NCBI GenBank assembly: GCA_014297435.1
Contig: JACOQA010000002.1
Coordinates: 124,001-188,000, forward strand
From: Candidatus Nanohaloarchaea archaeon
GTDB taxonomy: Archaea; Nanohalarchaeota; Nanosalinia; Nanosalinales; Nanosalinaceae
Direction: 5' to 3'
Length of the DNA: 64,000 bases
The position numbers were made by a program, and so were the translations under genes. Shown one piece after another: positions 1 to 64,000 of the stretch; positions within the stretch are counted from its first letter, which is position 1; each line of letters begins with the position of its first letter. Below the pieces are notes generated by a model that was not told the DNA's origin, did no database searches, and saw nothing but the letters and a program-made list of their open reading frames with translations.

Positions 1-57
1 AAGTAGCCATTAAAATGAACGTGGTAAGAAGTAGGGCTGTTCGGCTTTTTGGAGGCA

Positions 58-747
58 TCAGCCATCACACTCGTATAGCGCTCCTACTACCTCCGGATTC
101 TGAAGTGCGTCCTGGTAGATTTCCTGCTCCACCGGTTCGTAGTTTCCACGACCATCACTGAGCAGTACCTCTTCCTCGCCTAGAACATCCGTGTTGTGAG
201 GATCTCTGTCAACTAGAAATACGTATTCCTCGTCTGAGTCAACCATCAGGCCGTCGCCAGGTAGCGTGTCCGAAGGCCATGTTTCGTACTGGTCAAGATT
301 TAAATCGCCAAGTCTTTCGTATTGACCTCTAAGCCCTTGAACCCAATCAAGTTCGACCGCTAGGTCACATCCTCTGTTCGCGAGGGGTTCTGGCGGAACT
401 CTTGCACCTGCTCCTGTGTCTTGGGGTGTGCTCTGGTTACTTCCTGTCCCGTTACCTGTTTGGTTGCCGTCACCTCCTGCACCCCCTCCAAGCTGTTCAG
501 ACTTCCAGTTTATAGCGGCTCCATCACCGTCTGTAGCTTCTAGTATTCCGAAGCCTACAACGCCGACACCTGTGGCTGCACCTAAAGCTCCTAGACCTGT
601 CTGGAGTACTTCTCTCCTGTTCGGCAAATATTCTTCGTTCGTATCCTCCGTAGTGCGGTCTTTTTCTATTGTGGTTTCTTCAGTAACTTTTGTTTCTTCA
701 TGTGTGTTTTCGTCTTCGTCCCAATTTTCGTCTTCCGGGTCTGACAT
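58..747 (-). CDS. Acidic protein with Tat-like signal or membrane anchor, unknown function
   Basis: The 229-residue product is not recognised as a family. Residues 1-40 are an Asp/Glu/Thr-rich acidic head. Residues 43-49 read NRREVLQ and lead into a Gly/Ala-rich hydrophobic stretch to about residue 69, which resembles the twin-arginine signals common in halophilic archaea. The long acidic head before it is unusual, so a signal anchor is equally possible. A Gly/Asn/Gln linker (about 85-115) precedes a C-terminal domain of about 110 residues. A GGTGAGA ribosome binding site lies 7 nt before the ATG, which supports this start. The gene is divergent from the glyoxalase gene. An exported or membrane-tethered location is inferred. 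Confidence 0.7.
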   Translation of the reverse strand: MSDPEDENWDEDENTHEETKVTEETTIEKDRTTEDTNEEYLPNRREVLQTGLGALGAATGVGVVGFGILEATDGDGAAINWKSEQLGGGAGGDGNQTGNGTGSNQSTPQDTGAGARVPPEPLANRGCDLAVELDWVQGLRGQYERLGDLNLDQYETWPSDTLPGDGLMVDSDEEYVFLVDRDPHNTDVLGEEEVLLSDGRGNYEPVEQEIYQDALQNPEVVGALYECDG

Positions 748-914
748 AGTTTGTTCTCACCAATAATCCTAAACTTCTAACCCGACTAAGAAAAGGAAAG
801 TTGTGAATAATTCCAATAATCGGCTCTGAAAGCCTCAAAACATGTAGAACGCAATAAGAACTATTTTAAGCAGTCCTTGGCTTGGGAGTGGTCGAAAAGA
901 CGGTTACACCAACG

Positions 915-937
915 TAAGTCAAACGGTTAAGTCAAAC
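915..937 (+). promoter_or_regulatory. Direct repeat TAAGTCAAAC upstream of glyoxalase gene
   Basis: TAAGTCAAAC occurs at 915-924 and again at 928-937, a 13-nt period, just before the ATG at 960. It lies in the divergent intergenic space and could be a regulator site for either neighbour. No regulator is identified. Confidence 0.35.
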
Positions 938-959
938 CCTTACACTCATAATTTGTATT

Positions 960-1337
960 ATGAAGTTCGCACACACGATGCTCAGAGTCTCGAACCCAGA
1001 AAAAGTCATCGAATTCTACACAGAAGCATTTGACTGGGAGATGAAACGAAAGAAGGAGATGGAAACCTTCACCCTATACTTCCTTGGACCGGAAGATCAG
1101 ACCGCCGAGCTTGAACTCACATACAACCATGGGGAAGACGATCGATACGAGAAAGGCGAGGGCTATGGACACATCGCAATCCACACAGAAGAAGGTCAGT
1201 CACTGGAAGATGCGTATCGAAAGGCTGTTGATGCCGGTGGCGAGGACTACCGAGCTCCCGACGAATGTCCTGGAAACTACGCTTTTGTGAAAGACCCTGA
1301 AGGTTACGAGGTAGAGATCTTAGCGAGATCACCTTAA
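960..1337 (+). CDS. gloA: Lactoylglutathione lyase-like (glyoxalase I, VOC family)
   Basis: This 125-residue protein has the two beta-alpha-beta-beta-beta modules of the vicinal oxygen chelate superfamily and the usual length of bacterial GloA. The expected metal ligands are visible: His5, Glu52, His71 in GYGHIAIH, and Glu119 in the terminal YEVEIL motif. Known glyoxalase I enzymes isomerise the hemithioacetal of methylglyoxal and a thiol cofactor. Archaea usually lack glutathione, so the real thiol is uncertain. The ATG at 960 fits the conserved N-terminus FAHTMLRV. The family and metal site are secure; the exact substrate is inferred. Confidence 0.85.
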   Translation: MKFAHTMLRVSNPEKVIEFYTEAFDWEMKRKKEMETFTLYFLGPEDQTAELELTYNHGEDDRYEKGEGYGHIAIHTEEGQSLEDAYRKAVDAGGEDYRAPDECPGNYAFVKDPEGYEVEILARSP

Positions 1338-1504
1338 TTCTCGCACCCTTTTTCTTTCCTATATCTTATCCCGTTAGTACACCCCGAGCAACCATCAAAG
1401 GAGTGAGTCTCTAACAGTCACTTGGATCCGTCAGAGTAAACCCACCTATTCTTTCGAAGAAATGGCATGTTTAGTCCTGCTGCAACTCACAATCACCTAA
1501 AGAT

Positions 1505-1523
1505 TGTTCAAATATATTGAACA
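1505..1523 (+). promoter_or_regulatory. Operator-like inverted repeat TGTTC-N9-GAACA, copy 1
   Basis: TGTTC at 1505-1509 and GAACA at 1519-1523 are separated by exactly 9 nt; an extra A/T pair extends the arms inward. It is one of five exact copies between 1.5 and 3.9 kb. It lies upstream of the gene at 1680. Confidence 0.6.
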
Positions 1524-1529
1524 GTAATA

Positions 1530-1548
1530 TGTTCTTCAAAAACGAACA
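1530..1548 (+). promoter_or_regulatory. Operator-like inverted repeat TGTTC-N9-GAACA, copy 2
   Basis: TGTTC at 1530-1534 and GAACA at 1544-1548 have a 9-nt spacer. The arms extend outward as ATGTTC/GAACAT. It starts 25 bp after copy 1. Confidence 0.6.
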
Positions 1549-1606
1549 TTCAAATGTTTTTAATACCTTTTGTTATTTCCATTTGGTGAAGACGAAAATA
1601 GAAGAG

Positions 1607-1625
1607 TGTTCGTCCTTCAAGAACA
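1607..1625 (+). promoter_or_regulatory. Operator-like inverted repeat TGTTC-N9-GAACA, copy 3
   Basis: TGTTC at 1607-1611 and GAACA at 1621-1625 have a 9-nt spacer; the left arm extends to GAGTGTTC. It sits about 20 bp upstream of a TATA-like AAATAAAAAG (about 1649-1658) serving the gene starting at 1680. Confidence 0.6.
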
Positions 1626-1679
1626 ACCAATATTTACTTTTTGGTAACAAATAAAAAGCTAGGGCTTCAATCCTTTACT

Positions 1680-2087
1680 ATGAGCTCAGATCAAGGCTTG
1701 GAAGGCGCCAGAAATGAAGCTAGAACAGTTTATCACGAGAAGGATAGGTATGAAGCCATACCGGAGCTAACGGGAATGATGGGCGCCAAGGAAACGCTCG
1801 AACATCAAGAGAAGGATGCCGTAGATACTGCTTATGAACTAATTAACGAATACGGACACAACCTTGAGGAGGACGATAATAGAGCCAATAAAGATCTGGG
1901 ATGGTCGCTCGCACAGGCAAGGGACCTAATGGAGAGAGAGCCATCTACAGATTTTGAAAAACGTGCACACAACCTTCTCGAAAGCCTTGACAGAAAGATC
2001 TGTCGTGACCAAGAAATATCTGGAACAGTCCAGGTTTATGCAACGATGCATGGTCAGGGCAAAGAGATGAATGAATTAACCGAGTAA
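1680..2087 (+). CDS. Unknown acidic helical protein under TGTTC operator sites
   Basis: The 135-residue product is rich in Glu, Asp, Ala and Leu and looks entirely alpha-helical, with no signal peptide or membrane segment. No known family or catalytic motif is recognised. An in-frame TTG lies upstream at 1641. The ATG at 1680 is preferred because an A/T-rich TATA-like element lies about 27 nt before it, typical of leaderless archaeal transcripts. Three TGTTC-N9-GAACA sites lie upstream and a near match lies just after the stop, so the gene is probably controlled by whatever binds them. Confidence 0.6.
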   Translation: MSSDQGLEGARNEARTVYHEKDRYEAIPELTGMMGAKETLEHQEKDAVDTAYELINEYGHNLEEDDNRANKDLGWSLAQARDLMEREPSTDFEKRAHNLLESLDRKICRDQEISGTVQVYATMHGQGKEMNELTE

Positions 2088-2646
2088 TGAGTGTTAATAA
2101 TATTTGAACACTCATGGACTTTCGCACTAAATTCGGAAAAACATCCAGAACAAAGGAGGTATAACGCAAACGAGTGAATCGATACCACCCCCTCAACAGG
2201 TCGAAGATATACCTTCCTTATTATAGCCGAGATGTTTCTGGCACACCCTTGCCTAAGCGTGAAAGATATATCGATAAACACGTATAGCTATATTTCTGAT
2301 ATACCTCCTTTGTTAAGACTAATTCTCATTTCCCCCTCCACGAGAGTTCAATGACAGCAAACACTCACCGATTCATATCCGCCTAAGTATGAAGATAATT
2401 ACTCCCGCAATCAAAAGTCCTACACCCCAGTAAGTCGAAGTATAAGGCAGTTAAGTAAGAACAAAAGTCGCCAACCCCGACGTAATAAGAGACCATCCAG
2501 CAGTTGTCTGGTAAGCCATAAAACCTATTTAGAGGTCTAAAAGAAAGGATCTTCTTCCAGAATAGAACATGCAAAAGCTTCTATTGTACTACGATCACAG
2601 ATTTCACCGAAAAACTATATTCGAGCACAACAAAACACTTCGAAGC
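2088..2646. other. Intergenic stretch with two degenerate operator copies
   Basis: No convincing gene was found here. A near match TGTTA-N9-GAACA lies at 2092-2110 inside the longer imperfect palindrome GAGTGTT...AACACTC. A weaker one, GAGAGTTC-N9-AAACACTC, lies at 2342-2366. A Shine-Dalgarno-like AAAGGAGGT at 2152-2160 has no convincing ORF after it. Confidence 0.4.
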
Positions 2647-3402
2647 ATGGAGCAATCAAGAAACAAAATCATATTAGCTATCTTAGTTTTTTTGTCAGCA
2701 ACACTCCTCAGCTCCACTCTAATTGATACTCAGAAGGACAAACCCAACTATATCAGCGACTGGGCTTACAAAATAGGGATTGAAAACTATACCTGGTCCG
2801 CTGAAGCACATATAGATAAAACCGAACTCGATTCTGGAATATACCTTGTAACAAAACACAGAAAGGGTGAAGTTACGTCAAAGCAGCTGGATAATGCCTG
2901 GAGACTTTATAACAATACATATTCCGCCATAGTATCTAAAGGATGGACTAAATTCACTAAAGCAAAACAGGACGGCTTCATAAACTGGAGAAATAGTATA
3001 CATTACGTAAACAAAGATTTCATACTCGATAACAAGACTTTAGACCCTGAAAGACCCGAAAGCCTAATTTACTTCAATCAAAGCGGAGAAATGAAACTCG
3101 GAGGAGCAATGTACCTGGAAAACGATATAAACAAGACCGGCAAACAGGTAGGCGGTCCTCTCACAGCCTGGCACTTCCATAGATACGAGGAGAATAGGTG
3201 CTTAGCCGACGGAAAATACTTCATTTCCAGAGAATGTGATAGCAGCGACCCAATAATATCTCCAGAAATGCTGCATGTATGGATGATTAAACATCCAGAA
3301 AGCCAGTTTAGCACCTCAATGTGGATTAAAAACATTTCAAGATCCGATTACGATAAAATAGATAAATTAAAATTTAAAAGAAAAGAGTTAAGGAATAATT
3401 AA
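2647..3402 (+). CDS. Unknown secreted or membrane-anchored protein
   Basis: The 251-residue product starts with a short basic N-terminus and one hydrophobic segment (about residues 7-24, IILAILVFLSATLLSS), an uncleaved anchor or signal peptide. The rest is a soluble domain with many Lys, Asn and Trp residues and several N-x-S/T sequons; a Cys pair (RCLADGKY and SRECDSS) may form a disulfide. No family is recognised. An upstream in-frame ATG at 2569 would put 26 polar residues before the anchor, so the ATG at 2647 is preferred. The gene is more AT-rich than most neighbours and sits in a gene-poor stretch, which may mean acquired DNA. Confidence 0.55.
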   Translation: MEQSRNKIILAILVFLSATLLSSTLIDTQKDKPNYISDWAYKIGIENYTWSAEAHIDKTELDSGIYLVTKHRKGEVTSKQLDNAWRLYNNTYSAIVSKGWTKFTKAKQDGFINWRNSIHYVNKDFILDNKTLDPERPESLIYFNQSGEMKLGGAMYLENDINKTGKQVGGPLTAWHFHRYEENRCLADGKYFISRECDSSDPIISPEMLHVWMIKHPESQFSTSMWIKNISRSDYDKIDKLKFKRKELRNN

Positions 3403-3459
3403 CACTTAAGACGCGAAGAACCCAATGTTCTAAGATATATCAGGTTCCAAAAGAAATAT

Positions 3460-3666
3460 TTACTGCTTGGTATGCTCATCTAGCACTCTTAACACTATAT
3501 CTCTGTTGTTTTCAGTGTAGAGAATGTGTGCCACCCCTTCTTCAGATTTCGTAACCGATATACCTAGCCCCATCTGACCAAACACATCTTTCAGTCTGGA
3601 GTAAAGTCTCCCATCACCATGAATTATGAAGCGTTCGCCGTCGTCCTGGATCTTTGTAATCTTCAT
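3460..3666 (-). CDS. Small unknown protein with operator-like site upstream
   Basis: The 68-residue product reads as a compact alpha/beta domain and has no known motif. Its ATG at 3666 has a TATA-like GTTAAAAAC (about 3685-3693, minus strand) some 25 nt upstream, suggesting a leaderless message. An exact TGTTC-N9-GAACA palindrome lies about 12 bp beyond that TATA element. This geometry mirrors the gene at 1680, so both may be in one regulon. It could be the regulator itself, but no DNA-binding motif is visible. Confidence 0.5.
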   Translation of the reverse strand: MKITKIQDDGERFIIHGDGRLYSRLKDVFGQMGLGISVTKSEEGVAHILYTENNRDIVLRVLDEHTKQ

Positions 3667-3705
3667 GTAGGAAGTTTCTCGAGCCGTTTTTAACCATTTA
3701 CGGAC

Positions 3706-3724
3706 TGTTCGCTTTTTTAGAACA
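3706..3724 (+). promoter_or_regulatory. Operator-like inverted repeat TGTTC-N9-GAACA, copy 4
   Basis: TGTTC at 3706-3710 and GAACA at 3720-3724 have a 9-nt spacer; the right arm extends to GAACACTC. It lies just upstream of the promoter of the minus-strand gene ending at 3460. Confidence 0.6.
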
Positions 3725-3813
3725 CTCAGTTTTCACAAGTTAACAATTAATCAATGAGTGAAAACATAAAGTACTTAAAAGGTTTGAATATTCATAGTTT
3801 TTGAATACATAGT

Positions 3814-3832
3814 TGTTCAATCTATATGAACA
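3814..3832 (+). promoter_or_regulatory. Operator-like inverted repeat TGTTC-N9-GAACA, copy 5
   Basis: TGTTC at 3814-3818 and GAACA at 3828-3832 have a 9-nt spacer; the right arm again extends to GAACACTC. It starts 108 bp from copy 4. Confidence 0.6.
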
Positions 3833-4280
3833 CTCAGAGAATGATTGTGAGTTTAAAACCGGCATTTTGCTTAAATTTAAACCTAAGTTGGGTATAATCC
3901 GGGTCATCCGACTTATCGTGGTGCAATAAATGTGAGGCTCAATACACCATCCGACCATGGATGATTGGATTAGTTGAACCAGAAGCACTAGACCTCCCGC
4001 CAAACTAGAGGGATCTGGCACTAGTCCTTCTGTTGTGTGAGAGTTAGAGCTTTGAACTTCTCAATTTGACCGATAATAGAGCAACCCAAAAACCATTATA
4101 GTCGAGTGTATAGATCGGAGAGGTTCTGTAAGCCAGAAATCCATCTTGAAGCCCGAGAAAAGTATTAACAACATCACAAGGTTACTGCGGCGTTACCATC
4201 GGTTTATTCGGTCTCGATGACGAATAAACGCACCTAGGCATGCTCAAATACGCGGAAGAATTGACTCAGAAGCCGATTTG
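3833..4280. other. Long gene-free stretch with a strong hairpin
   Basis: No supported ORF was found. The most evident structure is a perfect 9-bp stem (GTTTATTCG at 4202-4210, CGAATAAAC at 4221-4229) with a 10-nt loop. A non-coding RNA is possible but no known family signature (SRP RNA, RNase P RNA, tRNA) was recognised. Confidence 0.35.
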
Positions 4281-4288
4281 TTTAAATA
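4281..4288 (+). promoter_or_regulatory. TATA box of the histone gene
   Basis: TTTAAATA lies 32-39 nt before the histone ATG, predicting transcription start at about 4313 and a very short leader. Confidence 0.55.
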
Positions 4289-4319
4289 GGTACGGGTTGA
4301 ACCTTAGATGTGAGTATCC

Positions 4320-4517
4320 ATGGAGTTCTCAATCGCAAAGATGAAAGAAATGATCAAGGAACAAGGGGACAAAAGGGTTTCAAGAGACAGCGCTGAAGAA
4401 ATGAGAGAGATTCTCGAAATGTTCGCAGGCGACGTATCAGAAGAGGCAATAGCAATCGCTGACGAAGACAGCAGAAAGACAGTCAGAGCCGAAGACGTAC
4501 GAAAAGCCCTCAAATAA
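4320..4517 (+). CDS. Archaeal histone
   Basis: The 65-residue protein is a single histone fold of standard archaeal length: helix 1 (IAKMKEMIKEQG), loop 1 with RVS, a long central helix (SAEEMREILEMFAGDVSEEAIAIAD) and the C-terminal VRAEDVRKALK, which matches the HMfA/HMfB family. It should dimerise and wrap DNA. It is much more acidic than mesophilic histones, as expected in a salt-in halophile. It is the first of a run with RPA and RadA on the same strand, but has its own TATA box and a T7 tract just after the stop, so it is probably transcribed alone at high level. Confidence 0.93.
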   Translation: MEFSIAKMKEMIKEQGDKRVSRDSAEEMREILEMFAGDVSEEAIAIADEDSRKTVRAEDVRKALK

Positions 4518-4530
4518 CGACCCTTATCTA

Positions 4531-4537
4531 TTTTTTT
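4531..4537 (+). terminator. Poly-T terminator after histone
   Basis: A run of seven T follows the histone stop by 13 nt, a typical archaeal intrinsic termination signal. Confidence 0.5.
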
Positions 4538-4587
4538 ATTCTCACCAAACACCATGGATTTAAGCTTTGTATCCACCTAAATTCTAT

Positions 4588-5583
4588 ATGAACGCGAAAG
4601 ACGTCGTCGAAAAAATTGTCGAAGAAACCGACCTAAGCAAGGAAGACGTAAAGGAAGAAGTAGAAGCCAAAACAGACGAGTTCGAAGGCCTAGTATCAGA
4701 AGAAGGCGCAGTACACCTAGTCGCAAAGGACAACGGAGTACAGATCGCGGAAGCCGGCGGACAAGCACTAGACATAGAAAACATCGTCCCCGACATGAGA
4801 AAGGTAAACCTCAAAGCCCGAGTAACCAACATAATGGACGCAAACACCTTCGAAAGGGATGACGGCGACGAAGGAAAAGTACAGAACATGGTCTTGGGAG
4901 ACGAAACCGGCACAATAAGAGTAACACTCTGGGACGAACAGACCGAAATAGCTGAAAAGGTTTCTGAAGGCGACGCAATCGGAGTCGAAGGCGCATACAC
5001 CGTAGAAGACGACAGAGGAAACGCCGAACTAAGACTCGGAGACGAAGCACACGTCAAAAAAGTAGACGACGATGAGGTACCCGAAGTCGAGACAGGTGGA
5101 AGCTCCGATACCGAAAAAGTAGATATTAGAGAGATCCAGTCAGAAGGAGCAAGCTACGAGGTCAAAGGAATGATAATGGATGTCTACACCTCAAGCCCTT
5201 TCTACCGTGTAGACCCTGAAACAGGAGACACAGTAAGAGAAAACGACGACGGAGAACTTGTAACAGATGAAGGCAAAGAAGTAGAAGAACCCGACCACAG
5301 ACTCGCACTATCATGCGTAGTAGACGACGGAACCGGAAACACAAGAGTCGTACTGTTCGGCGACCAAGCAAGAAAACTACTGGAAATCGATGAAGAAACA
5401 GAAAGAGATGGAGACCTCAAAGCAGTAGAGAACGCAGCAACAGACGCTGTAGGCAAAGAAGTCAGAATTTCGGGTAGAACACGTTACAACGACTACTTCG
5501 GAACACTTGAACTTATAGGAAACGAGTACGAAGAAATCGAACCAGAAGACGAGATAGAAGAACTTGTAGAAGTTCTAGCATAA
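4588..5583 (+). CDS. Replication protein A-like ssDNA-binding protein
   Basis: The 331-residue protein has a helical N-terminus (about 1-60) and two OB-fold domains: one around residues 70-160 (KARVTNI...TGTIRVTLWDEQ...GVEGAY) and one around 185-325 (EVKGMIMDVY...GNTRVVLFGDQ...GKEVRISGRTR). The TGTIRVTLWD pattern is diagnostic for archaeal RPA, which coats single-stranded DNA in replication, repair and recombination. The C-terminal zinc finger of some RPAs is absent. The ATG at 4588 is preferred to the TTG at 4567 because it begins the conserved helix. The gene lies 16 nt before radA, fitting co-expression with its recombinase partner. Confidence 0.88.
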   Translation: MNAKDVVEKIVEETDLSKEDVKEEVEAKTDEFEGLVSEEGAVHLVAKDNGVQIAEAGGQALDIENIVPDMRKVNLKARVTNIMDANTFERDDGDEGKVQNMVLGDETGTIRVTLWDEQTEIAEKVSEGDAIGVEGAYTVEDDRGNAELRLGDEAHVKKVDDDEVPEVETGGSSDTEKVDIREIQSEGASYEVKGMIMDVYTSSPFYRVDPETGDTVRENDDGELVTDEGKEVEEPDHRLALSCVVDDGTGNTRVVLFGDQARKLLEIDEETERDGDLKAVENAATDAVGKEVRISGRTRYNDYFGTLELIGNEYEEIEPEDEIEELVEVLA

Positions 5584-5599
5584 ACTTGGTGAACCATTA

Positions 5600-6547
5600 A
5601 TGTCTGAAGACGATATAGAACTTGAAGATCTAAACGGAGTTGGAGCAAAGACAGCGGAAAAGCTTAGAGAAGCAGGATACGACGATCTGATGTCGATCGC
5701 GACCATGAGCGCTGGAGACCTCGGCGAAGTCGCAGACCTAGGAGAGAAAAAGTCTCAGAAGATTATCACTGGCGCACGTCAGGAGCTCGATATCGGATTC
5801 GAGTCCGGTAAAGACCGTTACGATCAGAAAAAGGAGATGAAGAAAATCTCCGCCGGCGCAAGCAACCTAGACGACCTACTTGGAGGTGGCGTCGACACAC
5901 AGTCCATAACCGAATTCTACGGAGAGTACGGAAGCGGTAAGACACAGATCGGACACCAGCTATCCGTAAACGTTCAGAAACCTGAAGGAGAAGGCGGACT
6001 TGACAGAGACGTCATCTACATCGACACAGAGGACACTTTCGTCCCTCAGAGAATCGAGGACATGGCAGAAGACCAGGGAATGGACGTAGAGGAAACACTT
6101 GACCGGATCCACGTTGCCAGAGCATTTAACTCAGACCATCAGATGCTTCTAGCCGATGAGGCACAGGATATCTGCCAGAGCGAGGACATCGGACTAATTG
6201 TTGTCGACTCCTTAACAGCGCAGTTCCGTGCAGAGTACGTTGGAAGAGGAGAGCTCGCACAGCGACAGCAAAAACTCAACAGGCACATGGCCACACTACT
6301 GAGACTCGCAAACAGCCATAACGCAGCGGTAGTTGTCACGAACCAGGTTATGTCGAACCCAGACCAGATGTTTGGCGATCCTACGAAAGCTATTGGAGGA
6401 CACATCGTCGCACACAACTCCGCAACAAGACTTTACCTCAGAAAAGGCAAGAAAGGTAAAAGAGTTGCAAAACTGGTTGACTCACCTTACATGCCTGAAG
6501 GAGAAGCTGTTTACAACATCGAGGACGGCGGAATTAAGGACGCTTAA
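5600..6547 (+). CDS. radA: DNA repair and recombination protein RadA
   Basis: At 315 residues this is a full-length archaeal RecA/Rad51 recombinase. An N-terminal helix-hairpin-helix domain (LEDLNGVGAKTAEKL, about 8-22) leads to the ATPase core with Walker A GEYGSGKT (108-115), IDTED (141-145) and Walker B LIVVDS (199-204), then the DNA-binding L1/L2 region around VGRGELAQRQ and TNQVMSNPDQMFGDP. RadA forms helical filaments on ssDNA coated by RPA and catalyses strand exchange. No intein interrupts it, although RadA is a frequent intein host. The stop overlaps that of the convergent gene by 4 nt. Confidence 0.97.
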   Translation: MSEDDIELEDLNGVGAKTAEKLREAGYDDLMSIATMSAGDLGEVADLGEKKSQKIITGARQELDIGFESGKDRYDQKKEMKKISAGASNLDDLLGGGVDTQSITEFYGEYGSGKTQIGHQLSVNVQKPEGEGGLDRDVIYIDTEDTFVPQRIEDMAEDQGMDVEETLDRIHVARAFNSDHQMLLADEAQDICQSEDIGLIVVDSLTAQFRAEYVGRGELAQRQQKLNRHMATLLRLANSHNAAVVVTNQVMSNPDQMFGDPTKAIGGHIVAHNSATRLYLRKGKKGKRVAKLVDSPYMPEGEAVYNIEDGGIKDA

Positions 6548-7146
6548 TCGGTTAAAGCGTAGAAAGCCGAGTTGTAAACCTCTCTTACTTTCTCCTCTAA
6601 TTTATGTTCTTCAACACGGAGCTCTGTCAGAAACTCTCCACCTATATTTGAAGAGATCTCATAACCCTCGCCATCTTCTCTAACTTCTATACGTCCGGAT
6701 TTATCGGCGTAGTCTAAGTCAAGCCATGAACGGGAATCCCGTCTGTTGATACTTGACCTTTCAACATGCTCGTAACCTACTAAATCCCTGAAAAATTCGT
6801 AAACCTCATCAAGACCTTTTTGGTCGTCGAGAATATTCTCCTCTTCAACAGTCTCTTCGTTGATAAAGCCTTCCGGACCTTTCTCTTCAAATTCAGTATT
6901 GAATTCCTCGAACTCTTCATAAAGCCGTTGAGTTTCTTCAAAACCTCCTGTCGTCAAGAAAGACTCTATTCTGTGAACATCTATTTTTCTGAGATCTTCT
7001 ATCTCGTTGCTTATCTCTCTAGGCGACTTTTCTTCAATAAAGTACTTTTCAAACACGTTAACAACAGGTATAGGCTCCGAACTTAGATCTTCTGCCGCGT
7101 AGTAAGGCTCTCCTCGTATCCGCTCTATAAACTGAAATTCGCCCAC
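6544..7146 (-). CDS. Unknown acidic protein convergent with radA
   Basis: The 200-residue product has no recognised domain. It looks cytosolic (no signal or membrane segment), Glu-rich, with a central helical region (VHRIESFLTTGGFEETQRLYEEFEEF) and a C-terminal half with beta character ending in a helix (EEKVREVYNSAFYAL). The ORF is long, fully open and has the acidic composition of neighbouring genes, so it is very likely real. Its 3' end overlaps radA by 4 nt. Function cannot be assigned. Confidence 0.65.
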   Translation of the reverse strand: MGEFQFIERIRGEPYYAAEDLSSEPIPVVNVFEKYFIEEKSPREISNEIEDLRKIDVHRIESFLTTGGFEETQRLYEEFEEFNTEFEEKGPEGFINEETVEEENILDDQKGLDEVYEFFRDLVGYEHVERSSINRRDSRSWLDLDYADKSGRIEVREDGEGYEISSNIGGEFLTELRVEEHKLEEKVREVYNSAFYALTD

Positions 7147-7210
7147 ACAGAAGATCTAATGACTAAAATTATTTAAGAAAATCGGCCGTGAGGCCTAGCA
7201 GCTGTTAGAC

Positions 7211-7471
7211 TTAGATGATATCGTCTTCGGAAACGATAACGAAATCTCCGATTGATCTTACTGCAGAGAAGGGAACAATATTTCTTCCTTTCCTGTCTTC
7301 TTGGAGCTTGACCTCATCAATATGCTCCGTAGTATTTGTTATGAGCAGGTTCATCAGTTCTCCGGTATCAGCGACGAACGAGATGTCTTCTACCTCTCCA
7401 AATCTTTTTCCTTGCTCTTCCGAGACAATTGTCTTTCCTACAAGCTGCTTTCCACGTGGCTTATCCGACAT
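7211..7471 (-). CDS. PRC-barrel domain protein
   Basis: The 86-residue product contains GKTIVSEEQGKRFGEVEDISFVADTGELMNLLI and ends PFSAVRSIGDFVIVSED, the pattern of single PRC-barrel proteins widespread in archaea. PRC barrels are small beta barrels used in RNA processing and other assemblies; the precise role of stand-alone archaeal copies is unclear. The internal ATG at 7471 is chosen over one at 7504 because the domain begins right after it and the upstream part would overlap the divergent promoter region. Confidence 0.8.
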   Translation of the reverse strand: MSDKPRGKQLVGKTIVSEEQGKRFGEVEDISFVADTGELMNLLITNTTEHIDEVKLQEDRKGRNIVPFSAVRSIGDFVIVSEDDII

Positions 7472-7523
7472 ATTTTTTGCACCGTATAATAAGTTTATCA
7501 GCACCGGAAAGTTAAAAGTTTAC

Positions 7524-8060
7524 ATGGCTCGGGTGTTCACGGCTTTCGACATCGAGGACGAAAAAATCCTCGAAGAGCTTAGGGATATCCGAGATCGTTT
7601 TGACCTAGGTTTCAAACCCGTACCCTGTGAAAAGATGCATCTTACGTTCGAGTTCTTCAAGGATGTAGACGAAGATGGGATAGAGAAGCTCAAGAGATGT
7701 CTAGACGATGTTGAAGTCGGAAGCTTTCATTCAAGACTGAAAGGCGTGGGGGCTTTCCCCTCTCAGGAGCACACCCGGGTGGTCTGGGCTGGCGTTGAGA
7801 ACGGAAAGTTCCATAATTTATACCGCCGAGTGTCCTCTCACGGAGTTGAGTCTGACAACGGTTACGACTTCGTTCCGCACGTAACCCTTCTTAGGGTTGA
7901 AGATGTTAGTGGCGAGAGAAAGAGAAAGTTACGTAGAATGTTAAGAGAGTTCGAAGACCATGACTTTGGGGGTATAAAGGTCGATAAACTCAAGCTTTTC
8001 CGTTCGGATCTAAAACCTGAAGGATCCGAATACTCTGAATTATACGTGAAGAATCTTTGA
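7524..8060 (+). CDS. thpR: RNA 2',3'-cyclic phosphodiesterase (2H family)
   Basis: The 178-residue protein has two H-x-T-x motifs (HLTF near residue 40 and HVTL near residue 126), the paired catalytic histidines of 2H phosphoesterases, and the typical opening RVFTAFDIEDE. ThpR/LigT enzymes hydrolyse 2',3'-cyclic phosphate RNA ends and were first described as 2'-5' RNA ligases. The open frame extends upstream to 7215, but that part is antisense to the PRC gene; the ATG at 7524 matches the family N-terminus. TATAATAAG at 7486-7494 is placed as its TATA box. Its stop overlaps the next start. Confidence 0.92.
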   Translation: MARVFTAFDIEDEKILEELRDIRDRFDLGFKPVPCEKMHLTFEFFKDVDEDGIEKLKRCLDDVEVGSFHSRLKGVGAFPSQEHTRVVWAGVENGKFHNLYRRVSSHGVESDNGYDFVPHVTLLRVEDVSGERKRKLRRMLREFEDHDFGGIKVDKLKLFRSDLKPEGSEYSELYVKNL

Positions 8061-8398
8061 AGTTTAAGCTATACGCTCTATCCGTCCTCTTATCGGTTAT
8101 AGGTCTAGGCATTATGTACGCTTCCTCTATCTATGTTGAACCGCCTGAGGTTAAAGTTGGATCTATCGATGCATCATGGAACGGAAAGCCGGTTAAGATC
8201 AAGGGTACAGTCCGAGGTCATACTAACGTTTCAAACAATATCTTCATCGATCTCAAAGATCCGACAGGTGAGATAACGGTTCTGAGCTTTGATTCGAAAA
8301 CTCGACTATCGAAAGGCGATCGTATTCAGGTTCAAGGTAACGTTGAACTTTATCGTGGAAAGGTCGAGGTTATCGCCAACAACATCACCAGAATATAG
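8057..8398 (+). CDS. Membrane-anchored OB-fold protein
   Basis: The 113-residue product begins with one hydrophobic helix (about residues 4-24) and continues as a single OB-fold-like domain (VKIKGTVRGHTNVSNNIFIDLKDPTGEITVLSF, then GDRIQVQGNVELYRGKVEVIANNI) like nucleic-acid-binding tRNA_anti/YhcR-type domains. It starts at a TTG overlapping the thpR stop, implying translational coupling. The two may act on related RNA or nucleotide substrates, but the anchor would place this one at the membrane, probably facing outward. That reading is inference. Confidence 0.75.
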   Translation: MKFKLYALSVLLSVIGLGIMYASSIYVEPPEVKVGSIDASWNGKPVKIKGTVRGHTNVSNNIFIDLKDPTGEITVLSFDSKTRLSKGDRIQVQGNVELYRGKVEVIANNITRI

Positions 8399-8420
8399 AA
8401 AATCATAACCTCGCCATTTA

Positions 8421-8700
8421 CGATCAATTTACTATCTTTCAGAACGATACGAACTATGATATAGTGTAATAATTATAGTAGAGTAACTATCTCGATTTTA
8501 TCGTGTGCTTCATCGCCGACTATACTAAAACCATACTATTATACTAAAGCCCCTATTTGACGATCATCGTCAACTATGCAGGAACTATACTATTATGATC
8601 CACTAACTATCTGACGTTAAAGTAACGATCAACGTGAACTATACCAGATCATAATCATTATTATCTACTATCTATCTACGATGATCACGAACTATTCTAA
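8421..8700. repeat. AT-rich array of ACTAT iterons in a convergent intergenic region
   Basis: ACTAT occurs on the plus strand at 8431, 8453, 8486, 8519, 8535, 8573, 8584, 8589, 8606, 8638, 8667 and 8691, and inverted (ATAGT) at 8461 and 8475. Several are preceded by CGAT and CG dinucleotides, as in ACGATACGAACTAT, CGATCATCGTCAACTAT, CGATCAACGTGAACTAT and CGATGATCACGAACTAT. The first four lie 22, 33 and 33 bp apart. Both flanking genes end here, so it is not a promoter. A protein-bound structural or maintenance site is possible. Confidence 0.7.
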
Positions 8701-8745
8701 GCTATAATCATTATACTGAAGAACAAGAAATTTGGAGGAGAAGAA

Positions 8746-10242
8746 CTAGTTTTCTAGCTCAAGATTATAGATCTCTCCATACTTTCCACGAATATAATTC
8801 AGGAAGGGCTCAGAATTAATTGGCTCATTAGTAACTTTCTCTATAAGCTCCTCGGTTTTAAGCAATCTGCCCTTGGAATGGATGTGAGTTTTAAGCCAAT
8901 CCCTCAAGTCTTCAAACTCTCCGGATTCAATCTTTTTCTCCAAGCCCTCGACCTCTTCTTCTGCTTCACGGTATATCTGGGTGGCTAAAACACTTCCTAG
9001 GCTGTAGGTCGGGAAATAACCAAAGTTGCCCCATGCCCAGTGAATGTCCTGCATAACGCCCTCAGAATCTGTCTCAGGCTCCAAACCAAGGTATTTCTCC
9101 ATACGCTTGTTCCATTCTTCTGGAAGATCCTCCACCTCTATCTCTCCATTCATTAAGGCTCTTCCAATCTCGAACCTCAACACTATGTGAAGATGGTATG
9201 TAAGTTCATCCGCTTTCACACGGATCATATTATCCTCGTATACCTGATTGATCGACTCATAACAGTCCTGAATCGAGATCTCCTCGAACTTTTCCGGAAA
9301 CCTTTCCTCAAGCTTCGGAAGCATAAATTTCCAGAACTCCTTCGACCTACCAACCTGATTTTCCCAAAGTCTCGACTGAGACTCGTGTACAGAAAGCTCT
9401 CTAGCCCCTCCTCTAGGAGTGGCGTAATCTCCCTCCGGAAGACCTAACTGGTACAGTGCATGACCCAACTCGTGTATTGTAGGCATAAGCGAACCCGAAA
9501 GATCTCCTTGCTCAATACGAGTAGTTATACGTGTATCAAAGGTGTTTCCCGAAGTGAAAGGATGTTCGGAGCAGTCAAGTCGACCGTTTTTCTTGTCAAA
9601 ACCAAGAAGCTCCGCCAACTCATGATTGAGCTCCATCTCTTCTTCGTCCTCGAAGTCTCCCTTGAATGCATTTTGCTCTATATCTTCAGCTTCAGATATT
9701 TTCTCAACAATAGGTACAAGACCTTTCTTCAAGTTCTTTAGAACTTTCTCCATTGTTTCGTAGCCTATATACGGCTCATAATCCTTGAACAATACCTTGT
9801 AGGGCTCTTCATCTGGATTAATCTGGTTAGCATAGCGACGCTTTAATTCAACTAGTTCTCTAAGTTCTTCAGCAAAAAGCTCATAATTATCCTCTTTCTT
9901 TGCTTTCTTCCAGGCATTTACAGCCTCTGACTCTTTCTGAGACATCTTCTCCATCAAATCTGCAGAAACACTCTTCATTCTTTCACGTTCACGTTCAATC
10001 TCACGAACATTAGCCTTCTGGCTTTTATCTAGATCGCGCCTATCTATTGATTCCAAAAGCTCTCCAAGTCGTTCCGAAACAAGTTTCTCATGCCTTAGTT
10101 TCGTCAAAACACTCTTCTGCTTTGATCGAGCTTCTAAACCTTTTTCAGGCATCATTACTTCTTCATCCCAGCCCAGAACGCCTACGGCTTCCTCAAGATT
10201 TCCTAGAACCTTTACCTCTTTTTCGAACTCTTCGTAGCTCAT
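8746..10242 (-). CDS. Carboxypeptidase, M32 (Taq) family
   Basis: The 498-residue product matches the M32 thermostable metallocarboxypeptidase family in length. The zinc motif HELGH is at 257-261, followed by HESQSRLWEN, the M32 signature with the third ligand. The C-terminal GNFGYFPTYSLGSVLATQIY is also typical. These enzymes release C-terminal amino acids, usually with broad specificity, in the cytosol; no signal peptide is present. It is the first of four peptidase genes in 7 kb and diverges from the M29 gene at 10304. A host-dependent cell could use such a set to digest scavenged peptides; that is inference. Confidence 0.95.
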   Translation of the reverse strand: MSYEEFEKEVKVLGNLEEAVGVLGWDEEVMMPEKGLEARSKQKSVLTKLRHEKLVSERLGELLESIDRRDLDKSQKANVREIERERERMKSVSADLMEKMSQKESEAVNAWKKAKKEDNYELFAEELRELVELKRRYANQINPDEEPYKVLFKDYEPYIGYETMEKVLKNLKKGLVPIVEKISEAEDIEQNAFKGDFEDEEEMELNHELAELLGFDKKNGRLDCSEHPFTSGNTFDTRITTRIEQGDLSGSLMPTIHELGHALYQLGLPEGDYATPRGGARELSVHESQSRLWENQVGRSKEFWKFMLPKLEERFPEKFEEISIQDCYESINQVYEDNMIRVKADELTYHLHIVLRFEIGRALMNGEIEVEDLPEEWNKRMEKYLGLEPETDSEGVMQDIHWAWGNFGYFPTYSLGSVLATQIYREAEEEVEGLEKKIESGEFEDLRDWLKTHIHSKGRLLKTEELIEKVTNEPINSEPFLNYIRGKYGEIYNLELEN

Positions 10243-10303
10243 AACGCACTTTTTGCTCGGACAAGATAAAAAACATTCACGCTCTAAAACTTCTATAGAA
10301 CAG

Positions 10304-11425
10304 ATGAAGACCTCAGAAGACCCCCGGCTAAAGAAATACGCAGAAACACTAGTTGAAAGATCAGCAGAGGTTGAGAAAGGAGACGACGTCTACATTCTCG
10401 TCAAATCACTTGAGGCCTTACCGCTTTTCGAAGAGGTCAGACGCCAGGTGATAGATAAAGGCGGTTTCCCGCACGAGAAAATTCTTTACGATACGCAGTC
10501 CGGCGAAAACAACGATTACTACTGGATGAAGAACGCCTCGGAGGAACAGCTGGAGAGAACTTCGGAAGCAGAACTTGAGTTCATGGAAAAAATGGACTCC
10601 TTTATCAAGATCAAAGGACTGGAGAACAATCGTTCTTTGAGCGATATCGACCCCCAGAGAATATCTACCTGGGGAGAAACTACCGACAAGATAAAAGAAG
10701 CAAGAATAGATACCAAGTGGGCTCTATGTGCCTTCCCAACAAACGCCTTGGCTCAACAGTCGGAAATGGCAACAGAAGAATTTGAAGAATTCATCTTCAA
10801 AGCAGTAAACAACACCGACTGGAAAGAACTAGAGAGGAAGAACGAAGAGATAAAACAGATGTTTGATAAAGCCCAGAAAGTACGCATAAAGGATGAAAAC
10901 ACAGATCTAAGCTTCAGTATCGAAGATCGTGAAGGAGTTAGCTCTATAGGTCGGAGAAATATTCCGGACGGCGAAGTATTCTACGCTCCAAGAAAAGACA
11001 GCTTTGATGGGAAAATAAGTTTCGAACACCCTGTAAACGCTAGAGGGAAAGAAGTTTCAGGCATCGAGCTGACGTTCGAGGACGGCGAACTCGTAGAATA
11101 CACAGCGGATACGAACCAAGAATTCCTAGAAAAAATGATTGAAACTGACGAAGGATCAAAATACGTGGGCGAGTTCGGTATCGGCACCAACAGAAATATT
11201 GACCGCTACATCAAGTACACCTTGTTTGATGAAAAGATCGGCGGAACTGTTCACTTCGCGCTCGGTCGAGCTTACAAGATGAATTTCTCCGAGGAAAACA
11301 TGGCTGAACGTAACGAGTCCAGCATCCATTGGGACATTGTCAAAGACCTTAGAAAAAGAGTTGGCGGCGGCAAGATAATACTTGACGGAGAAGTTGTCCA
11401 GAAAAATGGAGAATGGGTTTACTGA
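10304..11425 (+). CDS. Aminopeptidase, M29 family (copy 1)
   Basis: The 373-residue protein fits the M29 metallo-aminopeptidase family (AmpS/aminopeptidase T). It shows GEFGIGTNRNIDRYIKYTLFDEKIGGTVHFALG and a C-terminal SSIHWDIVKDLR, which carry the conserved Glu/His/Asp metal-site residues. It removes N-terminal residues from peptides and complements the carboxypeptidase next door. The ATG at 10304 (MKTSEDPRLKKYAETLV) fits the family N-terminus better than the upstream TTG at 10253. The 3' end overlaps the convergent pepF gene by 7 nt. A second, shorter M29 paralogue lies at 14586. Confidence 0.92.
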   Translation: MKTSEDPRLKKYAETLVERSAEVEKGDDVYILVKSLEALPLFEEVRRQVIDKGGFPHEKILYDTQSGENNDYYWMKNASEEQLERTSEAELEFMEKMDSFIKIKGLENNRSLSDIDPQRISTWGETTDKIKEARIDTKWALCAFPTNALAQQSEMATEEFEEFIFKAVNNTDWKELERKNEEIKQMFDKAQKVRIKDENTDLSFSIEDREGVSSIGRRNIPDGEVFYAPRKDSFDGKISFEHPVNARGKEVSGIELTFEDGELVEYTADTNQEFLEKMIETDEGSKYVGEFGIGTNRNIDRYIKYTLFDEKIGGTVHFALGRAYKMNFSEENMAERNESSIHWDIVKDLRKRVGGGKIILDGEVVQKNGEWVY

Positions 11426-13203
11426 ACCAGTTCCTCCATCTGATCCAACCTTTTCTCATACCTGTCCATAGCCTTCTCAAAAGGCTCTTTCGTTGTTAGA
11501 TCCACTCCTGAACCTTTAAGCAGCTCTACCGGATAATCTGAAGACCCTGATCCAAGCATCTCTAGATAGTCTTCGACAGCGCCTTCTTCACCGTTCATAA
11601 TTCTTGAGACTATGTCCAGTGCGGAGCTGATGCCTGTTGAGTACTGAAAGACGTAGAAATTGTAGTAGAAGTGCGGTATCCTCATCCATTCCCTCTTAAT
11701 TCTTTCGTCTATCCCGACATTTGAGTAGTACTTGGATTTAAGCTCTCCGTATACTTCGTTAAGCTCCTCAGCGGTAAGTGCTTCGCCGTTTTCGACTTTC
11801 TCATGTATCTCTTGCTCAAACTCAGCGAACATAGTCTGCCTGAAGAACGTGCTTCGAAAGTTCTCCAAGAAATGGCTTAAGACATGTTTACGGAACTCTT
11901 CATCCTCAACATTATTCAAAAGATGTCTCGCCAGCAAGGCTTCATTAACCGTTGATGCGACCTCCGCAACAAAGATTTCGTAGCCGCTGTAAATGTATGG
12001 CTGGCTTTCCTTCGCAAGTTTTGAGTGCATCGAGTGTCCAAGCTCGTGTGCAAGCGTAAACATCGAAGAAACATCGTTCTGATAGTTCAAAAGAATGAAA
12101 GGTTTCGTATCGTATGCGCCTCCCGAATAAGCTCCAGAACGTTTGCCTTTGTTCTCGTAGACATCGATCCAGCCCGATTCTAGACCTTCGCGTAGTTTCT
12201 CTTGATATTCTTCACCTAGAGGTTTCACCGCCTCAATTACGTGCTCTTTTGCGTCCTCGTATTCAATTTCAGGGGATTCAGATTCTGCAAGAGGCATGTA
12301 GATGTCATGCATCTTCATCTCGTCTACCTCCAAAACCTTCTTCTTAAGTTCCGCATGTCTTTGAACAAGATCTGCGTTCTGGCTCGCAACATCCACAAGA
12401 TTATCATAAACCTCTATAGGAATGTTAGAGTCGTTCAAGGATCTTTCTCTGGCAGAATCATAGTTCCTGTTCTCCGCCAGTTTGACATCCTTCTTTACCT
12501 GTGTCTCCATAGTGGTTGAAATAGTGTTCCTAAACTCGTGAAGCCTGTCGTAAACTCTTTTGTAAACTTTTCTTCTTTTCTCTCTGTCTTTATCCTGTAA
12601 GAGCGTGGTAAAGTTCGATTTAGTGATTTCTATGCTTTCGTCTCCGTGCTCGATTTGTCCAAACTCGATATCCGCATTTGTCAGAATCGAATAGGTGTTT
12701 GAAGATCCGGAAAGAACGTCCCCAAGACTTGAAAGAACGTTTTCAACTTCCTTCGAACGTGTATGCTTTTCTCTCCTGAGAATGTCATCAAAGTACTGTT
12801 CGTACTTTGCAAGCTGTTTTTCCTCCCCCATGAAGTTCTCGATTTTTTCTCTGCCTGCCTCCTGGATCTCGGGAACCACGAAGCTTGTTGCGCTGGAAAA
12901 TCTTGTTCCCAGGCTTGAAGCTCTTGATTTGAGCGCCTGGAAATCCTGAACACGAGTATCCTCGTCGTACTTCATTCTGGCGTAACGGGAAAGTTTTTCT
13001 AACCGCCTGTTTGCATCCTCTCTCAGCTCCAAAAATTCGATAAGACTCTCTGGAGAGTTACAGATTTCTCCCTCAAACTCATTCAGTTTGATTATGTCTT
13101 CTTTTACTTTCTCGAAGTCTTTCTCCCATTCTTCAGTGTTATTGTAGATGGATTCGACATCCCACTTGTATTTTCCATCAACCTCGTTTCTTTCCCGAAC
13201 CAT
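11419..13203 (-). CDS. pepF: Oligoendopeptidase F, M3 family
   Basis: The 594-residue protein has the M3B layout: a long helical N-terminal region and a catalytic domain with HELGH at 386-390, followed by the downstream glutamate in EIFVAEVASTVNEALL. The segment DTKPFILLNYQNDVSSMFTLAHE is a PepF signature. PepF cleaves oligopeptides (about 7-17 residues in characterised enzymes) in the cytosol. It would generate fragments for the M32 and M29 exopeptidases nearby. No signal peptide is seen. Confidence 0.95.
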   Translation of the reverse strand: MVRERNEVDGKYKWDVESIYNNTEEWEKDFEKVKEDIIKLNEFEGEICNSPESLIEFLELREDANRRLEKLSRYARMKYDEDTRVQDFQALKSRASSLGTRFSSATSFVVPEIQEAGREKIENFMGEEKQLAKYEQYFDDILRREKHTRSKEVENVLSSLGDVLSGSSNTYSILTNADIEFGQIEHGDESIEITKSNFTTLLQDKDREKRRKVYKRVYDRLHEFRNTISTTMETQVKKDVKLAENRNYDSARERSLNDSNIPIEVYDNLVDVASQNADLVQRHAELKKKVLEVDEMKMHDIYMPLAESESPEIEYEDAKEHVIEAVKPLGEEYQEKLREGLESGWIDVYENKGKRSGAYSGGAYDTKPFILLNYQNDVSSMFTLAHELGHSMHSKLAKESQPYIYSGYEIFVAEVASTVNEALLARHLLNNVEDEEFRKHVLSHFLENFRSTFFRQTMFAEFEQEIHEKVENGEALTAEELNEVYGELKSKYYSNVGIDERIKREWMRIPHFYYNFYVFQYSTGISSALDIVSRIMNGEEGAVEDYLEMLGSGSSDYPVELLKGSGVDLTTKEPFEKAMDRYEKRLDQMEELVQ

Positions 13204-13232
13204 GTTTGAAAGTTGTCTGACAAACTTAAAAC

Positions 13233-13616
13233 ATGCTCCGATACCTTGTATTGCTCTTCATGCTACCCTTCATAGATCTTTACGTTCTCGTGGAGCTAAC
13301 CGGTCATATAGGCATATTGAACACTTTGCTGGTTATCCTGGCAACCGGGATTATAGGAGCAGAGGTGGTCCGGAGGGAAGGGCTGAAGGTTGTTAGAAAA
13401 ATGAGCTCTTCGGTTACTGCCGAAGAAGTTTCACGCAACATGTTGGAAGGTGCCTTACTTGCAATAGGCGGACTAATGCTTATCACTCCTGGACTTATAA
13501 CCGATTTGCTTGGTCTGGTGCTTGTTTTCGGTCCAACCCGACAAAGAATAATGCTTAAAATTGTAGGAAGGTTCAAAAATAGTTCAAACGTGCGCTTTGA
13601 GGTAGAGACCTTCTAA
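13233..13616 (+). CDS. FxsA family membrane protein
   Basis: The 127-residue protein matches FxsA: an N-terminal membrane segment with the PFIDLYVLVELTGHIG pattern, a second segment (LLVILATGIIGAEVVRREG), an amphipathic middle, then a third hydrophobic hairpin (GALLAIGGLMLITPGLITDLLGLVLV) and a short basic tail. E. coli FxsA is a cytoplasmic membrane protein that, when overproduced, relieves phage T7 exclusion by the F plasmid; its normal function is unclear. The gene starts 29 nt from the divergent pepF start and its stop overlaps the convergent next gene by 4 nt. Confidence 0.88.
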   Translation: MLRYLVLLFMLPFIDLYVLVELTGHIGILNTLLVILATGIIGAEVVRREGLKVVRKMSSSVTAEEVSRNMLEGALLAIGGLMLITPGLITDLLGLVLVFGPTRQRIMLKIVGRFKNSSNVRFEVETF

Positions 13617-14308
13617 CGTATCGAGAACATAAAGACAAGCGCGAAAACAGTCAAACCTAACTCGGAAGGCACTCCAAGACCGAAAAGAGATGCAGCTATC
13701 GTAAGTAATACAAAACCTCCTGCGCGCCTCACGTAGTCTATATTCACAAGACTTACGACCTCCGATAAAATGTAAAGCATGCCTGCAGCTACGAAAGAGG
13801 TCGCTAAGGCAGGAAAGACGTACTCAAAGCTGAAAGTTATGCTCGAGGGCGCTTTAACCGATAAAACAATTCCTGTGAGCAGTATGCCGGGAACCGAAAA
13901 CTTCTCTGCATAACGGACCTCAAGCATTTGAAAGCCTATAGCTGAAAGTGCAACCCCTGCAGCCAGCCTTATACTCTCAAGATTAACCAGCTGGGCGTAA
14001 ACCGGCGCCACCAAAGATACCAGAATTGAGCCCAGCACAACCGGCGGCAAAGCTTTCAAAACCATCCTCCTTGCCTCTGACGGTGTTTCCGATTCAGAAC
14101 AAAGTACAGCTAACGCTCCAGCTCCCGCAAACACTGTGAGAGCTACCGAAATCATGCTTGAAAACGTGTCAACCCCTCCTGACACCAGTAAAGTGGCGAA
14201 AACTCCATCCACGAGAGGAAGACACATGATAAACACTAGTCTGCGAGTTCCTTTATCGTATCGATCGAGAAGCCATGAAGCGCCGTAGCTAAGTCTTTCC
14301 GGAACCAT
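13613..14308 (-). CDS. Multi-pass membrane protein, DUF5794-like
   Basis: The 231-residue product has about seven hydrophobic segments and starts with a cytosolic stretch followed by RRLVFIMCLPLVDGVFATLLVSGGVDTF. That resembles the DUF5794 family known from haloarchaea, in which ALPLVDGIF-type sequences occur near the N-terminus. No transport or catalytic motif is seen and function is unknown. Family assignment is from recalled resemblance only. A homologue shared with haloarchaea would fit a halophile or exchange with a haloarchaeal host. Confidence 0.65.
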   Translation of the reverse strand: MVPERLSYGASWLLDRYDKGTRRLVFIMCLPLVDGVFATLLVSGGVDTFSSMISVALTVFAGAGALAVLCSESETPSEARRMVLKALPPVVLGSILVSLVAPVYAQLVNLESIRLAAGVALSAIGFQMLEVRYAEKFSVPGILLTGIVLSVKAPSSITFSFEYVFPALATSFVAAGMLYILSEVVSLVNIDYVRRAGGFVLLTIAASLFGLGVPSELGLTVFALVFMFSIR

Positions 14309-14326
14309 TTACAGAAAAACACCTCG

Positions 14327-14385
14327 TGGCTCCGGAGCCGCCTAATTAAACATCTTGGCTCCGGCAAACATCCAATTAAAGTCAA
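14327..14385. repeat. Two imperfect tandem ~29-bp units with palindrome GGCTCCGGAGCC
   Basis: TGGCTCCGG starts at 14327 and 14356, and AATTAAA at 14344 and 14374, giving two diverged units of 29-30 bp. The first contains the perfect 12-bp palindrome GGCTCCGGAGCC (14328-14339). They lie in the 277-nt gap between two minus-strand genes, upstream of the DUF5794-like gene. A short hairpin GACAG-CAG-CTGTC follows at 14397-14409. Confidence 0.35.
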
Positions 14386-14585
14386 ACTTCATACCTGACA
14401 GCAGCTGTCCAGAAGAACGCGTTTTCGTGGTTGCTGCCGTCATAGGAGCGAAATTTGAGGCCAGATTAATTTAAATCTTATGAACCTCTCCTTCCTCGGC
14501 ACTCTCCTAAAAAGATAATCTGTGCCATCCTTGCAGGCCATTCACCTTTCTAAATATTAATCGCCTTTTGAATTAGCTTAAGCCT

Positions 14586-15536
14586 CTATAAATCGAACAT
14601 AGGCTCGCCCTCATCTAGGACCTTTCTATCATCAAACCAGACCGTAGGACTCTCGCATACAGTGTCCCAGTGAATTCCACAAGGGTTAGATCTTTCATCC
14701 GAAACATAAGTCGTGTTATCTCCGAAAGCAATATGGACTGTTCCAAGCACTTTCTCATCCTGTAGAACATTTCCGATTAATTCGGCTTCAGGGTTTGTAC
14801 CGAAACCGAACTCGGCGATTCTACGGGAACAAGGCTTTTCCTCGAACGCTTCAGCTAACTCAGAACTCTTAGCCTCTTCAGGATGCTCGATCGCCACGAC
14901 CTCGCCGTCTTCAATCTCAACCTTAGTTCCTGAAGGAGCGAACGGGAAGTGGTCTATCACAAGAACTCCGCTAATATTTTCGGGGAAGCCCCCAGTCTCT
15001 CCTGCAGGTATGTTCCCAATACCGCCTTTTTCCGTGATTATGCCCCCGTCCAGAATATATGTATCTATATCAACATCGAACTCTATCTTCGTCCCTGAAG
15101 GAGTTTCTATCCTCACTCTTTCGCTCTGTTCAAGCATAGAGTAGACTTTCTCCGTTATTTGGTCCACTCTCTCGTAGTCTGCCTGGATTGAGGTGTTCCA
15201 TACCTGCTTGTCCACTTGGGGAAGAGTTGCAACCCTCGAACCGGAATCACATGCTTCCTTCCTGGCTTCAGTGTGTGAAAGAGACTTGTTTGTCGGTGCG
15301 ATCACAACGTCAAACTCTTTCATTTTCTCCAAAACATTTTCCGGAGGTTCGTCACCATGGCTCTCAGGCTCCTCGTACTCTAGAAGTTGATGTTCAATAT
15401 CTTTTGACTTGAGAACTTCCAGTAGAGAATCAATAAGGTTTTGGTCGTTCGAATCGTTCAAGACCAGAACTTTTTCGTTTTCCTTGATTTTCAGGCACTG
15501 GTCAACTATTGTTTCTGCCCCCTTCTTCAGGCTCAT
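14586..15536 (-). CDS. Aminopeptidase, M29 family (copy 2)
   Basis: The 316-residue protein is a second M29 aminopeptidase. It carries the family metal-site region in RIAEFGFGTNPEAELIGNVLQDEKVLGTVHIAFGDN and the C-terminal NPCGIHWDTVCESPTVWFDDRKVLDEG. It is about 60 residues shorter than the copy at 10304, mainly in the N-terminal half, and closer to the short archaeal M29 subgroup annotated as leucyl aminopeptidase. The two copies are diverged, so they probably differ in substrate range. Metal-dependent cytosolic peptide trimming is the expected role. Confidence 0.9.
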   Translation of the reverse strand: MSLKKGAETIVDQCLKIKENEKVLVLNDSNDQNLIDSLLEVLKSKDIEHQLLEYEEPESHGDEPPENVLEKMKEFDVVIAPTNKSLSHTEARKEACDSGSRVATLPQVDKQVWNTSIQADYERVDQITEKVYSMLEQSERVRIETPSGTKIEFDVDIDTYILDGGIITEKGGIGNIPAGETGGFPENISGVLVIDHFPFAPSGTKVEIEDGEVVAIEHPEEAKSSELAEAFEEKPCSRRIAEFGFGTNPEAELIGNVLQDEKVLGTVHIAFGDNTTYVSDERSNPCGIHWDTVCESPTVWFDDRKVLDEGEPMFDL

Positions 15537-15581
15537 ATAATCTTATAGTTTTTCAGAGACGGAGTTAAGTTAGTGGCGGGA

Positions 15582-15779
15582 TCAGCTTAGTCTAACCGAA
15601 GTCCCTCTTCCGTTATCGACGAACTCTAGTTTTTCTTCGCGTGCCAGCCATCCGATCGCCATATTTACTTTGGTGCGCGGTGCATCAACTGCTTTTGTGA
15701 CTCCTGAAACGGAGGTTTCGCCCTCTTCTTCGAGGAAACGCCAAACGTAGCCAGCAAGTTCGCCCATTCTTTCCTGCAT
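15582..15779 (-). CDS. Small winged-helix protein, DUF2582-like
   Basis: The 65-residue product is one winged-helix domain: GELAGYVWRFLEEEGETSVSGVTKAVDAPRTKVNMAIGWLAREEKLEFV followed by a short wing. The AGxVWxxL opening and AIGWLAREEKL helix match the DUF2582 group of archaeal and bacterial winged-helix proteins. It is likely DNA-binding or a protein-interaction module; no target is suggested by the context except the adjacent tRNA on the other strand. Confidence 0.75.
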   Translation of the reverse strand: MQERMGELAGYVWRFLEEEGETSVSGVTKAVDAPRTKVNMAIGWLAREEKLEFVDNGRGTSVRLS

Positions 15780-15869
15780 GGAACTAACCTAAGTTCTAAT
15801 TACCGGATCTGGTTTAAGTGGGTTCGGCATCGAACCCTTTAACACAATTACCTACCTAGTCGGTTCTGT

Positions 15870-15944
15870 GCCTCGGTGGCTCAGCCTGGCTAGAGCGGTC
15901 CCCTCGTAAGGGACAGATCCCGGGTTCAAATCCCGGTCGGGGCT
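15870..15944 (+). tRNA. tRNA-Thr (CGT)
   Basis: A complete cloverleaf is visible. The acceptor GCCTCGG (15870-15876) pairs with TCGGGGC (15937-15943) using two G-U pairs. The D stem is GCTC/GAGC, the anticodon stem GTCCC/GGGAC encloses loop CTCGTAA with anticodon CGT at 15905-15907, and the T stem is CCGGG/CCCGG with loop TTCAAAT. The discriminator is T, as in many archaeal tRNA-Thr. CCA is not encoded and no intron is seen. It reads ACG codons. Confidence 0.95.
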
Positions 15945-15950
15945 TCTGAG

Positions 15951-15957
15951 TTTTTTT
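15951..15957 (+). terminator. Poly-T terminator of tRNA-Thr
   Basis: Seven consecutive T begin 7 nt after the tRNA discriminator base. Confidence 0.6.
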
Positions 15958-15978
15958 CTAGATCAGCACCCCTTAACG

Positions 15979-16005
15979 TAAAGCATGCTTTACATTTTTA
16001 AATGT
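15979..16005 (+). promoter_or_regulatory. Paired palindromes and TATA box upstream of DUF2178/HTH genes
   Basis: TAAAGCATGCTTTA (15979-15992) is a perfect 14-bp palindrome. It abuts a second one, ACATTT-TT-AAATGT (15992-16005), whose centre TTTTTAAAT serves as TATA box about 25-30 nt before the start at 16031. A regulator bound here would mask the promoter, so autoregulation by the HTH protein at 16443 is likely. Confidence 0.55.
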
Positions 16006-16030
16006 CAAGTTTCCTTTACACCATGTGAGG

Positions 16031-16429
16031 ATGAATCTAGAAAAATACGGACTTACACCTCGAAAAACATACTTTCTCGTGCTTATAACCGGAATGATAT
16101 TATCTGTGATAACTTTCAACATGGAAATGGAGCTTCTGGCTGCAGGAATAATAGTTGGCTCAGTAATGCTGCTTTCGCTCGTCAAGAGATCGGCCGAGAG
16201 ACCTGTTTTCGACGAGAGAGATATCAGCCTGGCAGAGGAATCAACCCATCAGGCAGTTATGTTTACAGGCGCTCTAGGCGGAGTTTTCATGATAATAGTC
16301 TCCATCGGGATGGGACTAGGGAAATGGGGTTACCCGGACTGGGCCGCACCCTACTTCCTAACCTGGGGCGGAATTGTCGGACTCGCAGCGCTGATAGAAG
16401 CATCAAAAAGACTTAGAGGGGTCAAATAA
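16031..16429 (+). CDS. DUF2178-like membrane protein
   Basis: The 132-residue product has four hydrophobic segments, arranged as two hairpins split by a hydrophilic loop containing RPVFDERDISLAEES. This DERD loop between paired helices is the mark of DUF2178 and related small membrane proteins that are commonly encoded beside an HTH regulator. Function is unknown. The ATG at 16031 is preferred over the GTG at 16025 because of its distance from the TATA box. The HTH gene follows after 13 nt, indicating an operon. Confidence 0.75.
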   Translation: MNLEKYGLTPRKTYFLVLITGMILSVITFNMEMELLAAGIIVGSVMLLSLVKRSAERPVFDERDISLAEESTHQAVMFTGALGGVFMIIVSIGMGLGKWGYPDWAAPYFLTWGGIVGLAALIEASKRLRGVK

Positions 16430-16442
16430 CAATCTTGTTTAT

Positions 16443-16643
16443 ATGACCATAGAAAACGATCTTAGAGAGGTCCGATCAAAACAGGAGCTGACCCAGCAGG
16501 AACTCGGAGAAGCCATGGGCGTTTCGAGACAGACCATTAACGCTATAGAAACCGGCAAGTACAACCCCAGCCTCGAGTTGGCCCTCAAACTCTCAAGTTA
16601 TTTTGAGACAGAGGTGCAAAAACTCTTCAGAATAGAAGAATAA
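16443..16643 (+). CDS. Xre-family helix-turn-helix regulator
   Basis: The 66-residue protein is almost entirely one HTH domain: LREVRSKQELTQQELGEAMGVSRQTINAIETGKYNPSLELALKLSSYF, with the recognition helix in SRQTINAIE. It belongs to the short YozG/Cro-like group that pairs with DUF2178-type membrane proteins. The gene is 13 nt downstream of its membrane partner. It probably represses the pair through the palindromes at 15979-16005; that link is inferred from position and symmetry. Confidence 0.9.
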   Translation: MTIENDLREVRSKQELTQQELGEAMGVSRQTINAIETGKYNPSLELALKLSSYFETEVQKLFRIEE

Positions 16644-16757
16644 AGTCCGACCAAACACTATTGTAGATCCAATCAACCATTTTTATTTCTCTCAATTGTT
16701 TTCTATGGATTTTAGAAATAATAGATACATTTACCTTCTTTTCAGTTCTAACAAACC

Positions 16758-16927
16758 GTTTATATCGAGTCCGGAAAGCTTTAGACATGCCTGGAGAAGA
16801 ATCAATCCCCAGAACGTTGATATCCGGGCAAAGTTCTTCAAGAAAACCAAGCCACGGGAGCTACGATTCCCAAGGGTTGCCTGTTAACTCCCCGAAACAG
16901 GCTTTACACAAAAGGAGGTGAGAATTT
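16758..16927 (+). promoter_or_regulatory. Promoter and ~140-nt structured 5' leader of coiled-coil protein gene
   Basis: GTTTATATC (16758-16766) is a TATA box predicting transcription start near 16788 and a leader of about 140 nt, long for this window. A 7-bp hairpin GCCTGTT/AACAGGC (16879-16885, 16896-16902) has a loop AACTCCCCGA whose CTCC could pair with the strong ribosome binding site AAAGGAGGTG (16911-16920). A 63-codon open frame inside (16696-16887) looks accidental. Confidence 0.45.
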
Positions 16928-17776
16928 TTGAACAGACAGATCACAGTTTCACTCGTTGTAATCGGTCTAGTTGCCGCAGTTGCCGGAGCAGGTTCCGTAG
17001 CTGCTTCTGACAGCGACTCTAAGTACGACAAGGACTACTACAAGAACAAGGTTGACGTCCTCTCGGAGAAGGTGAGCGACATCGAGAAAGACCGTAACGA
17101 GTACAAAGAAAAGTTCCAGAAACAGAAAGAGGACTTTGAGAGCATGAAGAAGAAGCTCGAAGAGAAAGACAAAGAGATAGATCGGATGAAGGAGAAGCTC
17201 CGAGTTGAGAAAGACAGAAAGAACGAGTACAAGAACAAGTTCAACAAGCAGAAAGAACAAACAAAGAAATTCGAGTCTAAGTACCGGAAACAGAAGAGCG
17301 ATCTTCAGAAGTACCGGAAACAGCTCGATCAGCAGCAAGAAACAATTGAGAAGCTGAAGAAGAGCTACAGCCAATCCTACCTGAACTCTCAGGAAGGATA
17401 CGTCAAGAAGACGTACGTCAGAAGTTACGACAACAAGCTGAAGAAAGAAAAGGAAGCCAACAAAGAAACAAAAGACAAAGAGTCCTCAAGCAAGGAGAAG
17501 AACAAGGAGAAGAAAGACTCAAGCACTTACGACAAGAAGGATTCCGAGTCTAAGAAGAAGGACAGCTCCTACGAGAAGGATACAAGCGAGAAAGACAGTT
17601 CAGAGAAGTCTTATGAGAAGAAGCAGAGTGAATCCGACACAGAAAAGGATTATGAAGAGACAAACAAGTACAAGGAAAGCGAAGAAGACAGCTCCTACAA
17701 GAAGAACTCAGAGGAGTATGAGGAGAACGAGTCAGTTGACAAGAAAGAGCAGGAATCTGAGGAAGAGAAACACTAA
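16928..17776 (+). CDS. Secreted Lys/Glu/Ser-rich coiled-coil protein
   Basis: The 282-residue product begins with a signal peptide (MNRQITVSLVVIGLVAAVAG, cleavage likely near AASDS). Residues about 33-165 are a long heptad-like coiled coil rich in Lys, Glu and Gln (for example KDRNEYKEKFQKQKEDFESM). The last 110 residues are a low-complexity Lys/Ser/Glu tail with SYEKK-like repeats. Translation starts at a TTG with a near-perfect AAAGGAGGTG site 7 nt upstream, which decides the start. The high lysine content is striking for a halophile. The N-terminus resembles that of the SipW-type substrate at 19558. A surface stalk or adhesin is possible; function is not known. Confidence 0.75.
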   Translation: MNRQITVSLVVIGLVAAVAGAGSVAASDSDSKYDKDYYKNKVDVLSEKVSDIEKDRNEYKEKFQKQKEDFESMKKKLEEKDKEIDRMKEKLRVEKDRKNEYKNKFNKQKEQTKKFESKYRKQKSDLQKYRKQLDQQQETIEKLKKSYSQSYLNSQEGYVKKTYVRSYDNKLKKEKEANKETKDKESSSKEKNKEKKDSSTYDKKDSESKKKDSSYEKDTSEKDSSEKSYEKKQSESDTEKDYEETNKYKESEEDSSYKKNSEEYEENESVDKKEQESEEEKH

Positions 17777-17784
17777 AGGTACGA

Positions 17785-17806
17785 GGGGGTTATCGGCCCC
17801 CCCTTT
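17785..17806 (+). terminator. GC hairpin plus T-rich tail
   Basis: GGGGG (17785-17789) can pair with CCCCC (within 17797-17803) over a TTATCGG loop and is followed by TTT. It lies 8 nt after the coiled-coil gene stop. Confidence 0.5.
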
Positions 17807-17902
17807 CTCACACCTCATATAGCTTTCTAAGACGTTAAAAGACCGCATTATTGCCCGGTACAATATACATCCTTAAAATAAAGTAGGCGAATACCTTGAA
17901 CC

Positions 17903-18550
17903 ATGACGGTTGGTGACGAAGGCAATCATATCTACAGAATCGCAGAGTCAGAGTTTTACGAAAACCCTGCTAAAATATTCTCGCTCGACTACTATACACG
18001 CGAAAATGGCGGCGAGGACGAATTCTCCCGCAAACAGATCTGGTTCCAGGTTTATGGCGACGAAGAAATAGAAAAAGAGTTTAACAAACGTCTTACACGT
18101 CTTTTCCAACAACACTTCAACAATGGCGACTGGGACTTTGTTACGATGTATCCTACCCATGTCAAGGGCGAAGTTAACCCACACATGAAGAAGTTGATAG
18201 AGGATATAGCAGAAGACTTGGATCTCGAGTACAGCCAAGTTCTAAGACGTAACGAGACAATCGAAGAGAACCACGAGCTGGAGTCGCCTAGAAAGAAGAT
18301 AGTGAACGTTGAAGGAACCGTTGACATAACTGAAGACGTTGAGGGAAAGAACGTAATAGTAGTGGATAACATAGCTATTAGTGGCACTTCACTTCTTCAC
18401 GCCACCAACAGGCTTTACGAGGCAGGCGCTAAAAAGGTTGCTTCTGTAACATTAGGTGTTTCTAAGGAGCATCGTGAAGACGACATGTTTATCGAAAACG
18501 ATGCCAGTGCAAAGAAAATCATGAAAAAAACAACCAGCGAGGGTTCTTAA
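17903..18550 (+). CDS. Phosphoribosyltransferase-like protein
   Basis: The 215-residue protein carries a type I phosphoribosyltransferase PRPP-binding motif VIVVDNIAISGTSL (about residues 151-164; normally VLLVDDVxTTGxT) followed by HATNRLYEAGAKKVASVTLG. Here the second Asp is Asn (DN), so catalysis may be altered. The N-terminal half (WDFVTMYPTHVKGEVNPHMKKLIEDIAEDLDLEYSQVLRR) follows the ComF-like pattern of proteins that process nucleotides or bind PRPP. TTAAAATA near 17874 is its TATA box. A winged-helix gene follows 3 nt after the stop. Confidence 0.8.
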   Translation: MTVGDEGNHIYRIAESEFYENPAKIFSLDYYTRENGGEDEFSRKQIWFQVYGDEEIEKEFNKRLTRLFQQHFNNGDWDFVTMYPTHVKGEVNPHMKKLIEDIAEDLDLEYSQVLRRNETIEENHELESPRKKIVNVEGTVDITEDVEGKNVIVVDNIAISGTSLLHATNRLYEAGAKKVASVTLGVSKEHREDDMFIENDASAKKIMKKTTSEGS

Positions 18551-18553
18551 ATA

Positions 18554-18838
18554 ATGAAAGACTTTTTTCTTAACGAAAAACCAGTTATGGCTCTAGTAAC
18601 GATCAGAAAGCATAGAGATGACGTCTATGGGAGCTTAATTTCGCAGAAGATAGACACGACGTACGCCCATACCGTTAAGATTCTTTCCAGGATGGAGGAT
18701 CACGATCTTATTGAGACGGAGAAGAAGGGTAGGAAGAAGATTCTCACTCTCACCGACAAGGGTGAGGAATATGCAGACCACTTTATAGAGCTGATTAACT
18801 GCTTTGAAGACAATCAGATAGAGAAACAGAGCCCATAA
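18554..18838 (+). CDS. Winged-helix transcriptional regulator (copy 1)
   Basis: The 94-residue protein is a compact winged helix: FFLNEKPVMALVTIRKHRDDVYGSLISQKIDTTYAHTVKILSRMEDHDLIETEKKGRKKILTLTDKGEEYADHF. The recognition helix is TYAHTVKILSRME and the wing is KKGRKKILTLT. It resembles MarR/PhiH1-type archaeal regulators. It starts 3 nt after the phosphoribosyltransferase gene, so the two are co-transcribed, and the PRTase-like protein could act as a ligand sensor. A paralogue lies at 18960. Confidence 0.85.
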   Translation: MKDFFLNEKPVMALVTIRKHRDDVYGSLISQKIDTTYAHTVKILSRMEDHDLIETEKKGRKKILTLTDKGEEYADHFIELINCFEDNQIEKQSP

Positions 18839-18936
18839 TACAATCACAATATTTTGGTAGGTCACAAGCCTTGTAGTAATCCACTAGTATAGCCTAGTAA
18901 TAGAAAGAAAGCATAGCATGTTTAATAAGGTCTAAG

Positions 18937-18954
18937 CAGGGTATTTACTCCCTG
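18937..18954 (+). promoter_or_regulatory. Inverted repeat CAGGG-N8-CCCTG at the transcription start
   Basis: The palindrome lies about 10 nt downstream of the TATA box TTTAATAAG (18921-18929), overlapping the predicted transcription start of the winged-helix gene at 18960. This position fits autorepression. Confidence 0.45.
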
Positions 18955-18959
18955 TGACG

Positions 18960-19271
18960 ATGAGCGACCCAGAAGAGATAGAGAAGCTGTTCCTCAAGAA
19001 CAAGCCGGTGAAGATCATAGTCAAAATCCGGATGCAAAGGGACGAAAACTACGCCCTCCAACTCTCAAAGGAAGTAGACGCCACCTACTCCCATACAGTT
19101 AAAGTCCTCCAGAACATGGAGGAACACGACCTGGTGAAGTTCAAGAGAGAGGGTCGGAAGAAGATAGTCGAACTAACAGAGGATGGAGAAAGAATCGCGA
19201 AGGCCTTCAAGGAAGTCTATGATGAGATTGAGAAGACCGATGGCGAAAATTCCATCATCAGGAGGGCATAA
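18960..19271 (+). CDS. Winged-helix transcriptional regulator (copy 2)
   Basis: The 103-residue protein is a clear paralogue of the one at 18554: LFLKNKPVKIIVKIRMQRDENYALQLSKEVDATYSHTVKVLQNMEEHDLVKFKREGRKKIVELTEDGERIAKAF aligns over the whole winged-helix domain, including TYxHTVK and EGRKKI. It has a longer helical C-terminus, probably for dimerisation. A GTG at 18954 is in frame, but the ATG at 18960 fits the alignment and the leaderless promoter. It lies upstream of the SipW-type substrate and signal peptidase genes and may control them; that is inference. Confidence 0.85.
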   Translation: MSDPEEIEKLFLKNKPVKIIVKIRMQRDENYALQLSKEVDATYSHTVKVLQNMEEHDLVKFKREGRKKIVELTEDGERIAKAFKEVYDEIEKTDGENSIIRRA

Positions 19272-19557
19272 AAAAATTTTACGAACTACCTTGCGAAACT
19301 TCTCTGATAAAATAACACATTCCTCTGGTCGGAGATATTTCTAAACATCTAACCAAAAATACTGCTTCAGAACACCAATCCTGGTTCTACACAACCTTTG
19401 AAAGGTAAAAAAGGTATTATAAGACATCTTCAAACACAATAGTTGTGGTAAAGCCGATAATTGTCCTCCATGCGATCTAGAGGCTACTTTAAAGGCTTTT
19501 CAACTTCCACAGACATCAAAACCTGAATTAAACACACTAAGAGGTGACTATTACTCT
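19272..19557. other. Intergenic region and leader before the SipW-type substrate gene
   Basis: The stretch begins with an A6T5 tract (19270-19280), a likely terminator of the regulator gene. A TATA-like GTATTATAAG lies near 19425-19435, implying a leader of about 100 nt, and a GAGGTGA ribosome binding site (19541-19547) lies 10 nt before the ATG at 19558. No gene was seen. Confidence 0.4.
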
Positions 19558-20970
19558 ATGAAGAAAAAGATTTTAACATCTCTAATCATCGTAGGATTGG
19601 CAGCAGTAACAGCAGGCGCAGGAACCTCCGCCTATTTCAACGACACAGAGACAAGCCAAGACAACACATTCCAAACTGGCTCACTCGATCTACAAGTGAA
19701 CTGGGATGAAAAGTACAACGGAGAGAAAGTAGAAAACTCGAACTATACCGACAACCCCGGACCTATCTTCGGTCTTTCAGACATTAAGCCCGGAGATCAC
19801 GGTCAGGCTAAAGTCGGACTAAGAATCTACGACAACCCCGGACATCTGTTCATGAGGATCAAGGAGAAAGCAGACAAGGAAAACGGAATCAGCGAACCAG
19901 AGCGACAGATCGGAGACACAGATCCTGACGGCGAACTTGATAGCAGAATCAAGTTCAGAATCTGGTACGACGATGGCGACGGCATCAAACAGGACGACGA
20001 GAAAACACTGTTCTACGGAACAGGTCAGGAAATGGTCGAAAGTAACCTGGGCGAAGGACATTTCCTAGCACAGGAATTCTGGAACAGTGAAGCTTCCGAA
20101 AAGAAAAGACATCTAGGAGTCGAATGGTGGCTTCCAAAACACGTAGGAAACGAAGCCCAGTCAGACCTACTTAAGTACGACTTCGAGTTCTACACGGAAC
20201 AGAAGAGACACAACGAAAACCCGAACAACCCATGGAACTCAGGCGACAAAGAACCTGAAGAACCAGAAGAGCCTGAGAACCCAGAACCGCCTGAAGACCC
20301 TGAAGGAAACGAAACAGAAAACTACAACCAGACAACAAACTACACAGTAACACAGGGAGACGAAACCTATGAAGTAACAGCAATCAACGGCGACCAGACG
20401 GTTGAAGAGTTCTATGAGTACCAGCTACCTGAAGACCAGCAAACCGAAGAAAACGGAGCTATCAGCGAAGGAAACTTCAACTGGGGATCCAAAGGAACCT
20501 TCAACCTTCAGAAAGAAGACGGATCCGTCCTAATGCTGTACAACGGAACTGACGGATTAAGCCTAGTCGCTGTACACGGAAAAGCAAACAGTTACTCCGA
20601 CAACGGTGGCGGATCAGTAAGTTTCACAGTTCAAAACCTTGGTGACGGCAACTGGGATGTCAAGGACGATCTCTACAGGAAGGATAACGGCGAGCTATCA
20701 GGCAGCAACTACGACCGCTGGGACGTAGACTCTTCGCCCCACAGGATCAACTGGACCTGGGGCGACGGAGGAACAGACGGCGGAGCTTTCAACGGACTAG
20801 GAAACAGCTTCGATTTCACAATCGAACCACGTTTCAACGAGGAGGCGCCGCTCTACAACGAGTACTACGACGGCGACTTGGAGACATGGGAGATCTTATC
20901 CGGAGACAGAGAAAACCCTGAAAGGATTGAGCTAGACATGGACGAGCCAATCACGGTTTCGTCCAACTAG
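19558..20970 (+). CDS. SipW-dependent (TasA/camelysin-like) surface protein
   Basis: The 470-residue protein opens with MKKKILTSLIIVGLAAVTAGAG followed by TSAYFNDTETSQDNTFQTGSLDL, the hallmark of the SipW-dependent TasA/camelysin class, in which the mature protein begins near the SAYF segment. Residues to about 220 form one beta-rich domain. A Pro/Glu linker (about 230-250) and an N-glycosylation-rich stretch (NETENYNQTTNYT) lead to a second beta-rich domain of about 200 residues. Related proteins form extracellular fibres in Bacillus. The dedicated signal peptidase follows after 25 nt. An extracellular structural role is inferred. Confidence 0.82.
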   Translation: MKKKILTSLIIVGLAAVTAGAGTSAYFNDTETSQDNTFQTGSLDLQVNWDEKYNGEKVENSNYTDNPGPIFGLSDIKPGDHGQAKVGLRIYDNPGHLFMRIKEKADKENGISEPERQIGDTDPDGELDSRIKFRIWYDDGDGIKQDDEKTLFYGTGQEMVESNLGEGHFLAQEFWNSEASEKKRHLGVEWWLPKHVGNEAQSDLLKYDFEFYTEQKRHNENPNNPWNSGDKEPEEPEEPENPEPPEDPEGNETENYNQTTNYTVTQGDETYEVTAINGDQTVEEFYEYQLPEDQQTEENGAISEGNFNWGSKGTFNLQKEDGSVLMLYNGTDGLSLVAVHGKANSYSDNGGGSVSFTVQNLGDGNWDVKDDLYRKDNGELSGSNYDRWDVDSSPHRINWTWGDGGTDGGAFNGLGNSFDFTIEPRFNEEAPLYNEYYDGDLETWEILSGDRENPERIELDMDEPITVSSN

Positions 20971-20995
20971 CTCCTTCTCTCTTTCTTCTTTATTT

Positions 20996-21508
20996 ATGAA
21001 ACCTTCTTATATTGCGATTTCGATCGCAGGACTGATACTTTTAGCGCCTTTCCTAGCTTTAGCTTTCCCTTTCTTGCTTGGCGCTTCGAAGACCTTCGTG
21101 GTTACCTCCGGATCTATGGAACCAGGCATACCTACAGGATCAGTGATATGGGTTTCGGACACTCCACCCTCTGAAATCAGACAGGGAGACGTCATAACAT
21201 TCAACCAAGGCTCAGGTAACACCGTGACACACCGAGTGGTTAACGTCACAGAGGAAGAAAACCCTAGGTTTAAGACTAAGGGTGATGCCAACACGGAACC
21301 GGATCCAGGATATGTTGAACCAAATCAGCTTGTTGGAAAAGTAAATTTCAGCGTTCCTTACTTAGGTTATATAGCTGAATGGACAGGATCCTCTATAGGA
21401 CTTATATTACTGGTCGTGATACCTGCATTAGGCATTATAGGTCTTGAATTATCTGAACTCTATAACACCATGAGGGAAGAGCAGGAGGAAGATTATTCAG
21501 GTTTCTGA
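20996..21508 (+). CDS. Signal peptidase I, SipW/archaeal type
   Basis: The 170-residue protein has an N-terminal membrane helix (about 4-30), then SGSMEPGIPTGSV with the catalytic Ser40, GDVITFNQGSGNTVTHRVV with His79 in the position that replaces the bacterial lysine, and KGDANTEPD. This Ser/His layout is that of the archaeal, eukaryotic and SipW signal peptidases. A C-terminal membrane helix (about 138-155) gives a two-pass topology. It follows the SipW-type substrate by 25 nt and most likely processes it. The 3' end overlaps dnaG by 16 nt. Confidence 0.93.
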   Translation: MKPSYIAISIAGLILLAPFLALAFPFLLGASKTFVVTSGSMEPGIPTGSVIWVSDTPPSEIRQGDVITFNQGSGNTVTHRVVNVTEEENPRFKTKGDANTEPDPGYVEPNQLVGKVNFSVPYLGYIAEWTGSSIGLILLVVIPALGIIGLELSELYNTMREEQEEDYSGF

Positions 21509-22629
21509 GGCATTTTAACCTCTTCTTTTGTAAGAATACGGAGCTGACTTGAGTTAGCGTATCCAGAACGCGACATGCCTACAATAAAGTCAGCTTCAAG
21601 CTCCTCTGCCTCCTCAACATTTGATTCTTCCACCTCGCCATCTATAACAACTGCTTTACAAGACTCGGTATCCGCTTCCCCAAGCTTGTCTAGAGGCATC
21701 TTTTCCTCAACTTTAATCTCAGAATTCAGAACATAAGCCGCTCTGGTTCCTATAATATCCTGGACATGCCCGCCCAATGATTCAAGAACCTCTTCACTAA
21801 CTTCATCGTTCTCGGGTTCTTCGGCGTAACGGAACTGTTCTTTGTCTCTTAGAGCTTTGTAGATTTCTTCTTTACCTAGTTCTTCGACCTCTTTGTTTTC
21901 GGGCGCCCGAGCCACATAGTCAGGATCGGATTTTTCCTCCAGTTCCTTGAGTATCAAGTCTCCGCCTCTATCACCGTCGAGGAACGGCGTAATTTTTTTC
22001 TCACTAGGTAAGAGACCGATGTTTTCAGGTATCGATGTGCCTCCTACTGCAATCGCGTTTCTTACGCCGTTTGAAAGAAGGTTTAACAGATCTGCACGAC
22101 CTTCAACAATAATAATTTCTTCAGAAGAATTTGCTTCAGGACCGGCCTGGAAACCTTTGTACTCTGTCAATTCTGTCGTTCTGACTTCTTGCTTGACCTC
22201 GTCGGTTATCTTGCCTTTCTCAGGTGTATCATCCTGCATTTCTTTCAAAAGCTGCTTGGCTCTCTTTACAATATAGTCTCTCTTAGTAGTTCTTTCATCT
22301 CTGATCTCTTCAACAGTTATATCGGCATTCGTGGGACCTACTCTCTCTATTGTTTCAAGTGAAGCTCCTAATAAGGCTGTTTCTGTTGCGTTCAATGAAG
22401 AAGGAATTTTTATTTCGGCTGTAGATCTACCCTCTTCCTCTTTTACCTGCACGTCGATCCTGCCCACTCTGCCTCTCTCCTGTAACTCCCTTAAGTCCAG
22501 TTCGTCTCCGAGTAGACCTTCTGTCTGTCCGAATATCGCTCCGACTATGTCTGGTTTTTCAACTAGACCTGTAGATTCTAGCTTTGCCTCTATCATGTAC
22601 TTTACAGAATTTTGTGCTACTTTTCCCAT
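21493..22629 (-). CDS. dnaG: DnaG-type primase
   Basis: The 378-residue protein is the archaeal version of bacterial DnaG. It has an N-terminal region (KYMIEAKLESTGLVEKPDIVGAIFGQTEGLLG) and a TOPRIM domain with EEIIIVEGRADLLNLLSNGVRNAIAVGGTSIP and the Asp pair in PFLDGDRGGD. It lacks the bacterial zinc-binding and helicase-binding domains, as usual in archaea. Archaeal DnaG is associated with the exosome and RNA decay as well as priming. It is last in the minus-strand block that starts at orc1, and overlaps the preceding DUF167 gene by 13 nt. Confidence 0.95.
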   Translation of the reverse strand: MGKVAQNSVKYMIEAKLESTGLVEKPDIVGAIFGQTEGLLGDELDLRELQERGRVGRIDVQVKEEEGRSTAEIKIPSSLNATETALLGASLETIERVGPTNADITVEEIRDERTTKRDYIVKRAKQLLKEMQDDTPEKGKITDEVKQEVRTTELTEYKGFQAGPEANSSEEIIIVEGRADLLNLLSNGVRNAIAVGGTSIPENIGLLPSEKKITPFLDGDRGGDLILKELEEKSDPDYVARAPENKEVEELGKEEIYKALRDKEQFRYAEEPENDEVSEEVLESLGGHVQDIIGTRAAYVLNSEIKVEEKMPLDKLGEADTESCKAVVIDGEVEESNVEEAEELEADFIVGMSRSGYANSSQLRILTKEEVKMPQKPE

Positions 22630-22880
22630 TTTTTAGAAGCCTCTTTGATCTTTTCTTCGAATTTTTGCTTGCTCATCTCGAGCTTGAGCTCTTTTCTCCT
22701 TGATTTTGTCCCAGAGACTATTCCCGGACGCTCCCCCAGTATTTTTTCGAGACGGGACCTAAGTTCTGCGTTTGCCCTGCCATTTTCAGCCCTGTTCTCC
22801 AAGTAGATCTTCGGCATAAAACCGGTTTCTACCTTGAAATTTTTCGAGTCAGGCTCTACCTTTACTTTGACAGTGGTCAT
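22617..22880 (-). CDS. DUF167/YggU family protein
   Basis: The 87-residue product has the family pattern VKVKVEPDSKNFKVE, KIYLENRAENGRANAELRSRLEKILG and IVSGTKSRRKELKLE. YggU proteins are small alpha/beta proteins of unknown function found in bacteria, archaea and eukaryotes. The ATG at 22880 is chosen over one at 22913 because the domain begins just after it. It overlaps dnaG by 13 nt, implying coupled translation. Confidence 0.85.
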   Translation of the reverse strand: MTTVKVKVEPDSKNFKVETGFMPKIYLENRAENGRANAELRSRLEKILGERPGIVSGTKSRRKELKLEMSKQKFEEKIKEASKKWEK

Positions 22881-22994
22881 AGTATGTGGCTGCCCTGTAA
22901 CACGGGCGGTCATTCCCGTCCCTTAAGGTCTCGTCCGCTGACTTCAGGACAGCCTACAACTAAATCATCAGTTCGAACTGTTAAATAACACCGG

Positions 22995-23693
22995 TTACTG
23001 GAAGAAAACCCCTTCTTCAGGTACAGGCTTGAACTCAGCCTGGCGGGTCTTGGTCTGTACAGGCTCTTCTCCGTGATACTTCCTGAGGTACTGGAAGTAC
23101 TCTCTTGTTTTCTCCCGTGCATACTCCCCATCATAGTCGATTCTTTCCTCTCCCACGTAGAACATGAAAGCCCACCTGAAGAACTTGTTGAGAGGCCTTG
23201 TAACTATTCTAGGCAAGAACTGTATTCCCTGAGGCATATCGTACTTGATGTATGTTCTTACAAGATATTCGATTCCTCCAAAGTCGTTTTCTCCTGATGG
23301 TGGTGTTCGGGTTCTTAAACGAGTCTTTATCTTCATGCTGGCGCCGAAACTTCCCCCATTACTCGGCAGATCTCCTTTAATGTTCATAGTGGAGCGGAAA
23401 TCGTTCGAATCCTTATTCTGCATGAAGAACTCTTCCTTGGGGCGACCCATCTCCATGTTCTGCTTGAAGATATACTTGTGCTCCTCGTAGATCGAAGGAA
23501 TGTGGGGCGACTCGTACCATTCTACACGGTTCTGTATCTCCATCCAGTCGTTGAATATGTGGACATCGCTCCAGATATCATCGCCCTCGCCAAACTTGTG
23601 CTCTTCCCATTTACCGCCTTCCCCTATGTTGTAGGTTCCTGGCGTATGAAGCCATCCTAGAAGCTTCTTGTAGAATGGCGGTTCTTCGCTCAT
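22995..23693 (-). CDS. Unknown protein, first type of a three-gene related set
   Basis: The 232-residue product is soluble-looking, with no signal, and is rich in Trp, Tyr, Phe and basic residues. It has a beta-rich middle (RSTMNIKGDLPSNGG, then KIKTRLRTRTPP, then YLVRTYIKYDM), followed by a helical end (REKTREYFQYLRKYHGEE). The order of parts (strands, then a basic segment, then a terminal helix) is shared in outline with the genes at 23700 and 24323, suggesting a common fold. No family is recognised. It starts 6 nt after the preceding gene in the operon. Confidence 0.6.
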   Translation of the reverse strand: MSEEPPFYKKLLGWLHTPGTYNIGEGGKWEEHKFGEGDDIWSDVHIFNDWMEIQNRVEWYESPHIPSIYEEHKYIFKQNMEMGRPKEEFFMQNKDSNDFRSTMNIKGDLPSNGGSFGASMKIKTRLRTRTPPSGENDFGGIEYLVRTYIKYDMPQGIQFLPRIVTRPLNKFFRWAFMFYVGEERIDYDGEYAREKTREYFQYLRKYHGEEPVQTKTRQAEFKPVPEEGVFFQ

Positions 23694-23699
23694 ATTATC

Positions 23700-24320
23700 C
23701 TAGCTCCAAGGAGGACTGTAATGGGAGGATCCGGAGCGGTGGATAGTTTTTTCGACTCCAAACTTCTCCCTCATCAGGTTTTGAATATGCACCATTATCT
23801 CTTCTGCCTCTTCCTCGTACATGTGGATCTCTTTTGAGTAAAATTTGTGGTACCAGATACCTGTAAGTATATCATAAAGCTTAGTCTTCTGGAAACGCGA
23901 CTTGTGTTCGCGGGAAAGACCTGGTTTATCCCAGTTATCCTCAGGAACTTCTTTCATTCCGCCCGGCTCCCAGGGAATAGGCGAGCTACCCGGATAAACT
24001 GTCAAAACTTTGGCCGATGTTTTAACACGGGCTTTATGTATATCATCAGGTCTTTCCATCTCGTAGATATCTTTAGGACGTTTCGCACGGAAACTAAGAT
24101 TGAAGTAAAGCGTTGTGTGCGGCGATTTTTCTTTGAACGCATGCATTCTTATCTTGTCCTTGGGCTTGGCGACGTTGAACTCCATCTTGCCTTCTTCTAT
24201 CCTATCGATATCGAACTCCTCGACAAGCAGGTCTTTCAAACCCCTGTAGATTCTAGCCGGATCCTCTTTTACGAAGAAATGGTCTTCTTTGGTGCCGGCA
24301 TCTTCCTCGTATAAAACCAT
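23700..24320 (-). CDS. Unknown protein, second member of the related set
   Basis: The 206-residue product begins with an acidic/helical part containing ARIYRGLKDLLVEEFDIDRIEEGKMEF, then beta strands (RMHAFKEKSPHTTLYFNLSFRAK, KVLTVYP), then helices (TKLYDILTGIWYHKFYSKEIHMYEEEAEEIMVHIQNLMREKF). The LKDLL...FDKxxEEK region, the strand pair and the final helix align by eye with the gene at 24323, so these two are paralogues. It is 2 nt from its neighbour upstream and 6 nt from the one downstream. Function unknown. Confidence 0.6.
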   Translation of the reverse strand: MVLYEEDAGTKEDHFFVKEDPARIYRGLKDLLVEEFDIDRIEEGKMEFNVAKPKDKIRMHAFKEKSPHTTLYFNLSFRAKRPKDIYEMERPDDIHKARVKTSAKVLTVYPGSSPIPWEPGGMKEVPEDNWDKPGLSREHKSRFQKTKLYDILTGIWYHKFYSKEIHMYEEEAEEIMVHIQNLMREKFGVEKTIHRSGSSHYSPPWS

Positions 24321-24322
24321 TT

Positions 24323-24766
24323 TTAGGTCTCCACCGTCTGTCTCAGTCTTGTCATAAGTTCTTCAACTTTTTCTTCAACCGCATGCTCCCATTCATGTCT
24401 TACTTCTCCGTAGAGAAACTTGTCGTAAAGCGCTCTATACGCATAGTACCACAGGTTGTCTTTCCATCCCTCCATCGGATAATGAGTTACGAGGCTTCCT
24501 TTGACCTGGACATCAAGTTCTCTGGAATCTTTTCTTATTACAAGAAATATCTCTAGCTCCATAACCGTGTGAGTGTCGAACTCTTCTACAGCGTTGATTC
24601 TTGAACGGACTGTGCCTTCATCTATATCGTGGTAGTATTTCTCCTCCACCACTTTGTCGAACGACATCCTGCGTTCTAAGAGGTCTTTTAGTTCGGGGTA
24701 GGCGGATTCGGGATCTTCCAATATAATGGTTTGTCTTCGGCGTACCGCCTCCTCGGTTATGTCCAT
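24323..24766 (-). CDS. Unknown protein, third member of the related set
   Basis: The product is 147 residues from the ATG at 24766. It resembles the 23700 protein: ELKDLLERRMSFDKVVEEKYYHD, strand VMELEIFLVIRK, SLVTHYPMEGW, then ALYDKFLYGEVRHEWEHAVEEKVEELMTRLRQTV. A TTG at 24802 would add 12 residues. The ATG is preferred because the A/T-rich GGTTTTTTATCC (24788-24799) fits a TATA box about 25 nt before it, which would make these three genes partly independent of the upstream operon. No function is recognised. Confidence 0.55.
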   Translation of the reverse strand: MDITEEAVRRRQTIILEDPESAYPELKDLLERRMSFDKVVEEKYYHDIDEGTVRSRINAVEEFDTHTVMELEIFLVIRKDSRELDVQVKGSLVTHYPMEGWKDNLWYYAYRALYDKFLYGEVRHEWEHAVEEKVEELMTRLRQTVET

Positions 24767-24851
24767 AAACAGGGAATAGTCTTGAGTTGGATAAAAAACC
24801 AATCGCCTGAAAAAACATAGAAGAAAATATTGGAATGAGGGAAGAAAGTTT

Positions 24852-25388
24852 TTAGCGCCCTCTGCATTCAGGACACATCAACATTCCCTCGGACTCCATC
24901 AAGTTCTCGGAATAGTTCTCACATGATTCACATGTCCCAGACTGTGCCTCAGGTCGAGGTGTTGCTTCAGCGTCAAGCTCCTGCTCTTCCTCCATGATCT
25001 CTGCGAAGCCAGGCCATGCACGGATGATATCGCTCTGTGTCAAAATACCTACAAGCATGTCGTTCCTGACAACAGGGATTCTGGATACCTCGTTTCTAAT
25101 CATAGCCATCGCAACTTCGTCAAGAACCTCGTCTTCTTCAGCCACGATCAGGTCGGTGGACATTACGTCTTCTACCGTTATGTCACGCGGATCCTTGTTC
25201 TGTGATACGATATCGTAGACTATGTCTCTGCAGACGATTACACCTACAGCCTCTCCATCGTTAACTACAACAAGACCTCTGATGTTCTCTTCTTTGAGCA
25301 ATCTTGCTGCTTCTACTATAGTTTTGTCTTTCTCTACTGCAATAACCCCGTCGGTCATTACCTCTTTGATCTCAACTTCTCCATTCAT
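24852..25388 (-). CDS. CBS-domain protein with C-terminal zinc ribbon
   Basis: The 178-residue protein has two CBS motifs in tandem (EVMTDGVIAVEKDKTIVEAARLL and DVMSTDLIVAEEDEVLDEVAMAMI) ending IPVVRNDMLVGILTQSDIIRA, a Bateman module that normally binds adenine nucleotides. The tail has CESCENYSENLMESEGMLMCPEC, two CxxC knuckles of a zinc ribbon. The ATG at 25388 is favoured since AGGTGATC lies directly upstream; a GTG at 25397 falls inside that site. It follows the PolD large subunit gene by 54 nt and could sense energy charge for replication or transcription, which is speculation. Confidence 0.9.
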   Translation of the reverse strand: MNGEVEIKEVMTDGVIAVEKDKTIVEAARLLKEENIRGLVVVNDGEAVGVIVCRDIVYDIVSQNKDPRDITVEDVMSTDLIVAEEDEVLDEVAMAMIRNEVSRIPVVRNDMLVGILTQSDIIRAWPGFAEIMEEEQELDAEATPRPEAQSGTCESCENYSENLMESEGMLMCPECRGR

Positions 25389-25442
25389 TCTGATCACCTA
25401 ACAAAAAGAAAAATGTGCAGACATCTTTATGATTCCTGCCTC

Positions 25443-28400
25443 TCAGCCAGTGAACTGTTTCAAACCGCTTTGCCTGTCGTCCTTACCGAAAAGGCTCTGA
25501 ATTGTCTTGTTCAGGATAAGTATCTCCTGTCTCGTGTAAGGCGAGATCTCAAAGTCCTCAATAATATCCTTTGCTGGCTGCATATACTTCTTCACAGTTC
25601 CCTCGGAAATCGTTAGAAGGACTTTTCCATCACACTCCGGGCACTCCGCAGTAGGCTTTCCAGAGGGGGCAATAGTCTGATTAGTCAAAGGAATTCTACG
25701 GAACTTTTCATTACAGTCAACACAACGCATTTTCTGTGAGGAGAACGCGTTCAAGTTACCCTTGATATCCGGGATAAAGTGCTTGTTGAGAAGTAGCTCT
25801 GCCACCTCATCCTCGTTTACCGCCTTGGTTTTCCTTCCTAGACCTAGCTGTGAGGAAGTTTTCTCGCTCATCTCATCCAAAGTAACGTACTCGGACTGAT
25901 TAGGACCATTTTCGATAGTAGAGGTTTCATGCGTATAACCGTGTCTGTATGGTTCATCAGAGTGAACGATGTCCTCACCTATCTCTATATCTGTATCAAG
26001 CTCCCATGGCTTCTTGTACTCCAAAGTCTCCTTGTAGAAACTTAATGGGTATTCGTCGACTGTTTCGGTAGCCCATGCCTCATCGTCAACCTCGTCAGCG
26101 TTCAAAACAGTTGAAAGGATTAATGGCGCATCCATCGTGTTGTGGGCGAATACGGGGTGTGGTCCGCAGAGGAAGTTCTGATGTCCGGGAACCTCCAGAT
26201 CGTATACGTAGTCGTTGCCATAATCAACCCTCTCGATTTTAACAACTCTTTCAACAGATACATCGCCTTCAACAGGTTTTGAAAGCGAATCTACGCCTTT
26301 CTCGAACAGCTTCTCAACCCTTTCCTTCGAAGCAGCCTTCATCCTGTTGTTTTTCCTGTCGTTAGCGAACTCTGTCTTAATTTCTTCATAGCTGTAATCG
26401 CTTTCACGAAGTTGTTTCCGGGCATCATCCAAAACCTCCCATAGTGGCCAAAACGGATCCTTTTCCCCCCATTCTGAATAGAGCACCTCCCATGTCTCTC
26501 CTGCTTTCCTTGTAGATGACTTATAACCTAGTTTCCTGACGAGAAGGGTTAGCTGTGTCGCCATCTCGCCACTCTTTGTGTAAAGTTTTGAGAAACCTTT
26601 CTCCTCATATATTGAGCCATCGCCAGCACGGTAAGCTTCAATAAAATCTCTAAGCTTGTCTTTTTCAGCTCCGAAGACAAAGCTTGGAACTGACTTTGAG
26701 TCAAAGTTCTCTCTTTCGAGACCTAGTTCTTCAAGCGCCTTCATGAATGTCGCCGGCACTCTGACAGCGTAACAGGTCTTCCTGTCCTCTCTAACGTCTT
26801 CCTTTATCTTAGGCTTTACGCCAGTCAGCTCTTCTATACATTTTGCCGCGTCTTCTATAATTTCCATATCGGTGTTGTAGATGTCGCCTCTGTCCAGGGC
26901 GCCTTCCGAAAGGAGATATCCTAGAAGCCGGTAGAGCTCTTTCGAGTCTTCGAAGTATCTATTTACAGGTTCAGCGTTAGCCCTCAAGCGGACCTTGCAC
27001 GAAGGAACAACCCCCACATCCTTGTAGAAACTAAGGGGTGCATCCCTTCTACCCGTCTTGTAACGGTATACGTTATTAGTTCCGTACTCCTCCGTCACCT
27101 CAGACGTTATCTGGGTCTCAAGTTCAGGTTTTAACTCCTTTCTCTCTTCATCGGGAACTTTAACGTAACAGTCTTCATCCTCAATAATTTCGAAGAGATC
27201 TACTTCTTCAGGAAGACCATCGGCTCCCAGTTCGGGGTTTGACGGAACAATCACACAATCTCCCTCTTCTAGTTCACGAACAGGTTTGGCTTCGATCTCG
27301 CTGCCTCTTGTCACGAAGACACTGTGATCGCCGGTAACAGAAATGCTACCTCTAGAAGTCTTTACGTTAAATACCTGTTTGTCGTTTTCGTGGCGAATCA
27401 GTGCAGTAACTTCTTCAAACTTTACGTTTCCGTCATTATCGAACGAAACTGCCTCTACATCATCTTCAAAACTTCTTGATACTTCAAATCCGTCCTCTCT
27501 GGTGACAAAACCCTCCTCCTCAAGAACCTCGTCGATCAACTCATCAGCTCTAGGAGATTCAATCTCCCCATTTCTTCTAACCGTTAGTCTAGTATCCTTT
27601 GTAATACTTCGCGCCCCCGTCATATCAGGCAGGAAATCGCGTGAGAAGTTCAGTAAGCCGTCCATAAGCAGTAGAATGGCATCCTCGTCCCCATCCGCAT
27701 TCCTGCGCTTCGCTGCGTGCCAGTAAGGGTGTGCGTAGATCCCTTTAGCTTTTGTGAAACCTATTATTCTGCCTACCGTTCCTCCTGATGTGTGAGGCGC
27801 TAATCCAATTACTAGAGATCCTACGAGGTCTTCTTTTTCTTCTACGTTGTAGTATGGTTCGAGACCGTAGAACTGTTCTAATAGGTCGTCGATGAAGTTT
27901 GCGACTCTGACAAAGTAGTCTGAAGCCGCCAACGTGTTTTCGCCATCAGGGATAATGATATCCTGAGGTTTCAACGCAACAACCTGATTATCGTCCTCCA
28001 AAGGTTCGCCGTCGACATCTTCTTTGTAACCGTTTTCTCTCAGTTTCTCGACAGATACAGAGATCTCCTTGGGTTTGAAATGTGTCATCGGTATGTCGGA
28101 GGCGTCGTAGCGAACGGTACCGTCCTTGTTGACGTAGAGATCGTGTTTCTCTCTTAACAATCCTTTTTCTATAGGTTCTACGTGTTTGTTTTTCCCGCTC
28201 ATACCTCTAACAGATTTCAAGAGTTCAGGCATATGCCGCATCCCCAAGTTATCCATCGCGTCGTCAACCAATGATTCAACGTCAATATCTGTCCATTTAT
28301 ACCTGTTAATTCTTTCGTCGCCACATTGTCGGCACTGATCTGCTTCCTCATGATGTTCATGACCGCAGCTGCTGCAGAACCATACAGGATCTGCTGGAGA

Positions 28401-30395
28401 GCCGCAGTTAGGACAGTAAGAGAAATACGTAAGGTTTTCACAGTCCGTGCATCTGTTATGTACTATTCCTTCGTTTACTGTTCCTTTGTTGTATGATGCA
28501 GTCAGGTTTCTCATCCTTCCGCCTTCTTCCTTCCCGCAAGGGAACAGTAGCTGTGGTTTCCCCTTGATGGTTCTTCTTTCAGCTTTCTCCGGACGCCCCA
28601 TCCTTGAACCAAGATAGTGAGGGCACTGCTCTCTTACTTCGATACCTGAAACAGATTCAATGAACCCCGGTATATCCTTAGAGGATTCAATTTTTTCTAA
28701 CTCTTCGTTATTATCTTCGTGAGGTCTTAGAAGACCTTTCATCACTTTAAGATCTTTCTTCCTTATCTTGATCTTTTCGTCCTGCTGCTTGTGCTGTACA
28801 AGAATGTCTTCCAAGGCTTTCTTTGTTTTCTCTCCCTTAATCTCTCCTTCCTCAAGAGAGCTGTAGAGTGCTTTGAAGTTTTCGACCGGGGTTTCCCGCC
28901 AGTGGTATGTCCATTTCGGATGCATCGGGATATCAAGCTTCTTCGAGATCTTGAAAGCTTCCTTCGGACTAGGATCTCTTTCAGTAAAGTCCCGACCAAG
29001 CTTTACTCCTTTCTCCTCTAAAGCTTTCTCAAGCTCTTTCTCCCACCACTCCTCGACGTAAGGCGATGGAAGTAGTTTCTTTCCGTTCTCTACAAACTCC
29101 CCGTACGGAACAAGCATATCACCTAGGAAAAGTATTTCGTCGACTCTTTTCTCGAGTTCCCGTGCTTTCTCACGTGTCTCAACCTTTACGACATCGCCGT
29201 TTTTTAGACGTACAACAGGAGGATGAATAGAGTCGCAAGGAGTTCCTACTGTAGCCTTTCCAGGGTATTCGATCTTCAGCTGTGTTCCTATCGCGATAAA
29301 ACGTTCAGTTACTTCCATCGTTGCTGGATGGAATGAGGCTGCTGCAAGACCGTTTGTTCTTGAGTGACCGTATCTCAGCCTGAAACCACCTTTCTTCCCC
29401 GGATGACCAAAAATCGGTCTACCTGCGGTTAAAGAACCTAGGAACTTGTCGCTCGGCGTGTATTTAGACTTATCCTCTTCTTCATCTCCCTCATCCTCAT
29501 CGTCGCTCGAGTGGATCTCTTTCTGTAGATCTAGGTAGTCTCCTACCCATTCCCAGTGTTCAAGACCGAATTCTTTACCCCATTTTTCGATACGTTTCTT
29601 GATCTTAGGGGCTTTGAGCGGGAGTCCGTCTAGATAGACGAGACACATTCCTCCTCTAATCCTGTTAGTATCTATTCTTTCGAGGTCTTTGTAATTTGAG
29701 ACGTCAAGTGATTCGGTTGGCGACCCCGTGACTTCGATTGGAACGTTGTCTGCGATCATCTCAGTCTCTTCACGCGTAGGATTATACTGCTTTGCGGTAA
29801 CCCTGTTGTAATAGTCTTCTACCTCTGCGCCGTATCTTTTCACGACAGTTTCTGAAGGCTTGAATTCATCGAGATCTACTCCTATCCTTACGTAGTCTGA
29901 TAGAAGTACGGACATGGCGGATGCAGTTCCTCCCGCAGAACGGATAGGTCCTGAGTAGTATACCGCCAAGTACTCCGTTCCATCGTTATTTTCACGGATC
30001 TTAATCTCTCCAATACCTTCAAGAGGCGCTGTGGTGATACCTCCTGTCATGTAGGATACTCCGACCCTTATTCCTGCGTTACAGGCTCTTTCCTTATCTT
30101 CAAAATCATAGAAGTTGCCTTCTGCGATTTCTCTGGCGATTGAGAACGCTACACGCTCATCGTTTTTACCGTACTCGTCTTCAAGCTCACGTATTCTTTC
30201 CGCGACACCTTGATCTTCGAGTTCCGGGAACTTTGCGGCGATTACCAGGCTTGAAGCCTTTTCAGGTAGATCTGTGGCGACAGGAATGTCTACCCTTTGC
30301 TCCGGGTCTTTGGATTGTTCTCTGGCTTTCTCCGCCACATCATACGCTTTATCTGTTTCCTCCGAAATTCGTTCAAAGTATTTTTCAGTATCCAT
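25443..30395 (-). CDS. polC: DNA polymerase II (PolD) large subunit DP2 with intein
   Basis: The 1650-residue precursor encodes the catalytic subunit of the archaeal replicative D-family polymerase. Recognisable parts are the N-terminal region (SGPIRSAGGTASAMSVLL, conserved in DP2), zinc-binding CxxC clusters near residues 645-690 (CTDCENLTYFSYCPNCGS, WFCSSCGHEHH), the catalytic core with DFLPDMTGAR/TMDAPLILSTVLN, and a C-terminal zinc motif (MRCVDCNEKFRR...CPECDGK). An in-frame intein occupies residues 930-1419, leaving a mature protein of 1160 residues. The gene lies 9 nt after the DP1 gene and both follow orc1, so replication genes are co-expressed beside the candidate origin. Confidence 0.97.
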   Translation of the reverse strand: MDTEKYFERISEETDKAYDVAEKAREQSKDPEQRVDIPVATDLPEKASSLVIAAKFPELEDQGVAERIRELEDEYGKNDERVAFSIAREIAEGNFYDFEDKERACNAGIRVGVSYMTGGITTAPLEGIGEIKIRENNDGTEYLAVYYSGPIRSAGGTASAMSVLLSDYVRIGVDLDEFKPSETVVKRYGAEVEDYYNRVTAKQYNPTREETEMIADNVPIEVTGSPTESLDVSNYKDLERIDTNRIRGGMCLVYLDGLPLKAPKIKKRIEKWGKEFGLEHWEWVGDYLDLQKEIHSSDDEDEGDEEEDKSKYTPSDKFLGSLTAGRPIFGHPGKKGGFRLRYGHSRTNGLAAASFHPATMEVTERFIAIGTQLKIEYPGKATVGTPCDSIHPPVVRLKNGDVVKVETREKARELEKRVDEILFLGDMLVPYGEFVENGKKLLPSPYVEEWWEKELEKALEEKGVKLGRDFTERDPSPKEAFKISKKLDIPMHPKWTYHWRETPVENFKALYSSLEEGEIKGEKTKKALEDILVQHKQQDEKIKIRKKDLKVMKGLLRPHEDNNEELEKIESSKDIPGFIESVSGIEVREQCPHYLGSRMGRPEKAERRTIKGKPQLLFPCGKEEGGRMRNLTASYNKGTVNEGIVHNRCTDCENLTYFSYCPNCGSPADPVWFCSSCGHEHHEEADQCRQCGDERINRYKWTDIDVESLVDDAMDNLGMRHMPELLKSVRGMSGKNKHVEPIEKGLLREKHDLYVNKDGTVRYDASDIPMTHFKPKEISVSVEKLRENGYKEDVDGEPLEDDNQVVALKPQDIIIPDGENTLAASDYFVRVANFIDDLLEQFYGLEPYYNVEEKEDLVGSLVIGLAPHTSGGTVGRIIGFTKAKGIYAHPYWHAAKRRNADGDEDAILLLMDGLLNFSRDFLPDMTGARSITKDTRLTVRRNGEIESPRADELIDEVLEEEGFVTREDGFEVSRSFEDDVEAVSFDNDGNVKFEEVTALIRHENDKQVFNVKTSRGSISVTGDHSVFVTRGSEIEAKPVRELEEGDCVIVPSNPELGADGLPEEVDLFEIIEDEDCYVKVPDEERKELKPELETQITSEVTEEYGTNNVYRYKTGRRDAPLSFYKDVGVVPSCKVRLRANAEPVNRYFEDSKELYRLLGYLLSEGALDRGDIYNTDMEIIEDAAKCIEELTGVKPKIKEDVREDRKTCYAVRVPATFMKALEELGLERENFDSKSVPSFVFGAEKDKLRDFIEAYRAGDGSIYEEKGFSKLYTKSGEMATQLTLLVRKLGYKSSTRKAGETWEVLYSEWGEKDPFWPLWEVLDDARKQLRESDYSYEEIKTEFANDRKNNRMKAASKERVEKLFEKGVDSLSKPVEGDVSVERVVKIERVDYGNDYVYDLEVPGHQNFLCGPHPVFAHNTMDAPLILSTVLNADEVDDEAWATETVDEYPLSFYKETLEYKKPWELDTDIEIGEDIVHSDEPYRHGYTHETSTIENGPNQSEYVTLDEMSEKTSSQLGLGRKTKAVNEDEVAELLLNKHFIPDIKGNLNAFSSQKMRCVDCNEKFRRIPLTNQTIAPSGKPTAECPECDGKVLLTISEGTVKKYMQPAKDIIEDFEISPYTRQEILILNKTIQSLFGKDDRQSGLKQFTG
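26139..27608 (-). mobile_element. Intein with LAGLIDADG homing endonuclease in PolD large subunit
   Basis: The 490-residue in-frame insert begins with Ser (SITKDTRLTVR, block A), has block B GSISVTGDHSVFV with the TxxH motif, two LAGLIDADG-type helices (YRLLGYLLSEGAL and LRDFIEAYRAGDGS), block F NDYVYDLEVPGHQNFLC and ends VFAHN followed by extein Thr. Joining GAR to TMDAPL restores the uninterrupted DP2 catalytic motif, which fixes both borders. All splicing and nuclease motifs look intact, so it is probably active. DP2 is a known archaeal intein host. Confidence 0.93.
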
Positions 30396-30404
30396 TTTAA
30401 TCCT

Positions 30405-32006
30405 CTAGACAAACTTCTTGACTCTTGTATTCCGGTTTTTGAAGTTAACAAGCGTGACTTTTCCAGGGTCTGGCTCGTGACCTACACGTTTCTGGAAATC
30501 TGTCTGTCCCTGAAAGCTTGACGAGTTGATAACGTTCACACCTTTGTAGCTTTCGTTGCAGTGGCTGTGGAAGTGACCTGAAACAAATACATCAGGCTGC
30601 TCTTCGATTACAAGATAATCCTCCTTTTCAGGACTCATCTGGTTAGAACCGTAAGTAGGCGCGAGATGTCTTCTTTTCAGTAGATCTATCATGACGTGTT
30701 GTGGTTCTTCATACGCTTTCTCTCTCAAGTCCTGTATCTGGTCGACGTGTGGATCGAAACTATGACCGTGATACATCAGGTTCTTGATGCCTTTCGACTT
30801 GATTCCGTGAAGACGTACCATCTGAGGGTTTTGAACCCTGTGGAAGTTGTTGAAGTCTTTAATCGTCGGGAAGACTTTTTTCGGAAGCTTGGGCTGCGGC
30901 TCCTCTAATCTCGTTATATCGTGGTTTCCTGGAGATGCGATTATCTGAACTCTTTCCGGTATTTTTTCGACCCAGTTCTCGAAAAGCTCGTACTGGTTGT
31001 AAATATCTGTAACTTCAAGCTCGTCCTCTTGACCTGGGTAAACTCCTACGCCTTCGACTAGATCTCCCGTAATTACGAGGTAGCCGACTTTTCTCGCATC
31101 TTTTGATCCAAGCCATTCCGCAAACTTGTCAAGCTTATCGTGCGTCGTGTCCTTCGAACCCATGTGAAGATCCGATATGTATGCCGCTTCAACTTCTTGC
31201 TCAGTGGTGTTTACGCCTTGGGGTATAGGCAGGTCGGCTCTGACAACATTATTAGCGTAGACTATGTCCCCGCCCATAGAACCGATTACGCCTATAACCT
31301 CATCCTGTACTATTCTTTCGCCCTCTCTTTCATCGACCAGCGCCTTGAAAGTGGCTGTCTTGTCCTCAAGCTCTACAATCCATTTGCCTGAGTTTGTGGA
31401 GTACTTGTCTTTAACTAGACCTATAGCGGATGCATCTTCGCCTTCGTTTCTTCTTTCTAAACGGTTGAGAGTGGTTGCGGATTGCAACTCTTTTCTCCGC
31501 ATTAAAAGCTTCTTCATCTTCTCGTAACGATTGTTGTAGTATTTCAAGAACTCTGGAACATCTTTCTTTTCTCTTTCAATCTCCTGAGGATCCATCACCT
31601 CCACTTTTGTCCTCAAGTCGTTTCTGTCCCCCCTGTCCATTATCTCGACCTTCTTGGAACCTGATTTTTCTCTACTCTTATCACTGTTTTCTTGAACATC
31701 ATTTGTTTCCTGTTTCTCATCAGAACTTTGACTTTCCTCTTCTTCCTGAACCGGTTTTTCAACTAGCACGCCCCCGTTCGAAGCATGCTCGGAACCATTC
31801 GGTTTTTCGGAACTTCCATTAGGTTGGGATCCGTTCGGTTGTGGAGACTTCTTCCTCAGATTAGAAAGCATCGCCTCAGAAATATACATAGGAGTTGTAT
31901 CAAGGCTTTTGATCGCCTCAATATCTTCCTCCGTTATCTTTTCAGCTGCATCTTTTCCTACGATACAGCCTTCTTTGGTTAATTGCTTTAGTGCTTGCTT
32001 GTTCAA
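30405..32006 (-). CDS. polB: DNA polymerase II (PolD) small subunit DP1
   Basis: The 533-residue protein has a disordered acidic N-terminal third with Ser/Asn/Glu repeats (about 55-140), an OB fold (about 200-265), and a calcineurin-like phosphoesterase domain with all motifs: YISDLHMGSKD, VITGDLVEG, SPGNHD, MYHGHSFD and SGHFHSH. In PolD this Mre11-like subunit provides the 3'-5' proofreading exonuclease, so proofreading should be active. The start is a TTG with GGGAGGGA upstream. The gene starts 27 nt after orc1 and is followed 9 nt later by DP2, forming an operon. Confidence 0.95.
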   Translation of the reverse strand: MNKQALKQLTKEGCIVGKDAAEKITEEDIEAIKSLDTTPMYISEAMLSNLRKKSPQPNGSQPNGSSEKPNGSEHASNGGVLVEKPVQEEEESQSSDEKQETNDVQENSDKSREKSGSKKVEIMDRGDRNDLRTKVEVMDPQEIEREKKDVPEFLKYYNNRYEKMKKLLMRRKELQSATTLNRLERRNEGEDASAIGLVKDKYSTNSGKWIVELEDKTATFKALVDEREGERIVQDEVIGVIGSMGGDIVYANNVVRADLPIPQGVNTTEQEVEAAYISDLHMGSKDTTHDKLDKFAEWLGSKDARKVGYLVITGDLVEGVGVYPGQEDELEVTDIYNQYELFENWVEKIPERVQIIASPGNHDITRLEEPQPKLPKKVFPTIKDFNNFHRVQNPQMVRLHGIKSKGIKNLMYHGHSFDPHVDQIQDLREKAYEEPQHVMIDLLKRRHLAPTYGSNQMSPEKEDYLVIEEQPDVFVSGHFHSHCNESYKGVNVINSSSFQGQTDFQKRVGHEPDPGKVTLVNFKNRNTRVKKFV

Positions 32007-32033
32007 ACTTGAATCCCTCCCCCAAACTAAGAT

Positions 32034-33245
32034 CTATATGTAAAACTTTTCTTCTACGAGTTCGTTGATCTGACCTCTAATATCTTCGGAAAGATCGACG
32101 GATATCTGTCTTGTTCTTCCGTAACGCCCTTTCGAAATAACCTTGGCGTTGATAACCCCCAACATGTCAAGCTCAGATATCAGTCCTGAAACTCTTCTCT
32201 GCGTAAGCTTTGAGACATCTACGTCCTGGCAAAGCTCTTTATATTCACTGTAAACATCTCCTGTCGCTATCTCATCTTCATCCTCCGTCATATCAAGTAT
32301 AGTGTAGAGAACAAGTTTCGAGTGCTTAGGCTGATTCCTCACTGTTTCGACCACTCTGTCTCTTTCAATCTTCTCCTGTGCCTGGTCGACGTGATCGGTA
32401 GCTACTTCTTCGCTGCTGGATCTTTCTGCCAGTTCTCCTGCAACACGGATAAGATCTAATGCTCTTCTTGCGTCGCCATGTTCTTGAGCGGCTAAAGCAG
32501 AACATTTCGAGATAACTCCTTCCTCTAAAGTATCTTCAACAAATCCTTTTTCCGCCCTGTCCTTCAAAATTTCTCTAAGTTCTATCGCGTTGTAAGGCGG
32601 GAAGATTATCTCCTCTTCTGAAAGTGAGGACTTTACTCTTGAGTCCATGTACTCCGTAAAGTTTAGGTCGTTCGAAATCCCTACAATAGAAACTTTTGTT
32701 TCATCTAAGTCGTCGTTGATTCTTGTAAGGTTGTATAGGAATTCGTCTCCGACTTTTTTGACTAATGCATCGATTTCGTCTAATGCAATTATTACTACAC
32801 CTTTCTGTTCCTGTAGTGCTTCGAAGAAACGGTTGTAAACCTCATCGGTCGGAAGTCCTGTGCTTGGTACATCGTCTCCTAACTGTCCTGCAAGCTTAGC
32901 AAGTAAGCGGTACTCTGTATCGGCTACCTTCTTCATCTTACAGTTTATGTATACAATATTAAGGTCGACGTCCTCGTCTTCGGCAACATCGTTTAACTCA
33001 CCTGTAACGTGCTTTGTAATTAAGGTCTTCCCTGTCCCTACAGAACCGTAGATGAAGACGTTTGATGGATCGTCTCCTCGGAGGCTTGGTGCCAGAATGG
33101 ATGCGAGGTTGTTGATCTGCTGGTCCCTATGTAGTATGTTGTCAGGTTTCCAGTTGGTCGTAAGAGCGTCCTTGTTTTTGAAACAAGATTTCTTGTCGAT
33201 GTAGTCAGAGAACATCGACTTCAGGTTGCCCTGACTCAAAACCAT
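32034..33245 (-). CDS. Orc1/Cdc6 replication initiator
   Basis: The 403-residue protein has the ORC/Cdc6 AAA+ layout: Walker A GSVGTGKT (67-74), Walker B VVIIALDEIDALV (about 135-147), sensor-1 region VSIVGISNDLNF with the catalytic Asn-Asp, an RDRAEKG helix, and a C-terminal winged helix (RRVSGLISELDMLGVINAKVISKGRYGRTRQI) that reads origin DNA. It should bind the ORB-like repeats immediately upstream (33285-33717) and load the MCM helicase. It is the first gene of the minus-strand replication block. Confidence 0.95.
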   Translation of the reverse strand: MVLSQGNLKSMFSDYIDKKSCFKNKDALTTNWKPDNILHRDQQINNLASILAPSLRGDDPSNVFIYGSVGTGKTLITKHVTGELNDVAEDEDVDLNIVYINCKMKKVADTEYRLLAKLAGQLGDDVPSTGLPTDEVYNRFFEALQEQKGVVIIALDEIDALVKKVGDEFLYNLTRINDDLDETKVSIVGISNDLNFTEYMDSRVKSSLSEEEIIFPPYNAIELREILKDRAEKGFVEDTLEEGVISKCSALAAQEHGDARRALDLIRVAGELAERSSSEEVATDHVDQAQEKIERDRVVETVRNQPKHSKLVLYTILDMTEDEDEIATGDVYSEYKELCQDVDVSKLTQRRVSGLISELDMLGVINAKVISKGRYGRTRQISVDLSEDIRGQINELVEEKFYI

Positions 33246-33284
33246 TCCCCTCTGTAGAAGTGCATTTGTTTTTGCCCCCGTGTT

Positions 33285-33306
33285 GGTTCCATTCGAAACG
33301 AAGGTT
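33285..33306 (+). promoter_or_regulatory. ORB-like element 1 (weak)
   Basis: TTCCATTCGAAACGAAGG shares the TCCA...CGAAAC core with the other elements but lacks the full G run. It lies 40 bp from the orc1 start and may also mediate autoregulation. Confidence 0.5.
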
Positions 33307-33348
33307 TAAGTATATACTCCAGATGAATTCCGTGTAAAACCAACCCCC

Positions 33349-33370
33349 ACCCCCTGTTTTCGTGTGGAAC
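33349..33370 (-). promoter_or_regulatory. ORB-like element 2
   Basis: On the minus strand it reads TCCACACGAAAACAGGGGGT, a good match to the archaeal ORB pattern with G string. Confidence 0.75.
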
Positions 33371-33395
33371 TTAATCCTAACCACCCACCTACCGG

Positions 33396-33428
33396 TATAA
33401 CACTGTTATATTATATGTCGGTGTTATA
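33396..33428. repeat. AT-rich inverted repeat, possible DNA unwinding element
   Basis: TATAACAC (33396-33403) and GTGTTATA (33421-33428) flank a 17-nt AT-rich spacer. It lies between ORB-like elements 2 and 3, where duplex opening would be expected. Confidence 0.5.
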
Positions 33429-33458
33429 ACGTAAACTCGAACTCAGATTAGAAAATAA

Positions 33459-33480
33459 CTCCATACGAAACCGAGGGGTC
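33459..33480 (+). promoter_or_regulatory. ORB-like element 3
   Basis: TCCATACGAAACCGAGGGGT on the plus strand matches elements 2 and 4 and points toward the interior of the region. Confidence 0.75.
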
Positions 33481-33483
33481 TGT

Positions 33484-33612
33484 GGTTTAGAGGCAAAACC
33501 GGATAAAAATGGTCTAAACCATACAGCTAAACCGAAACCGGCAGAAACAATATAGAGAAAACAGACAACAAAACTAAGTTCTTAAGGTTTAGAGAAATAT
33601 TTATTGGTTTAG
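33484..33612. repeat. GGTTTAG repeats inside the origin
   Basis: GGTTTAG occurs at 33484, 33586 and 33606, and its complement CTAAACC at 33514 and 33527, five copies in 129 bp between ORB-like elements 3 and 4. They may bind a second initiator or accessory factor. Confidence 0.55.
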
Positions 33613-33695
33613 ATAACAGCCAGAAAAACGTTTTAGAAGAATCAAAGATTTCCTAGTTTGATAAAATGCTTTAGAGTTGCTTAGAATGCTTGTTT

Positions 33696-33717
33696 GACCC
33701 CCTGATTTCGAGTGGAG
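33696..33717 (-). promoter_or_regulatory. ORB-like element 4
   Basis: On the minus strand it reads TCCACTCGAAATCAGGGGGT, inverted relative to element 3 and marking the far side of the origin. Confidence 0.75.
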
Positions 33718-33801
33718 AAGAGAGGGTATAGTTCTTAATATGGGTTATCGGAGAGTAATAATACCTCATATTTTAAGGCTTCCTGTTCGAGTAAGGAGTC
33801 A

Positions 33802-33954
33802 GTGAGTCACGGCTCAGGAAACCAACATTCAGACCCGGCAAGAAAATGGGAGAAAGCACTCGCCCATATCACAATCGCAATCATCCTCAGCATAGGACGA
33901 GTGACTTATTCAGTTTTCGCCTCAGTCTTCAGGATTCTGACACGGCTAGCCTGA
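33802..33954 (+). CDS. Small single-pass membrane protein beside the origin
   Basis: This 50-codon frame begins at GTG and encodes a polar N-terminus (MSHGSGNQHSDPARKWEKAL) followed by a hydrophobic segment (AHITIAIILSIG) and a basic amphipathic tail ending RILTRLA. TATTTTAA at 33769-33776 lies about 26-33 nt before the GTG and would give a leaderless message; AAGGAG (33793-33798) is also just upstream. The end overlaps the convergent large gene by 26 nt. It is not recognised, and is supported mainly by promoter position and membrane-helix character. Confidence 0.4.
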   Translation: MSHGSGNQHSDPARKWEKALAHITIAIILSIGRVTYSVFASVFRILTRLA

Positions 33955-36900
33955 ACTTGTCCAATTTACTAAATTCCTTTTCGGCAATTCCAATCAAATT
34001 CAAAGCCTTTTCTCTGCTAAGACCAGAACCTTCAATATTGAAACCATTTGAAGTTGCTACAAACCTGCCCTTACTACTGGAAACAATATACTTTATCTCA
34101 GGAGTTTCTAACTTCTTTACACTAAAATTGCTGGTTTTTAGCTGGTATACCGATTTTTCAGGTCTACTTAGGTGGCTTAGTGAGACTTCGGGACTTTGTA
34201 TAGCGGCTTTTTTGGTCGAGCGGTTCACGGAAAATTCAAGCGAAATACTTCCAGATGAAATCGACCTCTTTAAGCCTTCGAAATCCTTAGAAACTTTTTC
34301 TGACGTGGCACCCGCCTGTTTCAACTGGAATCTCTTCCCGCCAACAATAACAGTGCTCGAAGAATCATTCAGACCGATAACATCGAACACAACTTTCTCA
34401 GACTCGCCAGGTTTCAATACAACCGAACGGTTCTCGTCCTCCAGCAGATCGAAAACAAGATTTTCGCTTAGTTTAGGGCTAATCGATCTCTCTATTTTGA
34501 AGCTGTTATTGTTTTTGAACTCGACCACAAGTTCCCCAATTCCACCTTCTCTCAAATCACCTGAAACATTAAAATCTAGATCTCCTATTTCGTAGGTCTT
34601 CGAAGCCTTGGCGACATTGCTATCGGTTATAACTGCAGCCTCCACAAAATGCTCTCCTTGTCCAAGTCTCGAGATATTGTAAATATTGATGCCTTTCTCG
34701 AGTGAGGTTTCGAAAGAAGTTCTACTACCGCCAATCTGATAAGCGACTGTTGCATTCCGTTTCTTGTTAGAGTAGACTTCGAGTCGGGCAACATTTTCCC
34801 CTTCAAGCGAGGCTGTTAGAGGCGTTGAATACCTAACTTTTATCGAAGCATTTTGAACTACTTCATAGCTATTTCCTGTCTTCATTATACCGGACTGGAC
34901 GAACCTGAAATCTTCGCCCTTCGAATAGTTTGATTTTGTTGAGGGAAAGCTTTCGAACTCCCTCGAAATATTTTCGTACCCACCTGAAGATGTTAGGAGC
35001 TGTGTTTCAGGCAGTTCTAAACCGGTTTTCTCGGTGTATCGGCTACTGGTTTCAACTTGTTGGATATTTCCAGGTATTTTCTCTGAGAACGAATATAACG
35101 GCGTTATAGGAGCTCCGGCTATTTTCAGTTCTGAGGAAGAGTTATAGCTCAAACCGTCCTCAAAACCGATTTCAGGTCTTAGAGTTGCGTTCAAAACACA
35201 TTCGCCTTTCTCACATTTTTTCGAAAACTCGAAGTAATCAGATTTTATAGGATCTTTAGGCATCTCCGGATTACCCATCAAAGAAAGCGAAGACTCCATC
35301 TTATCTTTAACACCATTTTTATGGAAAGAAGTTGGATTGTAAACCAGTCCGGTCTCTCTCAAAGAGTTAACTGAACTTTTGAGCGAGTTTCCTAGGTTCT
35401 TACCTACCCTGAAGAACTCTGAATCAATTATGGAGGAGAATGCGGCATAGTTCACAGTTGAAAATCCTAGGTGGGCGGAAGCACCTTTCTCAATAAAACT
35501 ATTTCTCATCTCCGCATCTTTTTTACCTGCCATAACTGTCGAGTCCCAGACAATAGGCTTCTCCAACTCAGGTATATCGGAAGGACTTATACTTACGTTG
35601 TACTGATTGTGGGATGGCAGCTTCCAGTTGTTTGAGTTACCGCGTCCCTGGAAGTAGATTATTTCCGACCCCCTGGTTTCACCTAGAAAACCTTGTTTCT
35701 CAAGCTTAGGATGGCTTTCAGGCCACAAAAAGTTGTAGAAAACCTGGACCACACCTTTCTGGATTACCTCGGTAGGAGTTTTACCTAGAGGTACTTCCCA
35801 ACCCTCCATACGTTTCAGACCTCTCTCTAGATTGAACTCGTAGTCACTCCATTTGTACTCGTAAAGCATCTCCAGACCTTCTTCCGCAAACTTCAGACCT
35901 CTGATAACCGTTAAACTGGTTTTAGCCATGCTTCCAGCGGAAGATCCAACTGAATCCAGTAAAGACTCAGCTCTATCCGTATTTTTTAGGAAGCTTGAGA
36001 TACCTGTAGGGGTCAGGCTGTACAAGGTCTGTAAAGGTTCGGCCCTTCTCTCAACAAAATGCGTGGTGTTATACCCTTCTTTTCTTAGAACGTTTTCAAC
36101 GCTGCTACCATGTCTAAGACCTCCTCCAAAAGTTGCGAGCACCACAGGCCATTCCTTGTGTAGGTATTCAGATCCTAGAACCGCTTTGCTACCGATTTCT
36201 CTTTCCAGTGATCTGTGGAAAAGCTTTGAAGCTTCTAAGCTGTCTGAAGGGTATCTTCCGACACCTGCCTCAAGGAAAGAATCGTTGTCCAGGTCTCCAT
36301 AGTTAAGGTCGGAGGTGAAATGTTTACCGTCCTCTTTATCGCTGAAAAGTATTCCTTTTTCCACAGGGTCCTCGTAAACCTTTCTAGGAGCGTTTAATAG
36401 CGATATATGTTTGCCTTCAAATACTGTGTTAGGGTTCTCTCCTATCCGTTTGAACGCATTATTGATTTTTCTATCGAGCCTTATAACGCCGTTATATTTA
36501 TTGGTTGTCGAATTCAAGTTCTGGTAGCTGAAGTCGCTGTCAAAGTTAACAGGGTAAACAACTTGTTTTACAGCCATCTCCGCCGCCAAAACACCGGAAT
36601 CAGAATCTAAATCAGCTACAACAACATGGTTAGGATCAAAAACCTCGATAAAACGATTCTTAACCTCTTCAAGACTCTTGTTAACCAGAGAACTTGAACA
36701 CCTTTCCCTGGAAAAACTCAGGCACGAACCATTCTTAGCTGCCAAAGCAGAAGCATAAACAGCCTTAACACGATCCTTCACAAAAACACAGTCCGTCCTA
36801 TTGAAAACCTTGTTCACGTTATCCGTAGAATTCGCCGAAGAAACACCTACACCAAGAACGTTTTCTTCCTGAATTTTCTCCGTAGAATTTGAAACATAAG

Positions 36901-38026
36901 CTGTCGAGTTCAAAGCCACAGCCTCTAACATCGAACGGTCTTTACCCACAAAAACAGTTTGATTAAGAGAATGGTTCCAGGTGTCAGTCGCGGCTTTCTC
37001 AAGATCAAGTATTTTGACTTCCTGATCTAAGGCTAGAGCAAGTTCATGCTCTTGATCGGGATCATACTGTGTGAGTTTGAGCCCTTTTTGATAATTCTTC
37101 AAACTAGATGAAAATATTTTTTCGCCTTTGTAATTGAATATAGATAGATTTCTTGCCTGTATTCCAGCCATTAAATCTCTTTTAGGTAGTTTTTGGAGTT
37201 GATCAATTTGGTGTTCGTAGTTTTTCTGATGGAGTAATTCCCCTTTTTGGTTTCTGATATATAAGCTGTTTTTACCGCCATAGAGCATTTTGTTGTCTTT
37301 TAGGACTACAGAGGTTGTGATAGGAGACTTAACAGACCATTTAACAGAGCCGTTCAAACCTCTCAGTTCTAATCCCTGAGAATGTCTGATGAGGACGCTT
37401 TTATCGATGAATTTGCCGAATTTCTTATCGCCAGGGGCAGCAGACCATTCTATTTTGCCTGTTTCGGACTCAATCACTCTTAAAGGTCCTGAGCCATAGT
37501 TTCCAAAAATAACTTCCAATCTACCATCTTCGTCAAAATCTGAATGATCTCCAACTAGTTTCAAACCCTTATTGCTATTTTTCAACCATCTCTGTTTTCC
37601 ATTCAAACTAAAAACGCCGTAAATCCTTCCATTACCAGCCGCTATACGGTTGTCTGAAATGAATTTCACCGAATCAACAGCCCTTCTGAATGCGCTTTCT
37701 GAAGTAATATCGCCTTGTGAGTGTACAAACCATTTGGGGTCTGAAAACTTTGTTCCGGTTGCCCAAAAGGCAGTATTGTTGATTTTACGGTAGTCTATGC
37801 TGAAGGCGGTCCTGCCCTCAGGATTCAGGCTGTAGAGTTTGGAGGATTTGTTGTAAACCGATAAAATGTCTTTTTGATTTATTTCAAGTCCGAAATCTCC
37901 TTCTTTAGAAGTTTCAAAACTTTTTAACTTATTCTCGTAATCGAAGCTTTGAATCTCGGTTAGTTCAAAGCCCGAAGCTGCCGGTATCACCGGAATTAAC
38001 AGTAAAACAATCAGTATCTTTCTCAT
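33929..38026 (-). CDS. Large secreted protein with degenerate gingipain-like (C25) domain
   Basis: The 1365-residue product has a signal peptide (MRKILIVLLLIPVIPAASG). Residues about 25-390 look like a beta-propeller with repeated short strands ending in Trp/Lys blades (for example ESETGKIEWSAAPGDKKFG). Residues about 440-900 follow the C25 peptidase layout: DLDNDSFLEAGVGRYPSDSLEASKLF near 580, YFQGRGNSNNW near 790, WDSTVMAGKK near 828, FIEKGASAHLGFSTVNYA. The gingipain catalytic His (GHG) is Arg795 and the Cys position is Ser829/Thr830, so it is probably inactive. The last 450 residues are beta-rich, with many N-x-S/T sequons. No membrane anchor is seen. An ATG at 38098 is less likely because the signal peptide starts at 38026. 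Confidence 0.72.
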   Translation of the reverse strand: MRKILIVLLLIPVIPAASGFELTEIQSFDYENKLKSFETSKEGDFGLEINQKDILSVYNKSSKLYSLNPEGRTAFSIDYRKINNTAFWATGTKFSDPKWFVHSQGDITSESAFRRAVDSVKFISDNRIAAGNGRIYGVFSLNGKQRWLKNSNKGLKLVGDHSDFDEDGRLEVIFGNYGSGPLRVIESETGKIEWSAAPGDKKFGKFIDKSVLIRHSQGLELRGLNGSVKWSVKSPITTSVVLKDNKMLYGGKNSLYIRNQKGELLHQKNYEHQIDQLQKLPKRDLMAGIQARNLSIFNYKGEKIFSSSLKNYQKGLKLTQYDPDQEHELALALDQEVKILDLEKAATDTWNHSLNQTVFVGKDRSMLEAVALNSTAYVSNSTEKIQEENVLGVGVSSANSTDNVNKVFNRTDCVFVKDRVKAVYASALAAKNGSCLSFSRERCSSSLVNKSLEEVKNRFIEVFDPNHVVVADLDSDSGVLAAEMAVKQVVYPVNFDSDFSYQNLNSTTNKYNGVIRLDRKINNAFKRIGENPNTVFEGKHISLLNAPRKVYEDPVEKGILFSDKEDGKHFTSDLNYGDLDNDSFLEAGVGRYPSDSLEASKLFHRSLEREIGSKAVLGSEYLHKEWPVVLATFGGGLRHGSSVENVLRKEGYNTTHFVERRAEPLQTLYSLTPTGISSFLKNTDRAESLLDSVGSSAGSMAKTSLTVIRGLKFAEEGLEMLYEYKWSDYEFNLERGLKRMEGWEVPLGKTPTEVIQKGVVQVFYNFLWPESHPKLEKQGFLGETRGSEIIYFQGRGNSNNWKLPSHNQYNVSISPSDIPELEKPIVWDSTVMAGKKDAEMRNSFIEKGASAHLGFSTVNYAAFSSIIDSEFFRVGKNLGNSLKSSVNSLRETGLVYNPTSFHKNGVKDKMESSLSLMGNPEMPKDPIKSDYFEFSKKCEKGECVLNATLRPEIGFEDGLSYNSSSELKIAGAPITPLYSFSEKIPGNIQQVETSSRYTEKTGLELPETQLLTSSGGYENISREFESFPSTKSNYSKGEDFRFVQSGIMKTGNSYEVVQNASIKVRYSTPLTASLEGENVARLEVYSNKKRNATVAYQIGGSRTSFETSLEKGINIYNISRLGQGEHFVEAAVITDSNVAKASKTYEIGDLDFNVSGDLREGGIGELVVEFKNNNSFKIERSISPKLSENLVFDLLEDENRSVVLKPGESEKVVFDVIGLNDSSSTVIVGGKRFQLKQAGATSEKVSKDFEGLKRSISSGSISLEFSVNRSTKKAAIQSPEVSLSHLSRPEKSVYQLKTSNFSVKKLETPEIKYIVSSSKGRFVATSNGFNIEGSGLSREKALNLIGIAEKEFSKLDKFRLAVSES

Positions 38027-38046
38027 GGTTAAGCTGAAAAGCTTCT

Positions 38047-38056
38047 GTTTTAAACC
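38047..38056. promoter_or_regulatory. Shared TATA element between divergent genes
   Basis: GTTTTAAACC is nearly symmetrical and lies about 25 nt from the minus-strand start at 38026 and about 20 nt from the plus-strand start at 38072. One element may serve the large secreted protein gene and the glycosyltransferase operon. Confidence 0.4.
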
Positions 38057-38071
38057 AAAGATTACGGTTCG

Positions 38072-39196
38072 ATGAGTGTGGAAGTAGGAATATACCATCC
38101 TTGGTTGAAAGAGAAAGGCGGAGCCGAAAAAGTAGTTCTAGAACTAGCAAAACGATCAACACACGAAATAACAATATACACAAGGTTCTACAACCCGGAA
38201 TCAACATTCAAAGAATTCGGAGATCTGGAAATTAAGGAACTAGGGTTTGGCGGTGACGCAAAAAACTTTATCGACGCAGGTCTCAGATTCGGAATCGGAT
38301 CCATGCTAGGCAAAATACCGACAGAAAAACTCGACGCACTAATAATATCAGAAGCAGGTCTCGGATCACTCACAGCAATCAGAAACAACAACCTACCAAT
38401 AATCTGCTACTGCCACACACCTCTAAGAGCTGCGCACCCCGAATTCACACAACTCTACATCAACGAACAACCTCTACCACTAAAACCCGTCTACAAAATC
38501 GGAACCAAAATATACAGCGTTTTCGAGAAACACGCATGGAAAAAATTCGACAAGGTAATTGCGAACAGCCAAACTACCAAAGAAAGAATAATCGCAAAAC
38601 ACCTAAAACACGAGAAAGACATAGAAGTAGTCCATCCCGGTGCAGATATAGAACAAAACAAGCCTGGAGAGTACGAAAACTACTTCCTGTACCCCTCCCG
38701 TTTCAGAAAGTACAAAAGACAAGAACTAGCTATTGAAGCATTCGAAAAAGCGGATCTCGAAGGCTTCAAACTAATTTTGGCTGGTTCCAACCAAGACCCT
38801 GAATACGTAGAACAACTAAGACAAAAAGCAGGAGAAAACGTAGAAATCAAGACCGATGTGCCGGGAGACGAATGGAGAGAACTTTACAGAAACTGTTACA
38901 GCGTCTTGTTTCTTGCAGAAAACGAAGACTGGGGTATTATCCCGGTCGAGACCGGAAGCTACGGCAAAAGTATCATCTCAGTTAATGAAGGCGGGCCGGC
39001 CGAATCAGTACAACACGGAGAAACAGGATTCCTTGTAGAACCCGAACCGGGCATGATCGCGGAAAAAATGTGTGAGTTGGCGGAAAATCCTGAGAAAAAC
39101 CGGGAAATCGGTAAAAAAGCTCGAAAAGAATCAAAGAAATACAGCTGGCAGAAATTCGCTGAAAAACTAGATAGACAAGTCGAGGATTTGGAATGA
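38072..39196 (+). CDS. Glycosyltransferase, GT4 family
   Basis: The 374-residue protein has the GT-B fold pattern: N-terminal GIYHPWLKEKGGAEKVVLELAKRS, the YCHTPLRA segment, linker KVIANSQTTKERI, and the C-terminal donor site FLAENEDWGIIPVETGSYGKSIISVNEGGPAESV with the E-x7-E arrangement. GT4 enzymes are retaining transferases using nucleotide-activated sugars. It heads a run of six genes (38072-44030) that overlap or nearly touch, so it probably belongs to one glycan assembly operon. Sugar specificity cannot be read from sequence. Confidence 0.92.
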   Translation: MSVEVGIYHPWLKEKGGAEKVVLELAKRSTHEITIYTRFYNPESTFKEFGDLEIKELGFGGDAKNFIDAGLRFGIGSMLGKIPTEKLDALIISEAGLGSLTAIRNNNLPIICYCHTPLRAAHPEFTQLYINEQPLPLKPVYKIGTKIYSVFEKHAWKKFDKVIANSQTTKERIIAKHLKHEKDIEVVHPGADIEQNKPGEYENYFLYPSRFRKYKRQELAIEAFEKADLEGFKLILAGSNQDPEYVEQLRQKAGENVEIKTDVPGDEWRELYRNCYSVLFLAENEDWGIIPVETGSYGKSIISVNEGGPAESVQHGETGFLVEPEPGMIAEKMCELAENPEKNREIGKKARKESKKYSWQKFAEKLDRQVEDLE

Positions 39197-40155
39197 AAAT
39201 ATCACTTATCTGCACAGTATATAATGAAGGAGGATCTATCGAAGAACTTCTAGAATCCATAGTAGGACAGAAACGAACTCCGGATGAAGCAGTTTTCGTT
39301 GACGCGGGCTCCGAGGATGGCACACGTCAGATTATAGAAAATTACTCAGAGGATTATGAGTGGATCAAATTATTTGTTGAAGAAGGGTGCAATATTGCTG
39401 AGGGCCGTAACACTGCTATAGAGAAGGCAGAAAACGATTACATCGTAGGAACTGACGGCGGCTGTATTCTTGACGAAGGATGGGTTAAGGCCATGGAAGA
39501 AGCTTTCGAAGACGGTCATGAAGCGCTCTCCGGACTCTTTAAACCTCTTTCCGATGATCTGTTCGAATTCGTTCAGGGGGAGATTCGTTGCGCACACTAT
39601 GAACGAGAGAATGTTCCGGATAACTGGCCGCCAAGCTCCCGTTCAGTTGGTTTCACCAGACAAGCATGGGAGGATGCAGGAAAATACCCTGAAGATCTTT
39701 TCACAGGAGAAGACGCGAAATATAACTCAAATATTAGGCGGGCGGGATACGAATGGCATGTCGTGCGTGATGCATTTGTATACTGGCGTATGAGGCCATC
39801 ATGGAGATCATATTTCAAGCAGTTCTACCTTTATGGGGAGGGTGATGCCAGGGCAGGAAACATGTTTGACTACCCGGGCAAAATCTTCGGTGTCTCAAAG
39901 GTCTTTCTCCAGACCTCGACCACGTATATAGGACTGATAGGTTTAGCAGGAGCTATCACCGAACCACTTCTATTATCGTTGACTGTTGCTGGATTCGGTG
40001 CTCACTACGGTTATTACCTTTCAAATCTCAAATCTGCAGTAGAAAAGAAGGGATTAAAGACAGCTCCCTACTTTATTGGATTGGTGCCGGTTCAAACGCT
40101 TGGACACTTCCTAGGTTATCACAAAGAGAAGGTGAGAAAATGGCTTCGATTGTAA
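39193..40155 (+). CDS. Glycosyltransferase, GT2 family, membrane-associated
   Basis: The 320-residue protein begins ISLICTVYNEGGSIEELLESI and continues with AVFVDAGSEDGTRQII, the GT-A nucleotide-binding opening. GTDGGCILDEGWVKAMEEAF replaces the usual DxD with DGG, and TGEDAKYNSNIRRAGYEW is the catalytic ED region. The C-terminus has two hydrophobic segments (about 240-280) that tether it to the membrane, where lipid-linked glycans are built. It overlaps the previous gene by 4 nt and the next by 16 nt. Confidence 0.9.
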   Translation: MKISLICTVYNEGGSIEELLESIVGQKRTPDEAVFVDAGSEDGTRQIIENYSEDYEWIKLFVEEGCNIAEGRNTAIEKAENDYIVGTDGGCILDEGWVKAMEEAFEDGHEALSGLFKPLSDDLFEFVQGEIRCAHYERENVPDNWPPSSRSVGFTRQAWEDAGKYPEDLFTGEDAKYNSNIRRAGYEWHVVRDAFVYWRMRPSWRSYFKQFYLYGEGDARAGNMFDYPGKIFGVSKVFLQTSTTYIGLIGLAGAITEPLLLSLTVAGFGAHYGYYLSNLKSAVEKKGLKTAPYFIGLVPVQTLGHFLGYHKEKVRKWLRL

Positions 40156-41060
40156 TACCTACAAAAGACGAGGACAAGATCTTCACCGCGATGAAAAGAG
40201 CTAAGATGCAGGGACCCGACGAAATAATCGTAGTAAATGAACAGAGTTCCTCAGAACCTTACAAAGAAAAGCTATCTAATATGTCAGGAATAAGATACTT
40301 CGAAGTCGAAGGAGGAACCGCCAAAGCCAGAAATAAAGGAGCTGAGGAAGCGAAGTCTGATAAAATAATATTCCTGGATGCCGACTGTTATCCTCAAGAA
40401 GGCTGGCTTAAAGCCATGGAGGAAGCACTAGAACAAACAGATATGGCGGAGGGGAAGGTCGAATATCAGGGAAAAAGATGTCCCTTGAATAAAGTAGTAG
40501 AGAATCTTGGAGAAGAGAAAAGGTTTTTGACGGCCAATTTAGGGGTTAGGAAAGAAGTATTTGGCAGGATTCAGTTCGATGATGCTTACGATATATTCCG
40601 TGAAGACACTGATTTTGGTTGGAGAGCGTTGAAAGCAGGGTTCAAAACTCAGTTTGTTGAAAATGCAGGGGTCGATCATGATGCCGGAAGATACGACCTC
40701 GAATCGTTTGTTAAGGACAGGCTGAGGTACAAGACCGAGCCTTACTTCTACAGAAAGTTTAAGAACTACGATTTAATCGATAGAGAGGTATCGAAGAAAG
40801 GTCCTGTATACTATCCTAAAGAATTAGTTTTCTCACTTCTTATAATCGTAAGTCTTGCGGTCTCAATATTCCAGCCCTTGGCCTTAATAGCAACAGTAAG
40901 TTTGATGGTGTTTCTCTCAAGTTTCTACACTTACTCGAAGATAAATCAGGGCAAAGCAAGGTTCTGCCCGATCGACTGGCTGAAAGGGTTGGTGTACGTC
41001 CCTCTCGGAATGCTGGCGAAACAGTACGCCATAACCAAAGGTGTCTGGAAGTGGAGATAA
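40140..41060 (+). CDS. Glycosyltransferase, GT2 family, C-terminal membrane helices
   Basis: The 306-residue protein has SIVIPTKDEDKIFTAMKRA, EIIVVNEQSS, GGTAKARNKGAEEAKSDKIIFLDADCYP (the DxD motif) and FREDTDFGWRALKAGF (the ED acceptor motif), a textbook GT2 order. Two hydrophobic segments near 225-265 anchor it in the membrane. The acceptor is probably a lipid-linked sugar, by analogy and position. It overlaps both neighbouring transferase genes, indicating coupled translation. Confidence 0.9.
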   Translation: MASIVIPTKDEDKIFTAMKRAKMQGPDEIIVVNEQSSSEPYKEKLSNMSGIRYFEVEGGTAKARNKGAEEAKSDKIIFLDADCYPQEGWLKAMEEALEQTDMAEGKVEYQGKRCPLNKVVENLGEEKRFLTANLGVRKEVFGRIQFDDAYDIFREDTDFGWRALKAGFKTQFVENAGVDHDAGRYDLESFVKDRLRYKTEPYFYRKFKNYDLIDREVSKKGPVYYPKELVFSLLIIVSLAVSIFQPLALIATVSLMVFLSSFYTYSKINQGKARFCPIDWLKGLVYVPLGMLAKQYAITKGVWKWR

Positions 41061-42025
41061 CATATGTAGGAAGTTCCACTGGTTACGCAGGAGTGGAGAT
41101 CTACAGTCAGGAGCTGAAAAGAGAGCTGGAGAAAAAAGATATAGAAGTAAACCAGGTCGAACCCGCGACAAAACTCAAGCCACACTTCCTAAACCACTTG
41201 CTGATGAACTCTAGGGAGTTAGGATCGGAGGGGGTCGTCCACGTCACGAACCAAGATCTTATGTCAGGTTTCTTCATGAAGAAAGGCAAAATGGTTGTAA
41301 CCGTCCACGATATCTTTCCATATCTGGGATACTCAGGTCCAATATATTCTCAAATCTCCAGGTTTTACGTCCGGAATATAGAGAGAAAGGCTGACAAGAT
41401 AATCGCGATTTCCGAGTTCACGAGAGACCAATTGATTGAAAACACCGATATTACTGATGAAAGGATCGAAGTCATATACCAAGGCGTTGATCTTGAAACA
41501 TTCTGCCCGAAAGAAGGATCGCCGTTCGAGTTCGACTATTTTCTGCATGTTGGATCGGAGATTGACAGGAAGAACATCGAAGGTTTGATTGAAATATTCT
41601 CAGATATTAAGGAAGAAAAAGATGTGAAGCTGGTAAGGGTCGGAAACCAGAAAGAGGAAACAAAGAATTTGATCGAATCGAAAGATCTTGAAGACGACGT
41701 TATCTATGTTGATAATATTACAACTGAGAAACTTGTTAAGATCTACTCTGGCGCAGAAAAACTACTATTCCCGAGTGAGGCAGAAGGCTTCGGAAGACCG
41801 ATGATCGAAAGCCTTGCTTGTGGAACACCGGTGGTTGCGTTTGATCGTTCACCCATGAACGAAGTTCTTCCCGAGGAAATGCTCGTTGATTGGAACGATC
41901 AGGAACGATTCGTTGAGAAGGCGCTTGAAAGTAGCGATACTGACTGTCGTTCAATCGCTGACAATTATTCGTGGGAGAGAACAGCAGAGGAAACAGTCGA
42001 GGTGTACAGACAATTAGGAAAGTAG
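41051..42025 (+). CDS. Glycosyltransferase, GT4 family
   Basis: The 324-residue protein starts at a GTG overlapping the previous stop. It shows YVGSSTGYAGVEIYSQEL, VVTVHDIFPYLGY, KIIAISEFTRDQLI, YIYQGVDLETF-type linker (VIYQGVDLETFCP) and the donor site PSEAEGFGRPMIESLACGTPVVAFDRSPMNEVLP, all typical of GT4 retaining transferases. It acts in the cytosol on nucleotide sugars. Its 3' end overlaps the next gene by about 55 nt if that one starts at its only upstream GTG. Confidence 0.92.
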   Translation: MEITYVGSSTGYAGVEIYSQELKRELEKKDIEVNQVEPATKLKPHFLNHLLMNSRELGSEGVVHVTNQDLMSGFFMKKGKMVVTVHDIFPYLGYSGPIYSQISRFYVRNIERKADKIIAISEFTRDQLIENTDITDERIEVIYQGVDLETFCPKEGSPFEFDYFLHVGSEIDRKNIEGLIEIFSDIKEEKDVKLVRVGNQKEETKNLIESKDLEDDVIYVDNITTEKLVKIYSGAEKLLFPSEAEGFGRPMIESLACGTPVVAFDRSPMNEVLPEEMLVDWNDQERFVEKALESSDTDCRSIADNYSWERTAEETVEVYRQLGK

Positions 42026-42966
42026 TCGGTATACACTACGGAGAGCCCCATGAGGTCCACAAGGTGTGGATGGATGCGGTAGGTGAGACCAAGAGACTTG
42101 ATATCGACCACGAACCATCGATAACCAACATAATTCGTTATGCTTTAAAGGTCCGGGAAGTTCCTGATGCCGATGTTATAATCTGCGAAGGCGGAGTCGA
42201 ACTGAGGACTGCCGTCGTGAAGAAACTATTGAACCCGGGAACGAAGATAGTCCGATTGGTCGCGGACCAAGGTCTTTACGAAGTCGAGGAAAAAGATCGG
42301 AATGGTTTCGAGCAAAAGCTTCTGAATCGTTTTGTCGATGGAGCGATCACCAACTCAGAGTTCATGAAGAACTATGCTGAAAAATTCATCGATGCGCCGA
42401 TAGAAGTCGTTCATCCTTTTGTACCCGATCTTGAAAGATATCTTGAGAACAATAGAGAGTACAAAGAGACACAGGAAATCTGCTTCGTCGGCTACAACTA
42501 TCCAAACAAGAACGTCGATGTACTGGTTGAAGCAGTGAAAGATCTCGACGTTAAGCTGCACATAGTTGGGAAAGGTCACGATCAACGTGACGATGAAAAC
42601 GTTATCGTCCATGGTTTCGTCGATGATCTCGAAGAAGTCTACGATCGTTGTGATATCTACGTTCAGCCTTCGGACGGTGATGCGTTCGGAGTGGCACCGG
42701 CCGAAGCGATGGCATACGGAATACCTACAATCGTCACCGATACCACAGGGATCAAAAACTTGATCGGAGAATTAGATGAAAAATTAGTTGCGGAAACATC
42801 AGTCAAAGGAATAAAGGGCGCGATCAAAAGTTTCTACGAAAAAAGCTTCGATGAAAGAAACCAGCTATCGGAAAAGATGAGAGAGAAAGTTTCGGTACTT
42901 TCGAAAGACAGAAGCCAGAAAAGCTTTAGAGACAAGTTCGAGAAAATTGTGGAGGATAAGATATGA
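41971..42966 (+). CDS. Glycosyltransferase, GT4-like
   Basis: Up to 331 residues. The C-terminal half has the GT4 donor site (EICFVGYNYPNKNVDVLVEAVKDL, KLHIVGKGHD, YVQPSDGDAFGVAPAEAMAYGIPTIVTDTTGI). The start is uncertain: the family-like sequence begins near VVGIHYGEPHEVHKVW (about 42022), where no ATG, GTG or TTG lies in frame. The only upstream start is the GTG at 41971, inside the preceding gene; an ATT near 42013 is an alternative. Function in the same glycan operon is inferred from overlap with both neighbours. Confidence 0.88.
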   Translation: MGENSRGNSRGVQTIRKVVGIHYGEPHEVHKVWMDAVGETKRLDIDHEPSITNIIRYALKVREVPDADVIICEGGVELRTAVVKKLLNPGTKIVRLVADQGLYEVEEKDRNGFEQKLLNRFVDGAITNSEFMKNYAEKFIDAPIEVVHPFVPDLERYLENNREYKETQEICFVGYNYPNKNVDVLVEAVKDLDVKLHIVGKGHDQRDDENVIVHGFVDDLEEVYDRCDIYVQPSDGDAFGVAPAEAMAYGIPTIVTDTTGIKNLIGELDEKLVAETSVKGIKGAIKSFYEKSFDERNQLSEKMREKVSVLSKDRSQKSFRDKFEKIVEDKI

Positions 42967-44030
42967 GAATACTTTTTATGGAAAGATGGACCTCTGATCC
43001 TAGAGGAGGAACAGAGTCAATAAAAACCCTTTTTGAGGAAGTAAGCAAAGAACACGAAACGAAGTTCATATGGAGAGGCAACAGAAAAACCGAGGAGGGC
43101 GAGGAAGCCGCCAAGCTTTATTCGAACTCTATCAGCCCTTACGTACCTTTGGAAGTTGAGAAATTATTGCTTTTCCTTGAACCTCAACTTACCGGTCTCT
43201 ACGAAAGAATCGACGAATTTGATCCCGATCTGATAGTTACGCAGTCAGAGTCCTCATATATTGCAGTTAAGTACGCTCAGGAAAACGACTGCCGATCATG
43301 CGTGTTCTTGAGAGCATGGGAGCTTCTCTACGCTTCCGAAAAAACTCACGGAGGAAATATGATCGTCTCCAAAATTGCGAACTCGGCTATAAGGCCTTTA
43401 AACAAAAGGCTGGCCGACTATTGCCTCGAGAATGCCGATATTCTTGTAGCTAATAGCAAATATACTGCCGGAGTGTATGAGGATTACATAGAGAGAGATC
43501 CCGAAGTAGTCTATCCCTTTGTTGATCTTGAGAAGTATAGAACGGAGCCTGGCGAAAAGATTCTCCATGTAAATCCCTCGAAGGATAAAGGAATTGATCT
43601 GACTCTTGATGTTGCCGAGGGAATGCCGGAAGAACATTTTATTATCGCTGGAAACCCTAGCAGCGAAATAGCTGAAAGAATAGAGGGTCTTGAAAACGTT
43701 GAATGTCTTGGATATGTAGAGGATATGAAAGAGGCATATTCTCAGACCAAGATTGCATTAGTTCCATCAAAATGGGATGAACCCTTTGGGAGAATACCTA
43801 TTGAAGCAGGAGCTTCCGGTATACCTACGGTAGCCAGCGATCGAGGAGGTTTGCAAGAGTCAGTCGGAGAAAAAGCGCTCCTAGCTCTTAATCAAAAACC
43901 GGAAAGTTACATCGAAAAGATTCGACAAGTAGATGAGAGCTATGAAGAATATTCCGGGAAAGCCAAGAAAAATGCTGAGGAGAAGAAGATAGACCATCAG
44001 ATTAATAGATTTTTGAATTTAATTAGTTGA
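42963..44030 (+). CDS. Glycosyltransferase, GT4 family
   Basis: The 355-residue protein opens RILFMERWTSDPRGGTESIKTLFEEV and carries DIEIL-type linker ILVANSKYTAGVYEDY, DLEKYRTEPGEKILHVNPSKDKGIDL and the donor site VPSKWDEPFGRIPIEAGASGIPTVASDRGGLQESVG. It is the last of six overlapping transferase genes and overlaps the previous one by 4 nt. After it, the strand switches to the FkbM gene, so the operon probably ends here. Confidence 0.92.
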   Translation: MRILFMERWTSDPRGGTESIKTLFEEVSKEHETKFIWRGNRKTEEGEEAAKLYSNSISPYVPLEVEKLLLFLEPQLTGLYERIDEFDPDLIVTQSESSYIAVKYAQENDCRSCVFLRAWELLYASEKTHGGNMIVSKIANSAIRPLNKRLADYCLENADILVANSKYTAGVYEDYIERDPEVVYPFVDLEKYRTEPGEKILHVNPSKDKGIDLTLDVAEGMPEEHFIIAGNPSSEIAERIEGLENVECLGYVEDMKEAYSQTKIALVPSKWDEPFGRIPIEAGASGIPTVASDRGGLQESVGEKALLALNQKPESYIEKIRQVDESYEEYSGKAKKNAEEKKIDHQINRFLNLIS

Positions 44031-44151
44031 TTCTCATTTTTTAATGAAGTAGAGCAGGCAGAAGAGCTGAGAAAGAAAAAGCAGTTAGAGAGAAATAGGG
44101 GCTTAAAAGCTATTATTCAAGGGCTAAATAGTGTTTCTGAAGGTCGAGGAG

Positions 44152-44922
44152 TTATCTTTTAACCTTTATGTGGTTCTCGCTCTCTCGACTTCCTACATCA
44201 TATAGCTTGAATTCTTTATCTTTCAAGAATTTCTTTAGTTCTGCTTCTGAACCGCCGAACTTCTTGATTCTGTCTCCATGAAGTTCGATGAATAGAGTGT
44301 TTGCGGTTTCTAAGGTTTTTTCTAAACCCTTTAGAACTTCCAGTTCTGCACCTTCTACATCTATCTTGATTACGTCGGGTTGTTCAATTTCATGTTCGCT
44401 GATGAAGTCGTCTCCTTTCCAGGTCTCTGTACTCATATCTCCTTGATTAGATATACTTGCCTCACCTTCTCCTGCTTCTCCTGATTCTTCTTTTAGCATC
44501 ATCTCTGAATTTTGATTCATCAGTGCGACTTCGAAGACTTTACCGTTAATGCTGTTGAGTTCAAAGTTTCTTCTCAGATGCTCTGCGTTTTTCGGGAAGG
44601 GCTCGAAGCCGTAGACTTTGGCTCCTGTTTTACCTGCAAAGCAAGCATGTGTTCCAATATTGGCGCCTATATCATAGAACGTATCAGATTCATCAAGTTC
44701 TTCTATTATGGATTTAATGACAGGTTTTTCGTCTTTGAAGTTCTTTACCCGGTTGTATTCGGTTGGAGAAGTAATGGTGAAGTTACAGGAGATTTCATTT
44801 ATCTCTGTTGTTTTTCTGCCTTTCCGGAGCGTAAACTCTTGCTTCAGAAAAGAAGCTACATATCGTATCTTCCCAGGATTCTTAACAAGTTTCAGTACTT
44901 TTTTAGAATATCTTTTTATCAT
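44152..44922 (-). CDS. FkbM-family methyltransferase
   Basis: The 256-residue protein has an N-terminal basic helix, then DTFYDIGANIGTHACFAGKTGAKVYGFEPFPKNAEHLRRNFELN (SAM-binding motif I and the FkbM EPxPxNxxxL block) and PDVIKIDVEGAELEVLKGLEKTL, the family signature DVEGxExxVLxG. FkbM enzymes methylate hydroxyls, here probably of a glycan, given the surrounding transferases. The ATG at 44922 matches the natural beginning better than the one at 45006. The gene and its neighbourhood (44.1-45.8 kb) are AT-richer than flanking DNA. Confidence 0.9.
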   Translation of the reverse strand: MIKRYSKKVLKLVKNPGKIRYVASFLKQEFTLRKGRKTTEINEISCNFTITSPTEYNRVKNFKDEKPVIKSIIEELDESDTFYDIGANIGTHACFAGKTGAKVYGFEPFPKNAEHLRRNFELNSINGKVFEVALMNQNSEMMLKEESGEAGEGEASISNQGDMSTETWKGDDFISEHEIEQPDVIKIDVEGAELEVLKGLEKTLETANTLFIELHGDRIKKFGGSEAELKKFLKDKEFKLYDVGSRESENHIKVKR

Positions 44923-45099
44923 TGGATGATCTCTGATACAATATGTCGCTTTATTCTTTTTACAAGAAATGGGTCCTTCCGAAAATCGAGACTCGCCGTG
45001 GATCAAATTTCATCTGTCGACATCTAAAGAAGTTGTCTCTAGGCAGTCTGGAGTCTGTTCCAGTATCAGAGAGAGAGAGAAGGGATAGGAGACAAAGAA

Positions 45100-45774
45100 T
45101 GGGATAATCTGATAATATTGGATGCGTGTCGGCACGATCTTTTCGAGGAGGTTGTAGGGGAATCCGATTACCGTTATTCTCTAGGCTCCAATTCTTCTGA
45201 ATTTGTAGAAAAGAATTTTTCTGAAGGAGATTGGTCTGATACTGTTTATGTGACAGCTAATCCACATTTTCACAAGACTCATTTTGAAAGTTTAACAGGA
45301 AAGAAGGCCGAGGAAGTATTCCATGAAGTTTTTCATACCTATGAGACAGACTGGAATAAAGACGAAAGAACTATTATGCCTGAAGATGTAGCTCGCGATG
45401 CTGAAACTGCAGCAAACCTATTTCCTGATAAGAAACTAATTATACATTTTATGCAGCCGCATTATCCCTTTCTCAATTCCGATTTAGAGGAAAGCGGTAT
45501 CAGAATAGTTGATGGAGAGGGCGGAAAAACTATTTGGGAGAGAGCTGAAAGGGGGGAAATAGATAAGAGAGAAGTGCGGGGTGCTTATAAGAGAAATCTC
45601 GAAATCGTAATGGAGTATGTAAAAGACTTGAATTTAGAAGGGACGACTAGGGTTACTGCTGACCATGCTAACTTGTTTGGAGAAGGAGGAATATATGGTC
45701 ATCCGAAGGAGGCTCACGTTAAGCCCCTACTTAGGGTACCATGGTACGATTTAAAGGCCGCTAGGGCCAATTGA
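45100..45774 (+). pseudogene. 5'-truncated alkaline-phosphatase/sulfatase-like gene
   Basis: From the TTG at 45118 the frame encodes 218 residues that align with the paralogues at 47841, 48644 and 50921, including FSEGDWSDTVYVTANPHF, YETDWN, FPDKKLIIHFMQPHYPF and TADHANLFGEGGIYGHP. Homology starts at codons for WDNLIILDACRHD (from 45100), but the first 50-60 residues seen in the paralogues are missing and no start codon lies in frame upstream before the stop at 45040. It looks like a gene that lost its 5' end, perhaps by recombination next to the divergent FkbM gene. A functional short product from TTG cannot be excluded. Confidence 0.6.
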
Positions 45775-47056
45775 TGCCTTTTGTGATTCCATCATCTAGT
45801 TTATGTCTAATTTTCCTTCCTTCTATTATCAAAGCTTCATCCATACTCTTTAGGTCCTTTCTGCTTATCTGATTGAATTCTGCCCAGTCTGTCACTATAA
45901 GTGCTGCGTTCGAGTTCTCTATCGCTTTCTGGTAGCTTTCCGTGTACTCGATGTCGGGATGTCTTTCTTTCATGTTCTGGATTGCTTCTGGGTCATAGGC
46001 TTTAACATCAGCTCCTTTCTGTTTTAGTTCGGAGATTATATCGATTGCCGGACTCTGTCTTATATCGTCTGTTCCCGGTTTGAAAGCAAGTCCGAGAATC
46101 GCAACTGTCTTATTTTCAAGGCTGGGATAGTGTTCCTCTAGTAAATCTACGAGCCTGGTTTTCTGTTTCTCATTAACCTCTATAGTGCTCTCCGTTATCT
46201 TTGGGTCAACATTGTTTTTCTCCATGAAGTTGATTAGAGCTCTAACGTCTTTCGGGAAGCAAGATCCGCCGAAACCAGCTCCGGAGTCAAGAAAGCTCCT
46301 CTCTATCCGAGAGTCCATTCCGATTCCGTCTGCAACCTCGTAGACATCAATTCCAAGCTCTTTGCACATGTTTCCGATCTCGTTTATGAAAGATATTTTT
46401 GTTGCGAGTAAAGAGTTCGAGGCATACTTGATAAGCTCTGCAGCCTTTAGAGATGTCCTCATAATTGGAGCTTCGAACCCTTCGTAGACCTTCTCTAAGG
46501 TTTCTCCAGACTTTTCATCTAGCTCGCCAATAACTATTCTATCGGGTTCAAGAAAGTCGTTCAAAGCTGTTCCCTCTCTGAGGAACTCAGGGTTCATACA
46601 GACTCCGAAGTCCTTGCCCACTTTCTTTCCTGAAACTTCTTCGAGTATGGGTATTATCTCTTCCTCGGTGGTTGTCGGTACAACGGTGCTTTTCACGACA
46701 AAGACGTGGTAGCTGTCTTTGTTCTTAATTCCGTGAGCTGCGTCTTTGGTCGCTTGTTTGATGTAGTCGAGATTGATGTCCCCATCATCTTTCATGGGGG
46801 TACCAACAGCTAAAAATGTTATATCAGAGTCTCTTATTGCTTCTTCTGTATTGGTTGTTGCCCTGAGTTTATCTTCCGAAACCATCTTTTCTAGAAGTTC
46901 GGGCAGATCTTCCTCGTAGATCGGACATTCTCCGCTATTAATCTTATCGACTTTCTCTTGGTCGATGTCGATACAGGTCACATCGTGTCCTTTTGAGGCC
47001 AGCCCTGTTCCCGCGGGCAGACCTACGTAGCCGGTTCCGACGATACTTATATCCAT
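45761..47056 (-). CDS. UDP-glucose/UDP-sugar 6-dehydrogenase
   Basis: The 431-residue protein has the UDP-glucose/GDP-mannose dehydrogenase order: Rossmann motif ISIVGTGYVGLPAGTGLASKGHDV, TFLAVGTPM, FVVKSTVVP, NPEFLREG, the central helix ELIKYASNSLLATKISFINE, the catalytic cysteine in SGAGFGGSCFPKDV, and the C-terminal FKPGTDDIRQSPAI. It oxidises the C6 hydroxyl to a carboxylate using NAD in two steps; the product, such as UDP-glucuronate, feeds N-glycan synthesis in halophilic archaea. The ATG at 47056 is favoured over 47065. Its 3' end overlaps the truncated gene by 14 nt. Confidence 0.95.
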   Translation of the reverse strand: MDISIVGTGYVGLPAGTGLASKGHDVTCIDIDQEKVDKINSGECPIYEEDLPELLEKMVSEDKLRATTNTEEAIRDSDITFLAVGTPMKDDGDINLDYIKQATKDAAHGIKNKDSYHVFVVKSTVVPTTTEEEIIPILEEVSGKKVGKDFGVCMNPEFLREGTALNDFLEPDRIVIGELDEKSGETLEKVYEGFEAPIMRTSLKAAELIKYASNSLLATKISFINEIGNMCKELGIDVYEVADGIGMDSRIERSFLDSGAGFGGSCFPKDVRALINFMEKNNVDPKITESTIEVNEKQKTRLVDLLEEHYPSLENKTVAILGLAFKPGTDDIRQSPAIDIISELKQKGADVKAYDPEAIQNMKERHPDIEYTESYQKAIENSNAALIVTDWAEFNQISRKDLKSMDEALIIEGRKIRHKLDDGITKGINWP

Positions 47057-47109
47057 AAACATCAAATTTGAGAACAGCCATTTAAGCCTCTCGACCGAAA
47101 GTATTCTTA

Positions 47110-47835
47110 ATGAAAGGACTCATACCTGCGGCAGGTAAAGGTACACGGATGAAGCCTTTCACAAAGGCTTACCCTAAAGAGCTTCTGCCTGTTGGTGAAA
47201 AAGCCGTTATTGAACATGCAATAGAAGACCTCAAAAACGCAGGTATAGAGGAAATAGTAATTGTAGTAGGATGGAAGCAACACGCAATCCTTGACTACCT
47301 AGGTTCGGGTAAAGAAATAGGAGTTCAGTTAACTTATGTTGTTCAAGACGATAGAAATGGTCTTGCTGGTGCGGTCAAAGCGGGAGAGCATGTTATCGGT
47401 GATGAAGAATTTGCAGTTATTCTTGGAGACAATTATGTCGACAACAAGAAGTCCATGAAGGATATAGTCAATTTTCATGAAGAAAAAAACATGGATGCCA
47501 CTATAGGAACTTTCAAGCCCGACGATATAACCTCTTATGGGGTTATAGATCCTGGAGAGAACAATATTGTTAAGAGGATGGTTGAGAAACCTTCTAAAGG
47601 GGAGGCGCCTTCAAACATCGCGATCTCCGGAATGTATGTCTTCAAACCCGAAATCTTCAATACCATAGAAAAAATAGGGAGGGGCAAGGGCGACGAATAC
47701 CAGTTAACTGATGCGATTGACAAAATGAGGCAAAACGGTTCAAAAGTTGGCTACAGGAATATAAAGGGATCAAGGATTGATGTGGGGACGCCTGAAAGAC
47801 TGAGAGAGGCAAACAGAGAGTTTGATTTGAGGTAA
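47110..47835 (+). CDS. Sugar-1-phosphate nucleotidyltransferase
   Basis: The 241-residue protein carries GLIPAAGKGTRMKPFTKAYPKELLPVGEKAVIEHAI, the G-rich NTP-binding loop plus catalytic lysine, then NGLAGAVKAGEHVIG, VILGDNYV with the metal-binding Asp, VEKPSKG and ISGMYVF. It is the short RmlA/RfbA-like type that makes dTDP- or UDP-activated hexoses from sugar-1-phosphate. Divergent from the dehydrogenase gene, it probably supplies that enzyme's UDP-glucose (AglF-like role). It is intact, unlike the fusion at 59018. Confidence 0.93.
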   Translation: MKGLIPAAGKGTRMKPFTKAYPKELLPVGEKAVIEHAIEDLKNAGIEEIVIVVGWKQHAILDYLGSGKEIGVQLTYVVQDDRNGLAGAVKAGEHVIGDEEFAVILGDNYVDNKKSMKDIVNFHEEKNMDATIGTFKPDDITSYGVIDPGENNIVKRMVEKPSKGEAPSNIAISGMYVFKPEIFNTIEKIGRGKGDEYQLTDAIDKMRQNGSKVGYRNIKGSRIDVGTPERLREANREFDLR

Positions 47836-47840
47836 TCGAT

Positions 47841-48647
47841 ATGAGCGCGGCTTTCGAGATATACAAGTACTATAGATATAAGTTCTATTCAAAGTACAGT
47901 CATCTAAAGGGCGCCACTTTCCTCCACCGTCAACTCAAAACTCTAGCTCAGAAAGGAATCGAGAAGTTTGATGGCAAAAGCGAATCCATTTTCGAAAAGA
48001 ATGACTGGGATAATTTGATTATTCTTGATGCTTGTCGATACGATCTATACAGGGAGGTAAACGGAGAAGTGGAAAAACGCATAACTCTTGGAAGCGACTC
48101 CCGTCAGTTTATAGAGGAAACATTCTCGGAGGGTGATTTCTCTGATGTGGTTTATGTCACCGCGAACCCGCATTTCTCCGCCTCAAACTTCAGAGAAAAC
48201 ATCGGAAGAGATGTCGAGGAAACATTCCACGAGGTATACCATACGTACGAGACGGACTGGAGTGAGGAAAACGGAACGGTGATGCCAGAGGCAGTGGTCA
48301 GGGATGCCAAGAACGCCAAAAAGCTTTTCCCGGATAAGAAACTGATAATTCACTTTATGCAGCCTCATCATCCGTTTGTTAACTTCGATATCGGAGATGA
48401 TACGGTTGAAAGCAATCCGTGGAGTCTTGCGGAGAGAGGGAAGCTTTCTGAGGAAAAGGTCTGGAAAATGTACCGAGACAATCTCGAGTTCGTGATGCCT
48501 TTCGCCGAACAGCTCTCGGAAGAACTTGGTGGAACTACCGTAATAACAGCAGATCACGGAAACCTGTGTGGTGAAAACGGGCTCTACCACCATCCTTACG
48601 GATCCGATGCTAAAGGCTTGAGGGAAGTTCCGTGGGATAAGAGGTGA
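47841..48647 (+). CDS. Alkaline-phosphatase-superfamily (sulfatase-like) protein, paralogue A
   Basis: The 268-residue protein has YKFYSKYSHLKGATFLHR at the N-terminus, then WDNLIILDACRYDLYREV with a metal-ligand Asp, TLGSDSRQFIEETFSEGD where a GSxS serine may be the nucleophile, HFMQPHHPF, and VITADHGNLCGENGLYHHP with the paired Asp-His ligands. The family is known in haloarchaeal polysaccharide clusters, without a settled function. It may transfer or remove phosphate or sulfate groups on glycans. It is smaller than standard sulfatases, and no signal peptide is present, so a cytosolic role is inferred. It starts 5 nt after the nucleotidyltransferase gene. Confidence 0.8.
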   Translation: MSAAFEIYKYYRYKFYSKYSHLKGATFLHRQLKTLAQKGIEKFDGKSESIFEKNDWDNLIILDACRYDLYREVNGEVEKRITLGSDSRQFIEETFSEGDFSDVVYVTANPHFSASNFRENIGRDVEETFHEVYHTYETDWSEENGTVMPEAVVRDAKNAKKLFPDKKLIIHFMQPHHPFVNFDIGDDTVESNPWSLAERGKLSEEKVWKMYRDNLEFVMPFAEQLSEELGGTTVITADHGNLCGENGLYHHPYGSDAKGLREVPWDKR

Positions 48648-49480
48648 AAAGATTGATTTGGACTAAATTGCATCGGATTTATTCTCATTATATTTTTCCC
48701 AAGGTAAAACACATCAGAGGAACCCATAGACTGATGACCGCAATTCTAAGTAGAGCCTGTGATACTTTGCCTAAAGCGGATGAAGAAGCAATTAAGATCG
48801 AGGAAATAAATTATGATAATTTGATAATTCTTGATGCTTGTCGATACGATCTTTATCAACAAGTAACTGGTAAAAAAGATTATAGAATCTCTACGGGAAG
48901 TAGCTCAAGAAACGTTGTTAAGAGGAATTTTTCAGAAGGCGACTGGTCCGATACCGTGATGATAACAGCAAATCCACACTTTAGTGATCGGCTCTTTGAA
49001 GAAATTACAGGAAGAGAATCGGATCAGGTATTTCACACGGTATTCAAATTATTCAACACGGAATGGAGTGAGGAGGAAGGAACTGTTCTTCCTAGGGATA
49101 TGGTAGATACTGCCCTAACTGCAGAAAAATTGTTCCCTGGTAAGAAAAAGATAATATGGTTTATGCAACCTCACTGCCCATTTATTCCTCTAGAATCTGA
49201 GGAATTAGATAATATTGAGGGTTTAGATTCGGAGGAAAATATCTGGGATAAGGCTGAGCGAGGGAAAATCGGAGATGAAATGCTTTGGACAGCTTACCTA
49301 AATAATCTGAAGTACGTGATGAAGGAGGTAGACGAACTAATAGATAAATTGGAAGGCAGAAGCGTAATCACTTCTGATCACGGCAACCTTGTAGGGGAAA
49401 GTGGTCTTTATGGACATCCTTTAGGTCAGGAAACAAAGGTTCTTAGAAAAGTACCTTTTGATGTCAGAGATCAGAATTAA
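48644..49480 (+). CDS. Alkaline-phosphatase-superfamily (sulfatase-like) protein, paralogue B
   Basis: The 278-residue protein follows paralogue A with a GTG overlapping its stop. It repeats the family signature: YSHYIFPKVKHIRGTHRLM, NLIILDACRYDLYQQV, STGSSSRNVVKRNFSEGDWSDTVMITANPHFS, FPGKKKIIWFMQPHCPF and VITSDHGNLVGESGLYGHP. Codon use is markedly more AT-rich than paralogue A, suggesting a different origin, yet a 38-bp stretch around the DACRYD codons is almost identical to A. Catalytic residues look intact. Confidence 0.8.
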   Translation: MKRLIWTKLHRIYSHYIFPKVKHIRGTHRLMTAILSRACDTLPKADEEAIKIEEINYDNLIILDACRYDLYQQVTGKKDYRISTGSSSRNVVKRNFSEGDWSDTVMITANPHFSDRLFEEITGRESDQVFHTVFKLFNTEWSEEEGTVLPRDMVDTALTAEKLFPGKKKIIWFMQPHCPFIPLESEELDNIEGLDSEENIWDKAERGKIGDEMLWTAYLNNLKYVMKEVDELIDKLEGRSVITSDHGNLVGESGLYGHPLGQETKVLRKVPFDVRDQN

Positions 49481-49505
49481 AACCATCTGAGGTGATTGGA
49501 TTACT

Positions 49506-50924
49506 ATGACAACCTATATTATAGGAATGGATGGGATGGATAAGCAAATTGTAGAAGAGAATATAGAGGAGTTTCCTAATCTGTCCGAATTAACTATAAC
49601 GGGTCTTGAATCGGTAACGCCGCCGATCACAGTCCCTGCATGGGCATGCTCGTTTTCAGGTTTGAATCCGGATAAGCTTGAGACTTTCGACTTCCAGATG
49701 GTTGACGTCAAGACCTATGAGTTCAGCCCGGCGAACCACGAGTTCTTGCAGAAGAAAGGCTTCTGGAACTACTGGAACGACTCCTCAACCATCTTCTCGA
49801 TACCAGGAACCGAGACACCGAAACTTGATGGTTATTCGCTTGGAGGGTTCTTCGACCTCGAGAACCTGGAAACGCATCCTGAAAGCCTGAGAGACGAAAT
49901 CGAAGAGGAGATCGGTGAGATAGAGATCACAAACATGTTCGACCTCAACAGTGAGAAAGAGAGAAGAGAGGCAGCCTATCACAACTTCGAGGTAAGGAAG
50001 AAAATATTCGATCTGTTATTAGAGAAAAACTCTGATGTTTACTTCCCGGTATTCAGACTTCCGGACACCATGATGCACCACACCGATAGTGAGAAGCACA
50101 TGGTCGAATCCTACAGAGAGGTAGATTCATTCGTAGGTGAGCTCAGAGACAAGATGAGCGAAGACGATAACCTGCTAATAGTGTCGGATCACGGCGCTGT
50201 AAAAGCTAAGAGAAGGTTCTTCATCAACACATGGCTCAAGCAAAATGGTTTTGCAAAGCAGAAGGAGGGAGAGGAGAATTCCTTCCTAGATGATTTGGCG
50301 ATGAAGCTGGGCGATATAGGTCAGAGACTTGGATTCAGAGATCTACTCGTAAAGCTAAATAATTTGGCGCAGGAGAAAGCCGGCAAGAACTTCGCACCTA
50401 GAAAGACCAAAGCTCTTGACTCGATGGCCTGGCAGGAGACGGAAGCGTTCTCTTACATGACAGGGGTCTGCGCATACGCAGGAATCTGGATAAACGATGA
50501 ACGTTTCTCGAAGGGAGTAGTTGAAAATACTCAGGAAAAGAAGCAGGAGATCGCATCAGAGCTGGAGAAAAGGAAGGAGGTAAACAAGGTTCGCTTTAGG
50601 GAAGAGGTATACGAGGAAGATATAGAGAAGTTCCCTGACCTTATAGTAGAGTTCTATGAAGACACGAAAGCAGCGTTGGGCTTTCATCCTGAGGTTACAG
50701 CAAGCGTCTCCAGCTATATGCACAGAAAAGAAGGCGTTTTAATGGCGGAAGGATCTAATATAGTCGATTCAGATGAGGAAGCTGAGCTTATCGATTTGGC
50801 GCCGACCTTGCTTCACCTACACGATTACCCTGTTCCGAATCACATGGACGGAGAAGTTCTAGAAATGGTCAAGAAGGGAGATGTGGAGAAAGAGGTGTCG
50901 GAGGTGGCAGGTCTCGATATATGA
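49506..50924 (+). CDS. Type I phosphodiesterase/alkaline phosphatase-superfamily protein
   Basis: The 472-residue protein begins YIIGMDGMDKQIVEENIEEFPNL, then PPITVPAWACSFSGLNPDKL, where Thr in ITVPAWA is the expected nucleophile. Later parts are FRLPDTMMHHTDSEKHM, LLIVSDHGAVKAKRRFFINTWL and, near the end, LGFHPEV. This matches the type I phosphodiesterase/nucleotide pyrophosphatase family found in archaeal glycan clusters. It may act on phosphodiester or sulfate groups of the glycan, or transfer phospho-groups. It overlaps the next gene by 4 nt. Function in detail is unknown. Confidence 0.82.
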   Translation: MTTYIIGMDGMDKQIVEENIEEFPNLSELTITGLESVTPPITVPAWACSFSGLNPDKLETFDFQMVDVKTYEFSPANHEFLQKKGFWNYWNDSSTIFSIPGTETPKLDGYSLGGFFDLENLETHPESLRDEIEEEIGEIEITNMFDLNSEKERREAAYHNFEVRKKIFDLLLEKNSDVYFPVFRLPDTMMHHTDSEKHMVESYREVDSFVGELRDKMSEDDNLLIVSDHGAVKAKRRFFINTWLKQNGFAKQKEGEENSFLDDLAMKLGDIGQRLGFRDLLVKLNNLAQEKAGKNFAPRKTKALDSMAWQETEAFSYMTGVCAYAGIWINDERFSKGVVENTQEKKQEIASELEKRKEVNKVRFREEVYEEDIEKFPDLIVEFYEDTKAALGFHPEVTASVSSYMHRKEGVLMAEGSNIVDSDEEAELIDLAPTLLHLHDYPVPNHMDGEVLEMVKKGDVEKEVSEVAGLDI

Positions 50925-51703
50925 TTGCCAAGATCTACAAGTTCTATCACTCGGAGTTCTATGAAAGGTTCAACCATCTAAAGGGAGCGCATTTCCTGAA
51001 CCGGAAGCTTAGCAGTCTGATAGACTTGGAGCTCGAAACAGTAGATGAAGAACCGACTCATATACGTGAGAGGGAGTGGAAGAACCTGATAATACTCGAT
51101 GCACTAAGGTATGATATTTACTCGGAGAAGTTCTCGGAATCTGACAGCATCACAAGCGTAGGGAGCCATTCTCGTGAGTTTATTAAGAACACCTTCTCCG
51201 AAGGAGACTGGTCCGACACTGTGCTCGTGACGGCGAACCCTCATCACTCCCCTGAATGGTTCGAGAACGCTACTGACAGAAAAATCGAAGATACCTTCCA
51301 TGCGATCTACAGGACTTATGAAACGGACTGGTCAAATGAAGGATCAGTCGGAGCTGATAACCTCGTGAGAGATGTGAAGAGCGCTAGGAAACTTTTTCCG
51401 GATAAGAAGATTATTGTTCACTTCATGCAACCTCACGCACCATTAGTCGGTTCCGATAAAGATACAGGTCATATAAGGTCTATGGGTGAGGGATCGAGAG
51501 AAGAGGCCGTTAAAGCTTACAGAGAAAACCTCGACTATGTTTTGGAGTATGTGAACGAACTAATGGAGTTCTTCGATGGTAGAACAGTAGTAACAGGAGA
51601 TCACGGTGAGTTGCTTGGAGAATGCGATTTTTACTTTAGACATTTCTACGGTCTAAACGCGAAACCTGTAAAGCAAGTACCTTGGCATTTAATTAACGAA
51701 TAA
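50921..51703 (+). CDS. Alkaline-phosphatase-superfamily (sulfatase-like) protein, paralogue C
   Basis: The 260-residue protein is the most GC-balanced of the paralogues: YKFYHSEFYERFNHLKGAHFLNR, NLIILDALRYDIYSEKF, SVGSHSREFIKNTFSEGDWSDTVLVTANPHHS, FPDKKIIVHFMQPHAPL and VVTGDHGELLGECDFYFRHF. The usual LDACRYD is LDALRYD here, showing that this Cys is not essential, whereas the two Asp and the GSxS serine are kept. It is translationally coupled to the phosphodiesterase upstream by a 4-nt overlap. Confidence 0.8.
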   Translation: MIAKIYKFYHSEFYERFNHLKGAHFLNRKLSSLIDLELETVDEEPTHIREREWKNLIILDALRYDIYSEKFSESDSITSVGSHSREFIKNTFSEGDWSDTVLVTANPHHSPEWFENATDRKIEDTFHAIYRTYETDWSNEGSVGADNLVRDVKSARKLFPDKKIIVHFMQPHAPLVGSDKDTGHIRSMGEGSREEAVKAYRENLDYVLEYVNELMEFFDGRTVVTGDHGELLGECDFYFRHFYGLNAKPVKQVPWHLINE

Positions 51704-51770
51704 CTTTTGCCTTTGGACAGGAAGCACACCTTATTAAACTGCTTCAACATCAAGTCAAACGTGAGCGATT

Positions 51771-51983
51771 ATGGTAAAGATCGAAGTTGATGACGATATT
51801 TACAGCGTCTTAGAAGCCAGAGCTGCTGAAAAAGATTATGCGGAAACTGAAGAGTATATTGAATATCTTCTGAAGCAGATTGTTGATAAGATCAAAAGAG
51901 AGAAGCAGGAGGACGAAGGTTATTCAGAAGAGGAGGAAGAAAAGGTCAAAGAGAGACTAAAGGATCTGGGCTATTTGGACTGA
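51771..51983 (+). CDS. Small ribbon-helix-helix-like protein with LGYLD tail
   Basis: The 70-residue protein has a beta strand and two helices at the N-terminus (VKIEVDDDIYSVLEARAAEKDYAETEEYIEYLLKQIVDKI), consistent with a CopG-type ribbon-helix-helix, and an acidic linker ending in KERLKDLGYLD. The same tail type ends the small protein at 55153 and, as KLRELGYM, the PP-loop protein at 56146. TTATTAAAC at 51731-51739 is its likely TATA box. It converges with the flippase gene (13-nt overlap). A regulator or adaptor for the cluster is possible. Confidence 0.7.
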   Translation: MVKIEVDDDIYSVLEARAAEKDYAETEEYIEYLLKQIVDKIKREKQEDEGYSEEEEEKVKERLKDLGYLD

Positions 51984-53527
51984 CGAATTAACAAGTCGGC
52001 AATTTTGTCCGCTTCCTCTCCTCTATTCATCCTTCTACCTATTCCAACTATAATATCTCTATCGTCTTCTTTTATGCCGCCCAGCAACACTAGGCAGGCT
52101 ACAAACATAACTCCAAAGATTATTCCTCCAGGAATCAAAGCCCAGACAGGGACAGTGTTCCAGAGAAGATTAAGTCCTAAGTAAACTAGGATTAGGCCAG
52201 GAACTGCAGCTACTACAGGTTTCCATGTGTCTCTGGAGAAGGGGTGGGTTCCTTCAAAGTAGTAGACTTCCAGAAGCAGTAGGGTGCTGATGAAGATTGT
52301 TGAACCTGCTGTGGCTAGTGCGGCGCCAATCATTCCCAAGCCCAGACCGAAGTCGGGTATTAGTACAAAGTTTAAAGCCATGTTCAGAGCTAACTGGGCT
52401 ATGCTGTTCCTGAAAAGTATATGGTTTTTCTCTATTGATTGCAGCACCTGGTCTAAGTGTCCGACTGCTGAGGAGTAGAGCTGTCCTACTGCTAAAATAA
52501 CGAGTACGTTCGAAGCCACGGTGTACTGGCTTCCGAAAAGTATGTGGAGTACTTGTTCTGAGAAGAGGAACATTAGCATGAAGGCGGGGAAGGCCAGGTA
52601 AAAAGTCCAACGTGTCAGGGTTTTCAGCATTTTTTTGAGTCCTTTGCCTTCTTTTTCGGCTTCGGACATGGAAGGCAGCGCTAAACTGTTGAAGGCTTTG
52701 TAAGGTATCATGATTAGTGCGGCGGTCGGCAGTGCGGCGTTGTAAAACCCTACTGTTGCATCGTCCATGAAGTAGCCTAGGAAAGCTGTGTCAGCCCAGC
52801 CCAGGATTGTACCTATCATTCCTGAAAGCACTAAAGGATACGAGTAACGGATCATTTTTCTTCTCTGGAAGTTTACTGATTCTTTTGATCTAATGATTGG
52901 TCCTACTTTGAACTCCATGAAGTAGAATCCTAGTAGGGAGGATAGTACGACCCCTAGCAGCCATCCTCCGGCGGCTCCCGCCACACCCCATCCAAGTACG
53001 ACAAAGCCGATTGTAAAGATTAGTTGTACGATGTTCTGGAAGAACTGGTTTGTGATAACCCGGTACTTCAACTGTTTGTAGGCTACGGTTGTTGAGATGC
53101 TTACACGGGAGAAGACTGAGAACGGCGGTACGAAAGCAAGTATCTTGATTACTGGAGCCACAGCAGGGCTTTTGAAGAAGTTTTGAGCTAGGAAATCTGC
53201 GGAGATAAACATCAGAACTCCCATGAATATTGAAACCGGTAAAGTAATGTTTAGTGCGGAGTAGACAGCGCCTTTGACTGAGGAGAGATCGTTGTCCATC
53301 CTATACTCGGGAACGTATTTTTTGATGGCTTGGTTGATTGCGAAGAGAGAGATTGTGGTTGCAATACCAAGTATCATCAGTCCTTGTGATAGCTGGCCGT
53401 AGGCGTCCGGACCAACCATTCTTGCGACTATGGCTCTGTAGAAGTATGTGAATATTTTCGAGGCGAACATTCCTACTCCTGTCAACACTGCGCCTTTTGC
53501 CAGCGTGTTCAGCCTCTGGTTGGCCAT
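51971..53527 (-). CDS. Oligosaccharide flippase (Wzx/MATE-like)
   Basis: The 518-residue protein has about 14 hydrophobic segments and opens LNTLAKGAVLTGVGMFASKIFTYFYRAIVARMVGPDAYGQLSQGLMIL, typical of polysaccharide-biosynthesis flippases of the MOP superfamily. Such proteins move lipid-linked oligosaccharides from the cytosolic to the outer face of the membrane, and archaeal AglR is one example. In this cluster it would deliver the finished glycan to the oligosaccharyltransferase at the right edge. The ATG at 53527 is preferred over 53548. It is divergent from the phosphodiesterase gene at 53580. Confidence 0.92.
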   Translation of the reverse strand: MANQRLNTLAKGAVLTGVGMFASKIFTYFYRAIVARMVGPDAYGQLSQGLMILGIATTISLFAINQAIKKYVPEYRMDNDLSSVKGAVYSALNITLPVSIFMGVLMFISADFLAQNFFKSPAVAPVIKILAFVPPFSVFSRVSISTTVAYKQLKYRVITNQFFQNIVQLIFTIGFVVLGWGVAGAAGGWLLGVVLSSLLGFYFMEFKVGPIIRSKESVNFQRRKMIRYSYPLVLSGMIGTILGWADTAFLGYFMDDATVGFYNAALPTAALIMIPYKAFNSLALPSMSEAEKEGKGLKKMLKTLTRWTFYLAFPAFMLMFLFSEQVLHILFGSQYTVASNVLVILAVGQLYSSAVGHLDQVLQSIEKNHILFRNSIAQLALNMALNFVLIPDFGLGLGMIGAALATAGSTIFISTLLLLEVYYFEGTHPFSRDTWKPVVAAVPGLILVYLGLNLLWNTVPVWALIPGGIIFGVMFVACLVLLGGIKEDDRDIIVGIGRRMNRGEEADKIADLLIRQSK

Positions 53528-53579
53528 ACACAGAAGGTTTGACTCCACCTTTATTACCGTTTGAATCCAACTCTAAACT

Positions 53580-54446
53580 ATGTCTGAGTTCGACAAAATG
53601 CTTGTAGTAGGGCTTGATGGGCTTGATTACAGGAAAATCCAGAAATACGACTGCAGCAACCTGATGCTTCAAACATTCGGAAAACTGGATACCCAAGGAC
53701 TGGCCTTGAAAACCCCGATGCTCTGGGCCTCAATAATAACCGGCAAAAGCCCTGGAGAACACGGAATCGATGACATGCTCGCGTTTAAAGGTGAAAAAGC
53801 AAGGAAGCTAGACGATTTAATGGACAGGTTCTTCGGTTTCTTCGGCAGATCAGGTCTACACCTAAGAAAGACCGTAAACTACTATCTTTACGACGACAGC
53901 ATCTCGGTTCCCGACAAAAACTACATGGAAACCGACTCTATCTTTGAAAAAGTCGCTGACTCGAAAGCTTTCGACATTCCAGGCTATTCCGAGTATCCTT
54001 ACATTTCCGGCAAGATGAATGTTGCTAAACTATCCCGTAAAAACCCTCCTGTCTCACGTAAACGCGTGAAGAGGGATATTGACGCCGAACATCTTTACAG
54101 GAAAGAGCAGCTGTTCGAAAATATCGGAGAACATACTCTTTTGATGCAGCATTTCCACTACAGCGACTGGCATCAACACATGTATCTCTCCGAGGAAAAA
54201 GATAGGCAATTATACAAAGAAATGGACGAGCTGGCTGGAAAGATACTTGAGAAAGCCGATGATGATACCTTAGTGGTTTTCTGTTCCGACCATGGTTTGG
54301 AAGATGGCGGGCATAGAGATGAAGCGTTTTTCTCGGTAAACACGGATATAGACGAGAACCAGAGTATTACAACACTTCTTGAGAGCTGTCTAGAACATGT
54401 TGACTACAAAAACAAGGAGGAAACCGTTGAATCAATCGAGGTCTGA
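53580..54446 (+). CDS. Alkaline-phosphatase-superfamily protein (type I phosphodiesterase-like)
   Basis: The 288-residue protein starts MLVVGLDGLDYRKIQKYD (metal Asp), then LALKTPMLWASIITGKSPGEHGI with Thr as expected nucleophile, LMQHFHYSDWHQHMYL, and VVFCSDHGLEDGGHRDEAFFS, completing the two-metal site. It is the compact form of the family seen in archaeal glycan clusters. The formyltransferase gene follows 2 nt later, so they are probably co-translated. Substrate unknown. Confidence 0.8.
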   Translation: MSEFDKMLVVGLDGLDYRKIQKYDCSNLMLQTFGKLDTQGLALKTPMLWASIITGKSPGEHGIDDMLAFKGEKARKLDDLMDRFFGFFGRSGLHLRKTVNYYLYDDSISVPDKNYMETDSIFEKVADSKAFDIPGYSEYPYISGKMNVAKLSRKNPPVSRKRVKRDIDAEHLYRKEQLFENIGEHTLLMQHFHYSDWHQHMYLSEEKDRQLYKEMDELAGKILEKADDDTLVVFCSDHGLEDGGHRDEAFFSVNTDIDENQSITTLLESCLEHVDYKNKEETVESIEV

Positions 54447-54448
54447 AG

Positions 54449-55120
54449 ATGGATCTGGTCTTTCTAGGGATGAATCCGGCAGGAGAAAAAACACTGGAGT
54501 GGTTGAAAGAACGTGAAGACGTAGAATTACTGGTCTCGATAAAAGAAAAGAAAAATTTAGGTCTAATAGAAGAAGAGCGGCCGGAACTAGTTATTTCCTC
54601 GGGGTTCGAACACAAAGTACCAAAAGAGATACTTGAGGTTCCGGAAAAAGGGGTTGTCAACTTACATCCTTCGTTCCTACCTTTCAATAGAGGTGCGCAT
54701 CCTTATGTGTGGCCTTTAATCGATGGAACGCCGGCAGGGGTTTCTATACACTACATGAATGAAGGTATTGATGAGGGTCCTGTTATTTCGAGGAGGAAGG
54801 TTGAGAAAAAAGAGACGGATACTGCTAAAGATCTCTACGACCGTTTACAGCATGAAATGTTCCAATTATTCAAGGATTCCTGGAGGGATATAAAGAAAGG
54901 TGTTGAGGGTAGTGAACAGGATCTAGCTAAAGGAACTGTTCATAAAAGCAGTGATTTGGATGATTTAGCGAGTATTAATCCGAACGAAGAGTTTAAGGCT
55001 AAAGAGTTGGTTGATCTTTTACGGGCTTTAAGTTTTCCGCCTCACGGCATGGCTTCTATCGATGGAAAGTTTCTCGAACTGAATGTACGTGAAAATGTAG
55101 GAGACGAACCCAAGCACTAA
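54449..55120 (+). CDS. Formyltransferase (methionyl-tRNA formyltransferase-like fold)
   Basis: The 223-residue protein has the formyltransferase core KGVVNLHPSFLPFNRGAHPYVWPLIDGTPAGVSIHYMNEGIDEGPVISRR, with the catalytic Asn-His-Asp set (NLHPS and GIDEGP). It lacks the long C-terminal domain of tRNA formyltransferase, and archaea do not formylate initiator tRNA. A sugar N-formyltransferase, as in bacterial surface glycans (for example dTDP-amino sugar formylation), is the best guess given its neighbours. The N-terminus is short for that class, so the acceptor is uncertain. Confidence 0.8.
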   Translation: MDLVFLGMNPAGEKTLEWLKEREDVELLVSIKEKKNLGLIEEERPELVISSGFEHKVPKEILEVPEKGVVNLHPSFLPFNRGAHPYVWPLIDGTPAGVSIHYMNEGIDEGPVISRRKVEKKETDTAKDLYDRLQHEMFQLFKDSWRDIKKGVEGSEQDLAKGTVHKSSDLDDLASINPNEEFKAKELVDLLRALSFPPHGMASIDGKFLELNVRENVGDEPKH

Positions 55121-55147
55121 CTTAATAAACATGCATAAGTTATGCAT
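55121..55147 (+). promoter_or_regulatory. TATA box and 17-bp palindromic operator of the RHH gene
   Basis: CTTAATAAAC (55121-55130) is the TATA box. ATGCATAA-G-TTATGCAT (55131-55147) is a perfect palindrome lying between it and the ATG at 55153, covering the transcription start. This is the classic place for autorepression by the ribbon-helix-helix product. Confidence 0.65.
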
Positions 55148-55152
55148 CTTCT

Positions 55153-55347
55153 ATGCCGAGGAAAACAATTTCTCTGCCTGAAGACCTCGCAGACTTCGTG
55201 GATGATAATCATATCAACCTCTCAAGATTCGTACAGGACAAACTAAGAGAGCTAGCAGAATCCGAAAACACCGAAGAAGAACTCTCCGAAGAACAAGCCA
55301 AGGAAATCGCGAAAAAACTCGAAAAACTCGGCTATCTAGACAGGTAA
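55153..55347 (+). CDS. Ribbon-helix-helix (CopG-like) protein with LGYLD tail
   Basis: The 64-residue protein starts with RKTISLPEDLADFVDDNHINLSRFVQDKLRELAES, a ribbon-helix-helix DNA-binding module. An acidic helix then ends in AKKLEKLGYLDR. A palindrome sits over its own promoter, so it is probably an autorepressor that could also affect the downstream phosphodiesterase and PP-loop genes (10 and 23 nt gaps). An antitoxin role is possible by fold, but no toxin gene is next to it. Confidence 0.8.
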   Translation: MPRKTISLPEDLADFVDDNHINLSRFVQDKLRELAESENTEEELSEEQAKEIAKKLEKLGYLDR

Positions 55348-55357
55348 AAACTATATT

Positions 55358-56122
55358 ATGAAAGTATTCGGAATTGACGCCGCGACATGGGACATGATAA
55401 AACCACATAGAGACGAACTACCCAACTTCGACCGTTTAATGGAAGAATGTGACTACAAAACCGTTACGGTCGAGGAAACACCTAAATCCGCGCCGCTCTG
55501 GACATCAATCTTCACAGGTTTAAGACAGAGCGAACACGGACACAAAGACTTCGTGGTGGACGAAGAACTCCAGAAAAGAGAGGATATCGACGGAACATTC
55601 GTATGGGAAGAACTGGAAAACGTTGACTCCAAAATCCTGCAGGTTCCTGCGGTCATTCCGCCAATCAACTACAACACAAGTTACGAACCGGAAGGTTTCG
55701 GAGTCTCAAGTGACCTAGAAGAACTAGAAGCAGACAGAAAGAAACTGATGCAAAAATCGAAGGAAGTACTCGAAGAAGATCCAGAATTTTTCGCTGTAGT
55801 TTTCATGCAGCTCGACAGGGTAAGCCATTTCTACTGGAACGACAAAGAACTGATCCTCGAATGGTACAAGAAAATGGACGAAGTACTCGGCGAACTGCTT
55901 GAGTACTACGACTTTGACTCGGATGAACCGTTGATCGTTCTTTCAGACCACGGGTTCGCCGAGCACGGCGAAGGAAGAGTACAGACTTTACCTGAGGAAA
56001 CACCTCACGGAACCTTGGAAGGCGATCACCATGAAGATGCGGTTTTAATCACGAAAAACGTTGACTTTGAAATCGATCAACCTGAGGACGTCGGAAAGGC
56101 GATCCTCAATCACTTCAACTAA
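55358..56122 (+). CDS. Alkaline-phosphatase-superfamily protein (type I phosphodiesterase-like)
   Basis: The 254-residue protein reads KVFGIDAATWDMIKPHRDELPNF, then ETPKSAPLWTSIFTGLRQSEHGHKDF, then VVFMQLDRVSHFYWNDKE, LIVLSDHGFAEHGEG and TPHGTLEGDHHEDAVLI, giving the full set of metal ligands (Asp, Asp-His, Asp-His, His). The nucleophile position is Ser or Thr in KSAPLWTS. It lies in an operon with the RHH gene (10 nt) and the PP-loop gene (23 nt). Likely a glycan phosphodiesterase, phosphotransferase or sulfatase-like enzyme. Confidence 0.82.
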   Translation: MKVFGIDAATWDMIKPHRDELPNFDRLMEECDYKTVTVEETPKSAPLWTSIFTGLRQSEHGHKDFVVDEELQKREDIDGTFVWEELENVDSKILQVPAVIPPINYNTSYEPEGFGVSSDLEELEADRKKLMQKSKEVLEEDPEFFAVVFMQLDRVSHFYWNDKELILEWYKKMDEVLGELLEYYDFDSDEPLIVLSDHGFAEHGEGRVQTLPEETPHGTLEGDHHEDAVLITKNVDFEIDQPEDVGKAILNHFN

Positions 56123-56145
56123 TCTTTCAAAGAGGTATCACCACT

Positions 56146-57063
56146 ATGACACTTGAAGCACCTGTAACAAGAGAAGAAATTGAAAACGCGCCTACAAAAG
56201 CTAAAATAAGGGCTGGAGAAGAAGTTGTCAAGAAAGCCCTAGAAAAATACGACACCGAAAACGTAGTAATCGGTTTCACAGGAGGAAAAGACTCCACATT
56301 AACCGCATGGCTCGTCAAACGTGTCTGCGAGGAACACGGCTTTGATAAGCCACGTTTCATGTTCGTAGATCACGGCCAGCACTTCGACGAACTTGAAGAC
56401 TACGTCAACCGGTTAGCGGACGACTGGGGGTTCGACGTAATGGTGGCGAAGAACGAAGACTTGATCGAAAAAGCAGAAAACCCTGGAGACAAGGTTCCTG
56501 TCGCAGAACTTAACGAAAGAAACCAGAGGGAAGCAGAACGGGTCGGAGACTACGAAGAAGTGCCTTGGTTGATGGATACCGAAGCCGGAAACCATCTTCT
56601 CAAGACCGTTCCTATGAACGAACTGCTCGAGAACCATAACATAAAGGCCGTGATTAACGGAGTTCGATGGGACGAACACGAATCTAGAGGCGACGAGGAC
56701 TTCTACAGTCCTAGAAACGATCCGGACCACATCAGAGTCCACCCGATCCTTCAACTGGATGAGAGGGATGTCTGGGATGTTTCCTGGTTCCACATGGTTC
56801 CCGATGTAACAGGCATCGACATAGAAGAGTATCCGGAGACCGAAGAGGACTTACCGGAAGGACTGTCGAAAGACAGCGTTCCAATAAGTCCGAAGTACTG
56901 GGCAGGGTTCAGAAGCCTTGGATCAGAAGTTTCGACAGAGAAAAGCGAGGAAGAACCGGCTTGGTTACAGGATGTCGAGAACACGAAGGAAAGAGCTGGC
57001 AGAGCCCAGAACAAGGACGATAAAGAGATCATGGATAAGCTTAGAGAATTGGGTTACATGTAG
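56146..57063 (+). CDS. PAPS reductase/ATP sulfurylase subunit 2-like PP-loop protein
   Basis: The 305-residue protein has the ATP-pyrophosphatase P-loop VVIGFTGGKDSTLTAWLVKRV, then FVDHGQHFDELEDYVNRLADDWGFDV and a long domain with VINGVRWDEHESRGDEDFYSPRNDPDHIRVHPILQLDERDVW, as in CysH/CysD-type proteins. Here it lies in a glycan cluster with sulfatase-like genes, so it may provide activated sulfate or act in another adenylation of a glycan precursor. No CysN GTPase partner is adjacent and the CysH C-terminal catalytic Cys motif is absent. It ends KLRELGYM, like the small RHH proteins. Confidence 0.82.
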   Translation: MTLEAPVTREEIENAPTKAKIRAGEEVVKKALEKYDTENVVIGFTGGKDSTLTAWLVKRVCEEHGFDKPRFMFVDHGQHFDELEDYVNRLADDWGFDVMVAKNEDLIEKAENPGDKVPVAELNERNQREAERVGDYEEVPWLMDTEAGNHLLKTVPMNELLENHNIKAVINGVRWDEHESRGDEDFYSPRNDPDHIRVHPILQLDERDVWDVSWFHMVPDVTGIDIEEYPETEEDLPEGLSKDSVPISPKYWAGFRSLGSEVSTEKSEEEPAWLQDVENTKERAGRAQNKDDKEIMDKLRELGYM

Positions 57064-57132
57064 AGTTGTGAATACTTTCTTTCACAACATTTCTTTTTCC
57101 TTTTTTAACTGTATTTTTCCAAACTAAGAAAC

Positions 57133-58047
57133 GTGAAATTAAAACTTGTCGCGTTTTTAGCCCTAGTAGTTGTAGCTTCAGGCTGCCTGGGATCTTCACA
57201 GACCCCAGAACAAAAACTTGAATCTCTAACCTCCAAAGCCAACAGTTCCACATACCATATTACCTATGCGGCGGAGCTTGGAGGTTCCGAAGCACTCTCA
57301 GGTTTAATTGGAAGCCCTGAGATCTACAGCCTGAACGGAGACACTAAACACTTAACCACTACAAATCTGCTTGGTTCCGAAACTACTTCGGCAACATACA
57401 AGAAGAATGGGATGACTGTACGCTGTACAGACTCTGCTTTAGGTCTTTCAGAAGGCATAAGCTGTAGCAAAAGCTCTTCTTCCACAACCGCCTCGAGACC
57501 TTCAGAGATGCTGGAAAACGTTCCCAAAATTGCAGTAAACGAGACCGGCACAAGAACTATAGCCGGAAGAGAATGTTCTAACTTCGAACTCAGGGCATCG
57601 GAAAACACCACGACCTACACAGAAGATGTCAACGGCACTATGAACCTCTGTGTCGATAACCAGAAAGGCTACATCGCATCCATGGGGATAAACATCACAA
57701 CAAGCACTGAGCTGAACACTGAAAGGACAAGAAACGCTCTCAGAATGTACGTCAAAGAGTACGATGACGAAGTAAGTCCTGAAGACCTCGAAATCCCTGT
57801 AAATACTTTGGTCTCTCTGAGCTGTGATCCTTTCCACGCAAACATCACTTCTCTAGGTTACACGGGAGAAGCCCAAGTCGAACTTGCCGGAAATAACCAG
57901 ACAGTCAACCTCGAAGAAGGCGAGGAGAGAAGGTTGGACTTTAAGACGTCAAAAAGAAGCAACTACAATACCAAAGTGACTGTTTACGCGGGAGGGAAAG
58001 CCAGTTCGGACAGCTGTACTAACGTAGGAGGCTTCCTGAACCAGTAG
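57133..58047 (+). CDS. Lipoprotein, unknown function
   Basis: The 304-residue protein opens with a signal peptide and lipobox (VVVASGC, Cys18), then a Ser/Thr-rich extracellular domain with four conserved-looking cysteines (VRCTDS, ISCSKS, RECSNF, NLCVDN) and several N-x-S/T sequons. The C-terminal part (LSCDPFHANITSLGYTGEAQVELAGNNQTVNLEEGEE) is beta-rich, like an adhesion or binding domain. It starts at GTG. A cell-surface anchored protein is inferred; it may be a target of the local N-glycosylation machinery. No family recognised. Confidence 0.75.
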   Translation: MKLKLVAFLALVVVASGCLGSSQTPEQKLESLTSKANSSTYHITYAAELGGSEALSGLIGSPEIYSLNGDTKHLTTTNLLGSETTSATYKKNGMTVRCTDSALGLSEGISCSKSSSSTTASRPSEMLENVPKIAVNETGTRTIAGRECSNFELRASENTTTYTEDVNGTMNLCVDNQKGYIASMGINITTSTELNTERTRNALRMYVKEYDDEVSPEDLEIPVNTLVSLSCDPFHANITSLGYTGEAQVELAGNNQTVNLEEGEERRLDFKTSKRSNYNTKVTVYAGGKASSDSCTNVGGFLNQ

Positions 58048-58065
58048 ACTCTCCTTCTTCATTCC

Positions 58066-58962
58066 TTATTTCAGATCTTTTACAGTTTCTCTGATAGCTT
58101 CTTCAGAATTCATGGATGGCTTCCAGCCGGTTTCTTTCAGTTTCTGAATATCAAGCCTCATCTCCGGAACATCCCCGTCCCAACCCTTTCTACCTCCCGT
58201 ATAGCTAAAATCAGGATCGAGATCCATCTCGTCCGAAACAACTTCTGCAATCCTTGTAACATCAATAGCATCCTCATTACCGATATTAAAAACAGTTTCT
58301 TCACTCTCCCAGGCTGCGATAATTCCTTCCACGGTATCTTCGACGTGTATATACGATTTTTTCTGTCTACCGTCACCCAGTATTTCAAGCTCTTCAGGAT
58401 CCTCTTTCAGTTTCTGAACAAAGTCGTAGGTAACTCCTTTTTCAGCTCTTCCACCTACAATATTTGCCAGCCTTACTATAGTCAAGTCTAAGCCAAGTAT
58501 CTGCTGATAAACTTGGCACATGTGTTCTCCCCCAGCCTTTGTGGCGCCGTACATCGAGATAGGGTCGAAATTAGCGGTCTCAGGCGTAGGTATCTCACAG
58601 TCCTCGCCGTAAATAACAGATGAAGAAGTAAATACTAGCTTTTCCACATTAGATTCCTGGCATGCATCAAGCACAGCCTTTGTTCCTTCAAAGTTTTCCT
58701 CAAAATCTTTGTCGCGGTCATCCGGAAAAGTATTGACTTTGGGGTTAGCAGCTAGATGTAAAACAGCGTCAAAACCTCTAAACACTTCTCTAAGCTTAGA
58801 AGTGTTCTTTATGTCTACCTCCAAAAAATCTGCGTTTTCAGGTATCAATTCTTTTTTCCCGGAGGAGAGATTATCTACAACAGTTACTTCGTGTTTTTCC
58901 AAAAGTTTCTCTGTAAGATGTGATCCTATAAATCCTGCTCCGCCGGTAACCGCTACGTTCAT
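58066..58962 (-). CDS. NAD-dependent sugar-nucleotide epimerase/dehydratase
   Basis: The 298-residue protein begins NVAVTGGAGFIGSHLTEKLLEKHEVTVVDNLSSG, the extended short-chain dehydrogenase NAD motif. Other parts are AVLHLAANPKV, VFTSSSVIYGE, the catalytic SMYGATKAGGEH (Tyr-x3-Lys) and LDLTIVRLANIVGG. It is close to UDP-glucose 4-epimerase-type enzymes that interconvert UDP-hexoses. It lies on the minus strand opposite the RHH/nucleotidyltransferase gene, whose promoter region is shared. Confidence 0.92.
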   Translation of the reverse strand: MNVAVTGGAGFIGSHLTEKLLEKHEVTVVDNLSSGKKELIPENADFLEVDIKNTSKLREVFRGFDAVLHLAANPKVNTFPDDRDKDFEENFEGTKAVLDACQESNVEKLVFTSSSVIYGEDCEIPTPETANFDPISMYGATKAGGEHMCQVYQQILGLDLTIVRLANIVGGRAEKGVTYDFVQKLKEDPEELEILGDGRQKKSYIHVEDTVEGIIAAWESEETVFNIGNEDAIDVTRIAEVVSDEMDLDPDFSYTGGRKGWDGDVPEMRLDIQKLKETGWKPSMNSEEAIRETVKDLK

Positions 58963-59017
58963 ACTAAGAATCTTTTGTCCCTAGACGGTTTAAAATCTGC
59001 TCGACCAGTAAAGAATA

Positions 59018-59758
59018 ATGGCTAAGAAACGTGTCTCTTTAACCCTTGAGGAAGAGATGGTGGAGAAAATAGATGCCGAGGCTGAGGAAAGAGAGTTGAA
59101 CAGGTCGCAGACGGTTGAAGAGATAGCGGAGAAGTACTTTGGTGAAAGAGGTATAGATACAGCGGTTGTTTTCTGCGGAGATCCTGAAGCCAAAAGCCTC
59201 GAACTACATAACGGCAAGCCAGTACTATCACATATACTTGACCATCTTGCCGAGGAAGGTATCAACAGAGCTATACTTCTTTCAGGGAAGAATAAAGAGA
59301 TTGAGGAAAGCTTCGGGTCAGAATACAGTGGTTTAGCGCTTGAATATATTGAGGATGAGCCAGAGGGCACGGCTGCAGCCTTGAAGAAAGTTGAAGGTAA
59401 GGTCGATGGCGAGTTCGCTGCTTTGAACGGTCATGTTATCGCGGATGTAGATATGGATGAAATGTTAAGGTTTCACAGAGAGGAGAGCTCTGTTGCAACG
59501 ATCGCATTGACCTCTGTAGAGGATCCTTCGAGCTACGGTGTTGCAAGATTAAAAGGCAGGAAGGTTCTTGGTTTTGTTGAAAAACCAGAAGATGGCGAGG
59601 AACCTTCGCGTTTGATAAACGCCGGCACCTATATTTTCGGATCGGAGATCTTCTCTATGCTGGAAGAGGAAAGTATAGAGACTGTTTTCAAGAACTTAGC
59701 GGATCAAAAACAGCTTTCAGGTTATATTTACGGTGGAAAGTGGCGTAACTGGGATTAG
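59018..59758 (+). CDS. Ribbon-helix-helix / degenerate sugar nucleotidyltransferase fusion
   Basis: The 246-residue protein joins an N-terminal ribbon-helix-helix (KKRVSLTLEEEMVEKIDAEAEERELNRSQTVEEIAEKYF, about 3-42) to a sugar-nucleotidyltransferase domain. The latter keeps the fold markers GTAAALKKV, ALTSVEDPSSYGVA, FVEKPE and NAGTYIFG, but the G-rich loop normally reading GGxGTRL is replaced by CGDPEAKSLELHNGKP. The metal-binding Asp in the LNGD motif is His (LNGHVIADVDM). It should therefore not catalyse transfer, but could bind a sugar nucleotide and DNA. TTTAAAATC at 58989 is a TATA box with a leaderless start at 59018. Confidence 0.85.
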   Translation: MAKKRVSLTLEEEMVEKIDAEAEERELNRSQTVEEIAEKYFGERGIDTAVVFCGDPEAKSLELHNGKPVLSHILDHLAEEGINRAILLSGKNKEIEESFGSEYSGLALEYIEDEPEGTAAALKKVEGKVDGEFAALNGHVIADVDMDEMLRFHREESSVATIALTSVEDPSSYGVARLKGRKVLGFVEKPEDGEEPSRLINAGTYIFGSEIFSMLEEESIETVFKNLADQKQLSGYIYGGKWRNWD

Positions 59759-60180
59759 ATTGTTCTTATCAGCTTCCTCTCTATCCTCATGGCTTCCTCG
59801 GATACGAGTTCTTCTACAAGCATTCCCAGGTTGTAGAGGAGTGATGCAGCTATTCCTATAGCCAGGTGTGCTTTTACAGGTTCTAGTGCATTAAGTTGGA
59901 AGGCTGCTATTATTGGCACGAGAGCCGCAACATAATGAATCATGCTTAGAATTACTATATCGTTCTCCTGGTAGTTTGGTGTTCCTAATGCTTTCCTGTA
60001 TGCTATGATGGAGAGTATCCCAAATCCCAAGACTGCTCCAAAACCGTAAGAAACAGCTTCCAAAAGTGTTGGCAGTCCGTGAGCTTTGATTAATGCGGCT
60101 CCGGATCCCCAAAAGGCTATTGTGAATCCATAAGCTCTTGACTCCTTTGCAAGGGTTGCTCTGAGGAAGCTTTTTCTCAT
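59755..60180 (-). CDS. Four-segment membrane protein, unknown
   Basis: The 141-residue product starts MRKSFLRATLAKESRAYG, then has four hydrophobic segments (FTIAFWGSGAALI, LEAVSYGFGAVLGFGILSIIAY, IVILSMIHYVAALVPIIAAF and HLAIGIAASLLYNLGMLVEEL) and a basic C-terminal tail. No family is recognised. The ATG at 60180 is chosen over an upstream frame start at 60237, since the added residues would overlap the divergent promoter. CTTTAAATG (60201-60209, minus strand) is its likely TATA box. Its 3' end overlaps the fusion gene by 4 nt. Confidence 0.65.
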   Translation of the reverse strand: MRKSFLRATLAKESRAYGFTIAFWGSGAALIKAHGLPTLLEAVSYGFGAVLGFGILSIIAYRKALGTPNYQENDIVILSMIHYVAALVPIIAAFQLNALEPVKAHLAIGIAASLLYNLGMLVEELVSEEAMRIERKLIRTI

Positions 60181-60200
60181 AATGATTGTTTCTCTACGCT

Positions 60201-60244
60201 CATTTAAAGAAATTTTATAAACGATATCGTAATACATCGTAATA
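60201..60244. promoter_or_regulatory. Divergent promoter with ATCGTAATA direct repeats
   Basis: Two TATA boxes (CTTTAAATG on minus; TTTTATAAAC at 60213-60222 on plus) face opposite ways. ACGATATCGT (60221-60230) is a palindrome, and ATCGTAATA occurs at 60226 and 60236, the second running into the ATG at 60244. One regulator could control both genes. Confidence 0.45.
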
Positions 60245-60906
60245 TGGGTGCTGTAGGGGCCCGAAAAGTAGACGGAAAATACAGAAAGCAGCTATGGGGG
60301 CAGATAGGCGTAGAGGACGAACACACTGAAGAAGATCCTCATCCCGTAGCAAAATATCTTGAACAAGCAGAAGCTGTAGATAGAGGCTACGCTCTTCCCG
60401 AGGCAGAAGAAGTTCTTCAGCCAAACCAAAGGGATGACTACTGTTGTAATGCCGATAGAATAGATAAAAAACCGCACAGCGCCCGTGAAAGGATATGGTG
60501 GAGAAACAACGAAGGCGACTACGTAGTTGAGACTGTGAACATGAAAGGTCACGAATACAGGGACATGGCGGTATACAGACAGCATGGAGTAATACCTACA
60601 GAAAATTCTGAGTGGGATGAAGCTGTAGAACATCTGTTCTCCAGAGCAGCTTTACAGGTAAGAAACGACCCGGAAGTATCAAACGATCTAGCACTGTTCG
60701 TAGGATTGAATGATATACCAAACCATCATCACATAGTAGTTTCGGATATCGATGGAGGACAAGGAGAAACGCTAAGCGATTTAGAGCAGATCGATAATTT
60801 CGCACTATACGATCTTTCCGGAGACGAGTATTCGATCGAAAAACCCGATTATTTCGAGATCGGCGATAAAAGAGGAGAGATCGGGCTTGAACCCTACATA
60901 ACATAG
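60244..60906 (+). CDS. Unknown acidic protein
   Basis: The 220-residue protein is not recognised. It is soluble and acidic with a Cys pair (DDYCCNADRIDKK) in a polar N-terminal half, a central VEHLFSRAALQVRNDPEV helix, and a C-terminal part with HHHIVVSDIDGGQGETLSDLEQIDNFALYDLSGDEYSI. A HHH cluster and several Asp residues could bind metal. The gene has its own leaderless promoter and is followed after 50 nt by an epimerase gene. Confidence 0.6.
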   Translation: MGAVGARKVDGKYRKQLWGQIGVEDEHTEEDPHPVAKYLEQAEAVDRGYALPEAEEVLQPNQRDDYCCNADRIDKKPHSARERIWWRNNEGDYVVETVNMKGHEYRDMAVYRQHGVIPTENSEWDEAVEHLFSRAALQVRNDPEVSNDLALFVGLNDIPNHHHIVVSDIDGGQGETLSDLEQIDNFALYDLSGDEYSIEKPDYFEIGDKRGEIGLEPYIT

Positions 60907-60956
60907 AGTGAAAAACGTAACCAAACCACATACTAGAATAGAGGCTTACAAAATAT

Positions 60957-61898
60957 ATGGAACGAGCACTAATTACTGGAGGAGCAGGATTTATAGGTTC
61001 AAACATCGCAGAACTACTTGTCGAGGAAGGTTGTGAGGTCGTTGTACTTGACAGCCTTTACTTAGGTTCTGAAAACAATCTTTCTGAGATAGAGGACGAG
61101 GTCGAGTTCGTAGAAGGATCAGTAATAGATACTGAGACAGTTAAAGAAGCAATAAAGGGTTGTGATGTGGTTTTCCATCAGGCTGCAAGATCAAGTTCGC
61201 CTATGCACAAGGAAGATGCGGCAGAAGGAGCAAGGATAAACGTCGAAGGCTTCGTTAACGTAGTAGAGGCTGCGAAAGACGAGGAAGTAGAGAAAATTGT
61301 TTACGCCTCTACGAGTTCGATGTATGGTAGTGTCGAACCGCCGCACAAAGAGGACACGGGAGAATATCCAACAAACCTTTACACGGCTTCAAAGATGTCT
61401 AGAGAGCTTTACGCCACGGTATACTCCCAACAAACAGATATTAACTTTACAGGTCTCAGGTACTTCTCGGTCTACGGACCTCACGAAAAAGCGAAGGACA
61501 AGTATGCCAACGTCCTGACCCAGTTCATGTGGAAGATGCTTGAAGGAGAAAGGCCTGTCATATGGGGAGACGGAACCCAGACAAGAGACTTCACGTTCGT
61601 CAAGGACATCGCAAGAGCCAACCTCTTGGCCGCAGAGAACAAGAGCGAAGAAGTCAACGGCGAATACTTCAACATCGGAACAGGAAGAGATGTCTCATTC
61701 AACACTTTAGTAGAAAAATTGAACGAGACATTAGGAACTGAGATAGAGCCAAAACACATCGAACACCCAAGAGACAACCCCGTGATGGCTACAAAAGCCG
61801 ATTACTCCAGAGCAAAAGAAAAACTGGGCTACGAACCGGAGTACAGCTTTGAAGAAGGCTTGAAAGAGACCGCGGAGTTCTACCAGGAAAACAGATAA
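60957..61898 (+). CDS. NAD-dependent sugar-nucleotide epimerase/dehydratase
   Basis: The 313-residue protein has RALITGGAGFIGSNIAELLVEEGCEVVVLDSLYLGS, VVFHQAARSS, VYASTSSMYG, catalytic NLYTASKMSRELY (Tyr-x3-Lys) and FTGLRYFSVYGP, all typical of the UDP-glucose 4-epimerase/GlcNAc epimerase group. The DNPVMATKADYSRAKEKLGYEP tail is normal. It differs clearly from the one at 58066, so the two probably act on different sugars. A cupin gene follows after 37 nt. Confidence 0.93.
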   Translation: MERALITGGAGFIGSNIAELLVEEGCEVVVLDSLYLGSENNLSEIEDEVEFVEGSVIDTETVKEAIKGCDVVFHQAARSSSPMHKEDAAEGARINVEGFVNVVEAAKDEEVEKIVYASTSSMYGSVEPPHKEDTGEYPTNLYTASKMSRELYATVYSQQTDINFTGLRYFSVYGPHEKAKDKYANVLTQFMWKMLEGERPVIWGDGTQTRDFTFVKDIARANLLAAENKSEEVNGEYFNIGTGRDVSFNTLVEKLNETLGTEIEPKHIEHPRDNPVMATKADYSRAKEKLGYEPEYSFEEGLKETAEFYQENR

Positions 61899-61935
61899 GA
61901 GTCTTAACTAGGAAATATCCACAGGTGTCTTGAAA

Positions 61936-62304
61936 ATGGGACGTATCGAAAAGCCCTGGGGATACGAAGACCAGGTCTTAATGACACAGGTAGACGTCGG
62001 AGAAAAACAGGGAATGCTCGGCATGAGAAAGCTCGCGATCAACGCGGACGAAATGACCTCTTACGCCAAACACGAGGAACAGGCAGACATTATCTATCTC
62101 GAGAAAGGCGAAGTAACGATCAGAAAGGACGGAGACCTCATTGAACTTGAGAAAGGAAACGCAGTTGTAATAAGATCGGGAGAAAAGCACCAGCTCCAGA
62201 ACATAGGAACCGATGTAGCTGAAGTTCTCGAAATATCCTTCCCGTACAGACCAGAGGATATTGAAAGGATAGAGGATCCTTACAATGATGAAAGAGAGGG
62301 TTAG
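61936..62304 (+). CDS. Cupin, mannose-6-phosphate isomerase type II-like
   Basis: The 122-residue protein is one cupin barrel: GRIEKPWGYEDQVLMTQ at the start is the sequence of phosphomannose isomerase/GMP C-terminal domains, followed by KHEEQADIIYLEKGEVTI, VVIRSGEKHQLQNIG and EVLEISFPYRPEDIERIEDPY. The metal-binding His pair of motif 1 is partly altered (YAKHEEQ). It may isomerise or epimerise sugar phosphates. The ATG at 61936 is decided by AGGTG (61923-61927) 8 nt upstream; a TTG at 61930 is less likely. It overlaps the convergent gene by 4 nt. Confidence 0.85.
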   Translation: MGRIEKPWGYEDQVLMTQVDVGEKQGMLGMRKLAINADEMTSYAKHEEQADIIYLEKGEVTIRKDGDLIELEKGNAVVIRSGEKHQLQNIGTDVAEVLEISFPYRPEDIERIEDPYNDEREG

Positions 62305-63398
62305 AGGAAGAGAACAAACCCTATAATTATTACAACCACTTCAACGGAGGTAAGGATCAGTGTTATCTGTTTCTCCGTAAATCCTCTTTTCATTAATGGA
62401 ATTGTAAGGCTGTAATTCTTCGGATGTTGGGGTTCTAGTTTGCCGTTTTCTTTCAGAGTTCCCCAGGAATGGGAGTTAAACCCACTTCTCGCACTAAGCA
62501 AGAACTCAGCGTACCAAGGCGCGAATATGAAAGCTCCGAACTTCTCGATATTTCCCACGACCATGGACGCGAAGAGAACTGCACCAGCCAAGTAAGTTAA
62601 AGAGTCTCCGGGAAGTATCGAAGCCGGATAAAAATTGTACCAAAGGAACGCGAGCAGACATGACGAAGCAGATAAAGCTATCAAAGCTGCTTCCATTCGA
62701 CCGTTAGACAAAGCGAAAACACCTAGCCCGAGACTAGCTACCAGACTCATTGCAGCCGACAAACCGTTCATACCCGCCAGCATGTTCACAACGTTCGAAA
62801 CGAACAGAAGTCCTAAAGGTAGGAGAACTAGTGGGTAGAGCAGACCCCAGTTCACTACACCAATTAAAGGAAGGCTCATCTCCCATGAACCAGCACCTAC
62901 CGCAATCAAAGGAAGTGCGGCCGGTAAGACGAAAAGCATCTTGGGTATCTGCGAGAGCCCGGTTCTATGGATCATCGAATCATCCTTATCATTAGAAAAA
63001 CGGAGAATAAAGCGTTCGATAAAGTGTGTTTTCTCGGTCTCAAGCTCTATCTCAACCTCCTCCTCAACATGTTCGGTTATCAGCTTCTGCAGATCGATAT
63101 GAATATCATCTATCAAGCCAATTAATGCGATAATAGTTACTGAGTTCAGAGCTGCGAGTACAAGCGCCAGGTTGATACTTCTAGAACCGAAAAGCTGGTT
63201 CAAACCGATAAAGCTTGTGACGGCTACAATAAAACCGAAGAGAACAACCAATCCGCCTGAAGTCGGTATCTTCGGTCTATTATTCTTCTGCTGGTCTATT
63301 CCATAAATCCCTGAAGACATCAAGTACTTTTTCGCCGCAGGAACTCCAACAAAAACTGTAAAGAAACCGAGAAGGGAAGAAAGGAGTAGGAACCTCAT
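62301..63398 (-). CDS. GlcNAc-1-phosphate transferase (MraY/WecA/AglH-like)
   Basis: The 365-residue protein has about ten hydrophobic segments and MraY-superfamily motifs: NRPKIPTSGGLVVLFGF, LIGLIDDIHIDLQK (the Asp-Asp catalytic pair), NVVNMLAGMNGLSAA and LPGDSLTYLAGA. Such enzymes attach a UDP-sugar phosphate, often GlcNAc, to dolichol phosphate, the first step in building the lipid-linked N-glycan. Its start abuts the stop of the AglB-like gene, so the two are co-expressed, and it would supply that enzyme with substrate. About 15 charged residues (VEEEVEIELETEKTHF) form a cytosolic loop. Confidence 0.9.
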   Translation of the reverse strand: MRFLLLSSLLGFFTVFVGVPAAKKYLMSSGIYGIDQQKNNRPKIPTSGGLVVLFGFIVAVTSFIGLNQLFGSRSINLALVLAALNSVTIIALIGLIDDIHIDLQKLITEHVEEEVEIELETEKTHFIERFILRFSNDKDDSMIHRTGLSQIPKMLFVLPAALPLIAVGAGSWEMSLPLIGVVNWGLLYPLVLLPLGLLFVSNVVNMLAGMNGLSAAMSLVASLGLGVFALSNGRMEAALIALSASSCLLAFLWYNFYPASILPGDSLTYLAGAVLFASMVVGNIEKFGAFIFAPWYAEFLLSARSGFNSHSWGTLKENGKLEPQHPKNYSLTIPLMKRGFTEKQITLILTSVEVVVIIIGFVLFL

Positions 63399-64000
63399 TA
63401 CTCCTCAATTTCCTGCTGGTTTACCTTCCACATTTTGATGAAGCCGTTCGAACCGCCTTCAACCTTCTCAACCCAGTCAATACCATAACCGTCCATCAGG
63501 TAAAGCCGTCCAAGACTGGATCTTGCAACCTTCTTAGGCACTATAACTAATTTTGCCGGCTGCGTCTGCATGTTAGATCTTTGACTTGTTATCGCGGCAC
63601 GTTCTAAGGTGTAGAACGGATTCTCTGCTATACACATTTCGCTGCCGCTTAGCTGAGCTGGTTTTTCAACGTCCAGCTCCTTAATGCCATCTTCGGTTAC
63701 AACACAACCTACTCTTGACCTGCCTGTTGCTGTCTCGTAAATAGCTCTGGTGTCTTGGCTCTTCAGATCGATCGAATTGTTAGAGGATTTAATCTCAGCA
63801 TAGACCGTTCTTCTTCCATCCGAGAAAGTTGACTGGTTTGAGTTCTGGCTGTTCCCTCTCCAGGTCAGCTGTGTCATGTAGTCGAACTCGGAGTTGTCTC
63901 TGTGCGCGATCTGGGAAACTGCGGAGTACTTGCCTATCATCGTCTCATCAAGCACTATGTAATCTATAGAATGCTTTTTGAACAGTTCCGAATGGTTTGA
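63398..64000 (-). CDS. aglB: C-terminal part of oligosaccharyltransferase AglB/STT3 (partial)
   Basis: The frame is open from the stop at 63398 through the right edge of the window, so the gene continues outside. The visible 200 residues include HSIDYIVLDETMIGKYSAVSQIA near the edge and ARSSLGRLYLMDGYGIDWVEKVEGGSNGFIKMWKV at the end. This order resembles the extracellular C-terminal domain of archaeal AglB (motifs YxxVD...GK and ARLH/YxxDG). AglB transfers the glycan from dolichol to Asn of secreted proteins. The gene lies directly upstream of the GlcNAc-phosphotransferase-like gene. The assignment rests on the C-terminus only; the WWDYG site is not in the window. Confidence 0.68.
   Translation of the reverse strand, partial: SNHSELFKKHSIDYIVLDETMIGKYSAVSQIAHRDNSEFDYMTQLTWRGNSQNSNQSTFSDGRRTVYAEIKSSNNSIDLKSQDTRAIYETATGRSRVGCVVTEDGIKELDVEKPAQLSGSEMCIAENPFYTLERAAITSQRSNMQTQPAKLVIVPKKVARSSLGRLYLMDGYGIDWVEKVEGGSNGFIKMWKVNQQEIEE

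Follow-up and report, generated by a model that had tools for sequence, protein, structure and literature searches.

In the Sulfolobales, SegB sites cluster near oriC1, and the SegB motif TCTAGASTCTAGA occurs at 46 sites distributed genome-wide, mostly inside genes (PMC12284271). On pNOB8, AspA binds a 23-bp palindromic centromere, and its site lies upstream of the aspA-parB-parA operon (PMC5120986). For the DPANN archaea, a literature search returned no description of chromosome segregation, nor did we find any report of the palindromic sites described here. These sites, hereafter P sites (TGTTC-N9-GAACA), lie within a 64,000-nucleotide stretch of a nanohaloarchaeal genome (the window), in which eight of them form an array of two mirrored triplets, A-B-C on either side, and a pair that encloses a core with three R repeats.

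The array resembles the SegAB system in that palindromic sites of one protein are clustered near an origin. However, SegB sites are spread over the genome, whereas the palindrome of the array is 27 bp long and belongs to a single non-coding locus. Moreover, the array contains no SegB motif, and the single near-match in 248 kb is 35 kb away from it. With AspA-ParB-ParA of pNOB8 the locus shares a palindrome of ~23–27 bp and a small winged-helix protein; the gene beside the array, fam11, encodes a product of weak sequence similarity to AspA and is a candidate P binder at most. In contrast to aspA, which belongs to an operon, fam11 stands alone between the array and a divergent histone gene, and no parB and parA were found after it. 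Bacterial ParABS also relies on an origin-proximal cis site, parS, but possesses ParB, for which no equivalent was identified at the array; parS (TGTTNCACGTGAAACA) is an unrelated motif with no match in the array within 2 mismatches. Finally, archaeal oriC regions with ORB repeats likewise have mirrored protein sites around a core, but here the ORB repeats and the skew switch are found at cdc6, ~28 kb from the array.

Results and Discussion

A first-pass annotation of the sequence reported five exact P sites with common outer bases and two near matches, and interpreted them as a small regulon of a dimeric regulator in an AT-rich, possibly acquired island. All five exact sites are present where they were placed (Table 1), as is the near match at 2092, which carries one mismatch. 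The second near match also exists, with two mismatches, but its core starts at 2345 rather than 2342. Further elements escaped that annotation: a pair of outer CTCACA boxes, three R repeats (2147-2316) and, near 3789, an eighth P site that is weak. The outer bases TGAGTGTTC...GAACACTCA do agree, both among the home sites and across relatives, in which the full motif is the 27-bp palindrome TGAGTGTTCR-N7-YGAACACTCA; the central N9 is different in every site. The stretch is indeed AT-rich, with 39% GC against 44% for the window. Palindromy, a half-site conserved in many genera and fixed spacing all support sites for a dimeric DNA-binding protein, as the annotation had supposed.

Table 1. Features of the array and of the neighbouring origin region (window coordinates).
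Feature	Position	Strand	Remarks
Outer CTCACA box, left triplet	1486..1491	+	
P site, left triplet A, exact	1505..1523		
P site, left triplet B, exact	1530..1548		25 bp from A
Conserved AT-rich, TATA-like segment between left B and C	1555..1572	+	
P site, left triplet C, exact	1607..1625		77 bp from B
135-aa orphan ORF (cargo)	1680..2087	+	no family
P site flanking core	2092..2110		1 mismatch to TGTTC-N9-GAACA
R repeat 1	2147..2163	-	AACAAAGGAGGTATA
R repeat 2	2208..2224	+	61 bp from R1
R repeat 3	2300..2316	+	92 bp from R2
P site flanking core	2345..2363		2 mismatches
277-aa orphan ORF (cargo)	2569..3402	+	no family
68-aa alpha/beta protein gene	3460..3666	-	conserved in Nanohaloarchaeota, not always within array
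P site, right triplet C, exact	3706..3724		
TATA-like AT-rich segment, right triplet	3765..3789	-	
Weak P site, right triplet B	3789..3807		matrix score 7; position matches layout
P site, right triplet A, exact	3814..3832		
Outer CTCACA box, right triplet	3846..3851	-	TGTGAG on +
Archaeal histone gene	4320..4517	+	conserved neighbour
RPA and RadA genes	4588..6547	+	conserved neighbours
orc1/cdc6	32034..33245	-	array ~28 kb downstream
oriC	33288..33716		four ORB-like repeats at 33288, 33350, 33460, 33698; skew switch just beyond

The five exact sites fall within 2.3 kb, where 0.003 would be expected by chance: when the local AT-rich DNA (2.7 kb) was resampled 2000 times with a Markov model, just 6 resamples contained at least one exact site (mean 0.003). 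Across the home genome (998,768 bases, 15 contigs) there are 8 exact sites, 5 in the array and 3 elsewhere. A position matrix was then used for scanning at a score of at least 14, with scores that are partly circular because the matrix was built from the exact sites. It matched nothing but the array sites in 248 kb of the home contig, and outside the array it gave two matches in 513 kb of genome G006 and one in 420 kb of G015. Independently of the matrix, a search with the 25-base P core (up to 2 mismatches) found it in 25/28 genomes, mostly at the array locus, and the reversed 25-base control had 0 matches in all 28. A virus or plasmid element was considered and dismissed, as just four viral-contig stretches held the exact 25-mer and these were taken as chance. 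Scattered GACTGTTC..GAACTCTC sites occur off the array (G000:C11:57829, G008:C1:710259, G011:C16:100252, and G026:C37 and C93); possibly they are the operator of a different regulator.

In the home family (f1) the layout is constant and reads P-25/35-P-76/77/86-P, variable DNA, P-R-61-R-92-R-P, variable DNA and the mirrored triplet. Among spacings of 130 bp or less between neighbouring sites, 25 occurs 9 times, 35 occurs 5 times and 76/77 occurs 13 times, and the R-R spacings are 60/61 and 92 in nearly all arrays. Alternative spacings differ by about ten bases, one helical turn of DNA, and spacings are kept while the N9 centres and the spacer sequence diverge. All three copies of R (TATACCTTCTTTATTAT) in 248 kb of the home contig lie within the array. 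Nearly all triplets conserve a CTCACA box outside the outermost P site, and nearly every f1 triplet has the TATA-like, AT-rich segment between B and C, right after P_B. In G017 the R core is tandemly duplicated (R-92-R-60-R-53-P; L226 on G017:C5, ~8982-11200). We rejected a structured non-coding RNA in the core: covariation is not convincing, with just one compensatory change in the only helix, Rfam holds no match, and the third R copy flips its orientation in G006 and G008.

Among relatives, clustered exact P sites mark one locus per genome. Within the order, families f1, f3, f4 and f5 have the P-bearing locus, invariably downstream of cdc6/oriC at a distance of 15-38 kb; one f2 genome yielded fragments only. 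It adjoins histone-RPA-RadA in f1, f3 and f5; in the f4 genome G021 it adjoins fam11 and fam28, 23 kb from cdc6. The compared genomes are related rather than independent, several are incomplete, and their intersite sequence is largely too diverged to align. Across the phylum the array is found in the same position next to histone-RPA-RadA, which speaks against an acquired island. In the cores of f3-f5 arrays, Q repeats (TAGTCAACTGTTGACTA and variants) take the place of R. The same families possess fam28, a 120-aa winged-helix gene that is absent from f1 and starts at Q in f4 and f5. This joint exchange of Q and fam28 for R suggests that fam28 is a putative Q binder; as a P-binder it was rejected, being absent from f1 and better suited to Q. 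Two further motifs were seen in f3/f5 (L048, L050, L051, L071), namely ACATGTTTT.TA.AACAA outside the triplets and a AGAATATATTTTA-like element inside them.

The genes enclosed by the array are not conserved with it. No convincing relative of the 135-aa ORF was found in 60 genomes, and since the 277-aa ORF is likewise an orphan, which makes two of the three home genes, the cargo may have been acquired even though the array was not. Other genomes contain fam58, fam28 or nothing at this position. Relatives of the 68-aa protein were seen in Nanohaloarchaeota only (SG9, M3_22, NHA25, PL-Br10 and others), and a search for viral relatives gave none. Its predicted fold (two strands, helix, two strands, helix; pLDDT 88) was not matched by any PDB entry at a threshold of E 0.001. 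The gene occurs away from the array, or without one, in genus g11, G007 and G020, with no P site nearby, and conversely arrays without it are found in G014, G016, f3, f4 and f5. In g11 (L063, L065, L073) it adjoins a long conserved operon together with fam91/fam92 genes.

How far does this fit transcriptional control? The similar distances to TATA boxes on which the annotation drew hold only approximately, the nearest P site ending 54 bp from the start codon of the gene at 1680 and 39 bp from that of the minus-strand gene at 3666. A small regulon is contradicted by a motif essentially at one locus per genome, by the 68-aa gene occurring elsewhere without a site, by arrays that outlast that gene, and by f5 triplets at 3′ ends of genes. 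A more elaborate version is the main rival to our interpretation, and we consider it rather unlikely: two repressor-controlled inward promoters with tripartite looping operators that control variable cargo (the 68-aa gene, fam58 and orphans). The model for this is phage lambda, in which OL and OR are two sets of three palindromes that bracket a region and are suited to looping. The array shares with it the two bracketing triplets. In favour of this rival are the TATA-like segment directly 3′ of P_B in nearly every f1 triplet, fam58 ORFs that begin in P_C and the start of the 68-aa gene ~40 bp past P_C in six genomes. However, f1 arrays have no repressor gene inside, and in f3 the array is kept without genes, its triplets enclosing ~0.5 kb of non-coding DNA. 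The f5 triplets are located not at promoters but where the adjacent genes have their 3′ ends, and in neither family does a gene lie behind the triplets. The site-free copies of the 68-aa gene outside the array and the near-confinement of the P motif to the array locus also argue against this rival.

Comparison of the congeners G009/G015 and G002/G012 shows the array interior in opposite orientations with respect to its flanks, and an inverted interior is also seen in G010. Given that the genes are exchangeable and the interior is inverted between congeners, the conserved object is the array and not its genes. The inversions, along with mirrored ends bearing outer CTCACA boxes, would suit an ancient element, mobile or invertible, that has stayed where it was and whose ends carry P as the target of a recombinase or transposase. 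We regard this as very improbable: the interior encodes no recombinase, no two sites have the same central N9, the locus stays beside histone-RPA-RadA, and within a single genome the breakpoint segments on the left and on the right differ from each other. The G009/G015 breakpoints fall in the conserved B/TATA-like segment.

The position of the array also raises the question of replication. Upstream of cdc6 (window 33246-33928) lie ORB-like repeats (TCCAC.CGAAA..AGGGGG), which occur in either orientation and enclose an AT-rich stretch, and in 248 kb perfect copies occur nowhere else. In G000, G006 and G015, the strand skew calculated from fourfold sites and adjusted for gene direction has its switch next to cdc6 rather than at the array. 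With both signals at cdc6, the array was ruled out as the main replication origin. It might still act in replication control, as a second or conditional origin or as a site that titrates the initiator; repeat arrays flanking a core, the proximity to the origin and to RPA and RadA, and the two tandem cores in G017 would fit such a role. However, the corrected skew and the perfect ORB-like repeats single out cdc6 alone, and we hold this explanation to be improbable.

A complex for chromosome maintenance fits best, because the site is single, non-coding, symmetrical, helically phased and close to the origin, and has outlasted its genes. We therefore tentatively favour a putative cis-acting chromosomal nucleoprotein site, most likely centromere-like (for partition or tethering of the origin region) or with another chromosome-maintenance role. 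A dimeric protein would fill the P sites, bridging across the core would join the mirrored triplets in a single complex, and this complex would retain or transport the origin region once it has been replicated. Between families, the protein that binds the core would have been exchanged, with Q and the fam28 winged-helix gene in f3-f5 and R without fam28 in f1. The narrower proposal, on which we are more doubtful, is that the array may serve the phylum Nanohaloarchaeota as its chromosomal centromere, or partition site. It would then form a looped, symmetrical assembly in which the core binder was replaced while the flanking palindromes were kept, with a motif unrelated to SegB or ParB sites.

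A candidate for the P binder is fam11, a small winged-helix gene found phylum-wide, which in 12 genomes separates the array from the divergent histone gene. Against the PDB, it matches AspA chains at E ~2e-5, although the best match is the uncharacterised AF_1382 (E 2e-15) and lower matches are MarR. It is only a candidate because paralogs exist and no fam11 was clearly detected in G004, a 98% complete genome with P sites, which weakens fam11 as the sole P-binder. The paralogs form a tandem small winged-helix pair at window 18554-18838 and 18954-19271, and a similar pair lies ~11 kb from the array in G006. ParA-like genes are present in 10/10 genomes tested, and none adjoins the array. Against a centromere, then, stand the lack of a partition protein tied to the array, and the TATA-like segments and ORF starts at inner P sites in f1, which suit gene regulation; nearness to the origin could be plain synteny.

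Conclusions

In summary, the array is a non-coding element of the chromosome in which spacing is conserved more strongly than sequence, and its core repeats are swapped together with their candidate binder. Should it turn out to act as a transcription switch, its retention across the phylum in the absence of a fixed target gene would still make it unusual. As a phylum-wide site at a single locus, with a defined motif and geometry, it offers a direct experimental handle on segregation in DPANN archaea.
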